Source of the DNA: Chloroflexota bacterium
GTDB taxonomy: Bacteria > Chloroflexota > Anaerolineae > Anaerolineales > Anaerolineaceae
DNA: 64,000 nt
Assembly: GCA_021779955.1 (NCBI GenBank)
Contig: JAJXZS010000035.1
Coordinates: 62,001 to 126,000, forward strand
Reading direction: 5' to 3'
Of the stretch, positions 1-64,000 are shown in pieces; within the stretch, counting starts at the first letter, position 1, and each line of letters opens with the position of its first letter. The translations under genes were made by a program, and so were the position numbers. The notes under the pieces were generated by a model. That model searched no databases, was not told where the DNA came from, and saw nothing but the letters and a program-made list of their open reading frames with translations.

Positions 1-1458
1 CCCTACGTCTTCCGCATGATCGCCCCTTCGAGCAGCCTGTACGACACGATCCGCCATTTTATCGATTACGGGTACTACCCGTACGGCTTCATCTACTTTG
101 CCTATTCTGCCGTACTGATGCTTCCCTTGCAGTGGCTTGGACTCCTCGGGAACACCACGCTGGTGATGCTCGTCTTGCGACAGATGGTCAGTGTGCTGCC
201 CATGCTGGCCGCGCTGCTCATCCTTGTCTACATGCAGGACGGGTTCGGTACCTACCGCTCGTACCTGCTTTTTATCTTCCTCGCCGGTATCGCCGCGGTG
301 GTCGAGAACAACCTGTGGTGGCACCCCGACGGGATGGTCACACTCTTCGCCGCGCTCACCCTCTTCTTCCTCGCGCGTGACAGGCTGCGTTTTGGTCGCA
401 ATTTCCTTCTGGCAGGAGTAGCTTGTGGTTTGGCGACCGCGACGAAACTGGTGGGCGTCTACTTTTTCCTGGCCGTGGCGCTGGTGCTGGCGCTTGGGCT
501 CATACAGAAGAAGATCTCCTGGCTGCGCACGTTGGGAATGGGAGCCGCTTTCCTCGGCATTATGGCAGGCACCTACCTTCTCATGAGTCCCTTCCTGTTC
601 TCATCCGGCGACCGGCTTGATTTCATCTATACCATGCGCGGTCAGAGCGCAGCCATCTCCAGCGGCTACGGCATCGTCTATGCCAAAGGGTTGCTCGCTT
701 CCTGGCCGCTTGTTCATCAGTACTTCGGCGAGCTCATCTTCCTCATTGTGGCGATTGCCTGTGCGATCCGGGGAATTTTCCGCGGCTCCAAACGCCTGCT
801 CTTCGCCCTCATCCTGGCCTGGCTGATTCCGCTCAGCGTTTACGTGTTCAGCTTCTCGCATTTCAAATTTCAATATTGGATGCCCGCCATACTGCCCGTG
901 CTCTCCTGCGTTGTGGTGCTGTTGCCGGAGAAGTTGAATTTCAACCTCAAAAGTCCCTCGATTCGCTGGATTGGGCTTGCCGGCCTCCTGGTGGTGGTTG
1001 CTCAATTTGGACTTTTCACGGAAGCCAATCTCCAGAATTACTTCTCCATGCTTCACCGCGAGCAGGGCAATGCCGCCATCGCTTTCTACACCCAGGCGCT
1101 GGATGCAACCCGCCCTCTCGTGGACCAATCCCTCTCCGTCTACTACGACCCAAACATGTACATGCCGCCCACCGGTCAGTGGACCTTCACCACCAGTTTT
1201 GACTTGCTCACCTACGATTACATTCAACAAAACAGTTTTGCTGTGGTGTTCATCCAGCAATCGAGGATTCGAGACTATCTCAACCCAAATGCCGAAGGCA
1301 TCGATGCTGCCATTTTCGCCGCAGCCCAAATCTTCTATCACGCGGTCGACGCCGGTGAAATGACCGGCTACCATCTCGTGTATCAGAACGATTATGGCAA
1401 GGTTTTCGTCCGCGAAGATGTGTACAGGCAATTTCTCGAACCTGCCATCGTAAAGTAA
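1..1458 (+). CDS. GT-C-type membrane glycosyltransferase-like protein (5' truncated by window)
   Basis: The reading frame is open from base 1 and the first ATG (16) is internal: codons before it (PYVFRM) align with an internal stretch of the next gene (LPTVLRM), so the true start lies upstream of the window. About 9-10 hydrophobic segments alternate with short loops, and the C-terminal ~130 residues are soluble and probably extracytoplasmic. The architecture resembles dolichyl-phosphate-mannose/ArnT-type (GT39/GT83) transferases that move lipid-linked sugars at the outer membrane face. Conserved blocks shared with the downstream paralog include NNLWWHPDG, FFSHFKFQYWMPAI-like and YYDPNMYMPP. 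Substrate unknown. The pair is a tandem duplication (next gene 130 bp downstream). Confidence 0.6.
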   Translation, partial: PYVFRMIAPSSSLYDTIRHFIDYGYYPYGFIYFAYSAVLMLPLQWLGLLGNTTLVMLVLRQMVSVLPMLAALLILVYMQDGFGTYRSYLLFIFLAGIAAVVENNLWWHPDGMVTLFAALTLFFLARDRLRFGRNFLLAGVACGLATATKLVGVYFFLAVALVLALGLIQKKISWLRTLGMGAAFLGIMAGTYLLMSPFLFSSGDRLDFIYTMRGQSAAISSGYGIVYAKGLLASWPLVHQYFGELIFLIVAIACAIRGIFRGSKRLLFALILAWLIPLSVYVFSFSHFKFQYWMPAILPVLSCVVVLLPEKLNFNLKSPSIRWIGLAGLLVVVAQFGLFTEANLQNYFSMLHREQGNAAIAFYTQALDATRPLVDQSLSVYYDPNMYMPPTGQWTFTTSFDLLTYDYIQQNSFAVVFIQQSRIRDYLNPNAEGIDAAIFAAAQIFYHAVDAGEMTGYHLVYQNDYGKVFVREDVYRQFLEPAIVK

Positions 1459-1587
1459 GATGGATTTTTCTTCCAGTTGACCGGTCGCTCGTGTAATCTT
1501 TGCGGCCGGTTTTTAGTGCGTTTTCTTCAGAAATCATCGATAATATCGGTGTAGTTGCGCTTAGTGGAAAAGGGGCTCTCCAGGCAG

Positions 1588-3189
1588 ATGGACGCCAATC
1601 AGCGCAAGCATTTTGGCTTCCTGGTTTTGATTGCCATAGCGCTTTTTACCCTTTACGCCCTTCCCAATGCCGCTGCATCGAAGAACCTCGCTATGGTGCA
1701 GGTCTTTTCGGCCGACGAATCGCTACCTTTGCCGACCGTTTTGCGTATGGTCGCTCCATCTGGTTCGCTCGAACAGACTGCCAAGAACTTCATTTTCTAC
1801 GGGTACTACCCATACGGACTGGTCTACTTCGCCTGGTCGGCAGCGGTAGTGTATCCGCTGCAATGGCTTGGGCTTTCAGGCAACACCGCATGGGTGATGC
1901 TGGTGCTCAGACAGATGGTCAGCGTACTGCCCATGCTGGCCGCGCTGATGTTTTTGGTCTTTCTGCAGGACGGCTTTCGCACCTACCGCTCGTATATTCT
2001 TTTCGTATTCCTGGCCGTTATCCCTGCCGTGGTTCAAAACAATCTTTGGTGGCACCCCGACGGCCTGGTGACCTTATTCGCCGTGCTCACCTTATTTTTC
2101 CTCGTCCGCGATCGTCTGCGCTTTGGCGCCGGCTTCTACATCGCAGCGCTTGCCTGCGGGTTGGCAATCGGGACAAAACTGGTTGGGGTGTTCTTCTTCC
2201 TCGCCGTTGCGGTCTACCTTTTGCTCGGCATCGTCCAGAAGAAGGCCTCATGGCCGCGGTTGCTGAGAGCGGGCGGCTTGTTTATCCTGGTCATGGCTGC
2301 GACGTATCTGCTCACAAATCCTTATCTCTTCTTTGCCAGTGCCCGGGCTGAATTCATTAAAACCATGATCGGGCAAGGCGCTTCGCTTTCAACAGGCTAC
2401 GGGGTCGTTTACGCAAAAGGGATTATTGCCTCATGGCCAATCGTGCGTGAGTTTTTCGGCGAAGCGGTCTTCATCCTCGCAGCCATCGCCTGTACCCTAT
2501 GGGGAATACTGCGCGGCACCAGGCGCATACTCTATTTGCTCATATTCGCCTGGTTCATCCCGCTCAGTCTGACCGTGTTCTTCTTCTCGCACTTCAAATT
2601 CCAATACTGGTTGCCTGCCATCCTCCCTGTGATCTCCTGCGTAATTGTGCTATTCCCCGAGAAGCCCCTGGAAACACTCGGGCGGCCTGCCGCTCGCTGG
2701 TTTGTTTTACCGGGTTTCCTCCTCTTGATCGCGCAGTTCGGGATGTTTTCGCGGGCCGATCTCGCGAGTTATTCATCAACCCTTTTCCGCGAACGTGAAA
2801 ACCCCGCGGTCTCGTTTTACACGGCGGTTGCAGAAGCACTCACCCCCATTGGAGATGACCCGGCCCACATCTATTACGACCCCAACATGTACATGCCGCC
2901 GACAAGGAAATGGACGGCTGCCACAACATTCGAGCTGCTCTCTTACCAATACATCCAGGAACAGAAATTCGAAGTGGTGCTCCTGCAGCAATCCAGGATC
3001 AGGGACTATCTCAACCCAAATGCCGTGGGCATCGACCCGGCCCGGTTTGCCGAAAACCAAACGTTCTATCGCCAGGCTGATGTCGATGAGCTGACAGGTT
3101 TCCACCTGATCTTGAGCACCGAGTTTGGAAAAGCATTTGTGCGCGAGGATATTTATCGCAAGTACTTCGAATCTTCAGGGCTGCCCTGA
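1588..3189 (+). CDS. GT-C-type membrane glycosyltransferase-like protein (tandem paralog)
   Basis: 533 residues from the ATG at 1588; an in-frame TTG at 1555 is possible, but the ATG starts at the natural N-terminus MDANQRKHFGF, followed by the first membrane helix. The first extracytoplasmic loop carries VFSADES, the position where GT-C enzymes keep a catalytic acidic residue. Around 10 membrane helices follow, then a soluble C-terminal domain with YYDPNMYMPP and QQSRIRDYLNPNA, both also in the upstream paralog. Family knowledge suggests transfer of a sugar from a polyprenyl-phosphate donor on the outer face of the membrane; acceptor unknown. Being full length, it shows what is missing from the truncated upstream copy. 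Confidence 0.6.
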   Translation: MDANQRKHFGFLVLIAIALFTLYALPNAAASKNLAMVQVFSADESLPLPTVLRMVAPSGSLEQTAKNFIFYGYYPYGLVYFAWSAAVVYPLQWLGLSGNTAWVMLVLRQMVSVLPMLAALMFLVFLQDGFRTYRSYILFVFLAVIPAVVQNNLWWHPDGLVTLFAVLTLFFLVRDRLRFGAGFYIAALACGLAIGTKLVGVFFFLAVAVYLLLGIVQKKASWPRLLRAGGLFILVMAATYLLTNPYLFFASARAEFIKTMIGQGASLSTGYGVVYAKGIIASWPIVREFFGEAVFILAAIACTLWGILRGTRRILYLLIFAWFIPLSLTVFFFSHFKFQYWLPAILPVISCVIVLFPEKPLETLGRPAARWFVLPGFLLLIAQFGMFSRADLASYSSTLFRERENPAVSFYTAVAEALTPIGDDPAHIYYDPNMYMPPTRKWTAATTFELLSYQYIQEQKFEVVLLQQSRIRDYLNPNAVGIDPARFAENQTFYRQADVDELTGFHLILSTEFGKAFVREDIYRKYFESSGLP

Positions 3190-3324
3190 ATCGCGAGCTT
3201 CACGGGTTTACGCATCCTGTCGAAACAATGGCCAGGCAGTGGGAACAATCTTCAACCGCCTGGCTCTGTTTGCCGGGCTGTTATTGGTTCTCTTTTATAA
3301 CCACCGGCCCTTATTCCTGTGGGA

Positions 3325-4701
3325 TTAGCCTTCCAATTCGGGTTGCGCGCCCACAATTTCAGGTTCTGCAGCAGGCGTTGCGGGCAGATGATCCGGCAGG
3401 ATCGATTCGGCATTTCGCACGAGGGGAATCAGGTAGCCGCTCAGCCCCGAGATCGTTGCCAGCACCCCGCAGACGAAAAGCAGCAGGCCCATCCCCGTGC
3501 CAACACCGGTCCCCACCAGCCCCCCAAACACCTTCGCCAATCCGGATGACGTTCGCATCGCCGGCTCGAGGACGTAATCGGCCATCAACCCGCCGATCAG
3601 AGGCGCAATCGGCGTGGGAATCCAGGCAATCAACCTTCGGGCTGAGAAAACCCGGCCCTGCAAATCCTGCGGAACCTTGGCCTGCCAGATCGCCTGGTTG
3701 CTCGCGTTGCACAGCGGGCCCGCGATCGCCATCATCACTGCTGCCGGAATCCATACGGGTAAACCGCTGCCCAATCCGAAGATGGTCAGGCCCAGTAATC
3801 CCGGGATCGCCATTCCGATGAGCACGCCGTTGATCTGTTTCTTGAATCCGCCCCAGGCGCTCATGATCACCCCGCCAACCACCGCGCCGATCGCTCCGGC
3901 GGTCTGTGTGCTGCCGTAGATGACGCTGTTGTTCCCGGTCTTGGCAAGCACCATCGGCGCCACGACTGCGAAACCGATACCGAAAAACAGGTTGGTCGTC
4001 AGGAAAATAGTCTGAATTGCCAGCAAGCTGGGCCGTTTGAAGATAAATTTGAAGCCGAAAGCCGCCTCTTTGAGGAAGTTGCCCCGGCTTTCAGCGCCGT
4101 CTTTCGAAGCGGCAGGTTTGGGAACGAAGACCAGCAGAAGGGCTGCCAGGGCCAGGAAAAACGTTGCGACATCCGCCCCCAGAATTCCGGTTAACCCGAT
4201 CACAGGGAGCAGCGCGCCCGCCAGGATCGGTGCCACCACCCCGGGCCCTGATTCCATCAGCGACATCAGGCCGTTCGCCCTTCCAAGCTGCTGCTTGGAG
4301 ACCATGGTGCTGATGACTGCCGAATACGCCGGCCATTGGAAGGAATTCCCAAGTCCAAAGAGGATGGATGCGGCGTAAAGATGCCACACCTGGATACTGC
4401 CTGTGGCATTCAATATCAGAATCGCAGCCGTGGCAATGAACGATGCAAAGTCGCTGACGGCCATCATCAGCTTGCGGTTATAGCGGTCCACCAGCACTCC
4501 GGCGATGGGCGAGACGATGAGGAAGGGAGTGATGAAGAAGACCTGTACCAGGCTCAAAGCTGTGGCGCTGCCCGTCTGCTGGTAGACCCATATGGACAGC
4601 GCGAATGAACTCATCGATGAGGTCAGGATCGAGACAACCTGGGTGATCCAGACGAGCAAAAAGCCTTTCATGCCGTGAAGAAGCTTGGTTTGGGCTGCCA
4701 T
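3325..4701 (-). CDS. MFS exporter, macrolide-efflux (DHA3) type
   Basis: 458 residues from the ATG at 4701, chosen over an upstream start because GGAGGAA lies 5 bp before it. Twelve predicted membrane helices. The N-terminal half has the MFS loop motif GVLVDRYNRKLMMA (the A-motif G-x3-D-R-x-x-R/K variant) after helix 2, and the pattern MKGFLLVWITQVVSILTSSM is typical of Mef/DHA3 drug exporters that work as proton antiporters. A mid-protein cytoplasmic loop (PKPAASKDGAESRG) links the halves; the tail is Pro/Ala-rich. It is transcribed divergently from the pullulanase gene. A second MFS protein of the same type lies at 57222. Substrate cannot be read from sequence. Confidence 0.8.
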   Translation of the reverse strand: MAAQTKLLHGMKGFLLVWITQVVSILTSSMSSFALSIWVYQQTGSATALSLVQVFFITPFLIVSPIAGVLVDRYNRKLMMAVSDFASFIATAAILILNATGSIQVWHLYAASILFGLGNSFQWPAYSAVISTMVSKQQLGRANGLMSLMESGPGVVAPILAGALLPVIGLTGILGADVATFFLALAALLLVFVPKPAASKDGAESRGNFLKEAAFGFKFIFKRPSLLAIQTIFLTTNLFFGIGFAVVAPMVLAKTGNNSVIYGSTQTAGAIGAVVGGVIMSAWGGFKKQINGVLIGMAIPGLLGLTIFGLGSGLPVWIPAAVMMAIAGPLCNASNQAIWQAKVPQDLQGRVFSARRLIAWIPTPIAPLIGGLMADYVLEPAMRTSSGLAKVFGGLVGTGVGTGMGLLLFVCGVLATISGLSGYLIPLVRNAESILPDHLPATPAAEPEIVGAQPELEG

Positions 4702-4801
4702 GCATTTCCTCCAAATTTGGCGTGAGTGAATCCAATTATACAATGCCGCGAAAAATGTCGAATAGTCGTTTGTATCGACGAATGCGCATTTTGTTCGGGG
4801 A

Positions 4802-4830
4802 TTTTTGCTTTACAGGCGTTTCCATATAAT
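4802..4830 (+). promoter_or_regulatory. Candidate promoter for the pullulanase gene
   Basis: TATAAT at 4825-4830 with a weak -35 (TTTTTG, 4802-4807) at 17 bp spacing. This leaves an ~75 nt leader before the start codon at 4913. The -10 is perfect; the -35 is poor, so an activator may be needed. Confidence 0.35.
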
Positions 4831-4912
4831 TAAGCTTGTAGAGATCAACTTTCAGCAACTCCTGACGATCCTGTTCGCAAGTTACTGACAATCCAACACT
4901 GTTCCGGGGAGT

Positions 4913-7900
4913 ATGACCATGCAAAAAATCATGCCTAAGGCCAGGCTTTTTCCGCTCTCGATCATTCTAGTGCTGACAATTCTCATTTCGAGCCCGTCGT
5001 TCTCTCCGCAGGTGTTCGCCCAGGATGCTGCAACTCCCGAGACAGTCACCATCGCGGGAACGCTGCAGTCCGAACTGGGCTGCACAGGTGACTGGATGCC
5101 CGATTGCGCGAACACTGGCCTGAAGTACGATTCTGTAAGCGATATCTGGCGCGGTACATTCAACGTGACGCCAGGCAACGATCAGGACAAAAAGGGATCG
5201 CGCTACAAGGCCGCTATCAACGGCGCATGGGCAGAGAACTACGGCATAAACGCTTCCGCCGGGGGCGCCGACATACCGCTCGTAGTCGACCAACCCATCG
5301 ATGTCACTTTCCTGTTCGACTACAAGACCAAGTGGGCGATGGACGACTACAACAACCCGATCGTGACTGCCGTTGGCGACTTTCAAACCCAATTGGGCTG
5401 CGCGAAGAACGATGACCCCGCTTGCCTGCGCACCTGGCTGCAGGACCCCGAGGGTGATGGCGTGTTTACCTTCCTCACCAAAGCTCTTTCCGCCGGCACT
5501 TACTCTCTCTCGCTGAGCATCGAGCAAAAAGGCGCGACGACCACCACCGAACCGCAGGCGTTCACGGTCGCAAAAGATGGCGATGAAACTTATTTCGGCT
5601 ACAACTCCACTACGGCTGAGATCACGGTCAGCACCACAGGCTCGCCCAAAGGCAGCCTTGCCAAACAAAAGGCGGTTTGGGTCAACCAGGATACGATTCT
5701 GTGGGACGTCACAGGCTCGCCAAGATACACCTATTCCCTGGCGTATTCGCTCGAAGGCACTTTGAAACTTACTTCCGAAGGAGCTGAGGGCGCCACCCTT
5801 GTTCCGCTCACTTTTAGCGACTTTGGGCCTGGCGGCAACGTGTTCGAGCTAAATCCGTATCTCATGGGCTGGTCTGCCTTCAAGATCGATCCGGCTTATC
5901 TCCAGGACATTCCCAGCATTTTGCGCGGACAGGTCGCCGTTGTGATGTGGGATGACAAGGGCAACGTCCTCGATGCGACAGGCTTGCAGACAGCCGGCGT
6001 ACTCGACGCCACCTACCCCTACGACGGACCGCTCGGCGTCACTTTCGATGGAGACGTGCCCACCCTGCGTGTATGGGCCCCGACTGCCCAATCGCTTACC
6101 CTGGCGCTGTTCGACGATTCCACATCGCAGGCAATCGATAAGGTTCCCATGACCCTCGATGACAAGACCGGCGTGTGGAGCCTGGCAGGACAGCCCGATT
6201 GGAAAGGCAAGTACTACCAATACGAAGTTGCGGTCTATGTGCCATCCACGGGCAAATTCGAGACCAATATCACCACCGATCCATATTCGCTCAGCCTGTC
6301 CACCAACAGCCTGCGCAGCCAGATCGTCGATCTCGAAGACGCTGCCCTCAAACCAACCGGCTGGGATGGCGTGCAGAAACCCGCCCTGGCAGCCCCTGAA
6401 GACAGCGTCATTTACGAACTGCACATTCGCGATTTCAGCGCCGGCGACCTCAGCGTGCCGGAAGAATTCCGCGGCACATATAAAGCTTTTACCGTCAGCG
6501 ATTCGCTGGGTATGCAGCATCTCAAGTCATTAGCCCGGGCAGGTCTCACCCATGTTCATCTGCTGCCTGCCTTCGATATTGCCAGCGTCAACGAAGATAA
6601 ATCGACCTGGCAGACGGTCGATGCCGCACTCCTGGCGACCTATCCCCCCGATTCAGACCAGCAGGCGCTGGCCGTTTCGCTCATCCGCGGCGTGGACGGC
6701 TTCAACTGGGGGTACGATCCTTACCATTACACCACCCCCGAAGGCAGTTACGCCACCAACCCCGACGGCACAACCCGCATCGTCGAGTTCCGCGAAATGG
6801 TACAGGCGCTCAACCAATCTGGACTGCGGGTGGTGATGGATGTGGTCTACAATCACACCTCACAATCCGGGCAGGACCCCAAGTCTGTGCTTGACAAACT
6901 CGTTCCTGGTTACTACTACCGCTTGAACACCGAGGGCAAGGTGGAAACGAGCACCTGCTGCCAGAACACCGCAACCGAGCATACCATGATGCGCAAGCTG
7001 ATGATCGATTCGGTCGTCACCTGGGCGAAGGAATACAAAGTCGACGGCTTCCGCTTCGACCTGATGGGTTTCCATATGCTTAGCGATATGCAGGCTGTGC
7101 GCAATGCGCTTGACTCGCTGACTCTCGCGAGGGACGGAGTGGATGGCAAGTCGATCATCCTATACGGCGAGGGCTGGGATTTTGGCGAAGTCGCCAAAAA
7201 CGCCCGCGGCACCAACGCCACCCAGTTGAACATCGGGGGCACGGGCATCGGCGTATTCAATGACCGTTTGCGGGATGCCGCCAGGGGTGGAAATCCCTTC
7301 GACGATCCGCGCCTGCAGGGTTTCAGCACGGGTCTGTACTTCGACTCGAACGCATCTGATACGCGCACGCCAGAACAGCAGCGCACCCAGTTGCTCGACT
7401 ACATCGATTGGATCAAGCTGGGCATGGCCGGAAACCTCAAGAGTTTCACCCTCGTCAATGCCGCGGGTAGAACCGTCGACGGAGCGCACATCTTGTACAA
7501 CGGCGTTGCCGCCGGCTACACGCTTGACCCGCAGGAGAATATTAACTACGTCTCTGCTCACGATAACGAAACGGTGTTCGATGCCATCCAGCTCAAGGCT
7601 CCCGCTACAGCCTCACTGGACGAACGCATCCGCATGAACAACATCGCCATCAGCATCCCCATGCTCAGCCAGGGAATCCCCTTCTTCCATGCCGGAGACG
7701 ATATCCTGCGCTCGAAATCGCTTGACGGGAATAGCTATGATTCAGGCGACTGGTTCAACAAGATCGATTGGACGCTGCAGAGCAATAATTGGGGAGTCGG
7801 ACTGCCCATCGAAGGCTCCGGCAATTACGATATCTACAAGCCGCTCCTTGCCAATCCATCGCTCAAGCCGGATCAGACCCAGATCCAGTTCGCCTTCGAC

Positions 7901-8464
7901 GTTTTTCAAGAGTTCCTCGAAGTCCGCAAGTCTTCACCGCTTTTCCGCCTGCAGACCGCCGGCCAGGTGAGCGAGATGGTCAGTTTTATGAACAATGGTC
8001 CAGACCAGGTTCCTGGGATGATCGTGATGGACATCAACGATACTCAGGACGTCGATCCGACCTACAGCGAGATCGTGGTCGTTGTCAATGCCGATAAGCA
8101 GGCCAACACATTCAGCGATGCGAGCTTTGCGGGCAAAGAATTCCAACTCCATCCGATTTTGCAGAATTCGGTCGATAGCGTGGTGAGGACCGCAGCTTTC
8201 GATCCGTCAACAGGCGCCTTCGAAGTGCCCGCCCGCACTACCGCGGTATTTGTCCTCCAGCAGCCCGCCCAGGCTCCCACACCGACATCTGCGCCAACCG
8301 AGCCGGCTGCTGCCCTTCCCACGCCGACCGTTCAGGCTGTGGCTGTGACGCAGCCAGGTACTCCCGTCAATTCGACGCTGCTCGCCATCCTCGCGGTCGT
8401 CATCGTAGCCGGCGCGTTCGGGTTTGCCTTCCTGGCGCGGAAGAGGGTGTCTGGAAAGAAATAG
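4913..8464 (+). CDS. Extracellular, membrane-anchored type I pullulanase
   Basis: 1183 residues. Signal peptide at residues 1-35 (hydrophobic run, cleavage near VFAQDA). Two N-terminal X25-type modules (about 43-125 and 145-230: SELGCTGDWMPDCA..., QTQLGCAKNDDPACL...) known from pullulanases, then an N-terminal beta domain and a GH13 barrel. GH13 regions are all visible: I DVVYNHT, II GFRFDLMG (nucleophile Asp), III LYGEGWDFG (acid/base Glu), IV YVSAHDNETVFD; the pullulanase signature is present as FNWGYDPYHY. The end has a Pro/Thr linker, one membrane helix (LLAILAVVIVAGAFGFAFLA) and a basic tail RKRVSGKK, so the enzyme is tethered outside the cell to cut alpha-1,6 bonds of pullulan/starch. 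No LPXTG motif despite the sortase at 48121. Start at ATG 4913 or 4919; GGGGAG precedes both. Confidence 0.93.
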   Translation: MTMQKIMPKARLFPLSIILVLTILISSPSFSPQVFAQDAATPETVTIAGTLQSELGCTGDWMPDCANTGLKYDSVSDIWRGTFNVTPGNDQDKKGSRYKAAINGAWAENYGINASAGGADIPLVVDQPIDVTFLFDYKTKWAMDDYNNPIVTAVGDFQTQLGCAKNDDPACLRTWLQDPEGDGVFTFLTKALSAGTYSLSLSIEQKGATTTTEPQAFTVAKDGDETYFGYNSTTAEITVSTTGSPKGSLAKQKAVWVNQDTILWDVTGSPRYTYSLAYSLEGTLKLTSEGAEGATLVPLTFSDFGPGGNVFELNPYLMGWSAFKIDPAYLQDIPSILRGQVAVVMWDDKGNVLDATGLQTAGVLDATYPYDGPLGVTFDGDVPTLRVWAPTAQSLTLALFDDSTSQAIDKVPMTLDDKTGVWSLAGQPDWKGKYYQYEVAVYVPSTGKFETNITTDPYSLSLSTNSLRSQIVDLEDAALKPTGWDGVQKPALAAPEDSVIYELHIRDFSAGDLSVPEEFRGTYKAFTVSDSLGMQHLKSLARAGLTHVHLLPAFDIASVNEDKSTWQTVDAALLATYPPDSDQQALAVSLIRGVDGFNWGYDPYHYTTPEGSYATNPDGTTRIVEFREMVQALNQSGLRVVMDVVYNHTSQSGQDPKSVLDKLVPGYYYRLNTEGKVETSTCCQNTATEHTMMRKLMIDSVVTWAKEYKVDGFRFDLMGFHMLSDMQAVRNALDSLTLARDGVDGKSIILYGEGWDFGEVAKNARGTNATQLNIGGTGIGVFNDRLRDAARGGNPFDDPRLQGFSTGLYFDSNASDTRTPEQQRTQLLDYIDWIKLGMAGNLKSFTLVNAAGRTVDGAHILYNGVAAGYTLDPQENINYVSAHDNETVFDAIQLKAPATASLDERIRMNNIAISIPMLSQGIPFFHAGDDILRSKSLDGNSYDSGDWFNKIDWTLQSNNWGVGLPIEGSGNYDIYKPLLANPSLKPDQTQIQFAFDVFQEFLEVRKSSPLFRLQTAGQVSEMVSFMNNGPDQVPGMIVMDINDTQDVDPTYSEIVVVVNADKQANTFSDASFAGKEFQLHPILQNSVDSVVRTAAFDPSTGAFEVPARTTAVFVLQQPAQAPTPTSAPTEPAAALPTPTVQAVAVTQPGTPVNSTLLAILAVVIVAGAFGFAFLARKRVSGKK

Positions 8465-8473
8465 GATAAGTAC

Positions 8474-8575
8474 CGGGAATCGATATTCGAGAATCGAGAA
8501 CCGGAAGAGCAGTGACTGGAAACTGGTAATTTGTAATCAGGCGTTCTTCGAGGATCGAGAACCGTTTACAAACAT
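8474..8575. repeat. Heptamer-period degenerate repeat (reverse orientation)
   Basis: Units of about 7 bp (CGAGAAT, CGAGAAC, CGGAAGA ... CTGGTAA, TTTGTAA) run through the spacer. This is the reverse complement of the CTCGAAT / TTACCGG family seen on the other side of the terminator at 8583, so the two copies form a large inverted arrangement. Confidence 0.6.
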
Positions 8576-8582
8576 CAATACA

Positions 8583-8613
8583 AAATCCCGATGTCCAAAA
8601 GGCATCGGGATTT
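8583..8613. terminator. Bidirectional hairpin between convergent genes
   Basis: Perfect 11-bp stem, AAATCCCGATG / CATCGGGATTT, with a 9-nt loop. It sits between the 3' ends of the pullulanase gene and the ABC exporter operon, where a shared terminator is expected. The T-tract is short. Confidence 0.65.
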
Positions 8614-8619
8614 ATGATC

Positions 8620-8736
8620 TTCGTTCTAGCTATTCCCTATTTACTATTTTCAATTTTCTTTCTTGCGGTTCTCGAATCTCGAATCTCGGCTCTCGTTCTT
8701 CCTGATTACCGGTTACAAATCTCTGATCCCTGCTCT
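8620..8736. repeat. Heptamer-period degenerate repeat
   Basis: From about 8671 the sequence keeps a 7-bp period: CTCGAAT, CTCGAAT, CTCGGCT, CTCGTTC, TTCCTGA, TTACCGG, TTACAAA. A looser CTATTTA/CTATTTT run precedes it. Noncoding; part of the dispersed family described in the findings. Confidence 0.65.
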
Positions 8737-10622
8737 CAATACAGATCCGCTTCTTCGAACTGGCTGTTATAAAGATCGGCGTAGAAGCCCCTGGCAGCCA
8801 GAAGTTGATCGTGAGTGCCCTGTTCGACGATGTCGCCTTTGTTCATCACCAGGATTAGATCGGCGTTGTGAATGGTCGAAAGCCGGTGCGCGATGATGAA
8901 ACTGGTCCGGTTCGCCATCAGCTTCTCCATGGCTTGCTGGATGAGCACCTCGGTACGCGTATCCACCGAGCTGGTCGCCTCGTCCAGGATGAGGATCTTG
9001 GGATCTGAGAGGATGGCGCGAGCGATAGTTAACAGCTGTTTTTGACCCGCCGACACGTTCGAGCCTTCCTCGTCAAGCACCATGGTGTAGCCGTCAGGCA
9101 GGGTGCGCACAAAGTGGTCCACGTTGGCGGCCCTGGCCGCGGCGATGACTTCGTCGTCAGAGGCGCCAAGTTTACCGTAGCGGATATTCTCCATGATCGT
9201 GCCGTTGTAGAGCCAGGCATCCTGTAGAACCATACCGAACATGCTGCGCTCATCCTGGCGGGTGAAAGCGCGAATGTCATGTTCATCGACAAGGATCGCG
9301 CCGCTGTTGACATCGTAGAATCGCATCAGCAGTTTGACCATGGTGGTTTTGCCAGCGCCGGTGGGCCCAACGATGGCGATTTTTTGCCCTGGCCTCACAC
9401 TGGCGTTAAAGTCATTGATGATGATCCGGTTGGGGTCGTATCCAAAATGCACATCTTTAAAGTCGACCTTACCGCGTACGCCGTCGAGCTTGAGCGGGTT
9501 CTGTACATCTTCGCTCTCTTCGGGTTCATCAAGGAATTCGAAGACGCGTTCAGAAGCAGCCGCAGTCTGCTGGAGTGTGTTCGAGATGTTGGCAATCTGC
9601 ACGATCGGCTGGGTAAAGTTGCGCACATACTGGATAAACGCCTGGATGTCGCCGACCGTGATCAGGTTGCGCACGGCCAGGTACCCGCCCAGGATTGCCA
9701 CACCCACATACCCCAGGTTGCTCAGGAAGTTCATCACCGGCTGCATCAGGCCTGAAAGAAATTGCGACTTCCAAGCTGAATCATAGAGCGTGCCGTTCAA
9801 ACCATCGAAGGTCTTGACACTGCGTTCTTCGCCGTTGAAGGCTTTCATTACCACATGGCCGCCGTACATCTCTTCGACATGACCGTTTACGTGACCAAGG
9901 TAATCCTGCTGCTGCTTGAAGTAGCGCTGAGAGCGCTTGACGATCAAGTTGATGAAGATCGCCGAGAGCGGCAGCATGACCAATGCCACCAGGGTCATCG
10001 TGAAGCTGATGGTGAGCATCATCACGAGCACGCCAATCACGGTGGTGACCGACGTGATTATCTGGGTGAGGTTCTGGCTAAGCGTCTGGTTCACCGTATC
10101 CACATCGTTGGTGATGCGCGAAAGCACCTCACCCTGGCTGGTCCGGTCAAAGTAGGATAAGGGCAAACGGTTGATCTTTTCCGCGATCTGCTTGCGGAAG
10201 TCGTAAGTCAGCTTGGTGGAAACACCGGTCATCAGCCAGCCTTGAATGAAGCTGAAGACTGACGAAAGCGCGTACAATCCGAGCATCAAGAGTAAGATAT
10301 TGCCGATGTACGTAAAGTCGATTCCCGTTCCCGTGCCCGAAAGCTGAGCCACAATGCCCTCGAACAGTTTGGTGGTCGCCAGACCGAGCACTTTTGGCCC
10401 GACGATCGAGAAAATGGTCGATGCAATGGCAAACACAAAGACAATAATGATGGTGATTCGATATGGGCGCAGCTCTTTGAGAAGCTTGCGCATGGTACCG
10501 CCAAAATCGCGCGCCTTTTCGCCGCCCATCAGCATTCCCGGAGGTCCGCCCATCGGGCCGCCCATGCGGCGTGGAGGCTGAGCTTGTGTTTGTGTAGGGG
10601 TTGCCTGGCTATGATTGTTCAT
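8736..10622 (-). CDS. ABC exporter half-transporter, catalytic-site partner
   Basis: 628 residues: Gly/Met/Pro-rich N-terminus (RRMGGPMGGPPGMLMGG), six membrane helices, then an ATPase domain. Walker A GPTGAGKTT, Walker B ILILDEATSSVDTRTE with the catalytic Glu, and switch IIAHRLST with His are consensus, but the signature is VSAGQKQ rather than VSGGQ. The adjacent gene shows the opposite pattern. This is the arrangement known from TM287/288-like heterodimers, where one of two ATP sites is degenerate. Start overlaps the stop of the upstream gene by 4 bp (ATGA) and has GGAGGAG before it, so the two are translationally coupled. Likely exports a drug or lipid under MarR control. Confidence 0.9.
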   Translation of the reverse strand: MNNHSQATPTQTQAQPPRRMGGPMGGPPGMLMGGEKARDFGGTMRKLLKELRPYRITIIIVFVFAIASTIFSIVGPKVLGLATTKLFEGIVAQLSGTGTGIDFTYIGNILLLMLGLYALSSVFSFIQGWLMTGVSTKLTYDFRKQIAEKINRLPLSYFDRTSQGEVLSRITNDVDTVNQTLSQNLTQIITSVTTVIGVLVMMLTISFTMTLVALVMLPLSAIFINLIVKRSQRYFKQQQDYLGHVNGHVEEMYGGHVVMKAFNGEERSVKTFDGLNGTLYDSAWKSQFLSGLMQPVMNFLSNLGYVGVAILGGYLAVRNLITVGDIQAFIQYVRNFTQPIVQIANISNTLQQTAAASERVFEFLDEPEESEDVQNPLKLDGVRGKVDFKDVHFGYDPNRIIINDFNASVRPGQKIAIVGPTGAGKTTMVKLLMRFYDVNSGAILVDEHDIRAFTRQDERSMFGMVLQDAWLYNGTIMENIRYGKLGASDDEVIAAARAANVDHFVRTLPDGYTMVLDEEGSNVSAGQKQLLTIARAILSDPKILILDEATSSVDTRTEVLIQQAMEKLMANRTSFIIAHRLSTIHNADLILVMNKGDIVEQGTHDQLLAARGFYADLYNSQFEEADLY

Positions 10623-12859
10623 TCCAACTCCTCCGCTGTGAGCTGCGAGGAAGCGATCTCACGATACGTTTCATTCGTCTTCATCAATTCGTCATGGGTT
10701 CCTTTGCCCACGATCTTTCCGTCGTCGATGACGATGATCTGTTCTGCATTCTTGATGGTCGAAACACGCTGCGTGACAATGATCATCGTGCTCTGTCCTG
10801 TTTCTTTTTTCAACGCTCTGCGCAGTGCGGAATCTGTCTTGAAGTCAAGGGCTGAGAGCGCATCATCGAAGATGTAGATCTTGGGGTGCTTGACCAGCGC
10901 GCGGGCAATTGCCAGGCGCTGTTTCTGTCCACCTGAAACATCCTTGCCGCCCTGGGAGATTTCGGCTTCCATGCCGCCATCCATGGCATCGATGAAGCTG
11001 CTCGCCTGGGCGATATCGGTGGCCTTGCGCAGCGTCTCCATACTGGCATTCTCATCCGCATAGCGCAGGTTGCTCTCCACCGTACCTGAGAACAATGTGC
11101 CCCTTTGTGGAATGTAGCCGATACGATCGCGCAGTTCGCGCTGACCCACCTCTCGCACGTCGATGCCGTCCACGAGCACAGCACCCTGCGTCACATCGAA
11201 GAAGCGCGGGATCAGGTTGATGACGCTGGACTTGCCGGAACCTGTTGACCCGATGATGGCGGTCGTCTGACCCGGTCTGGCTGTGAAATTGATATCGTGC
11301 AGAAGATCCTCTTCAGCGCCGGGGTAGCGGAAGGAAACATTGCGGAATTCAACTTCGCCTTTGCCATTGCTTGGGAACTTCTTTGGCTCGGCGGGATCCT
11401 GGATCGAAGGGGTCACTGCGAGCACTTCGGCAATCCGGTCACCCGAAACCGAAGCACGCGGCAGAAAAATGAACATCATCGAAAGCATCAGGAAGGAGAA
11501 AACCACCATGATGGCGTACTGCATGAATGCGATCATGTCGCCGACCTGAAGTGTAAGATTGGCAACCTGGTGCGATCCAACCCAAAGGATAAGCACCGTC
11601 AGACCGTTCATCAACATCATCATCACAGGCATCATGGTGACGAACACGCGGTTGACAAACAGGTTGTTCTGGGTGATATCGGTGTTGGCTTTGTCGAAAC
11701 GGTTCAATTCGAAATTCTGGGTATTGAAGGCGCGAATGACCATCATGCCCGAGAGATTCTCGCGAGTGACCAGGTTCAGCCGGTCGGTCAGTTTCTGGAT
11801 CTTCCTGAAACGCGGCAATGAGATCGAAAAAACCGATAGGATGATTACGAGCAAAAGACCCACTCCCAAACCGATGATCCAGGTCATGGAAGGACTCTTG
11901 TCTACGGCACGGATCACTGCGCCAATGCCCAAGATCGGTGCATAAAAGACGAAGCGCAGCATCAGGATAACCACCATTTGCACCTGGGTGATGTCGTTCG
12001 TGCTGCGGGTGATCAGGGAAGCCGTCGAGAAGCGGTCGAAATCAGCTTTGGCGAAGGATTCAACTTTGGCGAAGAGATCATGCCGCACGTCGCGGGCAGC
12101 GCCTGAACCGATGCGAGCCGCAAGGAGGCCAACGATGATGGAGCATGTGACCGATGCGAGCGTGACGAGCAGCATCAACCCGCCGATGCTGAAGAGATAG
12201 TTGTTCTGGACCTTGTTCACGTCAACACCCAGCGCAGTGTATTCAGCCTTGATGGGAGTGGCTGCCGCCTGGGTGAGGGTTGAGGTGTCGAAGGCAGCGA
12301 ACTGCTTATTGATCGCCGCGGTGATTTGGGCCAGCTGCGCGGGGGGTAATTGCTGGATGAGCGTGAACAGATTGGTTCCGGCCGGCAGCTTGGAGAGATC
12401 GATACCCAGTTGAGCGCTCAGTTGTGCGGCCTTTGCAGGGTCGCTCTGGGCCTGCTCTATGGTGTAGACAACCAGCATCGCCTTGCCCATGATCGGGTCG
12501 AGAGCGGTAATTTCGGTTTGGCTGATGTTATTGAGGACGTAAATCGGTTCATTCGCCACGTCTGGATATTGCTTGACGATGGTCGAATAGTTGGCCGAAT
12601 TCGTGTCCACCAGGGTGTAATCCGAGAGGACTTGCGATTTCTGATCAGCCGTCATGAACAGGAACAGGCGGTTCATTTCGCTTTGGCGAATCGCGGAGGG
12701 CACTCCGCTCTGGATGCCGCCCTGTTGAATGCCGACGTTGACGATATCCGACATGTAGTTCGGGAGGGCAAGATCTGCCATTGCCTGCGCGAACAACAAG
12801 CCCACCGCCAATAGGATAAGTAGCAAATAAGGACGAAGATATTTCATTAAACGAAGCAT
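10619..12859 (-). CDS. ABC exporter half-transporter, degenerate-site partner with large extracytoplasmic insert
   Basis: 746 residues from ATG 12859; an in-frame TTG at 12871 sits almost on the GAGGAG ribosome site, so the ATG (13 bp spacing) is preferred but not certain. After helix 1 there is an insert of ~190 residues (about 35-225, rich in Gln/Ala) not found in ordinary ABCB proteins. The ATPase has Walker A GSTGSGKSS and canonical signature VSGGQKQR, but Walker B ends IFDDALSALD (Asp for the catalytic Glu) and the switch is VTQRVST (Gln for His). It therefore carries the non-hydrolytic ATP site, complementing the partner at 8736. Same operon, downstream of marR. Confidence 0.88.
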   Translation of the reverse strand: MLRLMKYLRPYLLLILLAVGLLFAQAMADLALPNYMSDIVNVGIQQGGIQSGVPSAIRQSEMNRLFLFMTADQKSQVLSDYTLVDTNSANYSTIVKQYPDVANEPIYVLNNISQTEITALDPIMGKAMLVVYTIEQAQSDPAKAAQLSAQLGIDLSKLPAGTNLFTLIQQLPPAQLAQITAAINKQFAAFDTSTLTQAAATPIKAEYTALGVDVNKVQNNYLFSIGGLMLLVTLASVTCSIIVGLLAARIGSGAARDVRHDLFAKVESFAKADFDRFSTASLITRSTNDITQVQMVVILMLRFVFYAPILGIGAVIRAVDKSPSMTWIIGLGVGLLLVIILSVFSISLPRFRKIQKLTDRLNLVTRENLSGMMVIRAFNTQNFELNRFDKANTDITQNNLFVNRVFVTMMPVMMMLMNGLTVLILWVGSHQVANLTLQVGDMIAFMQYAIMVVFSFLMLSMMFIFLPRASVSGDRIAEVLAVTPSIQDPAEPKKFPSNGKGEVEFRNVSFRYPGAEEDLLHDINFTARPGQTTAIIGSTGSGKSSVINLIPRFFDVTQGAVLVDGIDVREVGQRELRDRIGYIPQRGTLFSGTVESNLRYADENASMETLRKATDIAQASSFIDAMDGGMEAEISQGGKDVSGGQKQRLAIARALVKHPKIYIFDDALSALDFKTDSALRRALKKETGQSTMIIVTQRVSTIKNAEQIIVIDDGKIVGKGTHDELMKTNETYREIASSQLTAEELE

Positions 12860-12907
12860 GGTGTGATTCAAACTCCTCTTGGTTTCTGCGAAGCCAGTGA
12901 TGATGAA

Positions 12908-13417
12908 TTATTTTTGAGCTTTTGACCTGGCTTCTTTCGGATCCGCTTCATCCAGGCCATTATCCCGGTTGAATCTTTGTTCAAACTTCTGCGCAGCCTC
13001 GACCAGCGTCCCAGCGGCCTCAACGATGAGCTGCTGTTTTTCGGGCGGAATGTTCGAGATCATTTCATCGACCATGAGCTTGCGTAAATCAAGTAGATGC
13101 TCGACCATCGCGCGTCCCTTTTCGGTGAGAACTACCTTTTTTGCGCGCCTGTCAGTTTCGCTTTCGAAGCGATCCACCAACCCAAGATTGACCAGGCGTT
13201 CGATCAGTTGGCTGGCTGCTGCATCCGTAGTGCCGAGATGCGCGCTCATCGCCGAGATGTAGCCTCCCTCATGGCGATACAGGCGCATCAGCGTCATAAA
13301 TTGAGAGTGCGAAAGACCGGTCTCGTTCATATACTCTTTGATCTGGCTTTGGCTGACCCTGGTGATTACATTGGCGAGCTCTCCGATAAGTTCCTTAAGT
13401 GGTTTCTGTTCTGTCAT
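12908..13417 (-). CDS. MarR-family repressor of the ABC exporter operon
   Basis: 169 residues. Central winged-helix with the MarR pattern: LSHSQFMTLMRLYRHEGGYISAMSAHLGTTDAAASQLIERL (given here only by its position, about 35-75) followed by the wing RFESETDRRAKKVVLTEKG, where D-R-R-A-K-K-V is the family's wing signature. C-terminal helices dimerise. First gene of the operon marR-ABC-ABC. An AAGGG ribosome site precedes ATG 13417, and a palindrome (13429) overlaps the transcript start, so autorepression relieved by an exported compound is the simplest model. The acidic/basic tail (DEADPKEARSKAQK) is extra. Confidence 0.88.
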   Translation of the reverse strand: MTEQKPLKELIGELANVITRVSQSQIKEYMNETGLSHSQFMTLMRLYRHEGGYISAMSAHLGTTDAAASQLIERLVNLGLVDRFESETDRRAKKVVLTEKGRAMVEHLLDLRKLMVDEMISNIPPEKQQLIVEAAGTLVEAAQKFEQRFNRDNGLDEADPKEARSKAQK

Positions 13418-13428
13418 AGTTAACCCTT

Positions 13429-13441
13429 CTTAATGATTAAG
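13429..13441. promoter_or_regulatory. Candidate MarR operator
   Basis: CTTAATGATTAAG, a 13-bp palindrome with a single central base. It lies just downstream of the -10 box, covering the predicted transcript start and ending 12 bp before the marR start codon. MarR dimers typically bind such AT-rich palindromes. Confidence 0.6.
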
Positions 13442-13449
13442 CGACATTA

Positions 13450-13478
13450 TATATACACCCCTGAAAGGCCAATGTCAA
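13450..13478 (-). promoter_or_regulatory. Promoter of marR-ABC operon
   Basis: On the minus strand TTGACA (13478-13473) and TATATA (13455-13450) are separated by exactly 17 bp. Consensus -35, near-consensus -10. The candidate operator follows directly. Confidence 0.75.
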
Positions 13479-13556
13479 GAGAAAAAGCGAATTCTGCGCA
13501 AATTCTACACTTTTTTTAAGCTTTCCCTTCGCTCGATCCGCCTGCCTGATCCTCCC

Positions 13557-13584
13557 GTAGGGGCGTATGGCCATACGCCCCTAC
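13557..13584. repeat. 28-bp perfect extragenic palindrome
   Basis: Two perfect 14-bp arms, GTAGGGGCGTATGG and CCATACGCCCCTAC, with no loop. The outer GTAGGGG...CCCCTAC ends match the style of short palindromic repeats scattered through intergenic DNA of several phyla; a related GTAGGGGTGAAGC...GCTTCACCCC pair occurs at 30366-30436. No T-tract, so a terminator role is less likely than a REP-like element. Confidence 0.6.
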
Positions 13585-13726
13585 TCAAACGCGTGCACCC
13601 GTCGTGTGTCTTGTCTGCCTGCGCTTCTTGAAGGTGCCGATCCTCGCTCCGGAACAAATCCCCCGTCTAAATCGTCTAATTCCGGTAATTCCTGTACAAT
13701 GAATGCACGTTCAAAGGGAAAAAGCT

Positions 13727-14485
13727 ATGCGCCGGAAAATTCTGCTATTCGCATCACTCAGTTCGTTTCTTATCCTGACCGCCTGTGCAGGGCAGCCTTC
13801 GCTTTCGCCGACGCCGACGCCGCCCATATCGACACCCATGCAGTTCATCGGCATCTTGCCGACGTCCACCACTCCGCAGCTTCCTTCACCCACCCCTACC
13901 GGGGTACCTCTGCCTGCATCGACAGCCGTAGTCTACCAGATCATTCGCGCAACCATCGACATCGATGCGCTGAACCTCAGAAAAGGCCCGGGATTCCTGT
14001 TCGCTGAGCTCGACGTCTATGCAAAAGGCCAAAAAGTGGACGTGATCGCCCAGGAACCCGACGGCGATTGGTTGTTCGTACAGACCCCCGACTACAAATC
14101 CGGCTGGATGAACGCTCATTACGTCATCCCCGAAGGCAGCCTCGCAAATGTCCCTGCGATCATGCCTGTGGGAGTGCTGGTGATCAAGGGTCATGTCTAC
14201 ACGCATAACCATCAGCCTGCTTCGATGATTGGGGTGAAGATCCAGCCCGTGGGCTCTTCCGATACCTCGCTCCAGGACGAAGCTAACACCAACGCCAACG
14301 GCGAATGGTATGCCTTCCTGCCTGCCACGTTCGAAGGCAATCTCACCATCGTGCCGGATGCTTACTCGCCTGAGAGTAGTGCCGCAAACGCCTCTGGCAG
14401 CCTGGTCGGCAGCTTCCCGCCGCCGCAGACCATCACATTGCCTGTCTCGGCTGCCACCTGGATCGATTTTTACCTGGAACCCTAG
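13727..14485 (+). CDS. Lipoprotein with SH3-like domain (paralog 1)
   Basis: 252 residues from ATG 13727, preceded by AAAGGGA; an upstream in-frame ATG at 13703 would spoil the signal peptide. Lipobox LTAC gives a lipid-anchored Cys near residue 20, then a Pro/Thr/Ser-rich linker. Residues ~75-140 form a bacterial SH3 domain: LNLRKGPGFLFAELDVYAKGQKVDVIAQ ... WLFVQT ... SGWMNAHYV (cited by short parts). The C-terminal ~100 residues look like a beta-sandwich of the carboxypeptidase-regulatory type (VIKGHVYTHNHQPASMIGVKI, NANGEWYAFLP). Probably binds cell-wall material at the outer face. Its neighbour at 14538 has the same order of domains. Confidence 0.75.
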   Translation: MRRKILLFASLSSFLILTACAGQPSLSPTPTPPISTPMQFIGILPTSTTPQLPSPTPTGVPLPASTAVVYQIIRATIDIDALNLRKGPGFLFAELDVYAKGQKVDVIAQEPDGDWLFVQTPDYKSGWMNAHYVIPEGSLANVPAIMPVGVLVIKGHVYTHNHQPASMIGVKIQPVGSSDTSLQDEANTNANGEWYAFLPATFEGNLTIVPDAYSPESSAANASGSLVGSFPPPQTITLPVSAATWIDFYLEP

Positions 14486-14537
14486 ATTCAGGCCACAGTT
14501 TATTCGAACCTGCTGATTCACACTGGAGAATCCCCCC

Positions 14538-15269
14538 TTGCGACGCTTTTACTTATCGATACTTATAGGTGTTATCGCCGTTCTGCTTGCCGCTTGCAGT
14601 CAACAGCCCGTGTCCAGCCCCACGCCTCAACCGGCTGCGACCAGCCCACTGATCGCGCTGCTGCCAGCTTCAACGCCTTCTGAAACGACATCCGGCCTTC
14701 TGCTCCTGCCCACGCCGCAGCTTGTAGACTCGTTGGAAGCCGCGGTGCAGGCCAATTCGAACATTCGGAGCGGGCCTGGAGCGCTCTTCGCTGTCATCGC
14801 TACATTCGCTCAAGAGCAGCAGGTTGTGGTGACCCGTCAGGCTCCCGGCGGCAACTGGTTCTATGTCGATAATGGCGACCAATCCGGTTGGGTCAATATG
14901 CATCTCGTCATGCTGTCCGGTGATGCAAATCAGCTCCGCCCGATCGATCCGGCAGACGTCCTGGTGATCAAGGGTCACATCTATACCCCAAACGGTTCGC
15001 CCGCGTATGGAGTTGGTGTCTCCCTGCTGAGAAAGCTCTCCAACGATACCCCGCAGGTGGATGTTGCCTACTCGAACGACGCGGGAGAATGGTATCTCTT
15101 CCTGCCGCCGACAGAAACGGGAACATGGGTCGTAAGGCCTGACAGCTACGGATGTGACAGCAACGCGGTCAATACCGGCTGCAGCCTGATCGGCCACTTC
15201 CCCGAACCGCAGCAGATGACCCTGCCCCTTCCTGCCGGTACATGGATCGATTTCACGCTTCTTCCCTGA
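14538..15269 (+). CDS. Lipoprotein with SH3-like domain (paralog 2)
   Basis: 243 residues; TTG start supported by GGAGA 8 bp upstream and by the signal peptide that begins directly (MRRFYLSILIG). Lipobox LAAC, Pro/Thr linker, SH3 domain (NIRSGPGALFAV ... WFYVDNGDQSGWVNMHLV) and C-terminal beta domain (VLVIKGHIYTPNGSPAYGVG, NDAGEWYLFLPP), matching the gene at 13727 throughout. The two arose by tandem duplication; both end with T(W)IDF-x-L-P/EP. Function unknown beyond likely surface or wall binding. Confidence 0.75.
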   Translation: MRRFYLSILIGVIAVLLAACSQQPVSSPTPQPAATSPLIALLPASTPSETTSGLLLLPTPQLVDSLEAAVQANSNIRSGPGALFAVIATFAQEQQVVVTRQAPGGNWFYVDNGDQSGWVNMHLVMLSGDANQLRPIDPADVLVIKGHIYTPNGSPAYGVGVSLLRKLSNDTPQVDVAYSNDAGEWYLFLPPTETGTWVVRPDSYGCDSNAVNTGCSLIGHFPEPQQMTLPLPAGTWIDFTLLP

Positions 15270-15355
15270 GGTCTTGTATGGATGCCTAAAAAACTGCCAG
15301 GCTGACGGGATGCGTTTGACGCACCAAACTCGGCTGCCCCGATTCATGGAGGCTC

Positions 15356-16522
15356 ATGTCATCAAATTCAAACCCTTCAACGGTTCAGTTATTCGCCTCT
15401 TTCATTCGCCTGGGCATGACCGCATTTGGCGGTCCATCCATGGTAGCCTACATTCGCTCATTTGCGGTGGATAAGAGACACTGGCTTGAGGCTGAGACGT
15501 TCAGCGATGGAGTCGCCTTTTGTCAGATGATACCCGGCGCAACGGCGATGCAGACGGCTGCATACGTAGGATTAAAGACTCGGGGCGTCCTGGGTGCCGC
15601 CGCAGCATTCATCGGATTTGGTCTTCCCGCCTTTTTTTTGATGCTGGCCTTTTCTGTCCTTTATGCCAACAATCACAATCTTCCAGTTGTTGTTTCTGCC
15701 TTCAGCGGGCTCCAGGCGATAATTGTTGCGATCCTGGCATTTGCCACATTTTCTTTTGGCAAAAACACATTAAAAGGCTGGAAACGGTACTTGATCGCCG
15801 GAATTGCCGCATTGCTGTTCGGCTTCAATGTGAATCCGATCCTTGTGATTCTCCTCGCCGCGTTGATGGGTTTATGGCTCATCCAGCCCGGACAGCTCAG
15901 CGCCAACTCTACTTCAGCGATCGGGCAGGAAGAAACCCACATTAAATCGGTGCTCCTCATCCTGTGCGTTACAGCAATCGGAGCCTTGCTGCTCTTTCTT
16001 CTAAAACCTGCTCTATTTGACCTGTTCATTCTTATGTTCAGAATCGACCTCTCTGCTTTTGGCGGGGGATTTGCATCTGTTCCACTGATGTATCACGAAA
16101 TTGTTGAAGTCCGAAATTGGCTGAACGGGCAGACTTTTATGAACGGCATCATTCTCGGGCAGGTAACTCCGGGCCCCATCGTCATTACCGCCACCTTTGT
16201 TGGCTATCTGCTCGATGGTGTGTTCGGCGCAATCATCGCTACAATTGGCATTTTCATGCCTTCTTTTTTGCTTGTGGTAGGGATCTCTCCCTACTACAAC
16301 CGTTTTCGCTCATCGCCTTATTTCAACAAGATCATCAATGGCGTACTCTGTTCATTTGTGGGGCTCCTCCTGGCTGTCACCATCCGCTTTGGCCTGGATA
16401 CGCCATGGGACATTCGCCATGTGCTGCTTGGCATCGGTGCTTTTATTGCCCTATATCTCAAGGTGGATATTCTCTGGGTAGTCGTGGCAGGAACCATCAT
16501 TTCGGTATTATTATTCATCTAG
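15356..16522 (+). CDS. chrA: Chromate transporter, two-domain CHR type
   Basis: 388 residues, the usual length for the long CHR form. Two homologous halves: the first begins FIRLGMTAFGGPSMVAYIRS and the second FRIDLSAFGGGFASVPLMYHE, each with the F-G-G motif of the CHR family; the second half also has GQVTPGPIVITATFVGY, matching the family's PGP motif. About ten membrane helices. Known members export chromate, but many homologues transport other anions, so substrate is uncertain. GGAGG lies just before ATG 15356. DsrE-like and GNAT genes follow on the same strand. Confidence 0.85.
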   Translation: MSSNSNPSTVQLFASFIRLGMTAFGGPSMVAYIRSFAVDKRHWLEAETFSDGVAFCQMIPGATAMQTAAYVGLKTRGVLGAAAAFIGFGLPAFFLMLAFSVLYANNHNLPVVVSAFSGLQAIIVAILAFATFSFGKNTLKGWKRYLIAGIAALLFGFNVNPILVILLAALMGLWLIQPGQLSANSTSAIGQEETHIKSVLLILCVTAIGALLLFLLKPALFDLFILMFRIDLSAFGGGFASVPLMYHEIVEVRNWLNGQTFMNGIILGQVTPGPIVITATFVGYLLDGVFGAIIATIGIFMPSFLLVVGISPYYNRFRSSPYFNKIINGVLCSFVGLLLAVTIRFGLDTPWDIRHVLLGIGAFIALYLKVDILWVVVAGTIISVLLFI

Positions 16523-16579
16523 CGTTCAGCTCAGGTATATCGCCACAATTTCAATATTCTTTGGATAAGGAGAGTTAAG

Positions 16580-16933
16580 ATGAAGATCCTGATCATCATC
16601 AACGATGCCCCATACGGCACCGAAAAAGCGTATAACGCATTGCGGATGGCCATGATGGCCCAGAAAGAACATCCAGATGTTGAGGTGAGAATTTTTCTTA
16701 TGGCAGACGCGGTTACCTGCGCGATCCCCAATCAAAACACCCCCCAGGGTTATTACAATATCGAACGCATGTTAAGGTCAGTCATCAGCAAGGGAGGGCT
16801 GGTCAAAGCTTGCGGCACCTGCTCCGAAGCACGGGGAATCAAGGGGCTGGCATTGATCGAAGGTGTCGAGATCAGTACCATGAGCCAGCTCACAAATTGG
16901 TCGGTGGATTCGGATAAGGTCATCTCCTTCTGA
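16580..16933 (+). CDS. DsrE/DsrF-like small sulfur-relay-fold protein
   Basis: 117 residues. N-terminal beta strand plus loop MKILIIINDAPYGTEKAYNALR and the later ACGTCSEARGIK match the DsrE-like alpha/beta fold; the second Cys of CGTC sits where persulfide-carrying members keep their active cysteine. Preceded by AAGGAG. Soluble, cytoplasmic. Such proteins often stand near sulfur or redox genes; here the neighbours are chrA and a GNAT gene, so its partner is not evident. Confidence 0.8.
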   Translation: MKILIIINDAPYGTEKAYNALRMAMMAQKEHPDVEVRIFLMADAVTCAIPNQNTPQGYYNIERMLRSVISKGGLVKACGTCSEARGIKGLALIEGVEISTMSQLTNWSVDSDKVISF

Positions 16934-16986
16934 TCGAGACAGGTCAGTAATCGACCAACTTCTGCAAGCCGCCCTGAGGAATACCA

Positions 16987-17766
16987 TTGGAACCTGAGGA
17001 ATTGCTTTCCCTGTATGATTCAGAACTGCGCCGCGAGGTGGAGATTACCCGCATGCGCCGCGAAACGCTTCCAGGCGTGGTGCGCTATATCGAAGAAGGC
17101 AATACGGGCGGGTTCGTCTCGTGGGCAGACATGCCGGTGGTCGATCCTGACGAGGTCATCGATGCGCAGATTGGATATTTCAGCCAGCTCGTCCCCGAAT
17201 TCAGCTGGAAGGTGTTTGCCCACGATCTCCCGTCCGACCTGGGCAGCCGCCTTCAGAAGAAGGGGTTCACCCCCCAGGAACCCTGCGCTCTGATGGTTAT
17301 GGACCTTGATGATGCACCGGAATACCTGTGGACCTGGGACACAGATTGCGTCCGCCGGGTGACTACTACAGGTGAGATCGACCAGATTATGGATCTGGAA
17401 ACCGAGATCTGGAACCTGGATCTGCCTGGCATTCGCAAAGGGCTCAAGGTTGACCTGTTTGAGACGCCGCACCTGGTCAGCATTTACGGTGTGTGGCAGG
17501 ATGGACGGGTGGTCAGCGCTGCCTGGCAATTCTTCCTCCTGCCGGCGAGATGGGTCAGCCTGCACGGCGGGTCGACGCTGGCGCAATACCGCAAACACGG
17601 TTATTACACCGCTCTCATTGCTGCCCGCGCGCGCGAAGCCCGCGAACGCGGCTCCCGCTTCCTCACTGTCGAAGCCAGCCCCGACAGCCGTCCAATCCTT
17701 GAGCGGCATGGGTTCACAAATCTTGGCCAGATGATCGAGTATGAGTGGAAACGTGCCGGGCATTGA
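16987..17766 (+). CDS. GNAT-family N-acetyltransferase
   Basis: 259 residues; TTG start with GAGGA 6 bp upstream. The C-terminal half is the acetyltransferase fold: acyl-CoA loop region GSTLAQYRKHGYYTALIAARAREARERG (motif A, loop Q-Y-R-K-H-G-Y-Y) followed by VEASPDSRPILERHGF and a terminal strand NLGQMIEYEW. The N-terminal ~120 residues probably form a second, degenerate GNAT fold. Acceptor unknown. A decayed copy of its last ~30 codons lies 1.6 kb downstream (19319-19411). Confidence 0.8.
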   Translation: MEPEELLSLYDSELRREVEITRMRRETLPGVVRYIEEGNTGGFVSWADMPVVDPDEVIDAQIGYFSQLVPEFSWKVFAHDLPSDLGSRLQKKGFTPQEPCALMVMDLDDAPEYLWTWDTDCVRRVTTTGEIDQIMDLETEIWNLDLPGIRKGLKVDLFETPHLVSIYGVWQDGRVVSAAWQFFLLPARWVSLHGGSTLAQYRKHGYYTALIAARAREARERGSRFLTVEASPDSRPILERHGFTNLGQMIEYEWKRAGH

Positions 17767-17842
17767 ATTCTTGCAATGATTTCTTCGGTGAAACCGCAAA
17801 CTTGATCCGCCCGCTTGATTCTCAGTCTGAAATAACTGGTAG

Positions 17843-17871
17843 TTTACTTTTGATGAAAGATATCGTACTAT
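17843..17871 (+). promoter_or_regulatory. Candidate promoter of structured leader
   Basis: TTTACT (17843-17848) and TACTAT (17866-17871) at 17 bp spacing. It would start a transcript at about 17878 that runs through the hairpins below. Confidence 0.4.
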
Positions 17872-17877
17872 GTAAAT

Positions 17878-18014
17878 ATCATAGAAAAGCAACATGGATA
17901 GTCACCGCGCCCTATAGCAAGCGATGTGGAGCGATGATCTGAGGTGAATCTGGTTGCCAATGTTCTCACCTCAGGGAGCTAGAGGCGAAACCGGCCACTG
18001 TGGCCGGTTTTTAA
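17878..18014 (+). ncRNA. Structured leader or small RNA of unknown class
   Basis: Two hairpins in ~135 nt: a 9-bp stem CTGAGGTGA (17939-17947) / TCACCTCAG (17966-17974) with an 18-nt loop, then the terminator at 17989. The next gene starts 86 bp after the terminator. This layout fits either a terminated small RNA or an attenuator/riboswitch controlling the secreted protein gene. I compared it with the c-di-GMP, SAM, glycine, fluoride and ZTP consensus as I know them and saw no match. Confidence 0.35.
17989..18013 (+). terminator. Intrinsic terminator
   Basis: AACCGGCCA / TGGCCGGTT, 9-bp perfect GC-rich stem with a 3-nt loop, followed by TTTAATTT. Confidence 0.8.
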
Positions 18015-18099
18015 TTTGGCATTGTCGGAAAGGAGGGGACCAGCCAAACAAATCGGTAATTCTGCATCCCCAGGTAATTGTTGAACATGCGGAGGGAAT

Positions 18100-19212
18100 A
18101 TGATACTCAAACGATTGGCAATTGGACTGTTGGTTATGACAATGCTGCTCGCGTTAATCCCCTCTATTGCAATGGCCAAGGGCGGAAAACCCGGCGGTGA
18201 AACTGTTGTCGGGAATAACCTGTCTTTTCCCGTCCTTTGGGCCGAAGGTGTTACGAAGGTGCTGCCGGGCACTCCCGGAATGACTCCCCTAACCGGCGGC
18301 GTGTGGTGGTGGTGGTGGGGCACAGAAGGTGTCGATCCAAACATCGTACAGCTATCTTGCGCGCCCGACCCAGATGACCTGTCGAAGTGCGACGACGGGA
18401 TTCCCAACCAGGCATCCTCTCTCCTGCCGCCTGCGGACGATCCGGACTTGGTGAAAGCATATCTCCAGAAGGATCCGCTCAATACCTGGCAGGCAGCCAG
18501 CGCCAACTGGAGCGGCTCCCCAGTTACCGTGAACTGGATCGACTGGGGTGATGACCTTGAGTCGCAGGATTGGTATTTGACCTCGCAGGTGCGCACAGAG
18601 GTCGTTCTCTTTGAAGACCTCATAACCCCCATGCTGGAATATGGCATGCGCCACACTTCAGGCTGGGGTATCAATGAGGTGCACGGTCTGGCGGTGAAAG
18701 ACGGGATCGCTGAAATTGGGCCAGGCACCCAGGCAACGATCTATTCCCATTGCGCCCGCCTCACCTTGCAAAAGCTGCTCGTCCCGCGCGACGATCCCCG
18801 CCTGCTCGATCTGGTTTGGGTAACCGGTGAGGGTTGGACAGAACCCGAGGGTTATGCAGTTGACCTGATCGAAGCACCCCTCTTCAATGGATCGGTGCAT
18901 GAAGGAGGCGATGGACCCGGCTATTACTCTGCCGAGATTAACGTCAAAGGCCGCATTATCTACGGCTATACCTGGAACGTCAGGAAGCTGAACCATGGCA
19001 TTGGCGACTATCGCATGACCTTCAGCCTGGATCAGGTCTGCGGTGCCGTGAATCTCAACACATACTTCGTCGAAGGCACCACCCAGATCCTTCTCCCGCT
19101 TGAAACGGTGACCATAGAAGCAGAACCCATCGATACCACTGGCGGCGTCGCAGTCATCGATTTTGCCAATAACCTGACCTTCATCGATGTCCGAATCAAA
19201 TCGCGCAAATAA
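18100..19212 (+). CDS. Secreted protein of unknown function
   Basis: 370 residues with a signal peptide (residues 1-25, cleavage near SIAMAKGG). The mature part is soluble and beta-rich, with an unusual run of five tryptophans (GVWWWWWGTEG, about residue 67-77), then a Cys pair region (LSCAPDPDDLSKCDD) and several Trp/Tyr-rich blocks. GGAGGGA precedes ATG 18100. No family recognised. It stands alone between the structured leader and a strong terminator, and is bracketed by an intact GNAT gene and a decayed copy of that gene's end, which suggests insertion or rearrangement here. Confidence 0.75.
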   Translation: MILKRLAIGLLVMTMLLALIPSIAMAKGGKPGGETVVGNNLSFPVLWAEGVTKVLPGTPGMTPLTGGVWWWWWGTEGVDPNIVQLSCAPDPDDLSKCDDGIPNQASSLLPPADDPDLVKAYLQKDPLNTWQAASANWSGSPVTVNWIDWGDDLESQDWYLTSQVRTEVVLFEDLITPMLEYGMRHTSGWGINEVHGLAVKDGIAEIGPGTQATIYSHCARLTLQKLLVPRDDPRLLDLVWVTGEGWTEPEGYAVDLIEAPLFNGSVHEGGDGPGYYSAEINVKGRIIYGYTWNVRKLNHGIGDYRMTFSLDQVCGAVNLNTYFVEGTTQILLPLETVTIEAEPIDTTGGVAVIDFANNLTFIDVRIKSRK

Positions 19213-19273
19213 ACCCGGCATTTTCATTGCTTAAGAAGTTGCCTTCATTGTGGTTGGATTCCATTTCTTCATA

Positions 19274-19308
19274 CATGAGCGGCTCACCCTGGAGCCGCTC
19301 ATGCTTTT
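19274..19308 (+). terminator. Intrinsic terminator of the secreted protein gene
   Basis: CATGAGCGGCTC (19274-19285) pairs perfectly with GAGCCGCTCATG (19292-19303) over 12 bp with a short loop, followed by CTTTT. Confidence 0.85.
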
Positions 19309-19318
19309 GATACCGGGA

Positions 19319-19411
19319 CCCTGTTTTAGCACCATCCTCAAAAATCACGGCTTTGCCAACCTACGGCAAATGTTCGAATACGAGCGGAAGAGAGTTACGG
19401 ATGCAAGCTAG
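19319..19411 (+). pseudogene. Remnant of a GNAT acetyltransferase 3' end
   Basis: Reading codons from 19319 to the TAG at 19409 gives PCFSTILKNHGFANLRQM then FEYERKRVTDAS. This aligns with the last residues of the GNAT gene at 16987 (SRPILERHGFTNLGQM, IEYEWKRAGH). No start codon or upstream domain remains, so it is the truncated tail of a second copy. It begins straight after the terminator at 19274. Confidence 0.7.
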
Positions 19412-19467
19412 TTTAGTAAGAACAAGGTCACCTTCCTCTGTCGTTAACAAGGAGTGACGGGATGTGA

Positions 19468-19689
19468 TTTGCGAAATGGTATCAAAATATCAAGGCGATT
19501 TATTGGAAAGGTGACGATTCAATACAAAAGCTTCCGGAGGTTACAACAAATGTATATCTCGCTTTTTTGCCTAAGATCCTTGATTATGATCAAGCAAGAA
19601 TCTTATACCATGCTACCAGCAACTACGCGACTCAGCTAGTCTTGATTTTTTCTTTATCATCGCTTGATCCGATTGCGGAAATAATATAG
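19468..19689 (+). other. Open stretch, possible gene remnant
   Basis: After an ATG-TGA at 19462, 73 codons stay open without a usable start (FAKWYQNIKAIYWKGDDS ..., PKILDYDQARILYHATSNYA). It looks protein-like but no family is recognised, and its last 11 codons overlap the end of the convergent gene. It may be a broken gene or chance in AT-rich DNA. The rest of 19412-19656 shows nothing else. Confidence 0.2.
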
Positions 19690-20259
19690 TAATGCACCAA
19701 GAATTGGGGTAAATATGGCACTAATTGTCCACCATATAGAAGAGTCAAACCTTTTGTATTTTTTACATGTGATCTCCGATATGATGATAATTTCATTGGC
19801 AAGCTGCGTAGAAATCCGGTCGCCACTACAATCCTCATATAACCCAAGGTCACAGTAAGTCTTTTTTACCAGCTCTCTAGGAGAGATCGTTGCGGTTTCT
19901 TTGAAAAAGAAGATGTTAATATCATCTCCTTTGGCAATTTGAAGCGATTTAGTTTTGGCTAGATTCGGAGAAATCGCTAGAAGACAAAATCCAATAGAGA
20001 CAAGGTTGCAGGCCACGTAGGAAATCGAATAGAGTAGTATTGATAATGGGCAATTGCGTAGATCATAGGGCAAAATCGTAAGCAAACCTATGATTAGTCC
20101 AGAGTTGAAGACAAGCAGAGCAGCGTTCTTGCTTTCTGCAAAACGTGTTTGTTCATGTGCGATCGACAATATATACTTTAATACTTCAAAAGGCTTATCT
20201 TGATATATTATAGGCGCAGTCACTGATTTCTTTCCTGCGAAGTTCTTTTCACTGTCCAT
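19657..20259 (-). CDS. Pycsar effector-like membrane protein (DUF5706/PycTM type)
   Basis: 200 residues. N-terminal helix FEVLKYILSIAHEQTRFAESKNAALL leads into membrane helix 1 (VFNSGLIIGLL); helix 2 is about residues 72-95 and helix 3 about 175-195. The pattern of an A-x-x-K-N/A helix entering TM1, then a soluble part ending in QLANEIIIISEITCKKYKRFDSSIWW before TM3, matches PycTM effectors of the Pycsar anti-phage systems, which disrupt the membrane on sensing a cyclic pyrimidine nucleotide. Codons are AT-rich compared with neighbours, a sign of transfer. No canonical cyclase gene adjoins it; a SatD-like gene starts 580 bp away, divergently. Confidence 0.6.
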   Translation of the reverse strand: MDSEKNFAGKKSVTAPIIYQDKPFEVLKYILSIAHEQTRFAESKNAALLVFNSGLIIGLLTILPYDLRNCPLSILLYSISYVACNLVSIGFCLLAISPNLAKTKSLQIAKGDDINIFFFKETATISPRELVKKTYCDLGLYEDCSGDRISTQLANEIIIISEITCKKYKRFDSSIWWTISAIFTPILGALLYYFRNRIKR

Positions 20260-20840
20260 AGATACTCCTCAAGTGCAAGTAGAGAGATGCCGAGACCAAT
20301 AAACCGAATTGAATCATTTGACGCGGTAGATGACTTGCATAGTACCAAATAACAACTTGATTTAGTTCACAAAATGGAACTTGCCCTTTTCGTTTCAACT
20401 TGTGAGAATGCTAAGGACCAGAAAACGTTGCCGTCTGCTTTTTGTCCAGATTTAAGATTTATTCCAAATCAATGATTTACCAAAATTGGCGTTGCCTCTT
20501 TTGGTTTCTAAGCTCTGTGCCCTTGTCTTAGGTGGAGCTTCTTACAACTCACGCATACTCAGGATACTAGCAGAGGATTAGAAAGAGACGCTTTGCTTTA
20601 ATAAGTGATCTTTTTCCTCCACCCATATGAGTATCGTGCTTTGTTAGTACTATTTTGGCGATACAATTAATAGACTGTTATAGCCTAACTATAATATATA
20701 TCGCCTTCGGTTTCTAGCATAGCGAAAATGGTCAGTTGTGCAATCCGGCGAAAAGAAAATGCCCAATAATAGAATTCGGTCTTCACATTCAAAAAGGTGA
20801 ATAACATATTGAGGGTATCGTTTTTTGGGGAGGGGATATC
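20260..20840. other. AT-rich intergenic region between divergent genes
   Basis: 581 bp without a convincing gene on either strand. GGCGATA (20654) and TATCGCC (20698) form a loose inverted pair around an AT-rich core. Base composition resembles the effector gene to the left, not the GC-rich genes to the right. Promoters for both divergent genes must lie here, but I cannot place them with confidence. Confidence 0.5.
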
Positions 20841-21521
20841 TTGTGCAATATTCCGAATACAAAAGCTGTTCTCACGGGTGACATCATTGAATCCTCGAAG
20901 CTGACGCCGGCGAGTCACGCGGCGCTGTATGCCGCTTTCGCAGACGCATCCCGCCTGCTCAGGCAGCACTACCCCGCCGAAGTCTCCTACAACATCAGCA
21001 ACTTCCGCGGCGACGGTTGGCAAATCGTCTGCAACCGGCCCGAAAAATCCCTCGAGATCGGCATCTTCATGCGCAGCTACCTGCGCTTCACCTTCAAAGC
21101 CGAAAAATTGGATTCCCGCTTTGCCATCGGCATCGGCTTCGTCAACTTCATCCCCGCCGAGAATGTCTCAGCCGGCGACGGCGAAGCCTATACCCTCTCA
21201 GGGCACCTGCTCGACACGCTTGGATCTGAGCGCATGGCTGTAAGTCTGCCCGAACGGGGCGCGCCGCTCATCCAGGTTTCCCTCGATGGCATCCTTAGCT
21301 TGCTCGACTTCATCGTCTCCGCATGGAGCCCGAGCCAGGCGCAGGCTGTCTTCCTTGGACTACAAGGTCACAAGCAGGAAGAGATCGCCCGGCGCTGGGT
21401 GCTCTCTCCGATCACCCAGGCATCGGTCTCTGCCACACTCAAAATCGCAGGTTGGACGCAGCTGCGCAAGAGCCTTACAGCCTTCGAAAACCTCGTCGCT
21501 TCCGCCTCACCACCAGCATAA
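20841..21521 (+). CDS. SatD-like protein with cyclase-like motifs and C-terminal HTH
   Basis: 226 residues; TTG start after GGGGAGGGG. N-terminal ~140 residues contain VLTGDIIESSKL, NFRGDGWQIV, SRFAIGIGFV and GEAYTLSGHLLD in an order that resembles class III nucleotidyl cyclases (metal-binding Asp in D-I-x-x-S, the G-D-G hairpin, R-x-G-I-x-x-G, and the closing helix). C-terminal ~60 residues look like a helix-turn-helix (KQEEIARRWVLSPITQASVSATL). This is the layout I associate with the SatD family, often found beside a DUF3307 gene as here (13 bp downstream). Enzymatic activity is inference only. Confidence 0.65.
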   Translation: MCNIPNTKAVLTGDIIESSKLTPASHAALYAAFADASRLLRQHYPAEVSYNISNFRGDGWQIVCNRPEKSLEIGIFMRSYLRFTFKAEKLDSRFAIGIGFVNFIPAENVSAGDGEAYTLSGHLLDTLGSERMAVSLPERGAPLIQVSLDGILSLLDFIVSAWSPSQAQAVFLGLQGHKQEEIARRWVLSPITQASVSATLKIAGWTQLRKSLTAFENLVASASPPA

Positions 21522-21533
21522 AGCGAGAAAATC

Positions 21534-22301
21534 ATGAATCCTGGCCTTCTTCGAATCTTCATTCTGCTCTTGCTTGCCCATTTTCTGGGGGATTTCGTCA
21601 TTCATTTTTCATGGCTCAGCCGGCATAAGCACAGATGGTACGGCCGCCTGGTTCACTCCCTCATCCACGCTGCCCTGGCATACCTGCTGGTTGGCGCGTG
21701 GAGCTTCTGGCAGATCCCGGTATTCATCGGCATCACGCATTACCTGATCGACTGGGGGAAGGCCGCATTGGGCAGGAGGCGCTTCTGGATGTTCGCGCTC
21801 GACCAGTTGCTCCACTTCGCGGCAGTCGTCTTGCTTTCAGTTTACCTGGCACACTTCTCCAGCCTCACCTCTTTCTGGCTTACCTGGCAGCCAGCCGCAG
21901 CCTGGGACGTCACGGTTGTCTTGACAGGAGCGCTTTTGCTCGTGCCTGTCGGGGGATATATCATCGGCAAATTCATGCGTCCCTTCCAGAAGCAGCTTGA
22001 CAGGCACGCCGCGGAAGCTGCGAAACTCAAGTCTGCCGATCAGAAGCCGCCCATCAAAGGCTTCGACGAAGGCGGGCGCATCATCGGCTACCTCGAGCGC
22101 CTGCTGATCCTGGTCTTCGTTCTCGCAAGTCAATACGCCGGTATCGGATTCCTCGTGGCTGCCAAGTCGATCTTCCACTTTGGCGAGCTCAAGGAAAGCA
22201 CCAACCGCATGGACGCTGAATACATCATCATCGGCACTTTCGCCAGCTTTCTCTACGCCATCGTCGTCAGCGAGGCTGTCCGCTGGCTCCTCACGCAATA
22301 A
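21534..22301 (+). CDS. DUF3307 family membrane protein
   Basis: 255 residues with about six membrane helices. Starts with LAHFLGDFVIHFSWLSRHKHRWYGRLVHSLIHAAL, the conserved H-x-x-x-D-F ... H-x-x-H/K core of DUF3307, and continues GITHYLIDWGKA. The His/Asp residues cluster at the membrane face and could bind metal. A cytoplasmic loop (residues ~145-180) separates the two helical halves. Forms an operon with the SatD-like gene. Function unknown. Confidence 0.75.
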   Translation: MNPGLLRIFILLLLAHFLGDFVIHFSWLSRHKHRWYGRLVHSLIHAALAYLLVGAWSFWQIPVFIGITHYLIDWGKAALGRRRFWMFALDQLLHFAAVVLLSVYLAHFSSLTSFWLTWQPAAAWDVTVVLTGALLLVPVGGYIIGKFMRPFQKQLDRHAAEAAKLKSADQKPPIKGFDEGGRIIGYLERLLILVFVLASQYAGIGFLVAAKSIFHFGELKESTNRMDAEYIIIGTFASFLYAIVVSEAVRWLLTQ

Positions 22302-22347
22302 GCATTCCGGCACGTACATCCATCCCAGGCATCCCGTAAACCCGTAG

Positions 22348-22367
22348 GGCTGCGATACATCGCAGCC
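22348..22367 (+). terminator. Hairpin after the SatD/DUF3307 operon
   Basis: GGCTGCGA / TCGCAGCC, 8-bp perfect stem with a TACA loop, 46 bp past the stop. Only CTCTTTCC follows, so termination is probable but not certain. Confidence 0.5.
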
Positions 22368-22391
22368 GCTCTTTCCAATTTCCGAAACCCC

Positions 22392-22418
22392 GGTCATTGA
22401 TTACTCATTACTAATCCC
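22392..22418. repeat. Short heptamer-period repeat
   Basis: GATTACT, CATTACT, AATCCCC in register; a short member of the dispersed 7-bp family. Confidence 0.45.
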
Positions 22419-22430
22419 CCTTTTTCTATC

Positions 22431-22458
22431 TTGATTATCCAATTAATCTGGCTATAAT
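22431..22458 (+). promoter_or_regulatory. Promoter of the 22483 gene
   Basis: TTGATT (22431-22436) and perfect TATAAT (22453-22458), 16 bp apart; the start codon follows 24 bp later with AAGGAG. Confidence 0.7.
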
Positions 22459-22482
22459 CATTCATATAAAAGGAGATATCTC

Positions 22483-23073
22483 ATGAGCGCTTCAACCTGT
22501 GCTGTCTGTGGCCGTCAACTCACCCTGTTCAACCGCGCTGGAAACAGCGGTTTATGCATCAGCGATTACCGGAAGAAAACCCTCTATTACGATTACTTCG
22601 ACATCCACCATCCAACATGTGAGGCTGCCACCGAACGCCATGTCAACGCGATCTTTGGCAGGGTTCTGTTATTGGTTTTGACCTATGTCGCTATTGCCTG
22701 GCTTGGAACGATGATTTTCGGTTCGACTGCCGGCTGGCTCTTCATGGCTGCCGGCCTGTACCTTGGATTCCTGGCCGGGTACCCCTCCAAACGCCATCCT
22801 GTCGATAAACTGCGCTACACGCGCTTCTTCGGTGTCTTCACGGCTGCCGTGCTGCTCGGTACATTGCTCGCCACGTCTCTTGCTGCCAACCAGGCACAGG
22901 CCGTGGCAAATATCGTGTACGTCCGCCTGTACCCCCATTTTCTCAGCCTCTTCCCGGCGGTCGTCATTGCGCTGATCGCGGTTTATGCCTTCGTCAAACG
23001 TGATGAGAATGTCTCGGACAACGCCTACTCGGAATGGCAGGAGAACCGGCCCATCCCTGTGGACCGGAGCTAA
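22483..23073 (+). CDS. Unknown membrane protein with N-terminal Zn-ribbon-like motif
   Basis: 196 residues. CAVCGRQ near the N-terminus and a later C (HHPTCEAA) could hold a metal; then four membrane helices (about 65-85, 87-105, 120-140, 150-172) and an acidic cytoplasmic tail. Strong promoter and AAGGAG ribosome site make expression likely. No family recognised. Confidence 0.65.
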   Translation: MSASTCAVCGRQLTLFNRAGNSGLCISDYRKKTLYYDYFDIHHPTCEAATERHVNAIFGRVLLLVLTYVAIAWLGTMIFGSTAGWLFMAAGLYLGFLAGYPSKRHPVDKLRYTRFFGVFTAAVLLGTLLATSLAANQAQAVANIVYVRLYPHFLSLFPAVVIALIAVYAFVKRDENVSDNAYSEWQENRPIPVDRS

Positions 23074-23118
23074 GAGAAGCAATCAAGAACAAAATTAGGA
23101 GCTGTAGCCAGGGATATT

Positions 23119-23817
23119 TCAGAACATGGCCATGTAAAAGAGGTTGACCAGGTGCAGCTTCCACAGGATCACAAAGATGGCCAGGGCAACGGGAAGGATT
23201 TTCGCCCGCTGACTCCATTTGCCGGTGAGGGCAAAGAGCAGAAAGAGGGCAGCCAACAGATCGAATAACTCTGTTAGTGATGGACCGCTCAAGAATCGAT
23301 AACCTTCATTGATCAGCAGCCCGATGGGCGCGGCTGCGCATAATGCCGCAGGCCAGCCTTCTCCGCGCGCATACCAGGTGAGGTACGCCCCAAGCGGCGA
23401 GGCGAGTGCCAGAATCCCCCAGCCGATGAAGTAGTTCCCGGCAAAGACACCATAAAGGATCATGTAGTAGATGTAATAAACGACCAGCATGGCCGCGAAG
23501 AAGAGGAAAACGTGCAGCGCGGCAGCCCTGGGCGAACGCGCCCATGCCGCAAGCACTGTGCCGATCAGGATCCACAGGCCCATATAGGTGACCAGGTCGG
23601 CGAGTAGCGGTACGCCGTCGAAATACTTGGCAAGATAGCCAAGCACGCCCCCGAGCACCAGCGCAAACGCGGCTTCAAGCCATTTCTGAAGCGCAGGGGT
23701 CGGCGTGGTCGATCTTGCACGGATGCGGTTGAGCGCCAGATTCACAACGATGGTTCCCTCTTGGGTTGACAAATCGAATTTCGCCTGGCGAAGCGCCGTG
23801 CCCCGCCAGTTCACCAT
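23119..23817 (-). CDS. Unknown multi-pass membrane protein
   Basis: 232 residues. A ~45-residue cytoplasmic N-terminus (RQAKFDLSTQEGTIVVNLAL) precedes about six membrane helices (from AAFALVLGGVLGYLA onward). The only start supported is ATG 23817, with GCGGG upstream. It is convergent with the gene at 22483 and divergent from the phage cassette. No family recognised; YIP1 or DUF-type integral membrane proteins are possible comparisons. Confidence 0.6.
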   Translation of the reverse strand: MVNWRGTALRQAKFDLSTQEGTIVVNLALNRIRARSTTPTPALQKWLEAAFALVLGGVLGYLAKYFDGVPLLADLVTYMGLWILIGTVLAAWARSPRAAALHVFLFFAAMLVVYYIYYMILYGVFAGNYFIGWGILALASPLGAYLTWYARGEGWPAALCAAAPIGLLINEGYRFLSGPSLTELFDLLAALFLLFALTGKWSQRAKILPVALAIFVILWKLHLVNLFYMAMF

Positions 23818-23880
23818 CCCGCAAGTCTACCGCGAACCCCTAATATTGTGAAGCGGGAAGCTTCATGCTGGAGGCTTTGT

Positions 23881-23965
23881 TCTTCCCAGTTACTTGCTAC
23901 AAATCACTAAGTGCCCGGTCTTTGTCCATTCTCCAATCACGGCTCTCGGTTCTCGCCTCTTTTTC
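23881..23965. repeat. Heptamer-period degenerate repeat
   Basis: Twelve units in phase: TTCTTCC, CAGTTAC, TTGCTAC, AAATCAC ... CTCTCGG, TTCTCGC. It contains both the ATTAC-type and the CTCG-type unit, in the reverse order to the 8620 copy. Confidence 0.6.
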
Positions 23966-24063
23966 CCCCATTTTCCTTCCAAACACGCAAGTTTTTGTGC
24001 CCAAATTCGCCTTTTTGGCAAGTAGACAGGGCGGGCAAACCGTGGCATGATGTTGCTGACTTT

Positions 24064-24081
24064 ATAGAACAATCATTCTAT
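24064..24081. promoter_or_regulatory. Inverted repeat in front of the phage cassette
   Basis: ATAGAA / TTCTAT separated by 6 bp, directly before the AGGAGGT ribosome site of the first cassette gene. A candidate operator or RNA hairpin controlling entry into the cassette. Confidence 0.4.
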
Positions 24082-24095
24082 TTCAGGAGGTGCCC

Positions 24096-24422
24096 ATGCC
24101 AGAACCGTCCGGACCCCGCGCCATCGAGGGTGTCGAAAGCGAGATCGAACTGCTGCGCGCTCTGATTGATGGCGTTGCAGCGGGATTGAACACGCATAGC
24201 AAGCTGGCTGAAAAACTCAGCGTGCTCGAGGCCGTCGGACACGCCGCCCCGCAGCTTGCGCGCATGCTCAAAACCCAACGCGAACTTGCCACCGGCGATC
24301 TCGACCCGGCCGCCCTGCTCCGCGAGGCCCTGCTCGAACTTCAAGAAGAATGGCCCGAGTTCAAACTCTTCTGCACCGAATTCAAGCCCCAAAAGGAGGA
24401 GACCGTTGCCCCAGAATCGTGA
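24096..24422 (+). CDS. Small helical protein, first gene of phage cassette
   Basis: 108 residues from ATG 24096 with AGGAGGT 5 bp upstream; a GTG at 24090 overlaps the ribosome site and is rejected. Mostly alpha-helical: ELLRALIDGVAAGL ... LEKLSVLEAVGHAA-like ... RMLKTQREL. Position upstream of the large terminase suggests a small terminase subunit or a DNA-binding accessory, but no HTH is evident. Overlaps the next start. Confidence 0.6.
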   Translation: MPEPSGPRAIEGVESEIELLRALIDGVAAGLNTHSKLAEKLSVLEAVGHAAPQLARMLKTQRELATGDLDPAALLREALLELQEEWPEFKLFCTEFKPQKEETVAPES

Positions 24423-24585
24423 TTCAGCATCACTCACCCGCGAAGAGCGCGAAGCCCTGCGGTTTATGCGCTCATCCCATCGTAAGCACGCCGCCGAAGC
24501 CCGACTGAAGCGCGCCTTTGCGCAGACTCTGCTCGAGTTGCAGGCAAGGTTGGACCTCATCACCCGCACTTCCGGAGAATCATGA
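24406..24585 (+). CDS. Very small helical protein between cassette genes
   Basis: 59 residues; TTG start with a perfect AAAGGAGG 6 bp upstream (inside the previous gene). Sequence is charged and helical (LTREEREALRFMRSSHRKHA). Its stop overlaps the terminase start by 4 bp, so the three genes are translationally coupled. May be a second small terminase component; function unproven. Confidence 0.6.
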   Translation: MPQNRDSASLTREEREALRFMRSSHRKHAAEARLKRAFAQTLLELQARLDLITRTSGES

Positions 24586-26183
24586 TCGCGAACGCCTTCG
24601 TCCGCACCACACAGCGCCTGCTCCGTGACCCGCTTCTCTTTGTCAAAGCGGCTTCACGCATCAAACTGCGCAGCTATCAGCGCGAGGTCTTCGAAGCAGT
24701 CATCGACTCGGTTCTCCGGCGCAAAGGGCTCACCTTCGTGGTCATGTTCCCCAGGCAGTCAGGCAAGAACGAACTCCAGGCGCAAATCGAAACCTACCTG
24801 CTCTCGCTGTTCTCGCAGCTGCCCGTGGAGATGATCAAGGTCTCGCCGACCCTCAAACCCCAGGCGTTGACGGCGATGCGCCGCCTCGAGCGCACGGTCC
24901 GCAAGAACATCCTGGTAAGTGGATTGCTGCGCAAGGAAGGCGGCTCGCTCTACCGGCTTGGCAGCGCCTCGATCACTTTCCTCTCAGGCGCGCCTGAAAG
25001 CAATATCGTGGGCGCAACGGCATCCGTGCTGCTCGAGGTGGACGAAGCCCAGGACGTGCTCTGCGACAAGTTCGACAAGGACATCGCCCCAATGGCCGCA
25101 TCGACCAACGCCACCCGTATTTTTTGGGGCACGGCCTGGACGAGCCGCACCCTGCTCGGCCGCGAACTGCGCGCAGCGCGTGCTGCTGAAGCCGCCGATG
25201 CCATCCGCCGCGTCTTCGTCTGTACCGCCGATGAAGTGGCCGCCGAGGTGCCCGCTTACGCCAGGCATGTGCAGGAAGTGGTCAGCCGCCAGGGCCGCAG
25301 CCATCCCCTCGTGCGTACCCAGTACTTCTCCGAAGAGATCGACTCGCAGGGTGGCATGTTCCCGCCGGATCGCATCGCCCGGATCAGGCCGCAAGGCGCG
25401 CCATTCTCCGTTCCGCCTGCCGGGCCTAACCCCGGCAGGCAGTACGCCCTCCTGCTCGATGTGGCGGGCGAGGACGAAGGCGTGCGCGGGCTCGACGGCT
25501 CGCTCTCCCTGGCCAATCCATCCCGCGATGCAACGGCGCTCACACTGGTCGAAGTCTCGTTGCCCGAGCGAAACTTATCCACACCTGTGGACAAAGTTAT
25601 CCACACCCCTGTGGAAAACGCCGCGGCCGGCAGCCTGCCCTTCTACACCCCCGTCCGCCGCTGGCAGTGGATCGGCGCGGACCATAACGAACTGCTGCGC
25701 CAGATCAGGCAGATCGCGCTCGAGTGGCGTGCGCAGGCCGTCGTTGTCGATGCCACAGGCGTCGGCGCGGGGTTGGCATCGTTCCTCGAAAATGCCATGC
25801 CCGGGCGGGTGATCCCCTTCGTGTTCAACTCGGCTTCGAAGTCGAAACTGGGCTGGGACTTCCTGGCCGTGATCGACTCCGGCCGCTGGCGTGAACCGAG
25901 CTACAGCGCAGATCTCGTTGCCGCCGAGTCAACCCACCAGACGGAATTCATCCGCCAGCTCGAAAACTGCGCCTTCAGCGTCTCCACAGGACCCGAACAG
26001 CACATCCGCTGGGGCGTGCCGGACGGATCGCGCGACCCCTCAAGCGGCGATCTCCTGCACGACGATTGGATTCTCTCAGCCGCCCTCTGCACGCTGCTTG
26101 AAACGCGCAGTTGGTTCTCAGCGGCCCCTGCGCTGATCGTACCCGCCCCCGATCCGCTCAAAGCAACCGAAAGGAAGTACTAG
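24582..26183 (+). CDS. terL: Phage terminase large subunit
   Basis: 533 residues. N-terminal ATPase: MFPRQSGKNELQAQ (Walker A variant, residues ~55-68) and VLLEVDEAQDV (Walker B with catalytic Glu/Asp). C-terminal RNase H-like nuclease: YALLLDVAGED and AVVVDATGVGAG provide the acidic residues, with a last Asp in LLHDDWILSA. Packages DNA into the prohead through the portal. Between the two nuclease strands sits an insert (NLSTPVDKVIHTPVEN) whose DNA is a cluster of four DnaA-box-like sites (25575-25618). Translationally coupled to the small upstream gene. Confidence 0.9.
   Translation: MIANAFVRTTQRLLRDPLLFVKAASRIKLRSYQREVFEAVIDSVLRRKGLTFVVMFPRQSGKNELQAQIETYLLSLFSQLPVEMIKVSPTLKPQALTAMRRLERTVRKNILVSGLLRKEGGSLYRLGSASITFLSGAPESNIVGATASVLLEVDEAQDVLCDKFDKDIAPMAASTNATRIFWGTAWTSRTLLGRELRAARAAEAADAIRRVFVCTADEVAAEVPAYARHVQEVVSRQGRSHPLVRTQYFSEEIDSQGGMFPPDRIARIRPQGAPFSVPPAGPNPGRQYALLLDVAGEDEGVRGLDGSLSLANPSRDATALTLVEVSLPERNLSTPVDKVIHTPVENAAAGSLPFYTPVRRWQWIGADHNELLRQIRQIALEWRAQAVVVDATGVGAGLASFLENAMPGRVIPFVFNSASKSKLGWDFLAVIDSGRWREPSYSADLVAAESTHQTEFIRQLENCAFSVSTGPEQHIRWGVPDGSRDPSSGDLLHDDWILSAALCTLLETRSWFSAAPALIVPAPDPLKATERKY
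25575..25618. promoter_or_regulatory. Cluster of four DnaA-box-like sites inside terL
   Basis: Two perfect TTATCCACA (25575-25583, 25597-25605) alternate with TGTGGACAA (25586-25594) and TGTGGAAAA (25610-25618), each one or two bases from the inverted box. The sites form two head-to-head pairs within 44 bp of coding sequence. Binding is not shown. Confidence 0.5.
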
Positions 26184-26240
26184 CAAGAGTAATCAGGCAC
26201 CCAGGTCTTGGGCAATTAGGACAAACAGGCTAATTCAAGA

Positions 26241-26312
26241 CTCACCGCTCTTCCTGTTCACCAATCACAAGGACACTGAATACTGATTACTAATCACTAA
26301 TTACTGCTAACC
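26241..26312. repeat. Heptamer-period degenerate repeat inside phage cassette
   Basis: Ten units in phase: CTCACCG, CTCTTCC, TGTTCAC, CAATCAC ... CTGATTA, CTAATCA, CTAATTA. It fills the 162-bp spacer between terL and the lysozyme gene. Confidence 0.6.
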
Positions 26313-26345
26313 GACCCTTCTCCATTCTCATCACCCAGGAGTCCC

Positions 26346-26993
26346 ATGATCTACGGCATCGACGCAAGTCACTATCAAGAACTCATCGACTGGAAGAAAG
26401 TCAAATCCAGCGGCGTTGGCTTTGCCATCCTCAAGGCCAGCGAAGGCACAACCTATATCGACCCGATGTTCGAGCAGAACGTCCGCGGCGCGCTCGAAAA
26501 CGGCATCCTTCCGGGCAGCTATCACTTCTTCCTGCCTCGTCTTGACGCAGCCCAGCAGGCTCGTCACTACGCCGAAGTCCTCAAGTCCACCCTCGGCACG
26601 CGCGCCTGCCTGCCGCCCTGTATCGACCTTGAGACCGCAGGCCTCGGGCGTGAAGGGCTCAACCAGGCGGTCCAGGTCTTTCTGCATGAACTCGAAAGCC
26701 TCGCCGGGCGCCGCGGCATGATCTACACCTCGCCCGGCTTCTGGAACACCTATCTTCCTGTGCCCGTGCTCAGCGGCAACCGCCTTTTGCGCAGCAATGT
26801 CGATTGGGCCGTCGCGCATCCGCTCTGGCTGGCCCACTACACCACCGGCTGGCCTTCGCAGGTATACCCCTGGGCTGGTTGGACCTTCTGGCAGCATTCC
26901 AGCGGCGGACGCATCGGCGGCATCCGCACCCGCGTGGATCTCGATCTCTTCAACGGCAGCGCAGACGATCTGGCAGCCTTCAGCGGAGCTTAA
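26346..26993 (+). CDS. GH25 muramidase (endolysin)
   Basis: 215 residues, a single GH25 catalytic domain with no signal peptide or wall-binding repeats. GIDASHYQ near the start and PPCIDLET in the middle give the catalytic D-x-E pair; WLAHYTTGWP and FWQHSSGGR match later conserved strands. It cuts the beta-1,4 bond after N-acetylmuramic acid. No signal peptide fits release through the holin-like protein at 30579. Its place between terL and portal is unusual for an endolysin. Stop abuts the portal start. Confidence 0.88.
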   Translation: MIYGIDASHYQELIDWKKVKSSGVGFAILKASEGTTYIDPMFEQNVRGALENGILPGSYHFFLPRLDAAQQARHYAEVLKSTLGTRACLPPCIDLETAGLGREGLNQAVQVFLHELESLAGRRGMIYTSPGFWNTYLPVPVLSGNRLLRSNVDWAVAHPLWLAHYTTGWPSQVYPWAGWTFWQHSSGGRIGGIRTRVDLDLFNGSADDLAAFSGA

Positions 26994-28406
26994 ATGCCTC
27001 GAAAACCATCCTTTCTCTCACGCTGGTTTCGGCGTCAAATCGATCGCGAGGTGCGTGCCGCACTATCGGCATCCGATGACTTTTTCACGCTGGGGTCCCA
27101 CGGCAGCGCCTCTGACGTCGATCGCTACGCCCCCGACCGTGATCAGATCCTCGGCGATGCACTCGAAGCCTGGCGGGTAAACCCCCTCGCCAGGCGCATC
27201 GTCGGGCTGACCTCCCAATATGTGGTCGGCGGCGGCATCGCTTTTTCTATTGCGCACGCAGGCACGGCGGCTTTTCTAAAAAGCTTCTGGGAGCATCCGC
27301 TCAACCGCCTGCCGGTGCGGTTGTATGAATGGTGCGATGAACTCACCCGCAGCGGCAACCTCTTCCTGCTTGTCAGCAGCGATGCCGCCGGGATGAGTTA
27401 CATCCGCGCGGTACCGGCTGCCCAGGTCAAGGCCGTCCACACCCGCGAAAATGATATCGACCAGGAGATTTCCTTCGAGATGAAACCCGATCTCCTGGGC
27501 GGCGAGACCAAAATCTGGCCTGCCTTCGACGCTTCGATATCGCGCTCCGCAGACGGCTCCTTCCCGGCGCTGATGCTGCACTACACGATCAACCGTCCGG
27601 TGGGGGCTGTGTGGGGCGAGTCAGACCTCAGCCCCATCCTGCGCTGGCTCAGCCGCTACGGCAACTGGCTGGAAGATCGCGCCAGGCTCAATCACTTTCG
27701 CACTGCTTTCCTCTATATCGTCCGCTCGCGCTTCAGCTCTGAGGCGGAACGCAGGGCAAGGCAGGCCAGCCTGAACTCTGCCCCGCCTTCACCCGGTTCC
27801 ATCCTGGTGACAGACGAGGGCGAGACCTGGGACGTGTTGAACCCCGCTCTCGAATCCGACGACGCAGGCACAGACGGCATGGCGCTCAAGAAGATGCTGG
27901 CTGCGGGAGCGGGCATCCCCCTCCACTTCCTCGCTGAACCCGAAGGTTCCACGCGCACCACCGCCGAGGCCGCCGGCGGTCCAACCTACCGCCACTTCGA
28001 GCAGCGCCAGAAGTACTTCCTCTGGCTCGTCCAGGACCTGCTCAACAAGGTCGTCCAGCGCAGGGCGCAGGTCGATCACAGGGTGTCCACCCGGGCCGAG
28101 GTCCAGGTTCACGGCGCCGACATCTCGTCGCGCGACAACCTGTCGCTGGCGATGGCTGCCTCGAGCATCCTCAACGTGCTCGGCGAGACGCGCAGCCGAG
28201 GCCTCATCGACGATGCCGAGTTCCTGCGCCTGGTCTACCGCTTCAGCGGCGAAGCGGTCAACGTCGAAGACATGCTGGCCCGCGGGCGCGCTGCTGGAAA
28301 AGTCGCAGAGCTTCACCCGTCCGGACCTGGACCGGTGCAATCCACCAAAATCATCGACCCGTTGACCGGCGAACCCAAAACCGCCATCGAAGGAGGTCTC
28401 ATCTAG
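26994..28406 (+). CDS. Phage portal protein
   Basis: 470 residues. Begins basic (PRKPSFLSRWFRRQIDREV), then the portal core DALEAWRVNPLARRIVGLTSQYVVGGG, a stem/wing region and the C-terminal ARTRAEVQVHGADISSRDNLSLA-like segment with GAGIPLHFLAEPEGSTRTTAEAA, which matches portals of the Mu/HK97 group. Twelve copies would form the DNA channel where the terminase docks. Starts directly after the lysozyme stop and is followed without a gap by the protease-capsid gene. Confidence 0.85.
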   Translation: MPRKPSFLSRWFRRQIDREVRAALSASDDFFTLGSHGSASDVDRYAPDRDQILGDALEAWRVNPLARRIVGLTSQYVVGGGIAFSIAHAGTAAFLKSFWEHPLNRLPVRLYEWCDELTRSGNLFLLVSSDAAGMSYIRAVPAAQVKAVHTRENDIDQEISFEMKPDLLGGETKIWPAFDASISRSADGSFPALMLHYTINRPVGAVWGESDLSPILRWLSRYGNWLEDRARLNHFRTAFLYIVRSRFSSEAERRARQASLNSAPPSPGSILVTDEGETWDVLNPALESDDAGTDGMALKKMLAAGAGIPLHFLAEPEGSTRTTAEAAGGPTYRHFEQRQKYFLWLVQDLLNKVVQRRAQVDHRVSTRAEVQVHGADISSRDNLSLAMAASSILNVLGETRSRGLIDDAEFLRLVYRFSGEAVNVEDMLARGRAAGKVAELHPSGPGPVQSTKIIDPLTGEPKTAIEGGLI

Positions 28407-30311
28407 ATGGTATCGCAAAATGCATCCCCTTTCCGCCGTACTTTCTCGGCATCCGCCAGCGTCACGCCTGCCGGTGAATTCGAGATCCTGGCCATCAGCG
28501 CAGGCACAGGCAACGGCTGGGACTTTTCGCCCGAAGTCCTGCGCGAATTCCTACCCCTATGGGACCAGGTGGAAAGCTTCATCGATCACTCGTGGTCCGA
28601 GCGCTCCGTCCGCGACCTGGCCGGAGTTTGCACTTCGCCCGCCTGGGACGACGCGCGCAGCGGCATTCGCCTCACCCTCAAGGCCGTCGGCCCGGCAGCA
28701 GACCTGCTCGCCGAAACCGGCAGGATGTTTGCCTCAGGGCTACCGCCGCTTCCCGAGATCGGCTTTTCCGCCGACATCCTGTTCAGCGCCGAAGGAACTC
28801 GCGTCACACGCATCCGCAAAGTCTTTTCAGTCGACATGGTCGTCCACCCGGCCAGGGGCGGGGCCTTCATCCCAGCGGTCAATCCGGCCGCAGTCGAAAC
28901 CAGCCAGTTCAATTCAAAGGAGACATGCATGGAAAATCAAGAAGTTCAACCTCAACCCCTCGAGCGTGCCCAGTTGTGCGCTCCTGAAGCCGGCCGTACT
29001 GCCGATCTGCAGCTCGAAACCTGCGCCGGCCTGCTCACCGCCTCGCTGGCCGCTGCCAACCTGCCCGAAAAGATCGCTTCACGCATCCGCAGCCAGTTTG
29101 CCGGGAAGGTCTTCGAACCCGCCGCGCTGCAAACCGCCATCGACGATGCCCGCGACCTCGTCAGCGATCTCAATGCTGGCAACGTGATCCAGGGTCCCGG
29201 GCGCATCACGGACATGGTGTCTCCCGAAGACCAGATCAGCGCGGCCGTCCACGACATGCTCGGCGCCAGGCGTCCGGAAGGCCTCGAGAAGGTCAAGCCA
29301 GCGCGTCTAAGCGGCATCCGTGAGTTGTACCTGCGCATGACCGGCGACGACACTTTCAGCGGCGGCTATCACCCCGACCGGGCTCAATTTGCCGTCAGCG
29401 CGGACCTGCCAGGCGTGCTCAAGAACGCGATGAACAAGCTCATCATCGCCCAATGGGAAGAGCTCGGACGTTCGGGGTATCGCTGGTGGGAACCTGTGGT
29501 ACAGGTGGAGCACTTCAACAGCCTGCAGGAAATCACAGGCGTGCTGGTGGGCGAGGTGACCGTGCTGCCAACGGTCCTGGAAGGCGCGCCTTATACCGAG
29601 CTTGAAGTCAAAGACTCGGCCGAGACCGGCGCCTGGGCAAAGTACGGCGGCTACATCGGGCTTACCCTCGAAATGTTCGAGCGCGACGAAACGCACAAAC
29701 TGCGCCAGTATCCGCGCAAGCTCGCATCTGCTGCCCTGCGGCGCATTTCCAACCTGGTCGGCCAGGTCTTCACAGCAAATGCCGGGGTTGGGCCGGTCAT
29801 GGCAGACACATTCAACGTGTTCGATGCCGCTCACCATGCCAATGTCGGCACCTCAGCCTTGAGCGCGGACGCCTGGGAAGCCGCGGGCAAAGCCATCTAT
29901 AGCCAGCCCATGGCGGTTGCAGCGGGTGGCACCGCGCCCAAACTCGCCCTGGATGCCCGCTATCTCATCGTGCCCCGAGACCTGCGCCTGGCAGCCATGA
30001 ACCTGCTCTATCCATCTTTTGCGCACGAGAGCAGCATTTTCTCTGAGAACATGCAGAAGGGTCAGATGGGTGACGTGATCACCTGCCCCGAGTTCACCGA
30101 TGCAAACGATTGGGCAGCCGCGGCCGACCCGCAGCTCGCGCCGGGCATCATCGTCGCCGAACGCTTTGGCCTGCTCCCCGAGATCTTCATCGGCGATGGC
30201 GAACTCAACGGCGCCCTCTTCACCAACGACGAGATCCGCATGAAAGTCCGCCATCTCGTCAGCGTCTTCGTCGCCGATCACCGCCCGCTGTACAAAGCCA
30301 ACGTAGCCTAG
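28407..30311 (+). CDS. Prohead protease fused to major capsid protein, with internal start
   Basis: 634 residues. Residues 1-174 resemble a phage prohead serine protease: FIDHSWSERSVRDLAGV holds a candidate catalytic His and SADILF a candidate Ser. Residues ~175-290 are Gln/Leu-rich and scaffold-like. The rest is a Mu gpT/HK97-type capsid domain (YRWWEPVVQVEHFNSLQEI, FTANAGVGPVMADTFNVFD, VPRDLRLAAMNLLYPSF). AAAGGAG at 28916-28922 precedes an in-frame ATG at 28929, giving a second product of 460 residues that starts MENQEVQPQP. The long form would then supply the protease in small amounts and the short form the shell. Confidence 0.75.
   Translation: MVSQNASPFRRTFSASASVTPAGEFEILAISAGTGNGWDFSPEVLREFLPLWDQVESFIDHSWSERSVRDLAGVCTSPAWDDARSGIRLTLKAVGPAADLLAETGRMFASGLPPLPEIGFSADILFSAEGTRVTRIRKVFSVDMVVHPARGGAFIPAVNPAAVETSQFNSKETCMENQEVQPQPLERAQLCAPEAGRTADLQLETCAGLLTASLAAANLPEKIASRIRSQFAGKVFEPAALQTAIDDARDLVSDLNAGNVIQGPGRITDMVSPEDQISAAVHDMLGARRPEGLEKVKPARLSGIRELYLRMTGDDTFSGGYHPDRAQFAVSADLPGVLKNAMNKLIIAQWEELGRSGYRWWEPVVQVEHFNSLQEITGVLVGEVTVLPTVLEGAPYTELEVKDSAETGAWAKYGGYIGLTLEMFERDETHKLRQYPRKLASAALRRISNLVGQVFTANAGVGPVMADTFNVFDAAHHANVGTSALSADAWEAAGKAIYSQPMAVAAGGTAPKLALDARYLIVPRDLRLAAMNLLYPSFAHESSIFSENMQKGQMGDVITCPEFTDANDWAAAADPQLAPGIIVAERFGLLPEIFIGDGELNGALFTNDEIRMKVRHLVSVFVADHRPLYKANVA
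28916..28931 (+). promoter_or_regulatory. Internal ribosome binding site and start codon for capsid/scaffold product
   Basis: AAAGGAG (28916-28922), 6-nt gap, ATG 28929 in frame with the 28407 gene at codon 175. The match to the Shine-Dalgarno sequence is too good to be dismissed inside a GC-rich coding region. Confidence 0.6.
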
Positions 30312-30338
30312 TCTCGCATCTCGGTCTTCGCTCTTTAA
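30311..30338. repeat. Short heptamer-period repeat
   Basis: GTCTCGC, ATCTCGG, TCTTCGC, TCTTTAA in phase, starting at the capsid gene stop. Confidence 0.4.
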
Positions 30339-30365
30339 CATTCGGATAGCACCGTTCGGACCGGC

Positions 30366-30445
30366 TGTAGGGGTGAAGCATCGTGGAATTACGCAGGCAT
30401 CGATCAGGCATCACACAATCACGAAGCTTCACCCCGGCCGCGCCT
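30366..30445. repeat. Diverged extragenic palindrome
   Basis: GTAGGGGTGAAGC at the left pairs with GCTTCACCCC at about 30427-30436, enclosing ~45 bp. Same outer sequence style as the perfect palindrome at 13557. Confidence 0.45.
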
Positions 30446-30503
30446 CGAGGCTCCAACCGAATTACAGTAATTGTTTTGCATTTTCAATTCAATCTAAATC
30501 AAT

Positions 30504-30566
30504 TCGCGTTTCTCGCTTCCCGCTTCCCGCTTCTCGCTTCTCTCTTCTCTATTCTCTTCATTCAAA
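30504..30566. repeat. Heptamer-period degenerate repeat before holin-like gene
   Basis: CTCGCTT, CCCGCTT, CCCGCTT, CTCGCTT, CTCTCTT, CTCTATT, all in register. It runs to the AAAGGAG ribosome site of the 30579 gene. Confidence 0.65.
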
Positions 30567-30578
30567 GGAGTTCCTTCC

Positions 30579-30785
30579 ATGTCACTTCTCGATCAACTCA
30601 AGAGACTCATCCGCTCGCGCAAGTTCTGGGTCCTCATTGCCGCGCTGCTTGCCACGCTCGCCGCCTACTGCACCGCCCAGATCAGCGTCTGGCAGGCGCT
30701 TCAGGCGCTGGTGGCAGCCCTGGCGGTTTACTCCACAGGGGTCGCCCTGGAGGACAGCGGAAATGCCGCCAAAACCCGCTCCTGA
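30579..30785 (+). CDS. Holin-like two-helix membrane protein
   Basis: 68 residues: basic amphipathic start (LDQLKRLIRSRKFW), membrane helix 1 (VLIAALLATLAAYCTA), short turn, helix 2 (ALQALVAALAVYSTGVAL), polar tail. Size and topology fit phage holins, and a muramidase lacking a signal peptide lies in the same cassette. AAAGGAG precedes the ATG. Confidence 0.65.
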   Translation: MSLLDQLKRLIRSRKFWVLIAALLATLAAYCTAQISVWQALQALVAALAVYSTGVALEDSGNAAKTRS

Positions 30786-31113
30786 TCTGAAAATCGCTGC
30801 GGCCCTGGCAAAGCCATTCACTGCTGGAAAGGGGCGCGCCTCTGCGCCCCTCTCCTTCCGGATCCTTCCAGGCGGCGGCATGGTGGTGATCACTTCGGAT
30901 GGGCGCAAGCTCTGGTTCACCGCCGACGAAGTGGCCGCTGCGCGTGCCGAAATGGGCATGTCCGCACCAACAAATTCCACTTCGCCTTCACCTGCCCGCC
31001 AGACCTCCCGCTTCCGGCCCACCGGATTGCTGCCCCGGGAGACCAAACCGCGTTCCTACGACGGTATGCCCACGCTGATGGTCTTCCCGCCCAAACGCGA
31101 CAAACCCAAATGA
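30763..31113 (+). CDS. Unknown phage cassette protein
   Basis: 116 residues from ATG 30763, which overlaps the holin-like gene's end and follows GGAGG. Contains a compact beta unit FRILPGGGMVVITSDGRKLWFT and a Pro/Ser-rich linker, then LMVFPPKRDKPK at the end. No family recognised; placed in the head region, so a small structural or assembly role is plausible. Confidence 0.5.
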   Translation: MPPKPAPDLKIAAALAKPFTAGKGRASAPLSFRILPGGGMVVITSDGRKLWFTADEVAAARAEMGMSAPTNSTSPSPARQTSRFRPTGLLPRETKPRSYDGMPTLMVFPPKRDKPK

Positions 31114-31128
31114 TCCAGGGGGAACCCC

Positions 31129-31782
31129 ATGCTCACATTGACCGACATCATCAACCGTACCCGCACCGTCCTCAGCGATCCCGTTTCGCTTCGCTTCAGC
31201 GACGAACTCCTGCAGGAAGCCGTCAGCAACGCAATGCAGACCCTCAGCGACCGGCTCCCCAGGGAGGAGCACATCGATTTCATCGTCGCCATATCGGGGC
31301 GCAACCAGGCGCTCGCAGGCCTGGCTTTGCCGCTGTATCTCATCGACATCCGCATCTCGATCCTGCCGGATGATGAAACCGTTCTCGAACCCGACCTGCA
31401 CTTCACCTATCGCATGATCGATGGCCAGCCGGTGATCCACTTCCTCGGCGAGCTTATCCCCCAGGCAGGCCAGACGCTGCAGGTTGCCTATGCCGCCTGC
31501 CAGACCCTGAGCGGTCTTGATGGCGCCGACACGTCTACTCTGCCTGATGGCGCATTTACCGCCCTGGTCAACGGCGCTGCCGGGCACGCCTGCCTCCTGC
31601 GCTCGCACATGCTGCTCGAGACGAGCGGCGTCAAGCCGGGCGAAGTCGACCATCTGCTCCAGCTCGCCCAGCTTCGCCTGGATCTCTTCGAGAAGAACCT
31701 GGACGACCTGCGCATCTATCAGGAATTCGGTTTTCCCCAGGGCTTCACCCTCGACAAGTGGGATAACCACGGAGTGTTCTAA
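31129..31782 (+). CDS. Head-tail connector/adaptor-like protein
   Basis: 217 residues. N-terminal helices (LTDIINRTRTVLSDP..RFSDELLQEAVSNAMQTLS) with the pattern 'D-x-x-L-x-x-x-I-N-x-A' common in phage adaptor proteins of the gp6/DUF-type, then a beta middle part and C-terminal helices (LLQLAQLRLDLFEKNLDDL). GGGGGA before the ATG. Would sit below the portal ring. Confidence 0.5.
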   Translation: MLTLTDIINRTRTVLSDPVSLRFSDELLQEAVSNAMQTLSDRLPREEHIDFIVAISGRNQALAGLALPLYLIDIRISILPDDETVLEPDLHFTYRMIDGQPVIHFLGELIPQAGQTLQVAYAACQTLSGLDGADTSTLPDGAFTALVNGAAGHACLLRSHMLLETSGVKPGEVDHLLQLAQLRLDLFEKNLDDLRIYQEFGFPQGFTLDKWDNHGVF

Positions 31783-32261
31783 TGCCTACGATCGGTATGG
31801 ACTGTCATATCACCCTGACTCATCCGAGCGTAAACGGCGGCCTGTCTTACGGCTTCCTCGTCGACGAGGAAGAAAAGGGCACGCGCCCGGGCGGTGTGCA
31901 GATCACCCGCGAGGTCATGACAGACGGCACAACCGTCTACGTCCTCTTCGACATCATCCTCGCTGATCATGCGATCAATCCAGATGGCAGCCCCCACGCC
32001 GCAGACCGCAGCCACGACTACACCATGCTCCTGCAGTATCTCGCGCAGATCTCAAGCATTCAGCTGCTTACCCCGGTCGGCCTGCTCGCCAACCTTTTCG
32101 CTGTCGGATTCACCGCAGACGAGCGCCACTTGCCTAAATCATCCCTCGTCAAATGCCAACTCAACAACTCAGGCATCTACTGGCCGCCGGTTCCACAAGC
32201 AAAATTCACAGCCTCAATCTGGGACGGCATTCTCACCTGGGGTACGTCCTATTGGAGATAA
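31782..32261 (+). CDS. Unknown late structural-type protein
   Basis: 159 residues; start overlaps the previous stop (TAATG). Beta-rich, with DCHITLTHPSVNGGLSYGFLVDEEE near the start. No domain recognised. Position after the connector suggests a tail or neck component, but nothing in the sequence proves it. Confidence 0.5.
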   Translation: MPTIGMDCHITLTHPSVNGGLSYGFLVDEEEKGTRPGGVQITREVMTDGTTVYVLFDIILADHAINPDGSPHAADRSHDYTMLLQYLAQISSIQLLTPVGLLANLFAVGFTADERHLPKSSLVKCQLNNSGIYWPPVPQAKFTASIWDGILTWGTSYWR

Positions 32262-32264
32262 CCT

Positions 32265-33029
32265 ATGTCATATCCGCTCAGCTCCCCTGTTACATCCGGT
32301 CAGCCCACCTTCGCGGCCCACTACAACAACCTTCGGCTCGATGCGCTTTCCTTCGGCCAGGCTGAGGCTGATGTCGTCCCGCCTGGCACTTTCCTTAAGC
32401 GCTTCGCCCAGGGCATCACCCTTGTTTATCTCGCCACCAACCGGCTCCGCATTCCCTACAACCCCCTCAACCCGCCCACCCTCATGATCAACGGCTGCAT
32501 GCTTCAAACTGCTGCCAACGTCGATCTTCCCGCCGGTCTATTCTCAGGCTTGGCTGCCACCTGGTACATCTTCGCCGTGCGCACCCCTGGCTCCACCACC
32601 TTCACCCTATCCGTCAACACCTCGCCTATTGAAACCACAGACCAACGGCTCATCGGTCAATGTACCTGGGATGGCATAAAGGTTACCTTTGTCTACACCA
32701 CCGTTAACTCTGATCATCAACTCACCGATCCTGATTATGATTCTGGTTGGTTCGCAGTGGCTTGCAATTCGCTGTTCACTAAGGCTCATGGCCTGCTGCA
32801 GTGGCCGCGCCTGGTTGTCCTTCTGCATTCCAATGTCGCCGAAGGCAACGAAGAGTGGATACCGGTCACAGTGATCCAGAACGGCGCGAACGTCGAAAAG
32901 AGCGCCTATGGTTGGTCCTCTGCCAATGTCTATTGCAGTTCTGGTGTAGACCTGGCCAGTTCGGGCACGTGCTGGTCCACCCGCCGTGCTTCAAACGTTG
33001 GTTATTGGCGCGTTCTCGCCTGGAAGTGA
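32265..33029 (+). CDS. Unknown late structural-type protein, possible appendage
   Basis: 254 residues. The opening VTSGQPTFAAHYNNLRLDAL resembles the start of several uncharacterised phage tail/appendage proteins; the remainder is beta-rich with five Cys. GGAGAT lies before the ATG. If the cassette makes particles, this is a candidate host-contact protein. Confidence 0.5.
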   Translation: MSYPLSSPVTSGQPTFAAHYNNLRLDALSFGQAEADVVPPGTFLKRFAQGITLVYLATNRLRIPYNPLNPPTLMINGCMLQTAANVDLPAGLFSGLAATWYIFAVRTPGSTTFTLSVNTSPIETTDQRLIGQCTWDGIKVTFVYTTVNSDHQLTDPDYDSGWFAVACNSLFTKAHGLLQWPRLVVLLHSNVAEGNEEWIPVTVIQNGANVEKSAYGWSSANVYCSSGVDLASSGTCWSTRRASNVGYWRVLAWK

Positions 33030-33035
33030 GCAGCT

Positions 33036-33431
33036 ATGACATTCATCATCCGTAATTCAGATCGCACAATCAAGACATTCGCCGAGCGCGTCGATGATTT
33101 CATTCTCGCACCAGGTGAAACCATTGACTCATCACCCCTCTCCTTCGCTGAGTACGCCGCCCGCCTCAGCCTTTCGGTCAATGGCCGCACAGGTGTAATC
33201 ATCCGTGTCGCGTCCGGTGCGCCGGCGGTAGTCGTTGACGTGTCATGCCCGGGTGAGTCGGAAGTGGATCTCGATGTCAACGGCCTCCCTGAATCGCTGC
33301 AGCTCGTCGACGGCAAGGCACAACTGATCCTCTCCACCGAAACGCCTGGCGTTTTCATCATCCAGCCTGCAGACCGCACAGTCTACGCCCCTGCCGGCAA
33401 TTCCTTCCTTACCGTCGAGGTGACACTATGA
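33036..33431 (+). CDS. Unknown beta-rich cassette protein
   Basis: 131 residues made of alternating short strands (GVIIRVASGAPAVVVDV, AQLILSTETPGVFII), ending in SFLTVEVTL. Like a small capsid-decoration or fibre-domain protein, but unassigned. Stop overlaps the next start (ATGA). Confidence 0.45.
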   Translation: MTFIIRNSDRTIKTFAERVDDFILAPGETIDSSPLSFAEYAARLSLSVNGRTGVIIRVASGAPAVVVDVSCPGESEVDLDVNGLPESLQLVDGKAQLILSTETPGVFIIQPADRTVYAPAGNSFLTVEVTL

Positions 33432-33622
33432 AAAATGTTGAAAAACGCGGAAATGTGTTTTGTCTCATTCCGGATGCCGCAGAACACCTGGCAGATGAGG
33501 CTCGCGCATCACACTCGCAAGATTGTGCAGTTCTTGAAAGCGGCAGCGCCAGTGTCGAATCCATCACCGCCATCCTGCTCCATCTGGCCAGCAGGCTCCT
33601 CATCCTGGAACAGCGCATGTAA
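33428..33622 (+). CDS. Small unknown protein, last gene of cassette
   Basis: 64 residues, helical at the C-terminus (ESITAILLHLASRLLILEQRM). GAGGTGA and the 4-bp overlap couple it to the previous gene. The hydrophobic heptad pattern could be a coiled coil. Function unknown. Confidence 0.45.
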   Translation: MKNVEKRGNVFCLIPDAAEHLADEARASHSQDCAVLESGSASVESITAILLHLASRLLILEQRM

Positions 33623-33677
33623 ACACCCCGACTAAACATCTTGTCGAATTTACGATACAATTGAACCGAGGTGTTAT

Positions 33678-34337
33678 ATGGCATCGCGACTGTATGTGCC
33701 CTATCTTGCGCTCAGATCTGCTGATAAAGACGAGTTGGTCGTCAATCCACCGGCGTATTGTTCGCATTGCAGCACCATTCCTGCCGAATATTACGAGACT
33801 CACGTTGTCAGGCTGCGGGCAAACCGAATTCCACACCGTTCGATCGGTCGAAAATTCCGCACCGAAAAGAAACTCATCGTACGCCTGCCGCTTTGCCGGG
33901 CTTGCTACCTCAACGATTATCTCACCTCGCCGGATGCCTACACTCACGATGATACCCCATTGGGTAAGGAAGCCAGGCGCACCACGTTGCTTTCGAACAT
34001 TTCTGGATTTACCGCCTCGATTGGGATTCTGTTGATCACCCCTTTCATCCCTGCCCTGGGCATACTCGCCTTCATCAAGTCCTACTGGTACGTTCTGGTA
34101 TCCCTCGGGTTCGTGATTCTGGCGGTGGCCTGGCTGCTTCAAAGAAGATCGATGCAGGCGGTCCGTGCCGAACTTGCGTCGCTGCGTCCAGGAGGATCCA
34201 AATACCCCCGTGCCCTGGTCTGGAACACACCCGTCGAAGGCGACTTGGAGTCGGGCAGCGTCATCCTCGAGATGAACATCGAAAATGAGACCTGGGCGGG
34301 TGATTGCGCCCGTATGAACGTCTGGCGGATCGAATAG
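33678..34337 (+). CDS. Unknown membrane protein with two CxxC pairs
   Basis: 219 residues. Cytoplasmic N-terminal domain with YCSHCSTIP and LPLCRACYLNDY, likely one zinc site; two membrane helices around 115-160; then a soluble tail (EGDLESGSVILEMNIENETWA). GAGGTG precedes ATG 33678. First apparent host gene after the phage cassette. Confidence 0.6.
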   Translation: MASRLYVPYLALRSADKDELVVNPPAYCSHCSTIPAEYYETHVVRLRANRIPHRSIGRKFRTEKKLIVRLPLCRACYLNDYLTSPDAYTHDDTPLGKEARRTTLLSNISGFTASIGILLITPFIPALGILAFIKSYWYVLVSLGFVILAVAWLLQRRSMQAVRAELASLRPGGSKYPRALVWNTPVEGDLESGSVILEMNIENETWAGDCARMNVWRIE

Positions 34338-34393
34338 GCAGCCAAACAGCCTATTTGACCGAATTCGAAGTGCAAACAGAAAGGATCTGACCC

Positions 34394-35041
34394 ATGAGAG
34401 CCATTTTGACCGATGAATCGACCCCCGTGTTCGCCGGCACCGAAGATCAATCTCTCTCGCTTGCCACCCTCCATCGCGATGAAGAATTCGAGCTTGGCAA
34501 CGTCACCCGCCAAAAAAGGAAGGTTTGGGTGGAAGTGACCCTCGATTCGGGAACCAGGGGGTATATCAGCGGCGATGCGCATATCTTTGCTCTCAAGAAG
34601 GTTCAACTCCTCGATTCAGAAGCTGACATGCGCGCGGAACCATCAAAAGGGTCTGCGCTGGTGAAAGTCATGCGCAAGGGAGATACCTTCCTCACGCTGA
34701 AAGTTGAAAAGACCGATGAGGGCGGTTGGGTGCGTGTGCGCGACCAGACCGACACGGAAGGCTACATCGCTGGCGGAACCAAGATCCGCATCCTGCAGCA
34801 GGTGCGCAAAGCAGACGCGCGCCGTACTTTGATCCTTGGCGGTTTGATGGCGGTCATTGGCATCGCTTTTGGCGTCTTCAGTTATCTCGGAAAACAGCAG
34901 GATACCATCTCTTACTATTTGGCTCTCGGTTTCATCATCTTCGGCGTTCTGCAACTCGCCCAGGGCTACATCCAATACCGGCAGGCGGTTGCCCAGGAGA
35001 AACAGGAACCCCAAAAGCCGGGTGGTTTTCAGACCAAATGA
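34394..35041 (+). CDS. Protein with two SH3-like repeats and C-terminal membrane helices
   Basis: 215 residues. Two SH3-type beta units: about 5-62 (TPVFAGTEDQS ... WVEVTLDSGTRGYISG) and 66-130 (ADMRAEPSKGSALVKVMRKGDTF ... WVRVRDQTDTEGYIAGG). Two membrane helices follow (145-165 and 172-192), then a basic tail. AAAGGA upstream, terminator directly downstream. No signal peptide, so the SH3 units may face the cytoplasm. Confidence 0.6.
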   Translation: MRAILTDESTPVFAGTEDQSLSLATLHRDEEFELGNVTRQKRKVWVEVTLDSGTRGYISGDAHIFALKKVQLLDSEADMRAEPSKGSALVKVMRKGDTFLTLKVEKTDEGGWVRVRDQTDTEGYIAGGTKIRILQQVRKADARRTLILGGLMAVIGIAFGVFSYLGKQQDTISYYLALGFIIFGVLQLAQGYIQYRQAVAQEKQEPQKPGGFQTK

Positions 35042-35044
35042 TAA

Positions 35045-35079
35045 AACAGGTGCGGTCGACTGACCGCACCTGTTATTTT
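35045..35079. terminator. Bidirectional terminator between convergent genes
   Basis: AACAGGTGCGGTC / GACCGCACCTGTT, 13-bp perfect stem with a 4-nt loop, followed by ATTTTG on the plus strand. Confidence 0.85.
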
Positions 35080-35094
35080 GATCTCCGATATTAA

Positions 35095-37398
35095 TCAACC
35101 AGGATTGAGGTACTCTTTGAGCAGCGGCAGACAGCGCTCGACCACTTCAGGATCGAATTGGATCCCTGACTGGCTTTGGATGTAGTCGATCGCGTTGGCG
35201 GGGCTCATCGGCGCACGGTAGGCTCTGTAGCTGATCAGCGCGTCGAACGTGTCGATCACGGCGAAGATCCGCGCGCTCAAGGGAATGGCTTTGGCCTTCA
35301 ATCCCTGGGGGTAACCGCTGCCGTCCCATTTCTCATGATGATAATACGGGATGTCCAGCGAAGGCCTCAGATAATCGATTGGCATGAGCATTTCGTACGC
35401 CAGGCGGGGATGCCTGCGCATGACCATCCACTCTTCCTCGGTCAGCGGTCCGGGCTTGTTGAGGATCTGATCGGGTACGGCAATCTTGCCAATATCATGC
35501 AGGATCACGCCGCGGCGCAAATGAGCAATGTCGTCGGCATGAAAGCCGAAAACTTCGGCGACCTTGACCATAATGTCGAGAACGCGAACCGTGTGACCTT
35601 CGGTATCCTTATCGCGCAAGTCGAGCAGGTTGATCCACCCGGTGAGTGTTTCATCATAGGCCCGGATCAGGTCCTGGTTCGAGCGCTGGAGTTTCTCGTA
35701 GTTCCGGCTGTTGTCAAGCGCGATGGAAGCCTGTTGCGCGAGCATGCCCAGAAAAATTGTCCAGTCTGCGTCGCGCGCCTGGTTGTCCTTCTGGTAGACT
35801 TCAAAAACGCCTTTGATCTGACCCTTCGAAACAAGGGGCGCTGCCCAATATTCCTTCAATTCCTGCTTTAGCATTCGTTTATAGAGCGCCGGCGAATGCT
35901 CCTTCACCTGGTCAAGCGTGGCATGTACGATTTTCTTGTCCAACACTTCACGATCGACCAGAACGAAATTCTGGATCACGGTCATGGGCATGCCGTCATC
36001 TTCGTCCCAACCGCCGCGGATGAAGAGCATCGGAGTCGAAAGGTCCGGATCAAAGAGCAGAATGTCTGCAGCATCCACCTCGAGGAGAGAAATTGCCTGT
36101 TCGATAAACATGCGGTAGGTGAGATTCAAATCGAAGCTCGAACTGATCGCCGAATCGATGAGGTGCAGCCCGTTCAACTTGCGCACATTGCTCTTGATCT
36201 TTTCGTCCTGGGCTTTATGCTCGGTCACATCGCGGGCAATACCTTCGAGTGTTGTGATTCCCTGAGCCTGGTCGATGACCGTGTTGGTGCGCACATCCAA
36301 CCAGACCGCCTCCCCCCTGGCGTTCAAAATCCGGTAGATGGGTAAGAAATCGTCTCTTGCGCAGCTCTTATCGACAAATTCTCTTACGTTATCCGGAGTA
36401 ATGGCTATGAGGTTGTACAAAAGGTTGTAATCGCGGTAAAGCGCTTCAGGTTGCAGGCCTAGTATCTTCTCCACCACGGGGCTGACATACTCCACTGCGA
36501 CATCGGGTCTGATACGCATCCTGAAAATAATATCCTGAGCGTTGTCGGCCAGCCTTCTGAAACGCTCCTCGCTCAAGCGCAGAGCCGCCTTTTCTTTCTC
36601 GAGCGCCTTGAGGTGATGCACATTCTCGAGTATCGAAGGCAGGCGGAAGAGGTACCCGGCATGCTTCACAAGGTAATCCGCAACGCCCTGGCGCAACGCT
36701 TCGACGGCGATCTCTTCGCTGCCCTGGCCCGTGATCACCACCAAGGGCAGGTCGTTTCCCAACCTCTCGCGCCAGGTCTGGATGAAGGCCATGGGCTGAT
36801 TCCCGTCTGGGTAGAGATCGAGCAAAAGCAGATCGTAGTCGGACGGATCTTCCGAGCAGGTGAGCACTTCAAGCGCTTCAAGCTCATTGTCTGCTCTTTC
36901 GATCAGAATATTGGGAGCGTATAGGTTGATGTGCCGCCGCATCAAATCATATTCTGCGGCATTGGCTTCGACGCAGAGCACTTTGATCGGCGTGGCGTTA
37001 ATTGTGCGGGCTTCGTTAAAGTGGGTGAGTGCACGGTACAAAGACGCGGGCAACTGCCTGATCATTTCAGGTTTCGAGGAGAGATAGTCGTCTGCGCCGG
37101 CCTTCAACGCCGCTACGGCGGCTTCTTCGCTGCCCTGTTCGGCCAGCAAAACCACGGCCATGGGCAGTTCGCGTTTGCGCACATCGGTGAGCAGCGCCAG
37201 GCCGCTTCCATCCGGCAGCGCGACATCACTCAACAGGATCTCTGGCAATTTCGCACTGCGGGAAGCCAATACTTCGTGCGCCCTTCGCGCATCCGCAGCC
37301 ACTTCGACATTAAAACCCAATTCAGACTTGAGCAGCACTGGGAGTATCCGTTCGAGTTCTGCTGGATTGTCTTCTACATAAAGGATATCGATTGCCAT
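35095..37398 (-). CDS. REC-REC-PAS-GAF-HD-GYP cyclic-di-GMP phosphodiesterase
   Basis: 767 residues. Receiver 1 (about 4-120; phospho-Asp in LLSDVALPDG), receiver 2 (about 138-265; LLLLDLYPDG), PAS (about 280-400; FRRLADNAQDIIF), GAF (about 425-570) and a C-terminal HD-GYP domain. The HD-GYP keeps all signatures: H-x-x-R-V, VILHDIGKIAVPD, YHHEKWDGSGYPQGL and IPLSARIFAVID. Family members cut c-di-GMP to GMP or pGpG. A kinase input is expected from elsewhere, since none is adjacent. Cytoplasmic. A second HD-GYP protein lies at 54293. Confidence 0.9.
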   Translation of the reverse strand: MAIDILYVEDNPAELERILPVLLKSELGFNVEVAADARRAHEVLASRSAKLPEILLSDVALPDGSGLALLTDVRKRELPMAVVLLAEQGSEEAAVAALKAGADDYLSSKPEMIRQLPASLYRALTHFNEARTINATPIKVLCVEANAAEYDLMRRHINLYAPNILIERADNELEALEVLTCSEDPSDYDLLLLDLYPDGNQPMAFIQTWRERLGNDLPLVVITGQGSEEIAVEALRQGVADYLVKHAGYLFRLPSILENVHHLKALEKEKAALRLSEERFRRLADNAQDIIFRMRIRPDVAVEYVSPVVEKILGLQPEALYRDYNLLYNLIAITPDNVREFVDKSCARDDFLPIYRILNARGEAVWLDVRTNTVIDQAQGITTLEGIARDVTEHKAQDEKIKSNVRKLNGLHLIDSAISSSFDLNLTYRMFIEQAISLLEVDAADILLFDPDLSTPMLFIRGGWDEDDGMPMTVIQNFVLVDREVLDKKIVHATLDQVKEHSPALYKRMLKQELKEYWAAPLVSKGQIKGVFEVYQKDNQARDADWTIFLGMLAQQASIALDNSRNYEKLQRSNQDLIRAYDETLTGWINLLDLRDKDTEGHTVRVLDIMVKVAEVFGFHADDIAHLRRGVILHDIGKIAVPDQILNKPGPLTEEEWMVMRRHPRLAYEMLMPIDYLRPSLDIPYYHHEKWDGSGYPQGLKAKAIPLSARIFAVIDTFDALISYRAYRAPMSPANAIDYIQSQSGIQFDPEVVERCLPLLKEYLNPG

Positions 37399-37546
37399 CC
37401 GGATCTTTTTAAAACCTCAACCATCTTCCGGTCGTCCGTCTCGACCGTTAAACCGAAATTGACAGCATGAATTGTGAGCATTCCATACAAGGGAAGCAGT
37501 ATATACCATTAAGATGGCTTTTGTATAGATGATAATCAGCCTGTTT

Positions 37547-37936
37547 CTACGCAGGTGGCTGCGCAGCCGCTGAATCGTCCTTCGGTTTAGTGGAGTCAGT
37601 CTCCGCTCCCGTTGGATCAGCTTTCGGTTCAGCAGGATTAGTTTCCACTTTCTCCGGGACAGGGTGTAACTCGACTGGATCGTTGAGCGATTGGTTCAAT
37701 GATTTGATCGCGTTCAGGCTCTCCTCGATCTGGGCTTCCTTCATGATCTGGCGTGGGAATTCCTTGATTTCCTTCGACGTTCCCACCACTGACTGCCACA
37801 ACTCTGATTTACTCATCTTGTACAGCCAGCGACCTGCCTTACGCGAATACTTGACCATATCCTGCGGGCCAAAAATAATCACCGCCAGGATCAGGATGAA
37901 GAACAACTCTAAAGGACCAATATTGAAGATTTCCAT
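37547..37936 (-). CDS. tatB: TatB-like twin-arginine translocase component
   Basis: 129 residues: N-terminal membrane helix (PLELFFILILAVIIFGPQDM, with the F-G-P hinge of TatA/B), amphipathic helix (KYSRKAGRWLYKM), and a Glu/Pro/Asp-rich tail. The longer amphipathic/tail region than its neighbour favours TatB. Third gene of a tatC-tatA-tatB cluster on the minus strand. Confidence 0.75.
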   Translation of the reverse strand: MEIFNIGPLELFFILILAVIIFGPQDMVKYSRKAGRWLYKMSKSELWQSVVGTSKEIKEFPRQIMKEAQIEESLNAIKSLNQSLNDPVELHPVPEKVETNPAEPKADPTGAETDSTKPKDDSAAAQPPA

Positions 37937-37968
37937 TTAACTGTAAAACAGCCGTCAACGCCGGACCA

Positions 37969-38172
37969 TCAGGAGTTTTTGCCAGAGTCTCCGGTCTTTG
38001 ATGTGTCGTCTTTGGGCGTTTCCTCATCCTCACCGCTCAAGCCTTTGCGGAACGACTTGATGCTCTTGCCGAGCTCCTCAGATACCTTCGAAATCCTTCC
38101 CACGCCGAACAGGAGAAGAACCACCACTAGAATAATCAGGATTTCGGGCAGACCTATTCTTCCACCAAACAT
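37969..38172 (-). CDS. tatA: TatA twin-arginine translocase pore protein
   Basis: 67 residues: short N-terminus, membrane helix (LPEILIILVVVLLLFGVG), hinge, amphipathic helix (SEELGKSIKSFRKGL) and acidic tail. Here the usual F-G-P hinge reads FGVG. Length is typical for TatA/E. Lies between tatC and tatB, 17 bp after tatC. Confidence 0.85.
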   Translation of the reverse strand: MFGGRIGLPEILIILVVVLLLFGVGRISKVSEELGKSIKSFRKGLSGEDEETPKDDTSKTGDSGKNS

Positions 38173-38189
38173 ATTAACCTCCTACGCCA

Positions 38190-38924
38190 TTATCGGGCGA
38201 AAACCGACATCAACACACTTAATAAGTATAACCCAATCATGGGCACCATCAACAAAGCCATATTGACAGGGTCGACAGTGGGCGTGATCACCGCTGCCAG
38301 CACTGCCGACACGATCACAGCGATTTTCCAGCCCTTGAGCAGGAGCTTTGGCGTCACAATATGGAGCTTTGCCAGGATGAAAATGACCAGCGGCGTCTCG
38401 AAGCTGATCCCAACCCAAAACATCAGGCTGGTAATGAAGTTGATGTAATTCGAAAGCCTGGGCACTGTGGTCACCCCAAGGAATTGCACCAGGAATGGCA
38501 CCGCTCCAGGCAGCATCACCAGGTAAGTGAACGCAACGCCACCAACGAACATCACAAAAAGGAACGGGATGGCAAGAAACAGCCATTTGCGCTCTCCCTG
38601 TTTCAACCCCGGGATAACGAATGCCACGATCTCGTAAAGGATCAGCGGAAATGCCAGGATGAAGCCGCCCAGGAGCGAGACACGCATGAAAACGCCGACG
38701 TTCTCGGTGATTTCGATGGACTGCAGTTTTTTCAGTCCGCCGATGGGGATGGCCAGGAAAGCGATCACTTTGTCGGCAATCAGGAAATTGACGAGCACCC
38801 CGATGCCCAGCCCAACGAGCATCACAAGCAGGCGCTTACGCAGCTCGCCGATATGCTCGAAGATGGTCATTTCTTTAGGGCCCTCTGTTTTGGTTGTGGT
38901 GTCCATGGGTTGTTTTTGAGTCAT
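38190..38924 (-). CDS. tatC: TatC twin-arginine signal receptor
   Basis: About 244 residues and six membrane helices. Conserved TatC start MTIFEHIGELRKRLL (E-H-I-x-E-L-R-x-R, the signal-peptide binding loop) follows a short hydrophilic extension. The start is uncertain: ATG 38924, ATG 38906 and TTG 38957 are in frame, none with a strong ribosome site; 38924 is chosen for its AAGG upstream. First gene of tatCAB. Confidence 0.88.
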   Translation of the reverse strand: MTQKQPMDTTTKTEGPKEMTIFEHIGELRKRLLVMLVGLGIGVLVNFLIADKVIAFLAIPIGGLKKLQSIEITENVGVFMRVSLLGGFILAFPLILYEIVAFVIPGLKQGERKWLFLAIPFLFVMFVGGVAFTYLVMLPGAVPFLVQFLGVTTVPRLSNYINFITSLMFWVGISFETPLVIFILAKLHIVTPKLLLKGWKIAVIVSAVLAAVITPTVDPVNMALLMVPMIGLYLLSVLMSVFAR

Positions 38925-39048
38925 CAACGATCGAAATCGCCTTACCTGTAAAGTCAAGTCGTTACCACAATGTTGCGCTTCATTATATCATCCCGAAGCA
39001 AATTATTTCGAATCGATCCGGTCACCTGTCAATAGCAGATTACCTGTC

Positions 39049-40476
39049 CTATGTTCCCGGTATGGACGCGGGGCCTGGAGTTGGACGTTCAGGCAAGACC
39101 AATGCGGGCAGAGGATTCTGTTCGAAATCGAAATCGTTGAGCAAATCACCCAGGCCGGCTACATTTTCGCGTACCGTTGGGCGGGGGTCTGCGCGCCCGT
39201 CCGTCCGCGGATCGAGCCTCTGTCCATCCAGAAAGATATCTTCGATAAACTTGAGATAAGCATCGAAACTCAAGGTTTGATGGTCGACATACCCCTTCTT
39301 AACCCAGGGACTGATCACCATGGCTGGCACCCGCAAGCCATAACCATTCTCGTCAATCACAGGAGGAACTACATGATCATAAAAGCCGCCCCAATCGTCC
39401 CAGGCGATGAAGATCACAGTGCTATCCCAGGCGGGTCCCTGCATGATGGCATTGATCAGTGAGGTGACATATGCCTGCCCGTTACTGACAGATGCTGGAG
39501 GATGTTCGCTCACCTGGAGCTCGGGAATGACCCAAGAAACTGAAGGGAGATTTCCGGTTTTCGCATCAATGAAAAATTTCGCCACCGTTTGAATATTACC
39601 CAGTTGTCCGTCCTCTTTTACTGTATCAAATCCTGGAAGCGGACTTAGAATACCCGTCATATTTCGACTCTGCGGCTTCGACTCACATAAGAGCTTCTCT
39701 TGTGAACAATCCGCCACAGAACCTTCCCCCAGGTAATAGATCCATGACACATTTGCTTTATGGAGCAGATAGGTAATGTCTGTCCAGGCGTAATCGGCTT
39801 CTGCATAATTGTTCGTGTCCGGCCCGTTGATGGAATTCGTACAGCTCATTGGGTCTCCGGGTATTGTGCAATTGGCGGACCACCCGGAAAGCATGAACAG
39901 GTGGGAGGGCAGACTCCACGAGCCGACCGGCTCGAACATGCGGTCCTGGATCACGAATTTCTTTGCATACATCCAGTAATTCGGAATCTCACGGGCGTCG
40001 TGCCAACCCATCACATCCGGTGTAGCCGCAGGGTCACAGCCAGGCGATGTTGTGTTTTTGCAGGCCTTTTGAGCAATTCGGTAATTGGCGACGAATCCAT
40101 CCATCTTGCCGCCGTCGATTGCCGATTGGGCGCTGACCGCGCCGTGAGGACCACCGGCGTTGAGATCATTGGAATCATGATAAGGCTTTACGCATAACTT
40201 CGTACTTGGGTCAGGCATGCATGCGGTGGGGACGCCATCCACCATGGGTATTCCGTCAACCCCCGGAAAAGTGCCGAAGTATTCATCGAAAGATCGATTT
40301 TCCTGCATGATGATGACGATATGCTTGATCTTCTGCCTGGCCGTGGCCAATTTCGCGGGCACGGCCGTGCCGCCGGGTGTTTCAGTCGTCTGTCCGCCGG
40401 CACCGCCAGGAAAAGTACAAGATGCCAGGATCAATGCGCCAATACATAACCCTGCGATGGATTGTTTGGGAATCAT
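39049..40476 (-). CDS. Phospholipase C/acid phosphatase-like phosphoesterase lipoprotein
   Basis: 475 residues from ATG 40476 (AGGGG upstream), chosen because it starts the lipoprotein signal (SIAGLCIGALILASC, lipobox LASC). KHIVIIMQENRSFDEYFGTFPGVDG is the metal- and phosphate-binding signature of the phosphoesterase family (PF04185 type) that includes bacterial phospholipase C and AcpA. Later acidic/His residues (WDDWGGFYDHVVPP) complete the site. Surface-exposed. Lies upstream of the tat genes on the same strand, but the lipobox suggests Sec export. Confidence 0.8.
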   Translation of the reverse strand: MIPKQSIAGLCIGALILASCTFPGGAGGQTTETPGGTAVPAKLATARQKIKHIVIIMQENRSFDEYFGTFPGVDGIPMVDGVPTACMPDPSTKLCVKPYHDSNDLNAGGPHGAVSAQSAIDGGKMDGFVANYRIAQKACKNTTSPGCDPAATPDVMGWHDAREIPNYWMYAKKFVIQDRMFEPVGSWSLPSHLFMLSGWSANCTIPGDPMSCTNSINGPDTNNYAEADYAWTDITYLLHKANVSWIYYLGEGSVADCSQEKLLCESKPQSRNMTGILSPLPGFDTVKEDGQLGNIQTVAKFFIDAKTGNLPSVSWVIPELQVSEHPPASVSNGQAYVTSLINAIMQGPAWDSTVIFIAWDDWGGFYDHVVPPVIDENGYGLRVPAMVISPWVKKGYVDHQTLSFDAYLKFIEDIFLDGQRLDPRTDGRADPRPTVRENVAGLGDLLNDFDFEQNPLPALVLPERPTPGPASIPGT

Positions 40477-40727
40477 GGTGCCTACCCCTGCTTTCCTAAG
40501 CGCGAAAGATGCTCGTGATTTCTCCTTCAATAATAACCATCAGGATTGATGGTTACAAGATTTTTCAACAAAGCTCTAGCCCGCATCTGATTCAGTTTTC
40601 CGTATTGACAGAAGGCCAGATTATTGTAAATATGTTTATAAAGATCGGCCTTGGTAGATGCAGGCTTAATCATCGGTCCATTAGGGGGCTTTCAAATTCA
40701 ATCAGAATTCTCTTGTCGAGGGATAAG

Positions 40728-42197
40728 ATGGCACATCAGCAAGTTGCACTCCAGGGAAGCAATAAAGGAGCAATCACGAAGCCGGTTCGCAGAGATGGGT
40801 TGATCATCTTTCTCTTGCTTGCCTTGGTTTTCGGCTACTTCTACCAGGATGGCGGTTGGAACGAAAATTCAAGGTACAGCTTGATCTTCGCCACAGTCGA
40901 ACAGGGAACTTTCAAGATCGATAATTACTACAATTCGGCAGGTTCGGCGACGGGAGACTACGCATCGTACAAGGGTCATATCTACTCGGACAAATCCATT
41001 GGCCCGGCATTGCTCGGCGTTATCTTCTACGAGCCCATCTACCAGTTTAACCGGTTGACCCATGCTCTGAGCCGTGAAACTGTCAAAGAGATCCTGGTGT
41101 TTCTGGTCATCGGCATACCGGCAGCCATTGCCGGCAGCCTGATGTACATTCTGAGCTACTATCTCACCCGCAGACGGATTCGATCTTACCTGGCCACGCT
41201 CGCCATCGCCCTGGGCACACTTTATTTCCCCTTCGCCATCGTCCTTTTCAGTCATACGCTAACCGCCGCATTGCTCTTTTCAGCCTTCTTTATGATTTTC
41301 TTCCTGAGTGAGTCACCGTCGAAGAAGAAGAATGTCTATCTGTTTCTGATCGGCTTGATCCTCGGATTCGCGCTGATCAGCGAATATCCGGCCGGGATTG
41401 TCATCGTGGTGCTTGTGGTCTATTACTTTTTGGTGATCTGGAAAAGGCGCGAGTACCGCAACGCTGCATCCGTGCTGCTGCCGGCCCTGGGCGGCTTGAT
41501 CCCCATCGCGATGCAGCTCGTCTACAACGGCATTTGCTTCGGCAGCGATTTCTCGATCGGGTACGAGCACCTGGTCAATCAGTTCTTCAGCGCTTCGATG
41601 AGCCAGGGACTGGAGGGCATCTCGTGGCCTAGATTGAGCGTGATGTACGACATGACTTTCCAACCGACCGTGGGCATCTTTTGGGAATCGCCCGTGCTGC
41701 TCCTGGCTTTTGCAGGCGCAGCGGTGATGTTCATCCGGAAGCTCTACAGGCGCGAAGCCGTCGTGGCAGGCGTATCCATCCTGGCATATATCATCATTCT
41801 CTCGGGTTATTTCATGTGGTGGGGAGGTTACTCGGTGGGACCCCGTCAGATACTCCCCATGCTGCCGTTTTTCCTCATCTTTCTGATCTTCGTGCCCAAG
41901 GCGCTCGATTGGCTCTTCGTGCCTTTGACCGTGGTATCCATAGGGCAGATGGTCATCGCAGCGGCCAGCACCGTGGAGACGCCGGATACATATGCGGCGC
42001 ACATCAGTTCTCTGCGCTTCTTCCAGTATTCCAACATTTGGAGCTACGACTGGAAACAACTCTTAAACGGCTATTTCAACCAGAACCTGGGTCACAGCGT
42101 GCTGCACCTGAAAGATTTCGCCAGCCTCATCCCCCTGCTGGTCATTTTCGTGGTTATCAGCACCGTCTTCTTCTGGAGAGAGATAAAGAAGAAATAG
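40728..42197 (+). CDS. Multi-pass membrane protein, GT-C glycosyltransferase-like
   Basis: 489 residues from ATG 40728 with GAGGG upstream; earlier in-frame codons read as non-protein. About ten membrane helices. The first extracytoplasmic loop (NENSRYSLIFATVEQGTFKIDNYY and YSDKSIGPALLGVIFYEP) is typical of a family common in Chloroflexota and Actinobacteria, related to mannosyltransferases. Unlike the pair at 1-3189 it lacks the C-terminal soluble domain. Substrate unknown. Confidence 0.55.
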   Translation: MAHQQVALQGSNKGAITKPVRRDGLIIFLLLALVFGYFYQDGGWNENSRYSLIFATVEQGTFKIDNYYNSAGSATGDYASYKGHIYSDKSIGPALLGVIFYEPIYQFNRLTHALSRETVKEILVFLVIGIPAAIAGSLMYILSYYLTRRRIRSYLATLAIALGTLYFPFAIVLFSHTLTAALLFSAFFMIFFLSESPSKKKNVYLFLIGLILGFALISEYPAGIVIVVLVVYYFLVIWKRREYRNAASVLLPALGGLIPIAMQLVYNGICFGSDFSIGYEHLVNQFFSASMSQGLEGISWPRLSVMYDMTFQPTVGIFWESPVLLLAFAGAAVMFIRKLYRREAVVAGVSILAYIIILSGYFMWWGGYSVGPRQILPMLPFFLIFLIFVPKALDWLFVPLTVVSIGQMVIAAASTVETPDTYAAHISSLRFFQYSNIWSYDWKQLLNGYFNQNLGHSVLHLKDFASLIPLLVIFVVISTVFFWREIKKK

Positions 42198-42259
42198 AAT
42201 GCCGTGCCAAACAAAAAAAGACACCTTTCAGTGCCTTTCTCGCTTGGAGAACCTTACGC

Positions 42260-42340
42260 TGCTCGCTTCTCGAATCTCGGTTCTCGGCTCTCGCTCTTCC
42301 TGATTACTCTTTACTTATTACTAATCACTCTGTACTTCCA
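42260..42340. repeat. Heptamer-period degenerate repeat (best copy)
   Basis: Eleven units in unbroken phase: CTCGCTT, CTCGAAT, CTCGGTT, CTCGGCT, CTCGCTC, TTCCTGA, TTACTCT, TTACTTA, TTACTAA, TCACTCT, GTACTTC. The CTCG block passes into the TTACT block without losing register, exactly as at 8671. Confidence 0.7.
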
Positions 42341-42414
42341 GTAAGCGCGAACACTAAAGCGTGCTTCGCCAGGGACTCGAATACTTCCTCCCCGAACGGG
42401 GTGCCCAAACCATT

Positions 42415-42442
42415 GGAAACAAAAAGACACCTTCCGGTGTCT
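42415..42442 (-). terminator. Terminator downstream of the left tRNA-Lys
   Basis: On the minus strand AGACACC-GGAA-GGTGTCT then TTTTTGTTT. It lies ~36 bp past the 3' end of the tRNA and was probably the original tRNA terminator. A weaker related copy is at 42213-42234. Confidence 0.75.
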
Positions 42443-42445
42443 CAT

Positions 42446-42477
42446 CCCTAATTACTTTTTACTCATCACTTCCTGAG
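42446..42477. repeat. Short heptamer-period repeat at element boundary
   Basis: AATTACT, TTTTACT, CATCACT, TCCTGAG in phase, ending at the first base of the direct repeat. Confidence 0.45.
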
Positions 42478-42549
42478 TGAGCGCGAAGGGGCTCGAACCC
42501 TTAACCAATGGCTTAAAAGGCCACTGCTCTACCATTGAGCTACGCGCCC
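42478..42549 (-). tRNA. tRNA-Lys(UUU), left copy without its promoter
   Basis: 72 nt on the minus strand: acceptor GGGCGCG / CGCGCTC, D-arm GCTCAATGGTAGAGC, anticodon stem GTGGC / GCCAT with loop CTTTTAA (anticodon UUU), T-arm AAGGG-TTCGAGC-CCCTT, discriminator A, CCA not encoded. The sequence is intact, but upstream (42564 on) is element DNA lacking the TTGACG/TAGAAT promoter found at the right copy. Confidence 0.93.
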
Positions 42550-42563
42550 AGAACGACTGAATT
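42478..42563. repeat. attL, 86-bp direct repeat
   Basis: Identical to 46525-46610 over 86 bp; the matches stop at G/A on the left and T/C on the right. It contains a complete tRNA-Lys plus 14 bp of its 5' flank. Confidence 0.85.
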
Positions 42564-42627
42564 TTCCCGTACAAATACAATTTAGGCGCTTTCTTAACTG
42601 ATTTTACCGCATTTTGGGAGCTCAATT

Positions 42628-43557
42628 TTGGCAAACCAAAGCGATAAAAAGCAGTGGATTAACCTAAACTCGCAGGATCCATTACTTGCGAGCCTGGACG
42701 CATTCCGGCAGGACCGTAAAGCCCAGAACATGGCGCCTGGAACGCTGTACTTCTATCATGCAAAGTTGTCAATGTTCACTCGCTTTTGTGATGAGCAGGG
42801 GGTGGATAGTGTCAGTCAGATCGATGCGGATTTACTCAGGTGCTTTATGATCTGGTTGGAAGAGACAGGTCATAACCCAGGCGGGCAGCACACATTCTAC
42901 CGGGCGGTCAAAACCTTTCTCAAATGGTACGAACGCGAAAACGAACCGCAAGGATGGAATAACCCCATAGACCGGGTAAAAGCCCCCAGGCTGCCTGTAC
43001 AGCCCCTGGAGCCCGTTTCACTGGATACAGTGAGGATACTGTTAGGTCAATGCCCTGCAGACCTTACAGGCACGCGGGACCGCGCGATGATACTCTTTTT
43101 ACTGGATACCGGCTGCAGGGCGAACGAGGCGCTATCCGTGACCCTGCAGGATGTCAATATCGTTTCGGGTGAAGTGATCATTACCAGTGGCAAGGGTGGA
43201 AAACCGCGTTTCGTGTACCTGGGAAGAACCGCCCGAAAAGCCCTAAGAGATTACCTACACAAACGAAAGGACAGAGCCCGTGAATTATGGATCACCAGGG
43301 ACGGTACGGGTTTGACCTATGCGGGATTACGCTCCATGATCACCCGGCGTGCGCGTCAAGCCAACATCGGTCCGCCGCAGCTCCATGCGTTTAGGCGGGC
43401 ATTCGCATTGAATATGCTCAGGAACGGCACGGATATTTTCACCCTGCAGCGTCTCATGGGGCATGCAGACATTCAAATGCTCAGGCGATACCTGGCACAA
43501 ACAAGTGAGGATTTACAGGCTGCCCACCACCGGGCAAGCCCTGGTGATTCACTATAA
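42628..43557 (+). CDS. int: Tyrosine recombinase (integrase) of the element
   Basis: 309 residues; TTG start with GGGAG 7 bp upstream. N-terminal SAM-like core-binding domain (about 15-100), then the catalytic domain with every key residue: Arg in DTGCRANEAL, Lys in TSGKGGKPRF, H-x-x-R in LHAFRRAF, His in LMGHADIQ and the nucleophile Tyr in RRYLAQT. No arm-binding N-terminal extension, like XerC/D-size enzymes. Lies 65 bp from attL, so it very likely moves this element in and out of tRNA-Lys. A 17-bp sequence at its 5' end (42646) recurs near attR (46428). Confidence 0.93.
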   Translation: MANQSDKKQWINLNSQDPLLASLDAFRQDRKAQNMAPGTLYFYHAKLSMFTRFCDEQGVDSVSQIDADLLRCFMIWLEETGHNPGGQHTFYRAVKTFLKWYERENEPQGWNNPIDRVKAPRLPVQPLEPVSLDTVRILLGQCPADLTGTRDRAMILFLLDTGCRANEALSVTLQDVNIVSGEVIITSGKGGKPRFVYLGRTARKALRDYLHKRKDRARELWITRDGTGLTYAGLRSMITRRARQANIGPPQLHAFRRAFALNMLRNGTDIFTLQRLMGHADIQMLRRYLAQTSEDLQAAHHRASPGDSL

Positions 43558-43583
43558 ACTGAAAGTCAAAAGGGAGAGTAAAA

Positions 43584-43955
43584 ATGGAAACGACAGTTGA
43601 AACGAAATTGACAGCATCAACACTAAGAATCGTGGATGAAACAATCGTCAAAATTGGGCGTGATATGTCACTTGATTTAATAGACCTCTTGCACGATTCG
43701 GCCTATAGTACCCTGGAGTCGTATCTTGCAAAGCACCAGGCGCCGGAAGAGGTTATAAAACTCATCGATGACCTTGACCTTATGATGATGATTCAAGAGC
43801 AAAAACAACACGGCGAGTTGCCCGATATATCCGCACAAATGCTCGCTGAATCTATTGGTCCCATGACTGCCCGGATCGCAAACCTGGGCGGAACACTAGA
43901 GCAAAAAGCTACGTGGGGCGAGGAAGTCATCAAATGGCCGGAAAAGTCGAATTGA
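43584..43955 (+). CDS. Unknown helical element protein
   Basis: 123 residues, acidic and mostly helical (DMSLDLIDLLHDSAYSTLESYL, EEVIKLIDDLDLMMMIQEQ), no Cys. GGGAGAG precedes ATG 43584, 27 bp after the integrase, so both are probably cotranscribed. Could be a recombination directionality or regulatory factor, but no HTH is seen. No family recognised. Confidence 0.55.
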   Translation: METTVETKLTASTLRIVDETIVKIGRDMSLDLIDLLHDSAYSTLESYLAKHQAPEEVIKLIDDLDLMMMIQEQKQHGELPDISAQMLAESIGPMTARIANLGGTLEQKATWGEEVIKWPEKSN

Positions 43956-44437
43956 GTTGACTAAGGCATGGTGCTGCAATCTGAATGAGCATGGATTGAC
44001 GCCTAAGTTTGAACTGGAACATACCCGGAGGATTCTTATGATAGGGCTGTTATGATCGAACCGCAAGCTGACGAGATCATAACGGAAAAGACAACCGACA
44101 AGGTCCAGTTGTTCCGCTTACGCGCCGGGGGCGGTCCTTGCCCGAATTGACGAAATGTCGTCAAAAACAATAGCTCCCAATGGGGGAAAATCGGTATTTG
44201 AGCAACGTTCAAATATCCGCGAATTTTTGTATTCCGATGCTTGTTTGTGAAAGTGAGAATTATTAAAATATTGGATATTTTAAGTTTGGCAGGTTTTGTT
44301 TAAGCCCCGTAAGTGTCTATGTGATTAATAGAGAAATATTTTTTTTAAGGAGGTGGTTGAATATTGGATAAACGATTTAAACCGAGCAAGGATCGTGGCA
44401 AATCAGGAAGTCAATTCTCATACAGAAAGGATCCAAG
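43956..44437. other. Element control region with inverted repeats
   Basis: 482 bp without a convincing gene. It holds three inverted repeats: GTTATGATC (44049) / GATCATAAC (about 44072), TTGACGA (44147-44153) / TCGTCAA (44158-44164), and TTAAAATAT (44263-44271) / ATATTTTAA (44275-44283). The last third is very AT-rich. Suits a replication/regulation region of a plasmid-like element. Confidence 0.5.
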
Positions 44438-44644
44438 ATGGAGTACTTTTTAGGTTTGAAGATCGATGCCGAACAAAAAGCCTGCCTGGAATCACTTGTA
44501 AAGCGAAGCGGCAGGACCAGAAGTGGCGTTGTGCAAAGGCTGATTACGTATGCCGTAACCAGTCCAGAAGCCCTGAAAGCGCTGGGAATTGTGGATAACA
44601 ATCGAATTCCTTTTGACGGGAGGGGTGAAAATCTACCGAGATAA
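44438..44644 (+). CDS. Ribbon-helix-helix protein of the element
   Basis: 68 residues. YFLGLKIDAEQKACLESLVKRSGRTRSGVVQRLITYA fits the CopG/Arc fold: a strand, a helix, a turn (SGRTRS) and a second helix. AAAGGA is 6 bp before ATG 44438. Likely a dimeric DNA-binding regulator, perhaps of the inverted repeats to its left. Confidence 0.6.
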   Translation: MEYFLGLKIDAEQKACLESLVKRSGRTRSGVVQRLITYAVTSPEALKALGIVDNNRIPFDGRGENLPR

Positions 44645-44771
44645 AAATGTATATTAAAGCGAATGCCCCGGCGGCTGGCACCGCAAGGGCTGACAATCAT
44701 GTAATACAAGGCAACAATAGAATACATCAAAACCCCAGGGGCGTCAATAACGAATTGACAAGGGGGCATAG

Positions 44772-45251
44772 ATGAACGCGGATCGCGGTTATCCCTGGCT
44801 AAAAATTCCAACGAAACTACCCTTTGACCCCAGATACGGCATGATGTCAGATACAGCAAAAGCCGTATATCTGGAATTGTATTGTCTGGCAGGTCAAGGC
44901 GATTCGGGCGGTCTAATTGCCAGTGCGGGCGGGGGATACGTCCTGACAAATAGCGATATTAGCTTCATGTTGCACCGGGATCCGTCAACATTCAACAAGA
45001 TTCTCTCTGAACTCGAAAAGGCTAAATTCATTCAGCGATCCGGCGAAGGCTGGGAGATTTCAGGCTGGATGGACGAACAAGGCACAATGTCCCAGCAAGA
45101 TAAACGCGAAGCCTGGAAACAAAGACAAAAAGACCATCGGGACAGACTTAGACAAGAAAAAGAAACAAGGCATCAAGAAAAAGAGGAAGAAGAAGAGGTC
45201 ACGCAGAGGTCACGCGTGACAGAAAAAGAAACAGTAACAGAAGCAGAATAG
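44772..45251 (+). CDS. Replication-initiator/replisome-organiser-like protein
   Basis: 159 residues. N-terminal ~95 residues look like a winged helix (PYGMMSDTAKAVYLELYCLA, YVLTNSDISFMLHRDPSTFNKILSELEKAKFI); the rest is a highly charged tail (KEAWKQRQKDHRDRLRQEKE). The layout matches phage/plasmid replisome-organiser proteins (DnaD-like N-domain). The last 50 bp of the gene carry the first iterons (45198), the usual place for a self-contained origin. AGGGGG precedes the ATG. Confidence 0.5.
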   Translation: MNADRGYPWLKIPTKLPFDPRYGMMSDTAKAVYLELYCLAGQGDSGGLIASAGGGYVLTNSDISFMLHRDPSTFNKILSELEKAKFIQRSGEGWEISGWMDEQGTMSQQDKREAWKQRQKDHRDRLRQEKETRHQEKEEEEEVTQRSRVTEKETVTEAE

Positions 45252-45286
45252 AGGTCATGCGTGACAAATGAAACGTCACGCGTGAC
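45198..45286. repeat. Palindromic iterons, candidate replication origin
   Basis: GTCACGCGTGAC at 45209-45220 and 45275-45286, GTCATGCGTGAC at 45254-45265, and a half site GTCACGC at 45198. Centre spacing 45 and 21 bp keeps roughly the same helical face. They straddle the end of the Rep-like gene. Confidence 0.6.
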
Positions 45287-45656
45287 AACTCCCCCACCCG
45301 AACAAAGCAAAAGCACGCGCTCTACCTCCGCCCCCTCTTTTCAGGATGTAATTATTACCGTACCCGAATAGACCTATCGAACAAGTCACAAAGTTAAGAA
45401 CGCCCACGTTCGTGTGGGTGAAATGTCCAAATGTCCACCGGAAAACGGTACACCCCCAGAATGCCACCCAAAAGCCGCAGGAAGGGCACAGGGGCGTGTA
45501 AGGTCCCCATCATGGCATTCTATATGCTGAATAGACTGGACTGATCGGACACTTGAAAATACTGGACAATCTCCCATTAAATGGGACATAAAAAGGTGGC
45601 AAAATGCAGGCAAAATGCAGGGAAAAGCAGGCAAAAACAGGGAAAGTCAGGACAAA
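45287..45656. other. Noncoding element DNA with short repeats
   Basis: No convincing gene in 370 bp. Contains a hairpin CCCAC-GTTCGT-GTGGG (about 45404-45419) and, at 45599-45655, an imperfect tandem of ~20 bp (CAGGCAAAATGCAGGGAAAAG, CAGGCAAAAACAGGGAAAGT) running up to the next start. Confidence 0.45.
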
Positions 45657-45962
45657 ATGAAAGCATGGAGTACCACTCGATTGATGACACCCGAAGATTA
45701 CACCCGGCTGGAAAATGCCGCCGCTCGATTCAAAGAGAATCACCCGGAGCTGCAGGTGCTTCCCGCCGGGCGGCCAGGCATGGATTACTTTCAGCTTGAC
45801 CTTGCGATAATCCAGAACTGCGAAGATCATAAAGACCCTAACGACCCGGAGCACGCGAACGCATTGAAGCTCAAGAAAGCATGGTTGAGGATCGTACGGC
45901 GCATCCTGGACAATCCCAAAGCCGACGGGGTGGGTTTTGGCTATGTCGGTTACTGTACATAA
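45657..45962 (+). CDS. Unknown element protein
   Basis: 101 residues from ATG 45657 (CAGGAC upstream); an in-frame ATG at 45615 would add residues encoded by the tandem repeat and is less likely. Contains STTRLMTPEDYTRLENAAARF and a C-terminal ALKLKKAWLRIVRRILDNPKADG. Helical, basic at the end. No family recognised. Confidence 0.5.
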   Translation: MKAWSTTRLMTPEDYTRLENAAARFKENHPELQVLPAGRPGMDYFQLDLAIIQNCEDHKDPNDPEHANALKLKKAWLRIVRRILDNPKADGVGFGYVGYCT

Positions 45963-46045
45963 TGGGCTGCACGGGTTTTCTTAAGATTCGAAAATTAACT
46001 CAATTTTTATATTCATGGTTGCGTTAACGTACATTATCACAACCA

Positions 46046-46108
46046 TACGTAATTACGTACATTTATTAAGTATTCTAATGCTACGTAATTACGTATTAGC
46101 CTTATAAT
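46046..46108 (+). promoter_or_regulatory. Two palindromic operators with -10 box upstream of 46134 gene
   Basis: TACGTAATTACGTA, a perfect 14-bp palindrome, occurs at 46046-46059 and 46082-46095 (36 bp apart). TATAAT follows at 46103-46108, so the second palindrome covers the -35 region. Strongly suggests repression by a dimeric regulator, plausibly the ribbon-helix-helix protein it precedes. Confidence 0.65.
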
Positions 46109-46133
46109 GAAATAGGCAAATGGAGGGTGTTCT

Positions 46134-46391
46134 GTGACTGGTAAAAAAGCAAAGACTAAAGAGGAGCAAAAAACCCGCGTGCTGCAGATACGGTTATCTG
46201 AAACCGATTACCAGGCATTCAAGGCGGCTGCAGCCAAAGAGCGTATGTACATGGCCGATTTGGTAAGGTTGAAGGTGTTAGGTCCTAAACCGCCCGAGCC
46301 GATCCCCACCCCAGAACCTACCGAGATCACCCTACCTGGCTATCCAGGCACATTCAAGCTCCCACCCAAAAGGAAAAAGAGACCATCGTAA
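46134..46391 (+). CDS. Ribbon-helix-helix-like protein of the element
   Basis: 85 residues; GTG start after GGAGGG. TRVLQIRLSETDYQAFKAAAAKERMYMADLVRLKVL gives a strand-helix-helix of the RHH/MobC-like type; a Pro-rich linker (PKPPEPIPTPEPTE) and basic tail (KLPPKRKKRPS) follow. Promoter with paired palindromes directly upstream suggests autoregulation. Confidence 0.6.
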   Translation: MTGKKAKTKEEQKTRVLQIRLSETDYQAFKAAAAKERMYMADLVRLKVLGPKPPEPIPTPEPTEITLPGYPGTFKLPPKRKKRPS

Positions 46392-46437
46392 TCCGTGCTA
46401 CACTGTTCGTGTGTACCTTACCAGTTTAAAAAGCAGT

Positions 46438-46470
46438 GGATTAATCTTAAGTCAATCATCAGATTAATCC
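46438..46470. repeat. Inverted repeat near the right end of the element
   Basis: GGATTAATCT / AGATTAATCC, perfect 10-bp arms with a 13-bp spacer, 55 bp from attR. Its left part belongs to the 17-bp sequence AAAAAGCAGTGGATTAA (46428-46444), which also occurs at 42646-42662 near attL. Candidate recombinase or excisionase arm sites. Confidence 0.5.
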
Positions 46471-46524
46471 GCTAACCCCTAAATGTACGGGGAGTATGGG
46501 CTGGATACCTCCACCTGTACTAGA

Positions 46525-46596
46525 TGAGCGCGAAGGGGCTCGAACCCTTAACCAATGGCTTAAAAGGCCACTGCTCTACCATTGAGCTACGCGCCC
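46525..46596 (-). tRNA. tRNA-Lys(UUU), right copy with promoter
   Basis: Same 72-nt sequence and fold as the left copy (anticodon UUU). The consensus-like promoter at 46608-46636 reads into it, so this copy is probably the expressed one. Confidence 0.95.
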
Positions 46597-46610
46597 AGAA
46601 CGACTGAATT
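46525..46610. repeat. attR, 86-bp direct repeat
   Basis: Identical copy of 42478-42563, with a complete tRNA-Lys. Confidence 0.85.
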
Positions 46611-46636
46611 CTATCATGCACCCAAAGCTGCGTCAA
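46608..46636 (-). promoter_or_regulatory. Promoter of tRNA-Lys (right copy)
   Basis: Minus strand TTGACG (46636-46631) and TAGAAT (46613-46608) with a 17-bp spacer; predicted start ~5 bp before the tRNA. The -35 and most of the spacer lie outside the direct repeat, in host DNA. Confidence 0.7.
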
Positions 46637-46656
46637 TGAAACGCCATTCTTAAAAT

Positions 46657-46688
46657 AAATCAGACCGGTTGCCCGGTCTGATTTTTTT
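46657..46688. terminator. Terminator of the aminotransferase gene
   Basis: AAATCAGACCGG / CCGGTCTGATTT-type stem (12 bp) with a short loop; T-runs on both strands (TTTTTTT on plus, ATTTTA on minus). Confidence 0.85.
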
Positions 46689-46699
46689 AACTAATTTTA

Positions 46700-47770
46700 T
46701 TACGCCTGCTTCATGAACTCTTCCATCGCTTCGGTGAGGGCCTTGACATCCGCAAGCTGGGTCTCGCCCATGGTGGCCACGCGGTAGGTCAGATCCTTGA
46801 TCTTGCCGTAACCGTTGGCGATGCGCATGTCTTTGGTCTGCAGGAACTTGTTGAGTGCGCTGATATCCCACTTGTGCTCGTTCTTGATCGTGACCACGGT
46901 CTTCGAGCGATAGGGCTCCTTCGCCAGGGGTTCCATGCCGTGCGCGATTGCCCAATCCTGCATGTACTTTGACATGGCAGCATGACGGGCAAAGCGCTTA
47001 TCGAGCCCTTCAGCCAGAATGCGGTCAAGCTGGACATCGAGGGCATAGATCAACGACATCGCCGGGGTCATGGGAGTGGAATCTTTGAGGCGGTGTTTCT
47101 CCATAAGGACAAGGTCAAAATACCATCCGCGGTTCTTAACGGTGGCAGCCTTGGCCATGGCGCGGTCTGAAGTTCCGGCAAGAGCAAGGCCAGGCGGCAG
47201 AGCAAAGCACTTCTGCGAACTGGTCATCAGGAAATCGATGCCAAGCGCGTCCATTTCGATCTTGACGCCGGCAAGAGATGAGACTGCATCCACCAGGATG
47301 AGAGTATCGGGGCTGGTTTCATGCACCACATGGCACAATTCCTTAAGCGGGTTTTCGACACCCGTGGAGGTCTCGTTGTGCACGATGGTGACAGCTTCAT
47401 AGTGTTTCTTCTTCAGGGCGTCACGCAGCATGTCAGGAGTGATGGCTTCGCCGTATTCGACTTCGATCTTGTCTGCCTGCTTGCCATTGGCAATCGCCAC
47501 ATCATTCCAGCGCTGTGAAAAAGAACCGTTGATGCACGAAAGCACAGATTCCTCGACAAAATTGCGAATCCCTGCCTCTTGCATGCCTGAACCGGAATGC
47601 GAACCCTGAAAGACTCTGCTTTCAGTATAGAAGATCTTCTTGGCCCTCTCTTCGGTGCTCTTGAAGATCGCTTCAAAATCCTTGCTGCGATGCGGGATCA
47701 TTGGCTTGGTTTGAGCAGCCAGAACCTCGGGGGCAACATCTACTGGACCCGGCACAAACATATGAGACAT
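46700..47770 (-). CDS. Class V aminotransferase (serine/alanine-glyoxylate type)
   Basis: 356 residues. Typical start MFVPGPVDVAPEVL; HNETSTGV in the middle contacts the substrate and cofactor; DAVSSLAG has the Asp that pairs with the PLP ring, and the Schiff-base Lys is in MTSSQKCFALPPG. Matches small class V enzymes acting as alanine-glyoxylate, serine-pyruvate or phosphoserine aminotransferases. A SerA-like dehydrogenase lies at 61118, so a serine-pathway role is possible but not shown. AAGGAG before the ATG. Confidence 0.88.
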   Translation of the reverse strand: MSHMFVPGPVDVAPEVLAAQTKPMIPHRSKDFEAIFKSTEERAKKIFYTESRVFQGSHSGSGMQEAGIRNFVEESVLSCINGSFSQRWNDVAIANGKQADKIEVEYGEAITPDMLRDALKKKHYEAVTIVHNETSTGVENPLKELCHVVHETSPDTLILVDAVSSLAGVKIEMDALGIDFLMTSSQKCFALPPGLALAGTSDRAMAKAATVKNRGWYFDLVLMEKHRLKDSTPMTPAMSLIYALDVQLDRILAEGLDKRFARHAAMSKYMQDWAIAHGMEPLAKEPYRSKTVVTIKNEHKWDISALNKFLQTKDMRIANGYGKIKDLTYRVATMGETQLADVKALTEAMEEFMKQA

Positions 47771-47852
47771 GACACTCTCCTTTTCGAAGCACGTGTGTTT
47801 TAGCCTGATCCGCCCGATAGCTTATCGCGACCTAAGGCGGACAGGGAATACC

Positions 47853-48098
47853 TTAGCGCAGGAAAAACGAAAGGACCACCAGTACAACAAAGAAGATACC
47901 GGCCAGCGTGCCGATCCTTCTCAGGTCTTGCTTGACGAACGTGTAATCGGGGTTGAATTCCGTTGAGAACGACTTGCCCATCGTTTTGGATGCGGTAGAG
48001 GCTGCGGCTGGGGTCGTCGTGGAGGCAGCTTTGGAGGTATGGGTGGGCGTTGTCGAGGTCGATACGGAACGATGTTTCTGTTTGCTCTTGCTTGGCAT
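47853..48098 (-). CDS. Small Ser/Thr/Ala-rich protein with C-terminal membrane helix
   Basis: 81 residues: basic start (PSKSKQKH), a Thr/Ser/Ala-rich stretch, then FVKQDLRRIGTLAGIFFVVLVVLSFFLR, a tail anchor. GAGGAG before ATG 48098. Lies 22 bp downstream of the sortase gene, so probably in the same transcript. Function unknown. Confidence 0.6.
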   Translation of the reverse strand: MPSKSKQKHRSVSTSTTPTHTSKAASTTTPAAASTASKTMGKSFSTEFNPDYTFVKQDLRRIGTLAGIFFVVLVVLSFFLR

Positions 48099-48120
48099 AG
48101 ATCACTCCTCAAAAAATGAG

Positions 48121-49125
48121 CTAATTTTCTTTCAAAACAGCGGTGACTACATACCGCTGGTTATCCACCATGTAAGGGTAGCACGAAATCAGCGTCAGGG
48201 TCGCATTCGACGTCGCATCCATCACGCTGACATCGGTCGGAGCCACAATCTCATGCCCGGTCACCTCGTAAGTAAAAGACAGGTTCGGCGTGAAAACCAC
48301 GATCGTGTCGCCAGGCTTCAGCTTATCCAGCTCCTTGAACCACTGTCCATACACATCGTTGTGCGCCGAGACGACCATGTTGCCATTTGTCCCGGGGTCT
48401 GCAGAGCCGATGTGCTGGGCAAGACCCTTCTTCAACTGTTCCCATCCGTCGCCCTGTACCACAGGCGCGTCTACCGAGATAGCCGCGATCTGCATCCGCG
48501 TGGCTTGCTGCGGACCTGGCGTGGGCACGGGCAGGTTCGCGTAACTCTGCATCAGAGGGCGCAAGTGCTCGGGAATCTCGGCCTCGTTTTGCTGCGGCTC
48601 TTGCCCGGCCACTGGCACTTTATGCCCGCCAGGTAGTACCACCGCCCCGATCAACGGGGTTGCTGTCAATGTTGGCTGCTTGAGCGCAGAAGCCACCTCG
48701 GTATTGAGGTTGCGGATCAGCGAAACGCCATTGAAGAAGATAAAGAGCAATCCAAGAATGGCAATGATCTCGATCGCGAAAAGGAAGCTGTCCAAGCCCG
48801 CTCTGCGCCGCTTTTGACGCCTGCGTTTTGCCGGGCTTTCCACTGTTTCAACGCCTGCTGCGTCCGCGATCTGCGAAGGTGGGTTCGGCTCTTTGGCGTC
48901 ATCCACTCGAATCACCCTGCCCGTTCGGCGGTAAGCTTCCAGCCGGGCTTCATGCTCCGCGCGCCTGCGTTCGATCAAGAGCTGGCGCAATTCCTCCGTC
49001 GAGAGTTCGTCTACCGAGCGCTTGCGAGACAAGCGAGATCCTTGGCTTGATGGATTTTTACTCTTGTGATTATACTCGATATTCCGTCGGACCCTATTGA
49101 TGAAGCTCCCGCCATCCGCTGGCAT
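48121..49125 (-). CDS. Class D/E-like sortase
   Basis: Up to 334 residues. A charged, helical N-terminal cytoplasmic part (~110 residues, RRRAEHEARLEAYRRTGR), one membrane helix (FLFAIEIIAILGLLFIFF), then the sortase barrel: catalytic His in VVSAHNDVYG, Cys in TLTLISCYPY, Arg in NQRYVVTAVL. Cleaves a surface sorting signal and transfers it to the wall or another protein. The long N-terminus is unusual, and the start is uncertain because GGGGAGG touches ATG 49125; later GTG/TTG starts are possible. No LPXTG substrate was seen in this window. Confidence 0.85.
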   Translation of the reverse strand: MPADGGSFINRVRRNIEYNHKSKNPSSQGSRLSRKRSVDELSTEELRQLLIERRRAEHEARLEAYRRTGRVIRVDDAKEPNPPSQIADAAGVETVESPAKRRRQKRRRAGLDSFLFAIEIIAILGLLFIFFNGVSLIRNLNTEVASALKQPTLTATPLIGAVVLPGGHKVPVAGQEPQQNEAEIPEHLRPLMQSYANLPVPTPGPQQATRMQIAAISVDAPVVQGDGWEQLKKGLAQHIGSADPGTNGNMVVSAHNDVYGQWFKELDKLKPGDTIVVFTPNLSFTYEVTGHEIVAPTDVSVMDATSNATLTLISCYPYMVDNQRYVVTAVLKEN

Positions 49126-49161
49126 TCCTCCCCGCTTCGGCTGATGGCAGTCGGTGAACCA

Positions 49162-49170
49162 TGCTACAAT
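49162..49170 (+). promoter_or_regulatory. Extended -10 promoter of HAD phosphatase gene
   Basis: TGCTACAAT, an extended -10 (TG-N-TACAAT). A similar TGGTACAAT stands before the 62206 gene. Confidence 0.45.
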
Positions 49171-49199
49171 TCATTATTATTCGGAGGGTTGAAGTCTTT

Positions 49200-49961
49200 A
49201 TGCCTAGAAATTACTTAATCGACATGGACGGCGTTCTGGTGAAGGGGAAAGCTCTCATCCCGGGAGCAGACAAATTCATCGAGCGCCTGACCGAAAGCAA
49301 CGCCAAGTTCCTGATTCTTACCAACAACCCCCTCTATACCCAACGCGACCTCGAACACCGCCTCCGGGCTTCCGGTTTACATGTCCCAGCTGAGCTCATT
49401 TTTACCTCGGCGATCGCCACGGCGCGCTTCGTACAAAGCCAGAAACCCAACGGCACGGCCTTTATTATCGGCGAATCCGGGCTCACCCAGGCCATGCACG
49501 ACGTTGGCTATGTGCAAACCGATACCGACCCCGATTACGTCATCCTGGGCGAGGTCAACTTCTACAATTTCGAGATGATCACCCGGGCAGTCCGCCTGAT
49601 CAATGCCGGGGCAATGTTCATCGCCACCAATCCCGATCCAACCGGCCCAACTGAGGGCGGCATTGTGCCGGCAACAGGCTCCATGGCCGCACTGATCGAG
49701 AAGGCAACTGGAAAGCCGCCTTTCTTCGTCGGCAAGCCCAACCCCTTTATGATGCGCTCAGCGATCCGCTATTTGGGCGTGCATTCTGAAGACACCACCA
49801 TGATCGGCGATCGTATGGATACTGACATCGTTGCAGGGGTGATGAGCGGACTCGACACAATTCTCGTGCTCAGCGGCGTTTCGAGGCGTGAGGATGTGGA
49901 GCGTTTCCCTTATCGCCCTACCCAGATACTTGGCTCCGTTGCAGAAATCGTAGTAAAATAG
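49200..49961 (+). CDS. HAD-superfamily (NagD-like, class IIA) phosphatase
   Basis: 253 residues from ATG 49200; the in-frame ATG at 49161 lies inside the -10 box and is rejected. HAD motif I is [12 protein letters not shown] (nucleophile Asp and +2 Asp), motif [11 protein letters not shown], motif III Lys in FFVGKPNP and motif [12 protein letters not shown]. Cap region between 80 and 170. Resembles NagD/p-nitrophenyl phosphatase-like enzymes acting on small sugar or nucleotide phosphates. Followed by a CDF transporter 28 bp later. Confidence 0.88.
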
Positions 49962-49988
49962 TCCAATTATTGGAAAGTGTTTTAAGGC

Positions 49989-50897
49989 ATGAAGGTACAC
50001 GAATCCAAAGATTCAGAACGACGTTTCATCATCTCGATCACACTGACGAGTCTCATCCTGGTAGCTGAAGTTTTAGGGGGAATCTACGCCAATTCACTGG
50101 CGCTACTCTCTGACGCAGCACATGTATTTATGGATATTTTTGCTCTGGGGATCAGCTTTTTTGCCCTCAGAATTTCAGCGCGTCCGTCAGACGACCAGCA
50201 CACCTACGGATATCACCGCGTTGAGGTCTTTGCCTCCCTTGCGAACGGCATCTCGCTCCTGGGAATTTCGATCGGGATCGTTATCGAAGCCATCGACCGC
50301 CTCCGCAATCCGCTACAGGTACGCACAACCGAAATGCTCATCATTGCCATCATAGGCCTGGTCGTCAACCTGGTCGTTGCTTTTGTCCTGGGTATGCGCA
50401 ATGAACACACGCACGTCCATCAACGTAGAGATTTGAACATCTACAGCGCCTTTATGCATGTGATTGGCGATGCCCTCTCCTCAGTCGGAGTTATCGCGGC
50501 AGCCATTGTGATCGCATCTACAAATGCCCAGTGGGTCGACCCACTCGTCAGCTTCCTGATCTCGGGCCTGCTCCTGGTAAGTGCATACAGAATACTACAC
50601 AGCTCGCTGCACATCCTGATCGAGGGTGTCCCCGAAGGTCTTTCGATCGGGGAGATCAAAGATCAGATATCGGCGGTGACTTCCGTACAAGCGGTTCACG
50701 ATCTGCACGTTTGGAACATTTGCTCGGGCACGGTCAGTCTTTCAGCTCATGTTGTCATGGACAGCGCCTCTTCTGAAGCCACTTCGCAGACGCTGAGGCA
50801 GATCAACTCGATGCTCGAAGAGAAATTCAACATCGATCACACCACCATCCAGTTGGAAACGGATTCAAAATGCTGCAGCAGCGGCGGTTGCAATTGA
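49989..50897 (+). CDS. Cation diffusion facilitator, CzcD/ZitB-like
   Basis: 302 residues, six membrane helices and a cytoplasmic ferredoxin-like C-domain. Metal sites: LLSDAAHVFMD (helix 2, D-x-x-H) and HVIGDALSSVG (helix 5, H-x-x-x-D); HTYGYHRVEV is the family loop after helix 2. The His-rich loop between helices 4-5 is short (NEHTHVHQ). Ends CCSSGGCN, a Cys cluster that may bind or sense metal. Efflux of Zn2+ or similar is expected. Weak AAGG ribosome site. Confidence 0.9.
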   Translation: MKVHESKDSERRFIISITLTSLILVAEVLGGIYANSLALLSDAAHVFMDIFALGISFFALRISARPSDDQHTYGYHRVEVFASLANGISLLGISIGIVIEAIDRLRNPLQVRTTEMLIIAIIGLVVNLVVAFVLGMRNEHTHVHQRRDLNIYSAFMHVIGDALSSVGVIAAAIVIASTNAQWVDPLVSFLISGLLLVSAYRILHSSLHILIEGVPEGLSIGEIKDQISAVTSVQAVHDLHVWNICSGTVSLSAHVVMDSASSEATSQTLRQINSMLEEKFNIDHTTIQLETDSKCCSSGGCN

Positions 50898-51027
50898 GAT
50901 AGACTGGCGAAAAATCTGTTGACCTGCCTGGTCTGCAGATGGCAAACCCGGGCCTCACCCGTGGCCAAAAGAAAATGAAATGGAGCCGGTTCCACAAATC
51001 GGACTCAATTAGAGCAGGGAGGTTAAA

Positions 51028-51849
51028 ATGCAAGATCCAAATAGCGTCAGTGCTTTAGCCATACTTTTCATGGTGGTAACGCTCTTGATTAGTTTTGGAG
51101 TTCCCATCGGTTTGGCTATTTGGGCCAAGAATAAATACCGCAATAATTTCTCATTCATTCCTCTGCTTGGCGGTATTCTCGGGTTCGTGATTGCTCAATT
51201 CCTGGTTCGCGGAATCATCCAGGCAAATATCTTGCCCCTTTTTGGCTGGTACCAGAATCTCACCAAGATATCCCTTCTATTTGCAGTCTTCCAGAGTTAT
51301 TTAGCTGGTTTGGTTGAGGAACCGGCGCGGTTTGTAGTCTTTGCCATACTGCATAAGCGCCGCCAGTATCCCGACGGATTATCGTATGGCATCGGTCATG
51401 GCGGCATCGAAGCCATCCTGATCGTTGGACTGACGTATGTAAATAACCTCGTGCTTTCTTTGATAATCAATTCCGGCGGCAGCGCCCTGACCCAAGTACC
51501 CGCCTCCCTGATGTCGTTTTTGACCACAACGACACCGTATATATTCGGGGTTGCTGGCCTCGAGCGCGTTTTTGCCATTGCCCTGCAAATCGCACTTTCA
51601 CTGTTTGTATTAAAGGGATTCCAGGTCAACAAGAAATGGCTCTACCTGGTCGTCGCCATCCTAATCCATGGAACGGCCAACTTTGGTGCGCTATATTTAG
51701 GCAGCCTGGGAAAAACTGTGGTTTCTTCTTCCCCAGAGCTGGGCTCCATCATCTTCGGCGAAGGTTTTCTGCTGATCGTAGCTGTCCTTTCAGTCCTGTT
51801 CATCGTGGGGCAGGCAAAAGCCTGGCGTAAAAGCCAACCCGCGCACTGA
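51028..51849 (+). CDS. YhfC-like glutamic intramembrane protease family protein
   Basis: 273 residues and eight to nine membrane helices. GLVEEPARFVVF holds the E-E-x-x-R motif; GIGHGGIEAILI and IHGTANF supply the conserved His/Glu, as in YhfC/CPBP-type membrane proteins. Proteolysis has not been shown for most members. GGGAGG precedes ATG 51028. Convergent with the next gene, with a shared terminator. Confidence 0.75.
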   Translation: MQDPNSVSALAILFMVVTLLISFGVPIGLAIWAKNKYRNNFSFIPLLGGILGFVIAQFLVRGIIQANILPLFGWYQNLTKISLLFAVFQSYLAGLVEEPARFVVFAILHKRRQYPDGLSYGIGHGGIEAILIVGLTYVNNLVLSLIINSGGSALTQVPASLMSFLTTTTPYIFGVAGLERVFAIALQIALSLFVLKGFQVNKKWLYLVVAILIHGTANFGALYLGSLGKTVVSSSPELGSIIFGEGFLLIVAVLSVLFIVGQAKAWRKSQPAH

Positions 51850-51915
51850 TCTGGCGTGTGGGAAGGCTGAAGTCTGCTTGACTTGTATCTTCAAAGCATC
51901 TGGTATGTAAAAGAG

Positions 51916-51940
51916 ATCGCACCCGTCAAACGGGTGCGAT
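51916..51940. terminator. Bidirectional terminator
   Basis: ATCGCACCCG / CGGGTGCGAT, 10-bp perfect stem, TCAAA loop, followed by TTGATTT (plus) and a CTCTTTT run (minus). Confidence 0.85.
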
Positions 51941-51975
51941 TTGATTTGGCGATGTCAAATCGAAAGATTATTTTG

Positions 51976-52932
51976 CTATGGATTGTGGAGCTTTGCGCCG
52001 CAAACGCGGCAATAAACGTCACCGGGGTGAGCTTGCTTGCCGCAGTTGTAGCAATAAATAGGCGCATTCTCCTGCTTGGCAGTCTCACCCGATCGTAAAA
52101 CCAATTTCTTCTTGGACTTGAACCTGTCGAAAAAACGGCTGCCTGAAAGTGCTGTTGCCAGGATAAACAAGACCAACCAGGCCAGCACCAGGATTGCGAG
52201 AACCACCAGGCCTTGATTTTGCGCGATGGGCACCACAAGAGCCAGGAATTGATCCTTGAAAGTGCGCTTGATCGGTAACGGGCCGGCTGCCTTGACAGAC
52301 ACAGAAGTGGCACTCAGAGTGTCGGTGTCTTTTTGATATGAAAGGGTTAAGTCGAAGGCAATTCCCGCATCGATCGTGCCAAAGCTGTGGGAATAATACA
52401 CCAGATGGTCGTCCGGATTGATCACACCGAGCCCCAGCTCAGGATTAATGGTGAGGTTGTAGGCATCTTTGGGTTGTTGGACGATCACCGTTAGATTGTC
52501 TACCGTGTAATCACCGATCCATCGATAATTGATTGTGTGCTTGTCGCCCACGATCGTGATATTTGGATCGTAATATTCCACCTGCACATCGGGGCTTGGC
52601 GTGATAAATACCAATCTGTTCCATTCCCCCTCGGGAATGAGAGTGTACTCGATATCGTAGAGCAAGCCGTCGAGGTCCTTGAAAGCCACATTGTAAGGCG
52701 CGCCTGCCGCGCTTGGGATGCGCAGGCTGATTTGGGCAGGGAGCTTTGTCCCACCGGTCAGGGTAAGGCGATAAATCACCAAAGTCTCAGGCCGGTCATA
52801 TTCCGGCCAGATATTGACTTCCAGCTTGGCGATCTCGATGGGATTCTGTAAAGCCCATGTAAAGCCGCCAAGTACCATGCTGCCAATCATCAAGATGAGG
52901 AGAAACACGCGCCGGGATTTCACTTTTGACAT
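51976..52932 (-). CDS. Unknown exported/membrane protein with C-terminal zinc ribbon
   Basis: 318 residues from ATG 52932 (AGGAAA upstream). Signal anchor (VFLLILMIGSMVLGGFTWA), a ~190-residue extracytoplasmic beta-rich domain (EYDRPETLVIYRLTLTGG), membrane helix about 235-260, then a cytoplasmic tail ending in a zinc ribbon YCYNCGKQ ... YCRVCGAK (two C-x-x-C pairs). No family recognised. Confidence 0.65.
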   Translation of the reverse strand: MSKVKSRRVFLLILMIGSMVLGGFTWALQNPIEIAKLEVNIWPEYDRPETLVIYRLTLTGGTKLPAQISLRIPSAAGAPYNVAFKDLDGLLYDIEYTLIPEGEWNRLVFITPSPDVQVEYYDPNITIVGDKHTINYRWIGDYTVDNLTVIVQQPKDAYNLTINPELGLGVINPDDHLVYYSHSFGTIDAGIAFDLTLSYQKDTDTLSATSVSVKAAGPLPIKRTFKDQFLALVVPIAQNQGLVVLAILVLAWLVLFILATALSGSRFFDRFKSKKKLVLRSGETAKQENAPIYCYNCGKQAHPGDVYCRVCGAKLHNP

Positions 52933-53059
52933 TTTCCTGCCTATTATCTTATCATAAGTCTTAAGATGATTCGAGCCTGGCAGGCCGCACAAGCGTTTGT
53001 TGTCAGTTGCCTTATGGAATTCTATTCAGACAATACTCTTATCATTTTGGGCAATTTTC

Positions 53060-53212
53060 ATGATAAAATGGCCTTACGCTACAGACGGAGCACACAGCCT
53101 GAAGCGGTGAGAACAGATTGTTCTATGATCTCAAAGGTGCAGCAACCTTCAGTAGCTGAAGATGCCGCCTTTGGGATTTCGTATATTAGGGCGGCGAATA
53201 GGAGAAGCATAA
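53060..53212 (+). promoter_or_regulatory. Structured 5' leader of CDF transporter gene
   Basis: TAAAAT at 53061-53066 could be a -10. Downstream are CTTCAG-TAG-CTGAAG (53147-53161) and GCCGCC (53164-53169) / GGCGGC (53190-53195), the latter ending 4 bp before the AGGAG ribosome site. Such a leader in front of a metal exporter suggests RNA-level control. I cannot match it confidently to the NiCo or manganese riboswitch from memory. Confidence 0.4.
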
Positions 53213-54112
53213 ATGCAACTGGTACGCGAAATCAAGCCGCAGGCTGGGCAGCAAAAACTTTACCGCACCGCGATCTGGATCACGATTGGCGGCAATGTGC
53301 TGCTGGCCGCCGGAAAGGCTCTTGTAGCTTACATTTCCGGTAGTGCGGCCATCTATTCTGATGCAGCCAATTCGATCTCCGACGTGGTCTATTCCCTGCT
53401 GCTGGTGGCTGGCTTGTATATTGCCACGCAGCCGCCCGATCTCGGCCATCCACAGGGGCATTCCCGCTTCGAACCGCTGACCGGTTTGATCGTCACCGCT
53501 TCGATGTTCTTCGCCTCTTACGCGGCAGGCAACAATGCCATTCAGCGTTACCTGGCCGGCGGCGAAGTGATCGCCCTCGATCTGCCCACTTTTGTGCTTC
53601 TGGGGAGTGCCGCGATCAAAGCATTTATGTTCATACTGATCCGCAACCTTGCAGTCAAACTGAACAGCCCGACCTTGAGGACAACGGCCAAAGATAATCT
53701 TTCCGATGTGCTGACGTCTGCAGCAGCATTTATCGGCGTGGTGGGATCTTCGTTCATTCACCCGCTTGCCGACCCGATCGCAGGGTTTGCCGTTGCGGTT
53801 TGGATCTTTATACAGGCCTTCAAAGCCGGTCGAGAGAACCTGGCCTACCTGACGGGTAAGGGTGCAACCAAGGAAGAGGTCGACGAGTTCGTCAAGGCCA
53901 CGATTGAGGTGCCAGGCGTGCTGCGAGTGCATCACATCATGACCGATTATGTTGGGCCAAGGTTGATCGTCGATTTGCACGTCAATGTGGACGGAAACAA
54001 AACTCTGCGCGAAGTCCACGCTATTTCAGATGCCATTACCGAGAAACTCGAAGCTTTCCCCCAGGTGGACCGCGCTTACGTTCACATCGAACCCGACGAT
54101 TGGGTGGATTGA
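53213..54112 (+). CDS. Cation diffusion facilitator, FieF/MamM-like
   Basis: 299 residues. Metal-site motifs YSDAANSISDV (helix 2) and AKDNLSDVLTS (helix 5) use Asp/Asn-Asp like FieF/MamM rather than the His-containing CzcD group; GHPQGHSRFEP is the loop after helix 2. C-domain about 210-299 with HHIMTDY and LHVNVDG. Suggests Fe2+/Mn2+/Zn2+ efflux. Different subfamily from the CDF at 49989. AGGAG 8 bp upstream. Confidence 0.9.
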   Translation: MQLVREIKPQAGQQKLYRTAIWITIGGNVLLAAGKALVAYISGSAAIYSDAANSISDVVYSLLLVAGLYIATQPPDLGHPQGHSRFEPLTGLIVTASMFFASYAAGNNAIQRYLAGGEVIALDLPTFVLLGSAAIKAFMFILIRNLAVKLNSPTLRTTAKDNLSDVLTSAAAFIGVVGSSFIHPLADPIAGFAVAVWIFIQAFKAGRENLAYLTGKGATKEEVDEFVKATIEVPGVLRVHHIMTDYVGPRLIVDLHVNVDGNKTLREVHAISDAITEKLEAFPQVDRAYVHIEPDDWVD

Positions 54113-54144
54113 TCTCTTCTCCAGGAATTTCATAAACCAAAACA

Positions 54145-54179
54145 AAAAACCGGATGAGCTAAAAATTCATCCGGTTTTT
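54145..54179 (+). terminator. Intrinsic terminator of the CDF gene
   Basis: AAACCGGATGA / TCATCCGGTTT, 11-bp stem, followed by TTGTTT. Confidence 0.85.
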
Positions 54180-54292
54180 GTTTGGCATGGTTCTTGTAAC
54201 ATAAGCGGTAATTGCCTCGTTCAGACCTCTCATCCAAGCGATGCCTGAATGGGCAGCAACCTGAGTTGATCTTTAAGATCGGGGAGATCGTA

Positions 54293-55471
54293 ATGCTAAA
54301 ATCATTCAAGAAAATGTTCTATTCCTTCAGCATCGATGAAACGCAGACCCACGAAACACGCCAGGAACTCATCATCCGGGCTGCCCTGATACTGGATATT
54401 GTCATCGTGGTGATCCTGTTGCCCATCAACTACATGCGCGGGCTCAGCAATATAGGTCAAAATGGGCTCTACTACACGATCTGCAACCTGGCCGTGCTGG
54501 CACTTTTCATTGCAACATGGGTAATGAATGAAGGACATAAAGTCCGGATTGCCAGCTATCTGTACATGGTTGGCACTTTTGCACTCTGCCTGACGGCCTT
54601 CCCGCTTCAGCATTCCGATCAACTCCTGCTCTATTTTGCAATCCCAAATATCATCGTTTGCTTCATCACCGAAAAGAGGGTGCCCCTTATCTTCCTCGGA
54701 CTGTCCATTTTCAGCTATACAGGCAGCTATCTCACTTCCGGAAGATCTGACCCCTACAACATCTTCTCAGTGCTTTGCGTGGTGGTGCTCACCCTGACTG
54801 CATGGAAGGTGGCGCAGATTCTAGACAAAATGATCAACCAGCTCGTCGAAGCCTACGACACCACCATCGAAGGTTGGTCGCAGGCGCTGGAAATGCGCAG
54901 CCAGGAAACCGAGGGACATTCGCACAGGGTAAGTGAGTTGACCTTGAAGCTCGTGCGCACAATGGGAATCGACGAGACTTTGTGGGTGCACATTCAACGC
55001 GGGGTACTGCTGCACGATATCGGCAAGATGGGCGTGCCGGACGAAATCCTGTGCAAAGCAGGACCGCTGACCCGTTCTGAATGGGATGTGATGCGCCGCC
55101 ACCCGACAATGGCTTTCCAACTCTTGAGCAAGATCCCATACCTTCAGCCTGCCATCGAGATTCCCTATTGCCATCACGAGAAATGGGATGGTTCGGGTTA
55201 CCCGCGAGGACTCAAAGGCGAAGAAATCCCGCTCGAGGCGCGCATTTTCTCGGTCATCGACGTTTGGGATGCCATGCGCTCGCACCGCGCTTACCGGGAT
55301 GCCATCCCGGAGAACCAGGTCGTCGAATACCTGTATACGGAGCGAGGTCGCAGCTTCGACCCACGGGTGATCGATGCCTTTTTCAAGATGATGCAATTCG
55401 AGATCCCCGAACCTGCGATTGCAGAACCTTATCTGGTCCTCGAAAAGGTGCCTGTCCAAAAAGAATTCTAG
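54293..55471 (+). CDS. Membrane-bound HD-GYP phosphodiesterase
   Basis: 392 residues from ATG 54293 (GGGGAG upstream; the earlier ATG at 54212 lies in the terminator spacer). Five to six membrane helices (about 25-195), a short coiled linker, then HD-GYP: HSHRVSELT, LLHDIGKMGVPD, HHEKWDGSGYPRGLKG, IPLEARIFSVID. All metal ligands are present. Probably degrades c-di-GMP in response to a membrane signal. Resembles the HD-GYP half of the 35095 protein. Confidence 0.88.
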   Translation: MLKSFKKMFYSFSIDETQTHETRQELIIRAALILDIVIVVILLPINYMRGLSNIGQNGLYYTICNLAVLALFIATWVMNEGHKVRIASYLYMVGTFALCLTAFPLQHSDQLLLYFAIPNIIVCFITEKRVPLIFLGLSIFSYTGSYLTSGRSDPYNIFSVLCVVVLTLTAWKVAQILDKMINQLVEAYDTTIEGWSQALEMRSQETEGHSHRVSELTLKLVRTMGIDETLWVHIQRGVLLHDIGKMGVPDEILCKAGPLTRSEWDVMRRHPTMAFQLLSKIPYLQPAIEIPYCHHEKWDGSGYPRGLKGEEIPLEARIFSVIDVWDAMRSHRAYRDAIPENQVVEYLYTERGRSFDPRVIDAFFKMMQFEIPEPAIAEPYLVLEKVPVQKEF

Positions 55472-55474
55472 CCT

Positions 55475-55506
55475 AAAGACCATCCGCAATTGCGGATGGT
55501 CTTTTT
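55475..55506 (+). terminator. Intrinsic terminator of HD-GYP gene
   Basis: AAAGACCATCCGC / GCGGATGGTCTTT, 13-bp stem with a 3-nt loop, then TT. Confidence 0.85.
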
Positions 55507-55572
55507 ATGTCCAAAATGCGCTAAGATGGATATATCCTTCTGTTTTGCGAGCGTTTACATTTGGGAGCCGCC

Positions 55573-55953
55573 ATGCAGACTGTACCCTTTCGACTGATTG
55601 ACGAACCGATCGAGGTCACCTTCGAAACACCGCCCTTACTCGAGAAGAAACCGGACGCCCCAATTTCCTTTACCTGGCGTGGGACAATCTACCCCATCGT
55701 CGAAATCATCGAAGAATGGGAAGATTACCGCAGGCACGGCAAAATGGAACGCAACATGGTGCCGGGTCATTTACGGTATGCGTTACGCAAAGGTTCGTGG
55801 GGCGTGGGGAGATTCTTTTTCCGTGTGCGAGTGCAACAAGGCAACATCTTCGAAATCTACTACGATCGCGCGCCCAACAGCGCGGACGACCGCAAAGGCC
55901 ACTGGTTCATCCTCGGCGAACGAAGGGAAGCACCCTCTCAAAATAATATTTGA
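55573..55953 (+). CDS. DUF6504-like protein
   Basis: 126 residues from ATG 55573 (GGGAG upstream). FTWRGTIYPIVEIIEEWEDYRRHG followed by basic strands and FFRVRVQQGNIFEIYYDRAP matches my recollection of DUF6504, small soluble proteins sometimes linked with DNA repair genes. No catalytic motif seen and no such neighbour here. Confidence 0.5.
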   Translation: MQTVPFRLIDEPIEVTFETPPLLEKKPDAPISFTWRGTIYPIVEIIEEWEDYRRHGKMERNMVPGHLRYALRKGSWGVGRFFFRVRVQQGNIFEIYYDRAPNSADDRKGHWFILGERREAPSQNNI

Positions 55954-56011
55954 TAGAATCAAATAAATTTGAATAAGATTTGCCAATATGTAAATTTTTT
56001 TAACTTGCATA

Positions 56012-56039
56012 TTGACTTTTTTAATATACGTGCTATGAT
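56012..56039 (+). promoter_or_regulatory. Promoter of the 56078-57145 operon
   Basis: TTGACT (56012-56017) and TATGAT (56034-56039), 16-bp spacer, AT-rich surroundings. Confidence 0.65.
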
Positions 56040-56077
56040 TGTTTCAGAACGTTGACGTTTTCGAAAGGATTCAGACA

Positions 56078-56320
56078 ATGGACCTGCATAGAATGATCGT
56101 TACCGAAATGCACCGGGCGGTTCCCAAATCATGCTATGATTATTGGGCTGAAGCGCTACCAGCATCCATCCAGCGCAATCCCTCGATACTGAAACATTTC
56201 TCCGGAATTGCTCTCGGCATGGGAGACTTCCTGATCAGAACGGGTGAGGCAATGCAGCGAGCTGCAAAGCACGAACCGCTCACTCCGAAATCGTCAGATG
56301 CTCTTTATTCGCACCAGTGA
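56078..56320 (+). CDS. Small unknown protein
   Basis: 80 residues from ATG 56078, AAAGGA upstream. Helical: MIVTEMHRAVPKSCYDYWAEAL, LGMGDFLIRTGEAM. Followed within 11 bp by the DUF2089 gene. Unrecognised. Confidence 0.55.
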   Translation: MDLHRMIVTEMHRAVPKSCYDYWAEALPASIQRNPSILKHFSGIALGMGDFLIRTGEAMQRAAKHEPLTPKSSDALYSHQ

Positions 56321-56331
56321 AAAGGAACGCC

Positions 56332-56772
56332 ATGAATAAAACCCTGGATAAATGCCCGGTTTGCGGAAATGACCTTGTAGTCACCCGCCTTTATTGCATG
56401 AACTGCAACACGACCATTGAAGGCCACTTCGCGGCCGAGCACACACCTTTTGGAAATCTTACCCCTGAACAGATGAATTTCCTGCTGACCTTTGTCAAAT
56501 GCGAAGGCCGCTTAAACCGCATGGAAGACGAAATGAAGCTTTCATATCCCACGCTGCGCAGCCGTCTGACCGAAATCGTCCGTGCGCTGGGATATGAGCC
56601 GGGCAAGGAAGAGCCCATAGCTCAACTGAGCGCAGAGGAACGCCGCCAGATCCTGGAAGATCTCGATCAGGGCGTAATCACCTGGGAGATTGCCCAGGCC
56701 CGCTTGCGCGGAGAGAAAGTGGAAGCATCTTCTTCGACCGAGCAGCAGGGAGGTGAAAATGGCCAGCAGTGA
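56332..56772 (+). CDS. DUF2089 family protein
   Basis: 146 residues from ATG 56332 (AAAGGAA upstream). Zinc ribbon CPVCGND ... YCMNCNTT, then the DUF2089 helical part (LTPEQMNFLLTFVKCEGRLNRMEDEM, SYPTLRSRLTEIVRALGYEPG), thought to be DNA-binding, and a Glu/Gln/Ser-rich tail. Overlaps the next gene by 14 bp. Likely a regulator of the small operon. Confidence 0.85.
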   Translation: MNKTLDKCPVCGNDLVVTRLYCMNCNTTIEGHFAAEHTPFGNLTPEQMNFLLTFVKCEGRLNRMEDEMKLSYPTLRSRLTEIVRALGYEPGKEEPIAQLSAEERRQILEDLDQGVITWEIAQARLRGEKVEASSSTEQQGGENGQQ

Positions 56773-57145
56773 AGAAAGAGTCAAAGTGCTTTCCATGGTC
56801 AGCGAGGGTAAGATCACACCTGAAGTAGCCTCAGAACTGCTTAAAGCGCTCGATTCGACTGAAAAGCCGAAATCCCCTCCCCGTCCCCTATCCTCCGGCG
56901 ATCGTCAGGGACGGTACTTCAGGGTTACTGTAACCGACACGGAAACCGGAAGGATACGGGTGAATGTTCGCATGCCTTTGGGCATGGTAAACGCAGGGCT
57001 GCGTATGGGAATGCGCTTTTCGCCTGAAGTCGAAGGCCTCGATGCCGAACAGCTCACCGAAGCGCTTGCCTCCGGCGAAACAGGGCAGATCGTCGACATC
57101 TACGACGACGAAGATCGAGAGCACGTGGAAGTCTTCATCGAATAA
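56759..57145 (+). CDS. SHOCT-like domain protein, DUF2089 partner
   Basis: 128 residues from ATG 56759, preceded by GGGAGGTG. N-terminal helical SHOCT-like motif (RVKVLSMVSEGKITPEVASELLKAL), Pro-rich linker, then a beta domain (RYFRVTVTDTETGRIRVNVRMPLGMVNAGLRM) like the YvlB/LiaX-type proteins that often accompany DUF2089. Overlap indicates coupled translation. May act in envelope-stress control, by analogy only. Confidence 0.75.
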   Translation: MASSEERVKVLSMVSEGKITPEVASELLKALDSTEKPKSPPRPLSSGDRQGRYFRVTVTDTETGRIRVNVRMPLGMVNAGLRMGMRFSPEVEGLDAEQLTEALASGETGQIVDIYDDEDREHVEVFIE

Positions 57146-57221
57146 TTCACTTCAATCGCAAAAATCGACTAACCATCACAGGCGATCTGCACGGATCGTG
57201 ACCTTACATTATTGAGGAAAC

Positions 57222-58544
57222 ATGGAACCGACAACAACCGCAATTCACAAAGACAACTCCTGGATGAGACGTTTCATCCCAATCTGGTCCGCACAGATCT
57301 TTTCCCTGCTTGGCTCAGGAATCGTCCAGTTTGCGTTCGTCTGGTGGATGACCCAGAAGACGGGCTCCGCCGTCATCCTCACCACGGCAACCCTTGTGGC
57401 AATGCTTCCGGAGGTTTTCCTCTCGCCCTTTGCAGGCGCTCTTGTCGACAGGTGGAATCGCCGTTGGGTGATGGTCATTTCAGACGGCGCGATCGCCATG
57501 GTCACCGTAGTGCTCGTCGTCTTGTTTGCCATGAACAAAGTCGAGATCTGGCATATCTATGTTGCGCTGTTCCTGCGGTCTGCCGGTGGCATCTTCCAAT
57601 GGCCGGCCATGCAAGCGTCCACCACTCTGATGGTACCGGAAGAGCATTACGCGCGGATTGCCGGCCTCAACCAGGCGATCCGTGGCGCGCTGAACATCGT
57701 GGCTGCACCGCTTGGCGCTTTGCTGATGACACTTCTGCAATTCTACCTGGTGGTTGCCGTCGACGTGGTTACCGCGATGATCGCCATTACACCGCTGCTC
57801 TTTTTCCACATCCCCCAACCTGTCCGCCAGGACGCCGGTGAAATACTCACGCCGGGCCGTGTTCTGAAAGATATTGGCGAAGGTTTCAGATACCTGAAGA
57901 CCTGGAAAGGCCTCCTCTATCTCATGCTCCTGGCAACCCTGTTGAATTTCATGCTTGCGCCTGCCGGAACTCTGATGCCATTGCTGGTGACGCAACATTT
58001 CGGTAAGGGCGTTTGGGAATTGAGCCTGACAGAGTCGGCAATCGGGATTGGCACCGTAATCGGCGGCTTGCTTTTGGGTGTATGGGGTGGGTTCAAGAAG
58101 AGGATTCTCACTTCGTTGATGGGCGTGATCGGACTTGGCTTTGGGGTCTTGATCATGGGAGTGGCTCCGGCGGAGTACTTCGTGATTGGGGTCGTAGGCT
58201 GCGCGCTGCTCGGCATCATGAACCCGATCGCCAACGGTCCGCTGCAGGCTATCATGCAAAAGACTGTCCCGCCGGAGATGCAGGGCCGCATCATGGGGCT
58301 CACATCGAGCGTAGCAACGGCCATGATTCCGCTTTCGATGCTGGCTGCTACACCGGTAGCTCAATTCCTCGGCATCCGCACCTGGTTCTGGGCAGGAGGT
58401 ACGCTAACGATACTGCTGGCAATAATCGGCATCTTCATTCCCGAGATCATGATGATCGAATCGCATGGCAAGGCCAAGCCGGCTGTCGGTGGCAGCGGGA
58501 ATCTCCAGGCTGAATTGAATTTGGCTACGGATCAAGATAAATGA
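57222..58544 (+). CDS. MFS exporter, macrolide-efflux (DHA3) type
   Basis: 440 residues, twelve membrane helices. ALVDRWNRRWVMVISD is the A-motif loop after helix 2; FRYLKTWKGLLYLMLLATLLNFML is characteristic of Mef-type proteins, as is GIMNPIANGPLQAIMQKTVPPEMQGRIMGL (cited in parts). GAGGAAA before ATG 57222. Same subfamily as 3325 but diverged, shorter loop. Overlaps the 3' end of the convergent lipoprotein gene by 20 bp. Confidence 0.85.
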   Translation: MEPTTTAIHKDNSWMRRFIPIWSAQIFSLLGSGIVQFAFVWWMTQKTGSAVILTTATLVAMLPEVFLSPFAGALVDRWNRRWVMVISDGAIAMVTVVLVVLFAMNKVEIWHIYVALFLRSAGGIFQWPAMQASTTLMVPEEHYARIAGLNQAIRGALNIVAAPLGALLMTLLQFYLVVAVDVVTAMIAITPLLFFHIPQPVRQDAGEILTPGRVLKDIGEGFRYLKTWKGLLYLMLLATLLNFMLAPAGTLMPLLVTQHFGKGVWELSLTESAIGIGTVIGGLLLGVWGGFKKRILTSLMGVIGLGFGVLIMGVAPAEYFVIGVVGCALLGIMNPIANGPLQAIMQKTVPPEMQGRIMGLTSSVATAMIPLSMLAATPVAQFLGIRTWFWAGGTLTILLAIIGIFIPEIMMIESHGKAKPAVGGSGNLQAELNLATDQDK

Positions 58545-59484
58545 TATAGCTGCTCAAAGCAGTGTTAAGTGAACCTAATTCAGAGGATTCCTGGCGGATG
58601 GTGAACCGCACGGGAGTCCTCTGATTTACTTGATACTCGATATTTCCAGTAAACTCAACGTACCCATTTCCAGAAGTGACAGGTGGCACCTGAATCTCGG
58701 TGGAAGCGAGCACACTGCCATCCATCTGGACCAACTCCACAATCACGGGCGTGTCTTCGAACACATGCGCGTAACCCGCAAGGTGTAGCGTGCCTTTCGC
58801 ACCAACCGCGCTGGGCTTGGGTTCCGTCATGACAAAGGGTTCACCGTGGAACCCGGGCAGCTCGATCTCTTCAGGTCCCACTTGAAGCATGAGGATCTTT
58901 TCAGATGTCAGGTTGATGATCCGCCCAAAGCCGTCTTTGGTATAGATGCTCAGCAGTCCAGTTTCACTGGCTGCGATCGGGGTAAATTGAATCTGCTCGG
59001 CAATGGAGAGAAAGCCGGTCGTCCAGTTTGTGTAGTTCACCTCGCGTAAGGCGATCGTGCGGCCGTCTTCACCGGTCAGAAGAATGCTGACATTGCCGTT
59101 ATCCCCGGGATAAACGTTTGCCCGGACCCAGACAAAATCGCGGATCTTCGAGCCGGGGCCCGGAGCTTCGATCTGCAGCAGGCTTGGCTTGGAAATGCCG
59201 GCCGCCAGCGTCACTTCCGGTATTTCGGTCGGAGTTGGCTGCGTGAGAACGATCATCGGCGGGGTGGTTTTTTCAGGGGTTGCGGTGGAGGTGTTCAGGT
59301 CGGGCGTGATCAGAAATTGGATCTGTGAAGTCGGCGTGGAGGCTGGCTCGCTGCTTTCAGGCGGGCCTGGCGGCAGTGACTCCCCCAGGGCATTGCGCAC
59401 CGCCTGGCATCCTGCTGACATTGTCAGTAGCATGCCTATCACCGGAATCCAATTAAGCCTAAAACGCGGATGCTTGGAACTCAT
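58525..59484 (-). CDS. Unknown lipoprotein
   Basis: 319 residues; signal (NWIPVIGMLLTMSAGC) with lipobox SAGC, then a Pro/Ser/Thr linker (40 residues) and two to three beta-sandwich-like units (about 95-190 and 200-319). Contains DFVWVRANVYPGDNGNVSI and RTPVRFTIRQESSELG. Such lipoproteins recur in this window (13727, 14538). Function unknown. Confidence 0.65.
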   Translation of the reverse strand: MSSKHPRFRLNWIPVIGMLLTMSAGCQAVRNALGESLPPGPPESSEPASTPTSQIQFLITPDLNTSTATPEKTTPPMIVLTQPTPTEIPEVTLAAGISKPSLLQIEAPGPGSKIRDFVWVRANVYPGDNGNVSILLTGEDGRTIALREVNYTNWTTGFLSIAEQIQFTPIAASETGLLSIYTKDGFGRIINLTSEKILMLQVGPEEIELPGFHGEPFVMTEPKPSAVGAKGTLHLAGYAHVFEDTPVIVELVQMDGSVLASTEIQVPPVTSGNGYVEFTGNIEYQVNQRTPVRFTIRQESSELGSLNTALSSYIIYLDP

Positions 59485-59540
59485 GGTTTGATTTTACATC
59501 AAGCATCCTCAATTCAAATTGAGAAAAGTGTAATTAACAA

Positions 59541-59570
59541 AAATCAGGGTGGATCGCTCCACCCTGATTT
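59541..59570 (-). terminator. Terminator of the M32 carboxypeptidase gene
   Basis: AAATCAGGGTGGA / TCCACCCTGATTT, 13-bp perfect stem, TCGC loop. On the minus strand TTGTT follows. Confidence 0.85.
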
Positions 59571-59581
59571 GTTGGAGCATA

Positions 59582-61084
59582 CTAGAAACCGTAGATATCC
59601 GAATACTTCTTGCTCAAATAAGCCAGGTAAGGTTCGGGGCGAATCTTGGTGCCTGTTACGCGTTGGACGAGCTCCTGCGGCTCAAACTTGGCGCCATGGC
59701 GATAGATATTCTCGCGCAGCCAGCCCAGGATCACGTCGAACCTGCCATCTTCGATCAGTCCATCGATGTCGGATAGCTGACTCTTCATCTTCTCCATAAT
59801 CTGCGCCGAGACGAGGTTGCCAAGGGCGTAGGTTGGGAAGTAGCCCAGCATGCCGCCAGACCAGTGCACGTCCTGGAGGACACCCCTGCGGTCGTTTGGA
59901 GGGGTGATTCCCAGGAATTCATGCATCCTGGCGTTCCACGCCGCGGGCAAGTCCTTGACCTTGAGCGAGTCTTCCATCAGGGCAATTTCGAGCTCGAGAC
60001 GAAGCATGATGTGTAAATTGTAGGTTGCCTCGTCAGCTTCGGTGCGCACGAACGAAGGCTCCACCTTGTTCACTGCCTTATAGAAAGCTTCCAATGAGAC
60101 ATTCGCCAACTGTGCAGGGAAGATCTTCTGCAGCCTCGGATAGAAGCGCTTCCAGAAGGCTTTGGAGCGCCCGATCAGATTTTCCCACAGCCGCGACTGG
60201 GATTCGTGTACCGCCATCGATGCGCCGGTCGCCTGGGGCAATCTACGCAGCGAGGGTGAAATGCCCTGTTCGTACATGGCATGCCCGCTTTCGTGCATTG
60301 TGCTGAACATGGCCGTGGTGACATGTTCCGGATAATAGTGCGTTGTGATGCGCACGTCATCGATGCCAAGGCTTGTCGTGAACGGATGAACCGACACATC
60401 CTGCCTGCCGCGGTTGAAATCGTAGCCGAAAGCCTTCGCCACTTCCACGCCAAACTCTTCCTGACCTTTGACGTCATAAGATGTCTTCAGGAAGCTGTCG
60501 TCGACTTGCGGCCTGTCCTTGATCGCCTTGATGATCTTGATCTGTTCGGGGCGTAATTTGCCGAAAACATCCTGCACATCTGCGGTCTTCAGGCCCGGCT
60601 CGAAGTCCTGCAGCAGGGGATCGTAGACATGATCATACGGCTTGAAGAAACCGGCATACTCGCGCCGTAATTCGACGATCTTTTCGAGATGCGGGCGGAA
60701 GATGGAAAAATCGTCCTTTTCCTTGGCTTCTTCCCAGGCGCTCTGGCCGAGCGTGGTCACGCGTGCGAATTCCGCGACATGCTCGGTGGGCACCTTCGAT
60801 GCTCGCTCGTAATCGTAGGCGGTGCGCTTGATCATGCAGGCATCGTCAGAATCGGGGTCGAGTGTTTCAGCATAGGGTTTGAGCGCTTCAAGTAAGTCGC
60901 CCAATTCTTTTGAGGTTGCCATCTCATGAACCTTCGCAGAGAGCGTGGAGTTGATGTTCCCGCGATCCTCTGCGCCGCCGCGCGGCATGTATACCTGCTG
61001 ATCCCATCCAACAACGGCGAGGGTACGGTCCATGTCGGTGAGTTCGGCAAGCAGCGTTTTTAATTGTTCAAGCTTCTCGTTCAT
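59582..61084 (-). CDS. M32-family (Taq-type) metallocarboxypeptidase
   Basis: 500 residues, usual for M32. Zinc motif MHESGHAMYEQG (H-E-x-x-H), then HESQSRLWENLIGRS (third ligand Glu and the family's H-E-S-Q-S-R) and IRTEADEATYNLHIMLRLELE (cited in parts; the family's R-x-x-A-D-E-x-T-Y). Cytoplasmic; trims C-terminal residues from peptides. AAGGAG upstream. SerA-like gene lies directly upstream on the same strand (33 bp). Confidence 0.93.
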   Translation of the reverse strand: MNEKLEQLKTLLAELTDMDRTLAVVGWDQQVYMPRGGAEDRGNINSTLSAKVHEMATSKELGDLLEALKPYAETLDPDSDDACMIKRTAYDYERASKVPTEHVAEFARVTTLGQSAWEEAKEKDDFSIFRPHLEKIVELRREYAGFFKPYDHVYDPLLQDFEPGLKTADVQDVFGKLRPEQIKIIKAIKDRPQVDDSFLKTSYDVKGQEEFGVEVAKAFGYDFNRGRQDVSVHPFTTSLGIDDVRITTHYYPEHVTTAMFSTMHESGHAMYEQGISPSLRRLPQATGASMAVHESQSRLWENLIGRSKAFWKRFYPRLQKIFPAQLANVSLEAFYKAVNKVEPSFVRTEADEATYNLHIMLRLELEIALMEDSLKVKDLPAAWNARMHEFLGITPPNDRRGVLQDVHWSGGMLGYFPTYALGNLVSAQIMEKMKSQLSDIDGLIEDGRFDVILGWLRENIYRHGAKFEPQELVQRVTGTKIRPEPYLAYLSKKYSDIYGF

Positions 61085-61117
61085 TTATTCTCCTTGATGA
61101 TGTCGATAATGACCCGT

Positions 61118-62059
61118 CTACGCAACCCTCCAATGTAAGGGTTGGTTTTCCATGGCATTGATCACTTCTTCAGAAATATCGTGGGCGGCGCGGGTTTGCG
61201 CTTCCATCGTTTGCGCGCCAATGTGTGGAGTTCCGACCACCTTCGGATGCATAACAAGTTCTGACTGGCCCGGGGGCTCCGTGGCATAGACGTCCAGTGC
61301 TGCGCCGGCAACTTTGCCCGAGTTAAGCGCTTCCAACAGTGCGGCTTCATCGATCACACCGCCGCGGGCTGCGCAAATGATGTAAACACCCTTCTTCATC
61401 TTTGCGAATGCTTTGGCATCCAGCATGCCTTTTGTCTCTGGCGTCAGCGGCAGGTGCATGGTGATGAAATCTGCAGACGCCAGCAGCGCATCGAGACTCA
61501 CCGGTTCACCGCCACGTTTGCGGATCTCATCGGCAGGGATGAGAGGGTCATAGCCGGTAATTTTCATGTCGAATGCGGCAGCCCGTTTGGCAACCGCCGC
61601 GCCGATGCGGCCAAATCCCACGATGCCAAGGGTTTTGCCCATCAGTTCGGTGCCTTCGAGTTCCTTCTTCAGCCATTTTCCGGATTTCAAGCCGGCATCG
61701 GCACGCGCAATCTCGCGTACAGCGGAAAGCATCAAGCCCATGGTCAGCTCGGCAACTGCAACCGAGGTGGCAAGCGGTGAATTGACGACGGTTACACCGT
61801 GCGCTTTGGCAGCTTCGAGATCGATGTTATCCACCCCAACTCCGGCGCGTCCGACAACCTTGAGTTTCTTTCCTGCATCGAAGACTGCCGCAGTGACCTT
61901 CGTCCTTCCGCGGACGATCAATCCTTCATACTCTCCAACCACCTGCAGCAACTCATCTGCGGTGATCCCAGGTTTGTCAACTAATTCGACTGACTTTCGC
62001 AAAATCTCTTTCCCATTTTCTTCCAGACCATCGGTCAGCAAAACCTTCCAGGCAGACAT
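61118..62059 (-). CDS. serA: D-3-phosphoglycerate dehydrogenase-like 2-hydroxyacid dehydrogenase
   Basis: 313 residues, i.e. the short form without an ACT domain. NAD site VGFGRIGAAVAKRAAAF; catalytic Arg in CAARGGVIDE, Glu in ATEPPG, His in VGTPHIGAQT. Substrate loop VRGRTKVTAAVF and GRAGVGVDNID are standard for SerA-type enzymes, but other 2-hydroxyacids are possible. AAGGAG before the ATG. With the class V aminotransferase (46700) it could form part of the phosphoserine route. Confidence 0.85.
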   Translation of the reverse strand: MSAWKVLLTDGLEENGKEILRKSVELVDKPGITADELLQVVGEYEGLIVRGRTKVTAAVFDAGKKLKVVGRAGVGVDNIDLEAAKAHGVTVVNSPLATSVAVAELTMGLMLSAVREIARADAGLKSGKWLKKELEGTELMGKTLGIVGFGRIGAAVAKRAAAFDMKITGYDPLIPADEIRKRGGEPVSLDALLASADFITMHLPLTPETKGMLDAKAFAKMKKGVYIICAARGGVIDEAALLEALNSGKVAGAALDVYATEPPGQSELVMHPKVVGTPHIGAQTMEAQTRAAHDISEEVINAMENQPLHWRVA

Positions 62060-62190
62060 ACGAGGACTCCTTTAGAAATGATAGGTACCCGGGGACAAAA
62101 ATCCCCCATGTAATTTTACACTAAATGTAACCCGGCTTGGCGCCGGTTACCCGGTGCTGCGCGTATGAATGCGCCGATTCCCCCAGGCAA

Positions 62191-62199
62191 TGGTACAAT
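62191..62199 (+). promoter_or_regulatory. Extended -10 promoter, leaderless start likely
   Basis: TGGTACAAT ends 6 bp before the GTG at 62206 and no ribosome site lies between, so transcription should start at or next to the start codon. Confidence 0.5.
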
Positions 62200-62205
62200 C
62201 GACGC

Positions 62206-62814
62206 GTGGAAGAAATCAAAAACGGCCTCGACGGTCGCGTGAACCCGCGGATGTATGCAATCGAACCCATCAAACGCTGCGCTCTCTCAGAGTGTAAAGG
62301 CGCATGCTGTGTTTTTGGCGTCTGGGTGGACTCGCGTGAAGTCGAAGACATCTTGAAGAATTCAGCCCTCATTGCCCCGCACCTGGATGAGTCGCTGCGA
62401 GACCCGGGGTTGTGGTTTGCAGGTTTTGAAGACGATGACGAACGTGCGCCGAGCGGCAGGGTAATCCATACCGCAGTCGAGACCAGGTCGGATCACTATG
62501 GCGGAACCGCTTGCATTTTTTGGCGCTCTGATGCAAAATGCGCATTACAGGTGGCTGGTGTTGCCAACAGCCTTCATCCATGGCGGTTTAAACCTTTCTA
62601 CTGCATCCTGCATCCCCTCGATCTTGATGAACAGGGACGCATTACTGTAGATGAAACCACCACCCTGTTGGATGAGAAAGGTAGCTGCCTGGTACCCGCA
62701 GACAACCCCGTACCATTGATCGAAACGTTTGCAGATGAGTTGGAATATCTTCTAGGCATCAAAGGGTTCAACGCTCTGAAAGAAGAATTTCGAGCCAGGA
62801 GAGGTCCAAAATGA
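62206..62814 (+). CDS. DUF3109-like Cys-cluster protein
   Basis: 202 residues from GTG 62206. RCALSECKGACCVFGVWVD carries the C-x4-C-x3-CC cluster, and later GGTACIFWRSDAKCALQ and KPFYCILHPLDL add the Cys/His residues of the DUF3109/YkgJ-like family, thought to bind zinc or an Fe-S cluster. Upstream in-frame codons from 62137 overlap the promoter and are rejected. Coupled to the GNAT gene by a 4-bp overlap. Confidence 0.8.
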   Translation: MEEIKNGLDGRVNPRMYAIEPIKRCALSECKGACCVFGVWVDSREVEDILKNSALIAPHLDESLRDPGLWFAGFEDDDERAPSGRVIHTAVETRSDHYGGTACIFWRSDAKCALQVAGVANSLHPWRFKPFYCILHPLDLDEQGRITVDETTTLLDEKGSCLVPADNPVPLIETFADELEYLLGIKGFNALKEEFRARRGPK

Positions 62815-63329
62815 ATCAGAACTCCCCCTTCAAGATTCGACCGCTGACTCCCTCAGATCGCACGTGGCTTGAGGCTTTCATCATCGAGCATTGGGGGGCA
62901 AAAGAAGTCATCGCTCATAACACCATCTATCTACCTGCCACTTTGCCAGGGTTCGTTGTCGAGATCGAAAATCAGTTTGTGGGTGTAATCACCTATCAGA
63001 TTCGCCAGACGGATTGCGAGCTGGTGACGGTCAATTGCACGCCAAGGCTTTCAGGGATCGGCACTGCCCTCATCCACGCAGTGGAAGAAATCGCTCTCGA
63101 AGCGGGCTGCAAGCGCTGCTGGATGGTCACCACAAACGACAATCTCGACGCGTTGCGTTTCTACCAGCGGCGCGGATACCGTCTCTCGGCCATCCACTAC
63201 GGTGCCGTGAGCGCGGCCCGTAATGTCAAGCCGGCGATCCCCAAAATTGGCGAGTACGGCATCGAGCTGCAGGATGAGATCGTCCTCGAGAAACATCTCA
63301 AGCCCCGCACCGATACCCTGGCGATTTGA
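62811..63329 (+). CDS. GNAT-family N-acetyltransferase
   Basis: 172 residues. FVVEIENQFVGVITYQI, then TVNCTPRLSGIGTALIHAVEEIA (acetyl-CoA loop R-x-x-G-I-G) and LDALRFYQRRGYRLSAIH, the usual motif B and final strands. The ATG overlaps the DUF3109-like stop. Substrate unknown. Different subfamily from the GNAT at 16987. Confidence 0.88.
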   Translation: MNQNSPFKIRPLTPSDRTWLEAFIIEHWGAKEVIAHNTIYLPATLPGFVVEIENQFVGVITYQIRQTDCELVTVNCTPRLSGIGTALIHAVEEIALEAGCKRCWMVTTNDNLDALRFYQRRGYRLSAIHYGAVSAARNVKPAIPKIGEYGIELQDEIVLEKHLKPRTDTLAI

Positions 63330-63354
63330 ACAAAATCTTCTATCGGGTTATGCG

Positions 63355-64000
63355 ATGAAAAGACGTTTGCCATTATGGGTAGCCGCACCATTGATTTTCA
63401 CGCTCGCTTTCGGCGGAGTGACAGCTCCTCAGCCAGCGTATGCCCAATCGAAACAAATCTCGATCAACCCTGACCAGGCCATCTGCCTGCCCGGCGCTGA
63501 TTCTGCCCCCGGAAGCTGCATGCTGGCAGGCCCATCTCAACGCCTGAGCGAACTGGCCGCCATGGGAATCACTTTCCCTGAAGACCCGCTTCCGCTGGCG
63601 CACCCGCCTTATGAACTGAGCCACATCCACTTCGCCTATGCGCTGCTGGATAACGCTGAAATTCCGGTGTATGCCAGCCTGCAAGACGCGATCGACGGCA
63701 AGCAGAGCGGCACATTACCCAAAAGCAAGCTCAAGTACATCTCTTATTACGACCGCGAGGTGACCGACCGCGGGACTTTTTACCTGAATTCTAAAGGCCA
63801 GTGGCTCAGCGGTGAATACGTCAGCCGCGTCTCGGTGCCATACCTTCAGGGGTATCTGGTCAAGGGGCCGCTTTATACTACTTTCGCCTGGGTGAAACAG
63901 GAGTGCCAGTCACAGACCGCGCCGGGTTACCTCGGAGCAACACCTCGTAAAGACTACCAGCGCATGGATGTCGTGCGGGTCTACGACACGAAGATAGCCG
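63355..64000 (+). CDS. Secreted protein, 3' truncated by window
   Basis: At least 215 residues, frame still open at base 64000. Signal peptide (PLWVAAPLIFTLAFGGVTA, cleavage near AYAQS). Mature part has SMLAGPSQRLSELAAMGITFPEDPLP and WVKQECQSQTAPGYLGATP. Together with VVRVYDTKIA it recalls the N-terminal part of Chloroflexota L,D-transpeptidases, but the catalytic region is outside the window, so this is only a guess. Confidence 0.6.
   Translation, partial: MKRRLPLWVAAPLIFTLAFGGVTAPQPAYAQSKQISINPDQAICLPGADSAPGSCMLAGPSQRLSELAAMGITFPEDPLPLAHPPYELSHIHFAYALLDNAEIPVYASLQDAIDGKQSGTLPKSKLKYISYYDREVTDRGTFYLNSKGQWLSGEYVSRVSVPYLQGYLVKGPLYTTFAWVKQECQSQTAPGYLGATPRKDYQRMDVVRVYDTKIA

Follow-up and report, generated by a model that had tools for sequence, protein, structure and literature searches.

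A compact array of four DnaA-box-like sites, carried within the codons of a phage-type large terminase gene in the 64,000-nucleotide stretch of DNA analysed here (the window), is a variant of the DnaA-box clusters found outside oriC, and is linked to a cassette resembling a GTA. The preferred reading of the sequence, held at a probability of about one half, is that the four boxes constitute a genuine DnaA-responsive control site serving either regulation or titration. Clusters of this kind away from oriC are known to serve in control; the literature searched did not report them as recurring in a domesticated phage packaging cassette. If real, the array would connect the replication clock of bacteria, in a way open to test, with a GTA-like element in Chloroflexota.

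The box array and the loop that houses it

The sequence-only reading had reported four such sites in 44 bp inside the terminase gene, and all four were confirmed, beginning at 25575, 25586, 25597 and 25610. Two are perfect DnaA boxes, TTATCCACA, on the forward strand, the first (25575–25583) spelt by the codons for LST and the second (25597–25605), 22 bp from the first, by those for VIHT. The other two are inverted boxes with one mismatch each, TTGTCCACA (25586–25594) and TTTTCCACA (25610–25618), both on the reverse strand. The encoded peptide, NLSTPVDKVIHTPVEN, forms part of a 533-residue open reading frame (24582–26183, forward strand), and no further box with one mismatch or fewer was found between 24 and 36 kb of the window. 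To our knowledge, regulation by DnaA in Chloroflexota has not been established for boxes that alternate between strands within a gene, a point that counts against the preferred reading.

The product of this frame was assigned to Terminase_6C by Pfam and to the terminase large subunit by PHROG, with fold matches to the terminases of T4 (gp17), HK97, Sf6 and D6E. Comparison with its nearest relative, L034, gave a dN of 0.18 and a dS of 1.46 (ratio ~0.12), from which the protein is judged to be under purifying selection. In an AlphaFold2 model with a mean pLDDT of 87, the box codons fall in a loop that connects two nuclease-domain strands (residues 327–353) and is predicted to be disordered, pLDDT being below 50 over most of residues 333–348. 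The model and the family alignment together place the codons of this hypervariable loop at 25560–25640 on the forward strand. The array had initially been taken for part of an insert in the nuclease domain, a description that agrees with the much shorter loops of most genus relatives, those of L039 and L041 being long. However, the loop of the next relative, L080, is about as long as that of the window and unrelated to it in sequence, which weakens the case for a discrete insertion; the box region is instead a hypervariable expanded loop.

Just before the strand that precedes this loop, the nuclease domain of two other terminases is interrupted by repeat-like peptides (LPELVEGR in L032 and SPSGRGQGEG in L082), which suggests that in-frame repeat insertions are tolerated there. 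Those peptides, and the fact that the array can be read as two imperfect copies of a palindromic unit of 22–24 bp, favour the view that a small palindromic mobile repeat with DnaA-like boxes was inserted in frame into the loop. Such an insertion is nevertheless very improbable, since the paired-box unit has no other match within two mismatches in the host genome, is scarcely ever found across 61 family genomes, and has a spacer unlike that of the corresponding pair at the host oriC. A dispersed repeat was rejected on the first two of these grounds, and a copy of the host oriC on the third, the spacing being equal and the spacer different.

Rarity in the host genome and comparison with the oriC-like site

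Pattern searches of the 2.83-Mb host genome, whose closest homologues lie in Anaerolineaceae, Chloroflexota, returned 33 perfect boxes, and two or more within 100 bp were found at only two places in the whole genome: the terminase array and an oriC-like cluster (contig C12:2698–3000; locus L194 of genome G000). The latter, whose perfect boxes span C12:2698–2880, comprises five perfect and further near boxes with adjoining AT-rich DNA, its maximum AT content over 50 bp being 0.74 as against 0.50 at the window array, and is the probable host oriC, sited away from dnaA (contig C30). It is flanked by a nucleotidyltransferase-like ORF, and an ORF of the same kind flanks the cluster in G027.

The window boxes match the host oriC box and are clustered away from the oriC-like site, as are those of datA and the DBCs, and a direct box pair 22 bp apart is common to both places. 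Direct pairs with a gap of up to 30 bp are present in at least 93 of 121 family genomes; among the matches listed, most genomes have a single cluster or a few, with a spacing that is mostly 21–22 bp, so that the spacing of the window pair is normal for DnaA sites in this family.

The suggestion that such an arrangement would seldom arise by chance in coding DNA was borne out by recoding. When the 16-residue peptide was recoded with local codon usage, two perfect boxes appeared in 0.24% of trials, and among 300 recodings of the whole gene none contained two perfect boxes and none contained four boxes of one mismatch or fewer in 44 bp.

A terminase is often found close to the oriC-like cluster. 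The distance was 2.4 kb in G027 (locus L303, contig C8), 50 kb in G114, 70 kb in G085, 122 kb in G034 and 181 kb in G082, though ~590 kb in G136; these values are biased by the need for both features to sit on one contig.

Conservation of the boxes at the DNA level

The terminase gene of L034 (78% amino acid identity) retains both perfect boxes and the last inverted box; the middle box is lost together with its peptide, PVD having become TGE. The outcome was thus the opposite of one in which homologues keep the peptide and lose the boxes, a possibility raised when the array was first noticed: here the boxes persist as the peptide between them changes. Where the residue is the same, 12 of 12 codons across the array are identical, compared with 47.8% over the gene (0.478 to the power 12 being about 1e-4). 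Taken alone, this identity is moderate sequence evidence for conservation of the DNA, because one other stretch of the gene equals the array in its count of identical codons per 15-codon window.

The question of whether boxes occur in other terminases was answered by L093 and L105 (52% amino acid identity to the window), each of which has a pair of perfect boxes, spaced 22 bp apart, at the site that aligns with the array. Between these two, all nine same-residue codons across the pair are identical as against 49.6% elsewhere, at a dS of about 1.4. The family peptide at this place, VDLSTLxDxLI, already lends itself to spelling the box pair, so that its shared position in the window and in L093/L105 can be a product of convergence, and the case for conservation comes mainly from the one close pair, the window and L034. 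Few family members have histidine at the second box, and none but the four carriers combine it with LST; all four also keep a rare TTA codon. Boxes are absent from the terminase of the other genus members, including the closest relatives besides L034, and some 120 other terminases have neither the boxes nor the peptide in the gene.

These comparisons bear directly on whether the boxes are a functionless by-product of a neutrally drifting loop, aided by the family peptide LSTxxDxxI. The hypervariability and predicted disorder of the loop, the lack of boxes in the gene of most relatives, and the inspection of more than 100 terminases for an event seen in 0.24% of recodings given the peptide would all accord with such an origin. 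By way of contrast, the identity of all 12 codons within an otherwise drifting loop, the TTA codon common to all carriers, the enrichment of clusters at other positions of the cassette (see below), and the fact that, besides the oriC-like site, this is the only such place in the genome combine to make a by-product rather unlikely.

The cassette as a vertically inherited, GTA-like element

The terminase gene belongs to a packaging and capsid cassette (24090–35041, forward strand) conserved across the genus, which comprises a small ORF, the terminase, a GH25 lysozyme, a portal, a capsid-protease, an adaptor, further ORFs and an SH3 protein. No integrase or replication gene was recognised within 24090–35041. 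An integrase-family gene lies at 42628–43557, ~8 kb beyond the cassette.

The neighbourhood shared within the genus consists of an ABC-transporter pair plus SatD/DUF3307 upstream and an aminotransferase region downstream; G004 and G011 keep both flanks, and other genus members one. Of 61 high-quality family genomes, 54 have the terminase, with hardly any carrying more than one copy. The terminase tree recovers the multi-species genera, its deeper branches differing, and terminase and DnaA distances were correlated (Mantel r 0.78; none of 5000 permutations as high). Because of this shared neighbourhood, the wide occurrence of the terminase, nearly always as a single copy, and a tree that follows host DnaA, the cassette is considered to show the pattern of a domesticated, vertically inherited, GTA-like element. 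Two features expected of a GTA were accordingly found: packaging and head genes held together in a vertically inherited cassette, and the absence of integration and replication genes of its own among the genes recognised there. No Chloroflexota GTA was described in the literature searched.

Both RcGTA and BaGTA offer a likeness in their vertically inherited packaging and capsid cassette with no recognised integrase or replication gene; the present cassette differs from them in phylum and in carrying DnaA boxes within the cassette itself, and is known from its genes alone.

Decay of the cassette is also seen in some species: the terminase appears to be broken by a stop and a frame change in G003 (L030/L080), and in G012 to survive as a fragment (C48:23884–24060). 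Judging by their gene content, some loci are probably true prophages; the ORFs upstream in L159 were read as integrase-like and methyltransferase-like.

Recurrence of box clusters across related cassettes

Across 129 related loci, 44 perfect boxes were counted, whereas permuted boxes averaged 6.9. The excess was greatest just after the terminase (10 boxes as against 0.4 expected in 117 non-redundant loci), and clusters of boxes were found in 11 of the 117, where 0.025 were expected (200 permuted boxes, maximum 1). Arrays just after the terminase include four perfect boxes in L053, three boxes in L090, box-like sites at a spacing of ~12 bp in L049, L110 and L114, and those of L131 and L133. The cultured Anaerolineaceae species Pelolinea submarina has its own array at this place. 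About nine in ten cassettes lack a cluster, among them those of the closest genus relatives besides L034, from which it follows that the site is dispensable.

An independent test at the level of genomes located six clusters within 7 kb of a terminase as against 0.37 expected. As the cluster in G027 is itself oriC-like, it was not counted as independent, leaving five; the window is the discovery case, and without it and G027 four terminase-near clusters remain. The five lie inside the terminase (the window), after the terminase (G100), at the 3′ end of the portal gene (G098), after the capsid gene (G023, with four boxes at a period of 21 bp) and after g30 (G123). Clusters thus occur in differing genes, in differing frames and in non-coding DNA, which indicates that selection has acted on the DNA rather than on the peptide; a motif at the peptide level was rejected on the same grounds. 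These sequence comparisons support a DNA-level DnaA function tied to the cassette.

The interpretation in the sequence-only reading is thereby partly supported. Of the roles it proposed, namely titration of DnaA, a link between packaging and replication, and a packaging start, the last gained no specific support. The array would in that case be a pac or cos-like site recognised either by DnaA or by the machinery for packaging, as its nearness to the terminase gene in several lineages might lead one to expect. However, the clusters wander from upstream of the terminase to beyond the capsid gene and are missing from most cassettes, and their sequence fits the host DnaA box rather than any motif specific to the cassette, all of which makes a packaging start highly improbable.

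Proposed role of the array and models for it

The datA and DARS sites of Escherichia coli and the DBCs of Bacillus subtilis are clusters of DnaA boxes outside oriC that act on the timing of initiation, and in known clusters of this kind the boxes are conserved while the spacers diverge. The window likewise has several close, near-perfect boxes away from oriC. Boxes are kept with a changing spacer in L034 and within the L093/L105 pair but are absent in other genus members. Unlike datA and the DBCs, the window array is carried by codons for a loop of a phage-type terminase and occurs in few species of the genus; its likeness to datA and DARS is drawn from the boxes, not from an IHF site or from a role in ATP hydrolysis or rejuvenation. 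With these provisos, datA and the B. subtilis clusters serve as working models for control or titration.

For such a control site, the host initiator DnaA would bind the two perfect boxes and the two weaker inverted ones, housed in the codons of a disordered loop where the DNA could vary without harm to the protein. Bound DnaA might then repress or block transcription through the late operon or, alternatively, the array might titrate DnaA, and in consequence either the activity of the cassette or the timing of host initiation would follow the state of replication. The boxes themselves, their conservation as DNA in L034, the enrichment in cassettes and the vertical inheritance can be read directly from the sequences; both the binding of DnaA and its regulatory or titrating consequence are what we infer from them. 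The window array would on this basis be one case of a wider habit of these cassettes, that of holding a DnaA-box array somewhere within, and enrichment above chance suggests that the block is wired to host replication control. A bolder proposal, which we regard as speculative, is that Anaerolineaceae possess a family-wide, undescribed GTA in which repeatedly arisen DnaA-box arrays couple particle production or local DNA amplification to initiation.

Possible origins and origin-like arrays

The arrays might instead be DnaA-dependent origins, or remnants of origins, of the phage ancestral to the cassette, at which boxes and iterons start regional amplification. The model here is the GTA of Bartonella (BaGTA), which is tied to replication through a phage-derived run-off replication origin; the origin of a prophage is another parallel. 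Several arrays adjoin AT-rich DNA, and CGGAA-N-TTCCG palindromes go with the arrays that follow the terminase in L053, L095 and L101. A gene upstream of the terminase contains a box palindrome in both L144 and L159, the L144 product being like an HTH regulator or initiator. At the window array, however, no AT-rich stretch was found within 400 bp (maximum 50-bp AT content 0.50) and no CGGAA-N-TTCCG palindrome was found near it, and the cassette, as described above, contains no recognised replication gene. Overall, an origin is a possible but somewhat unlikely explanation of the arrays. For the window array, an origin was set aside as improbable because both AT-rich DNA and the palindromes are missing, and the first of these gaps points to control or titration instead; related arrays elsewhere may be origins now or may formerly have been so.

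DnaA-dependent origins of phages and plasmids often lie inside the initiator gene. The present arrays resemble them in placing DnaA boxes in phage-type DNA and, in L144 and L159, in a gene upstream of the terminase; the window differs from them in that neither an AT-rich unwinding stretch nor iterons nor an initiator gene was found.

In L053, L095 and L101, several of the CGGAA-N-TTCCG palindromes stand beside the boxes, no more than 600 bp after the terminase, at a density of ~0.17 per kb compared with 0.007–0.037 elsewhere; these could be iterons or regulator sites. The genes upstream of the terminase in L144 (5309–5980) and L159 (998–1741) share an identical box palindrome, TTATCCACAGGCCCTGTGGATAA, encoding the peptide ELSTGPVDNS, and each palindrome may mark a phage origin that lies within the gene for an initiator.
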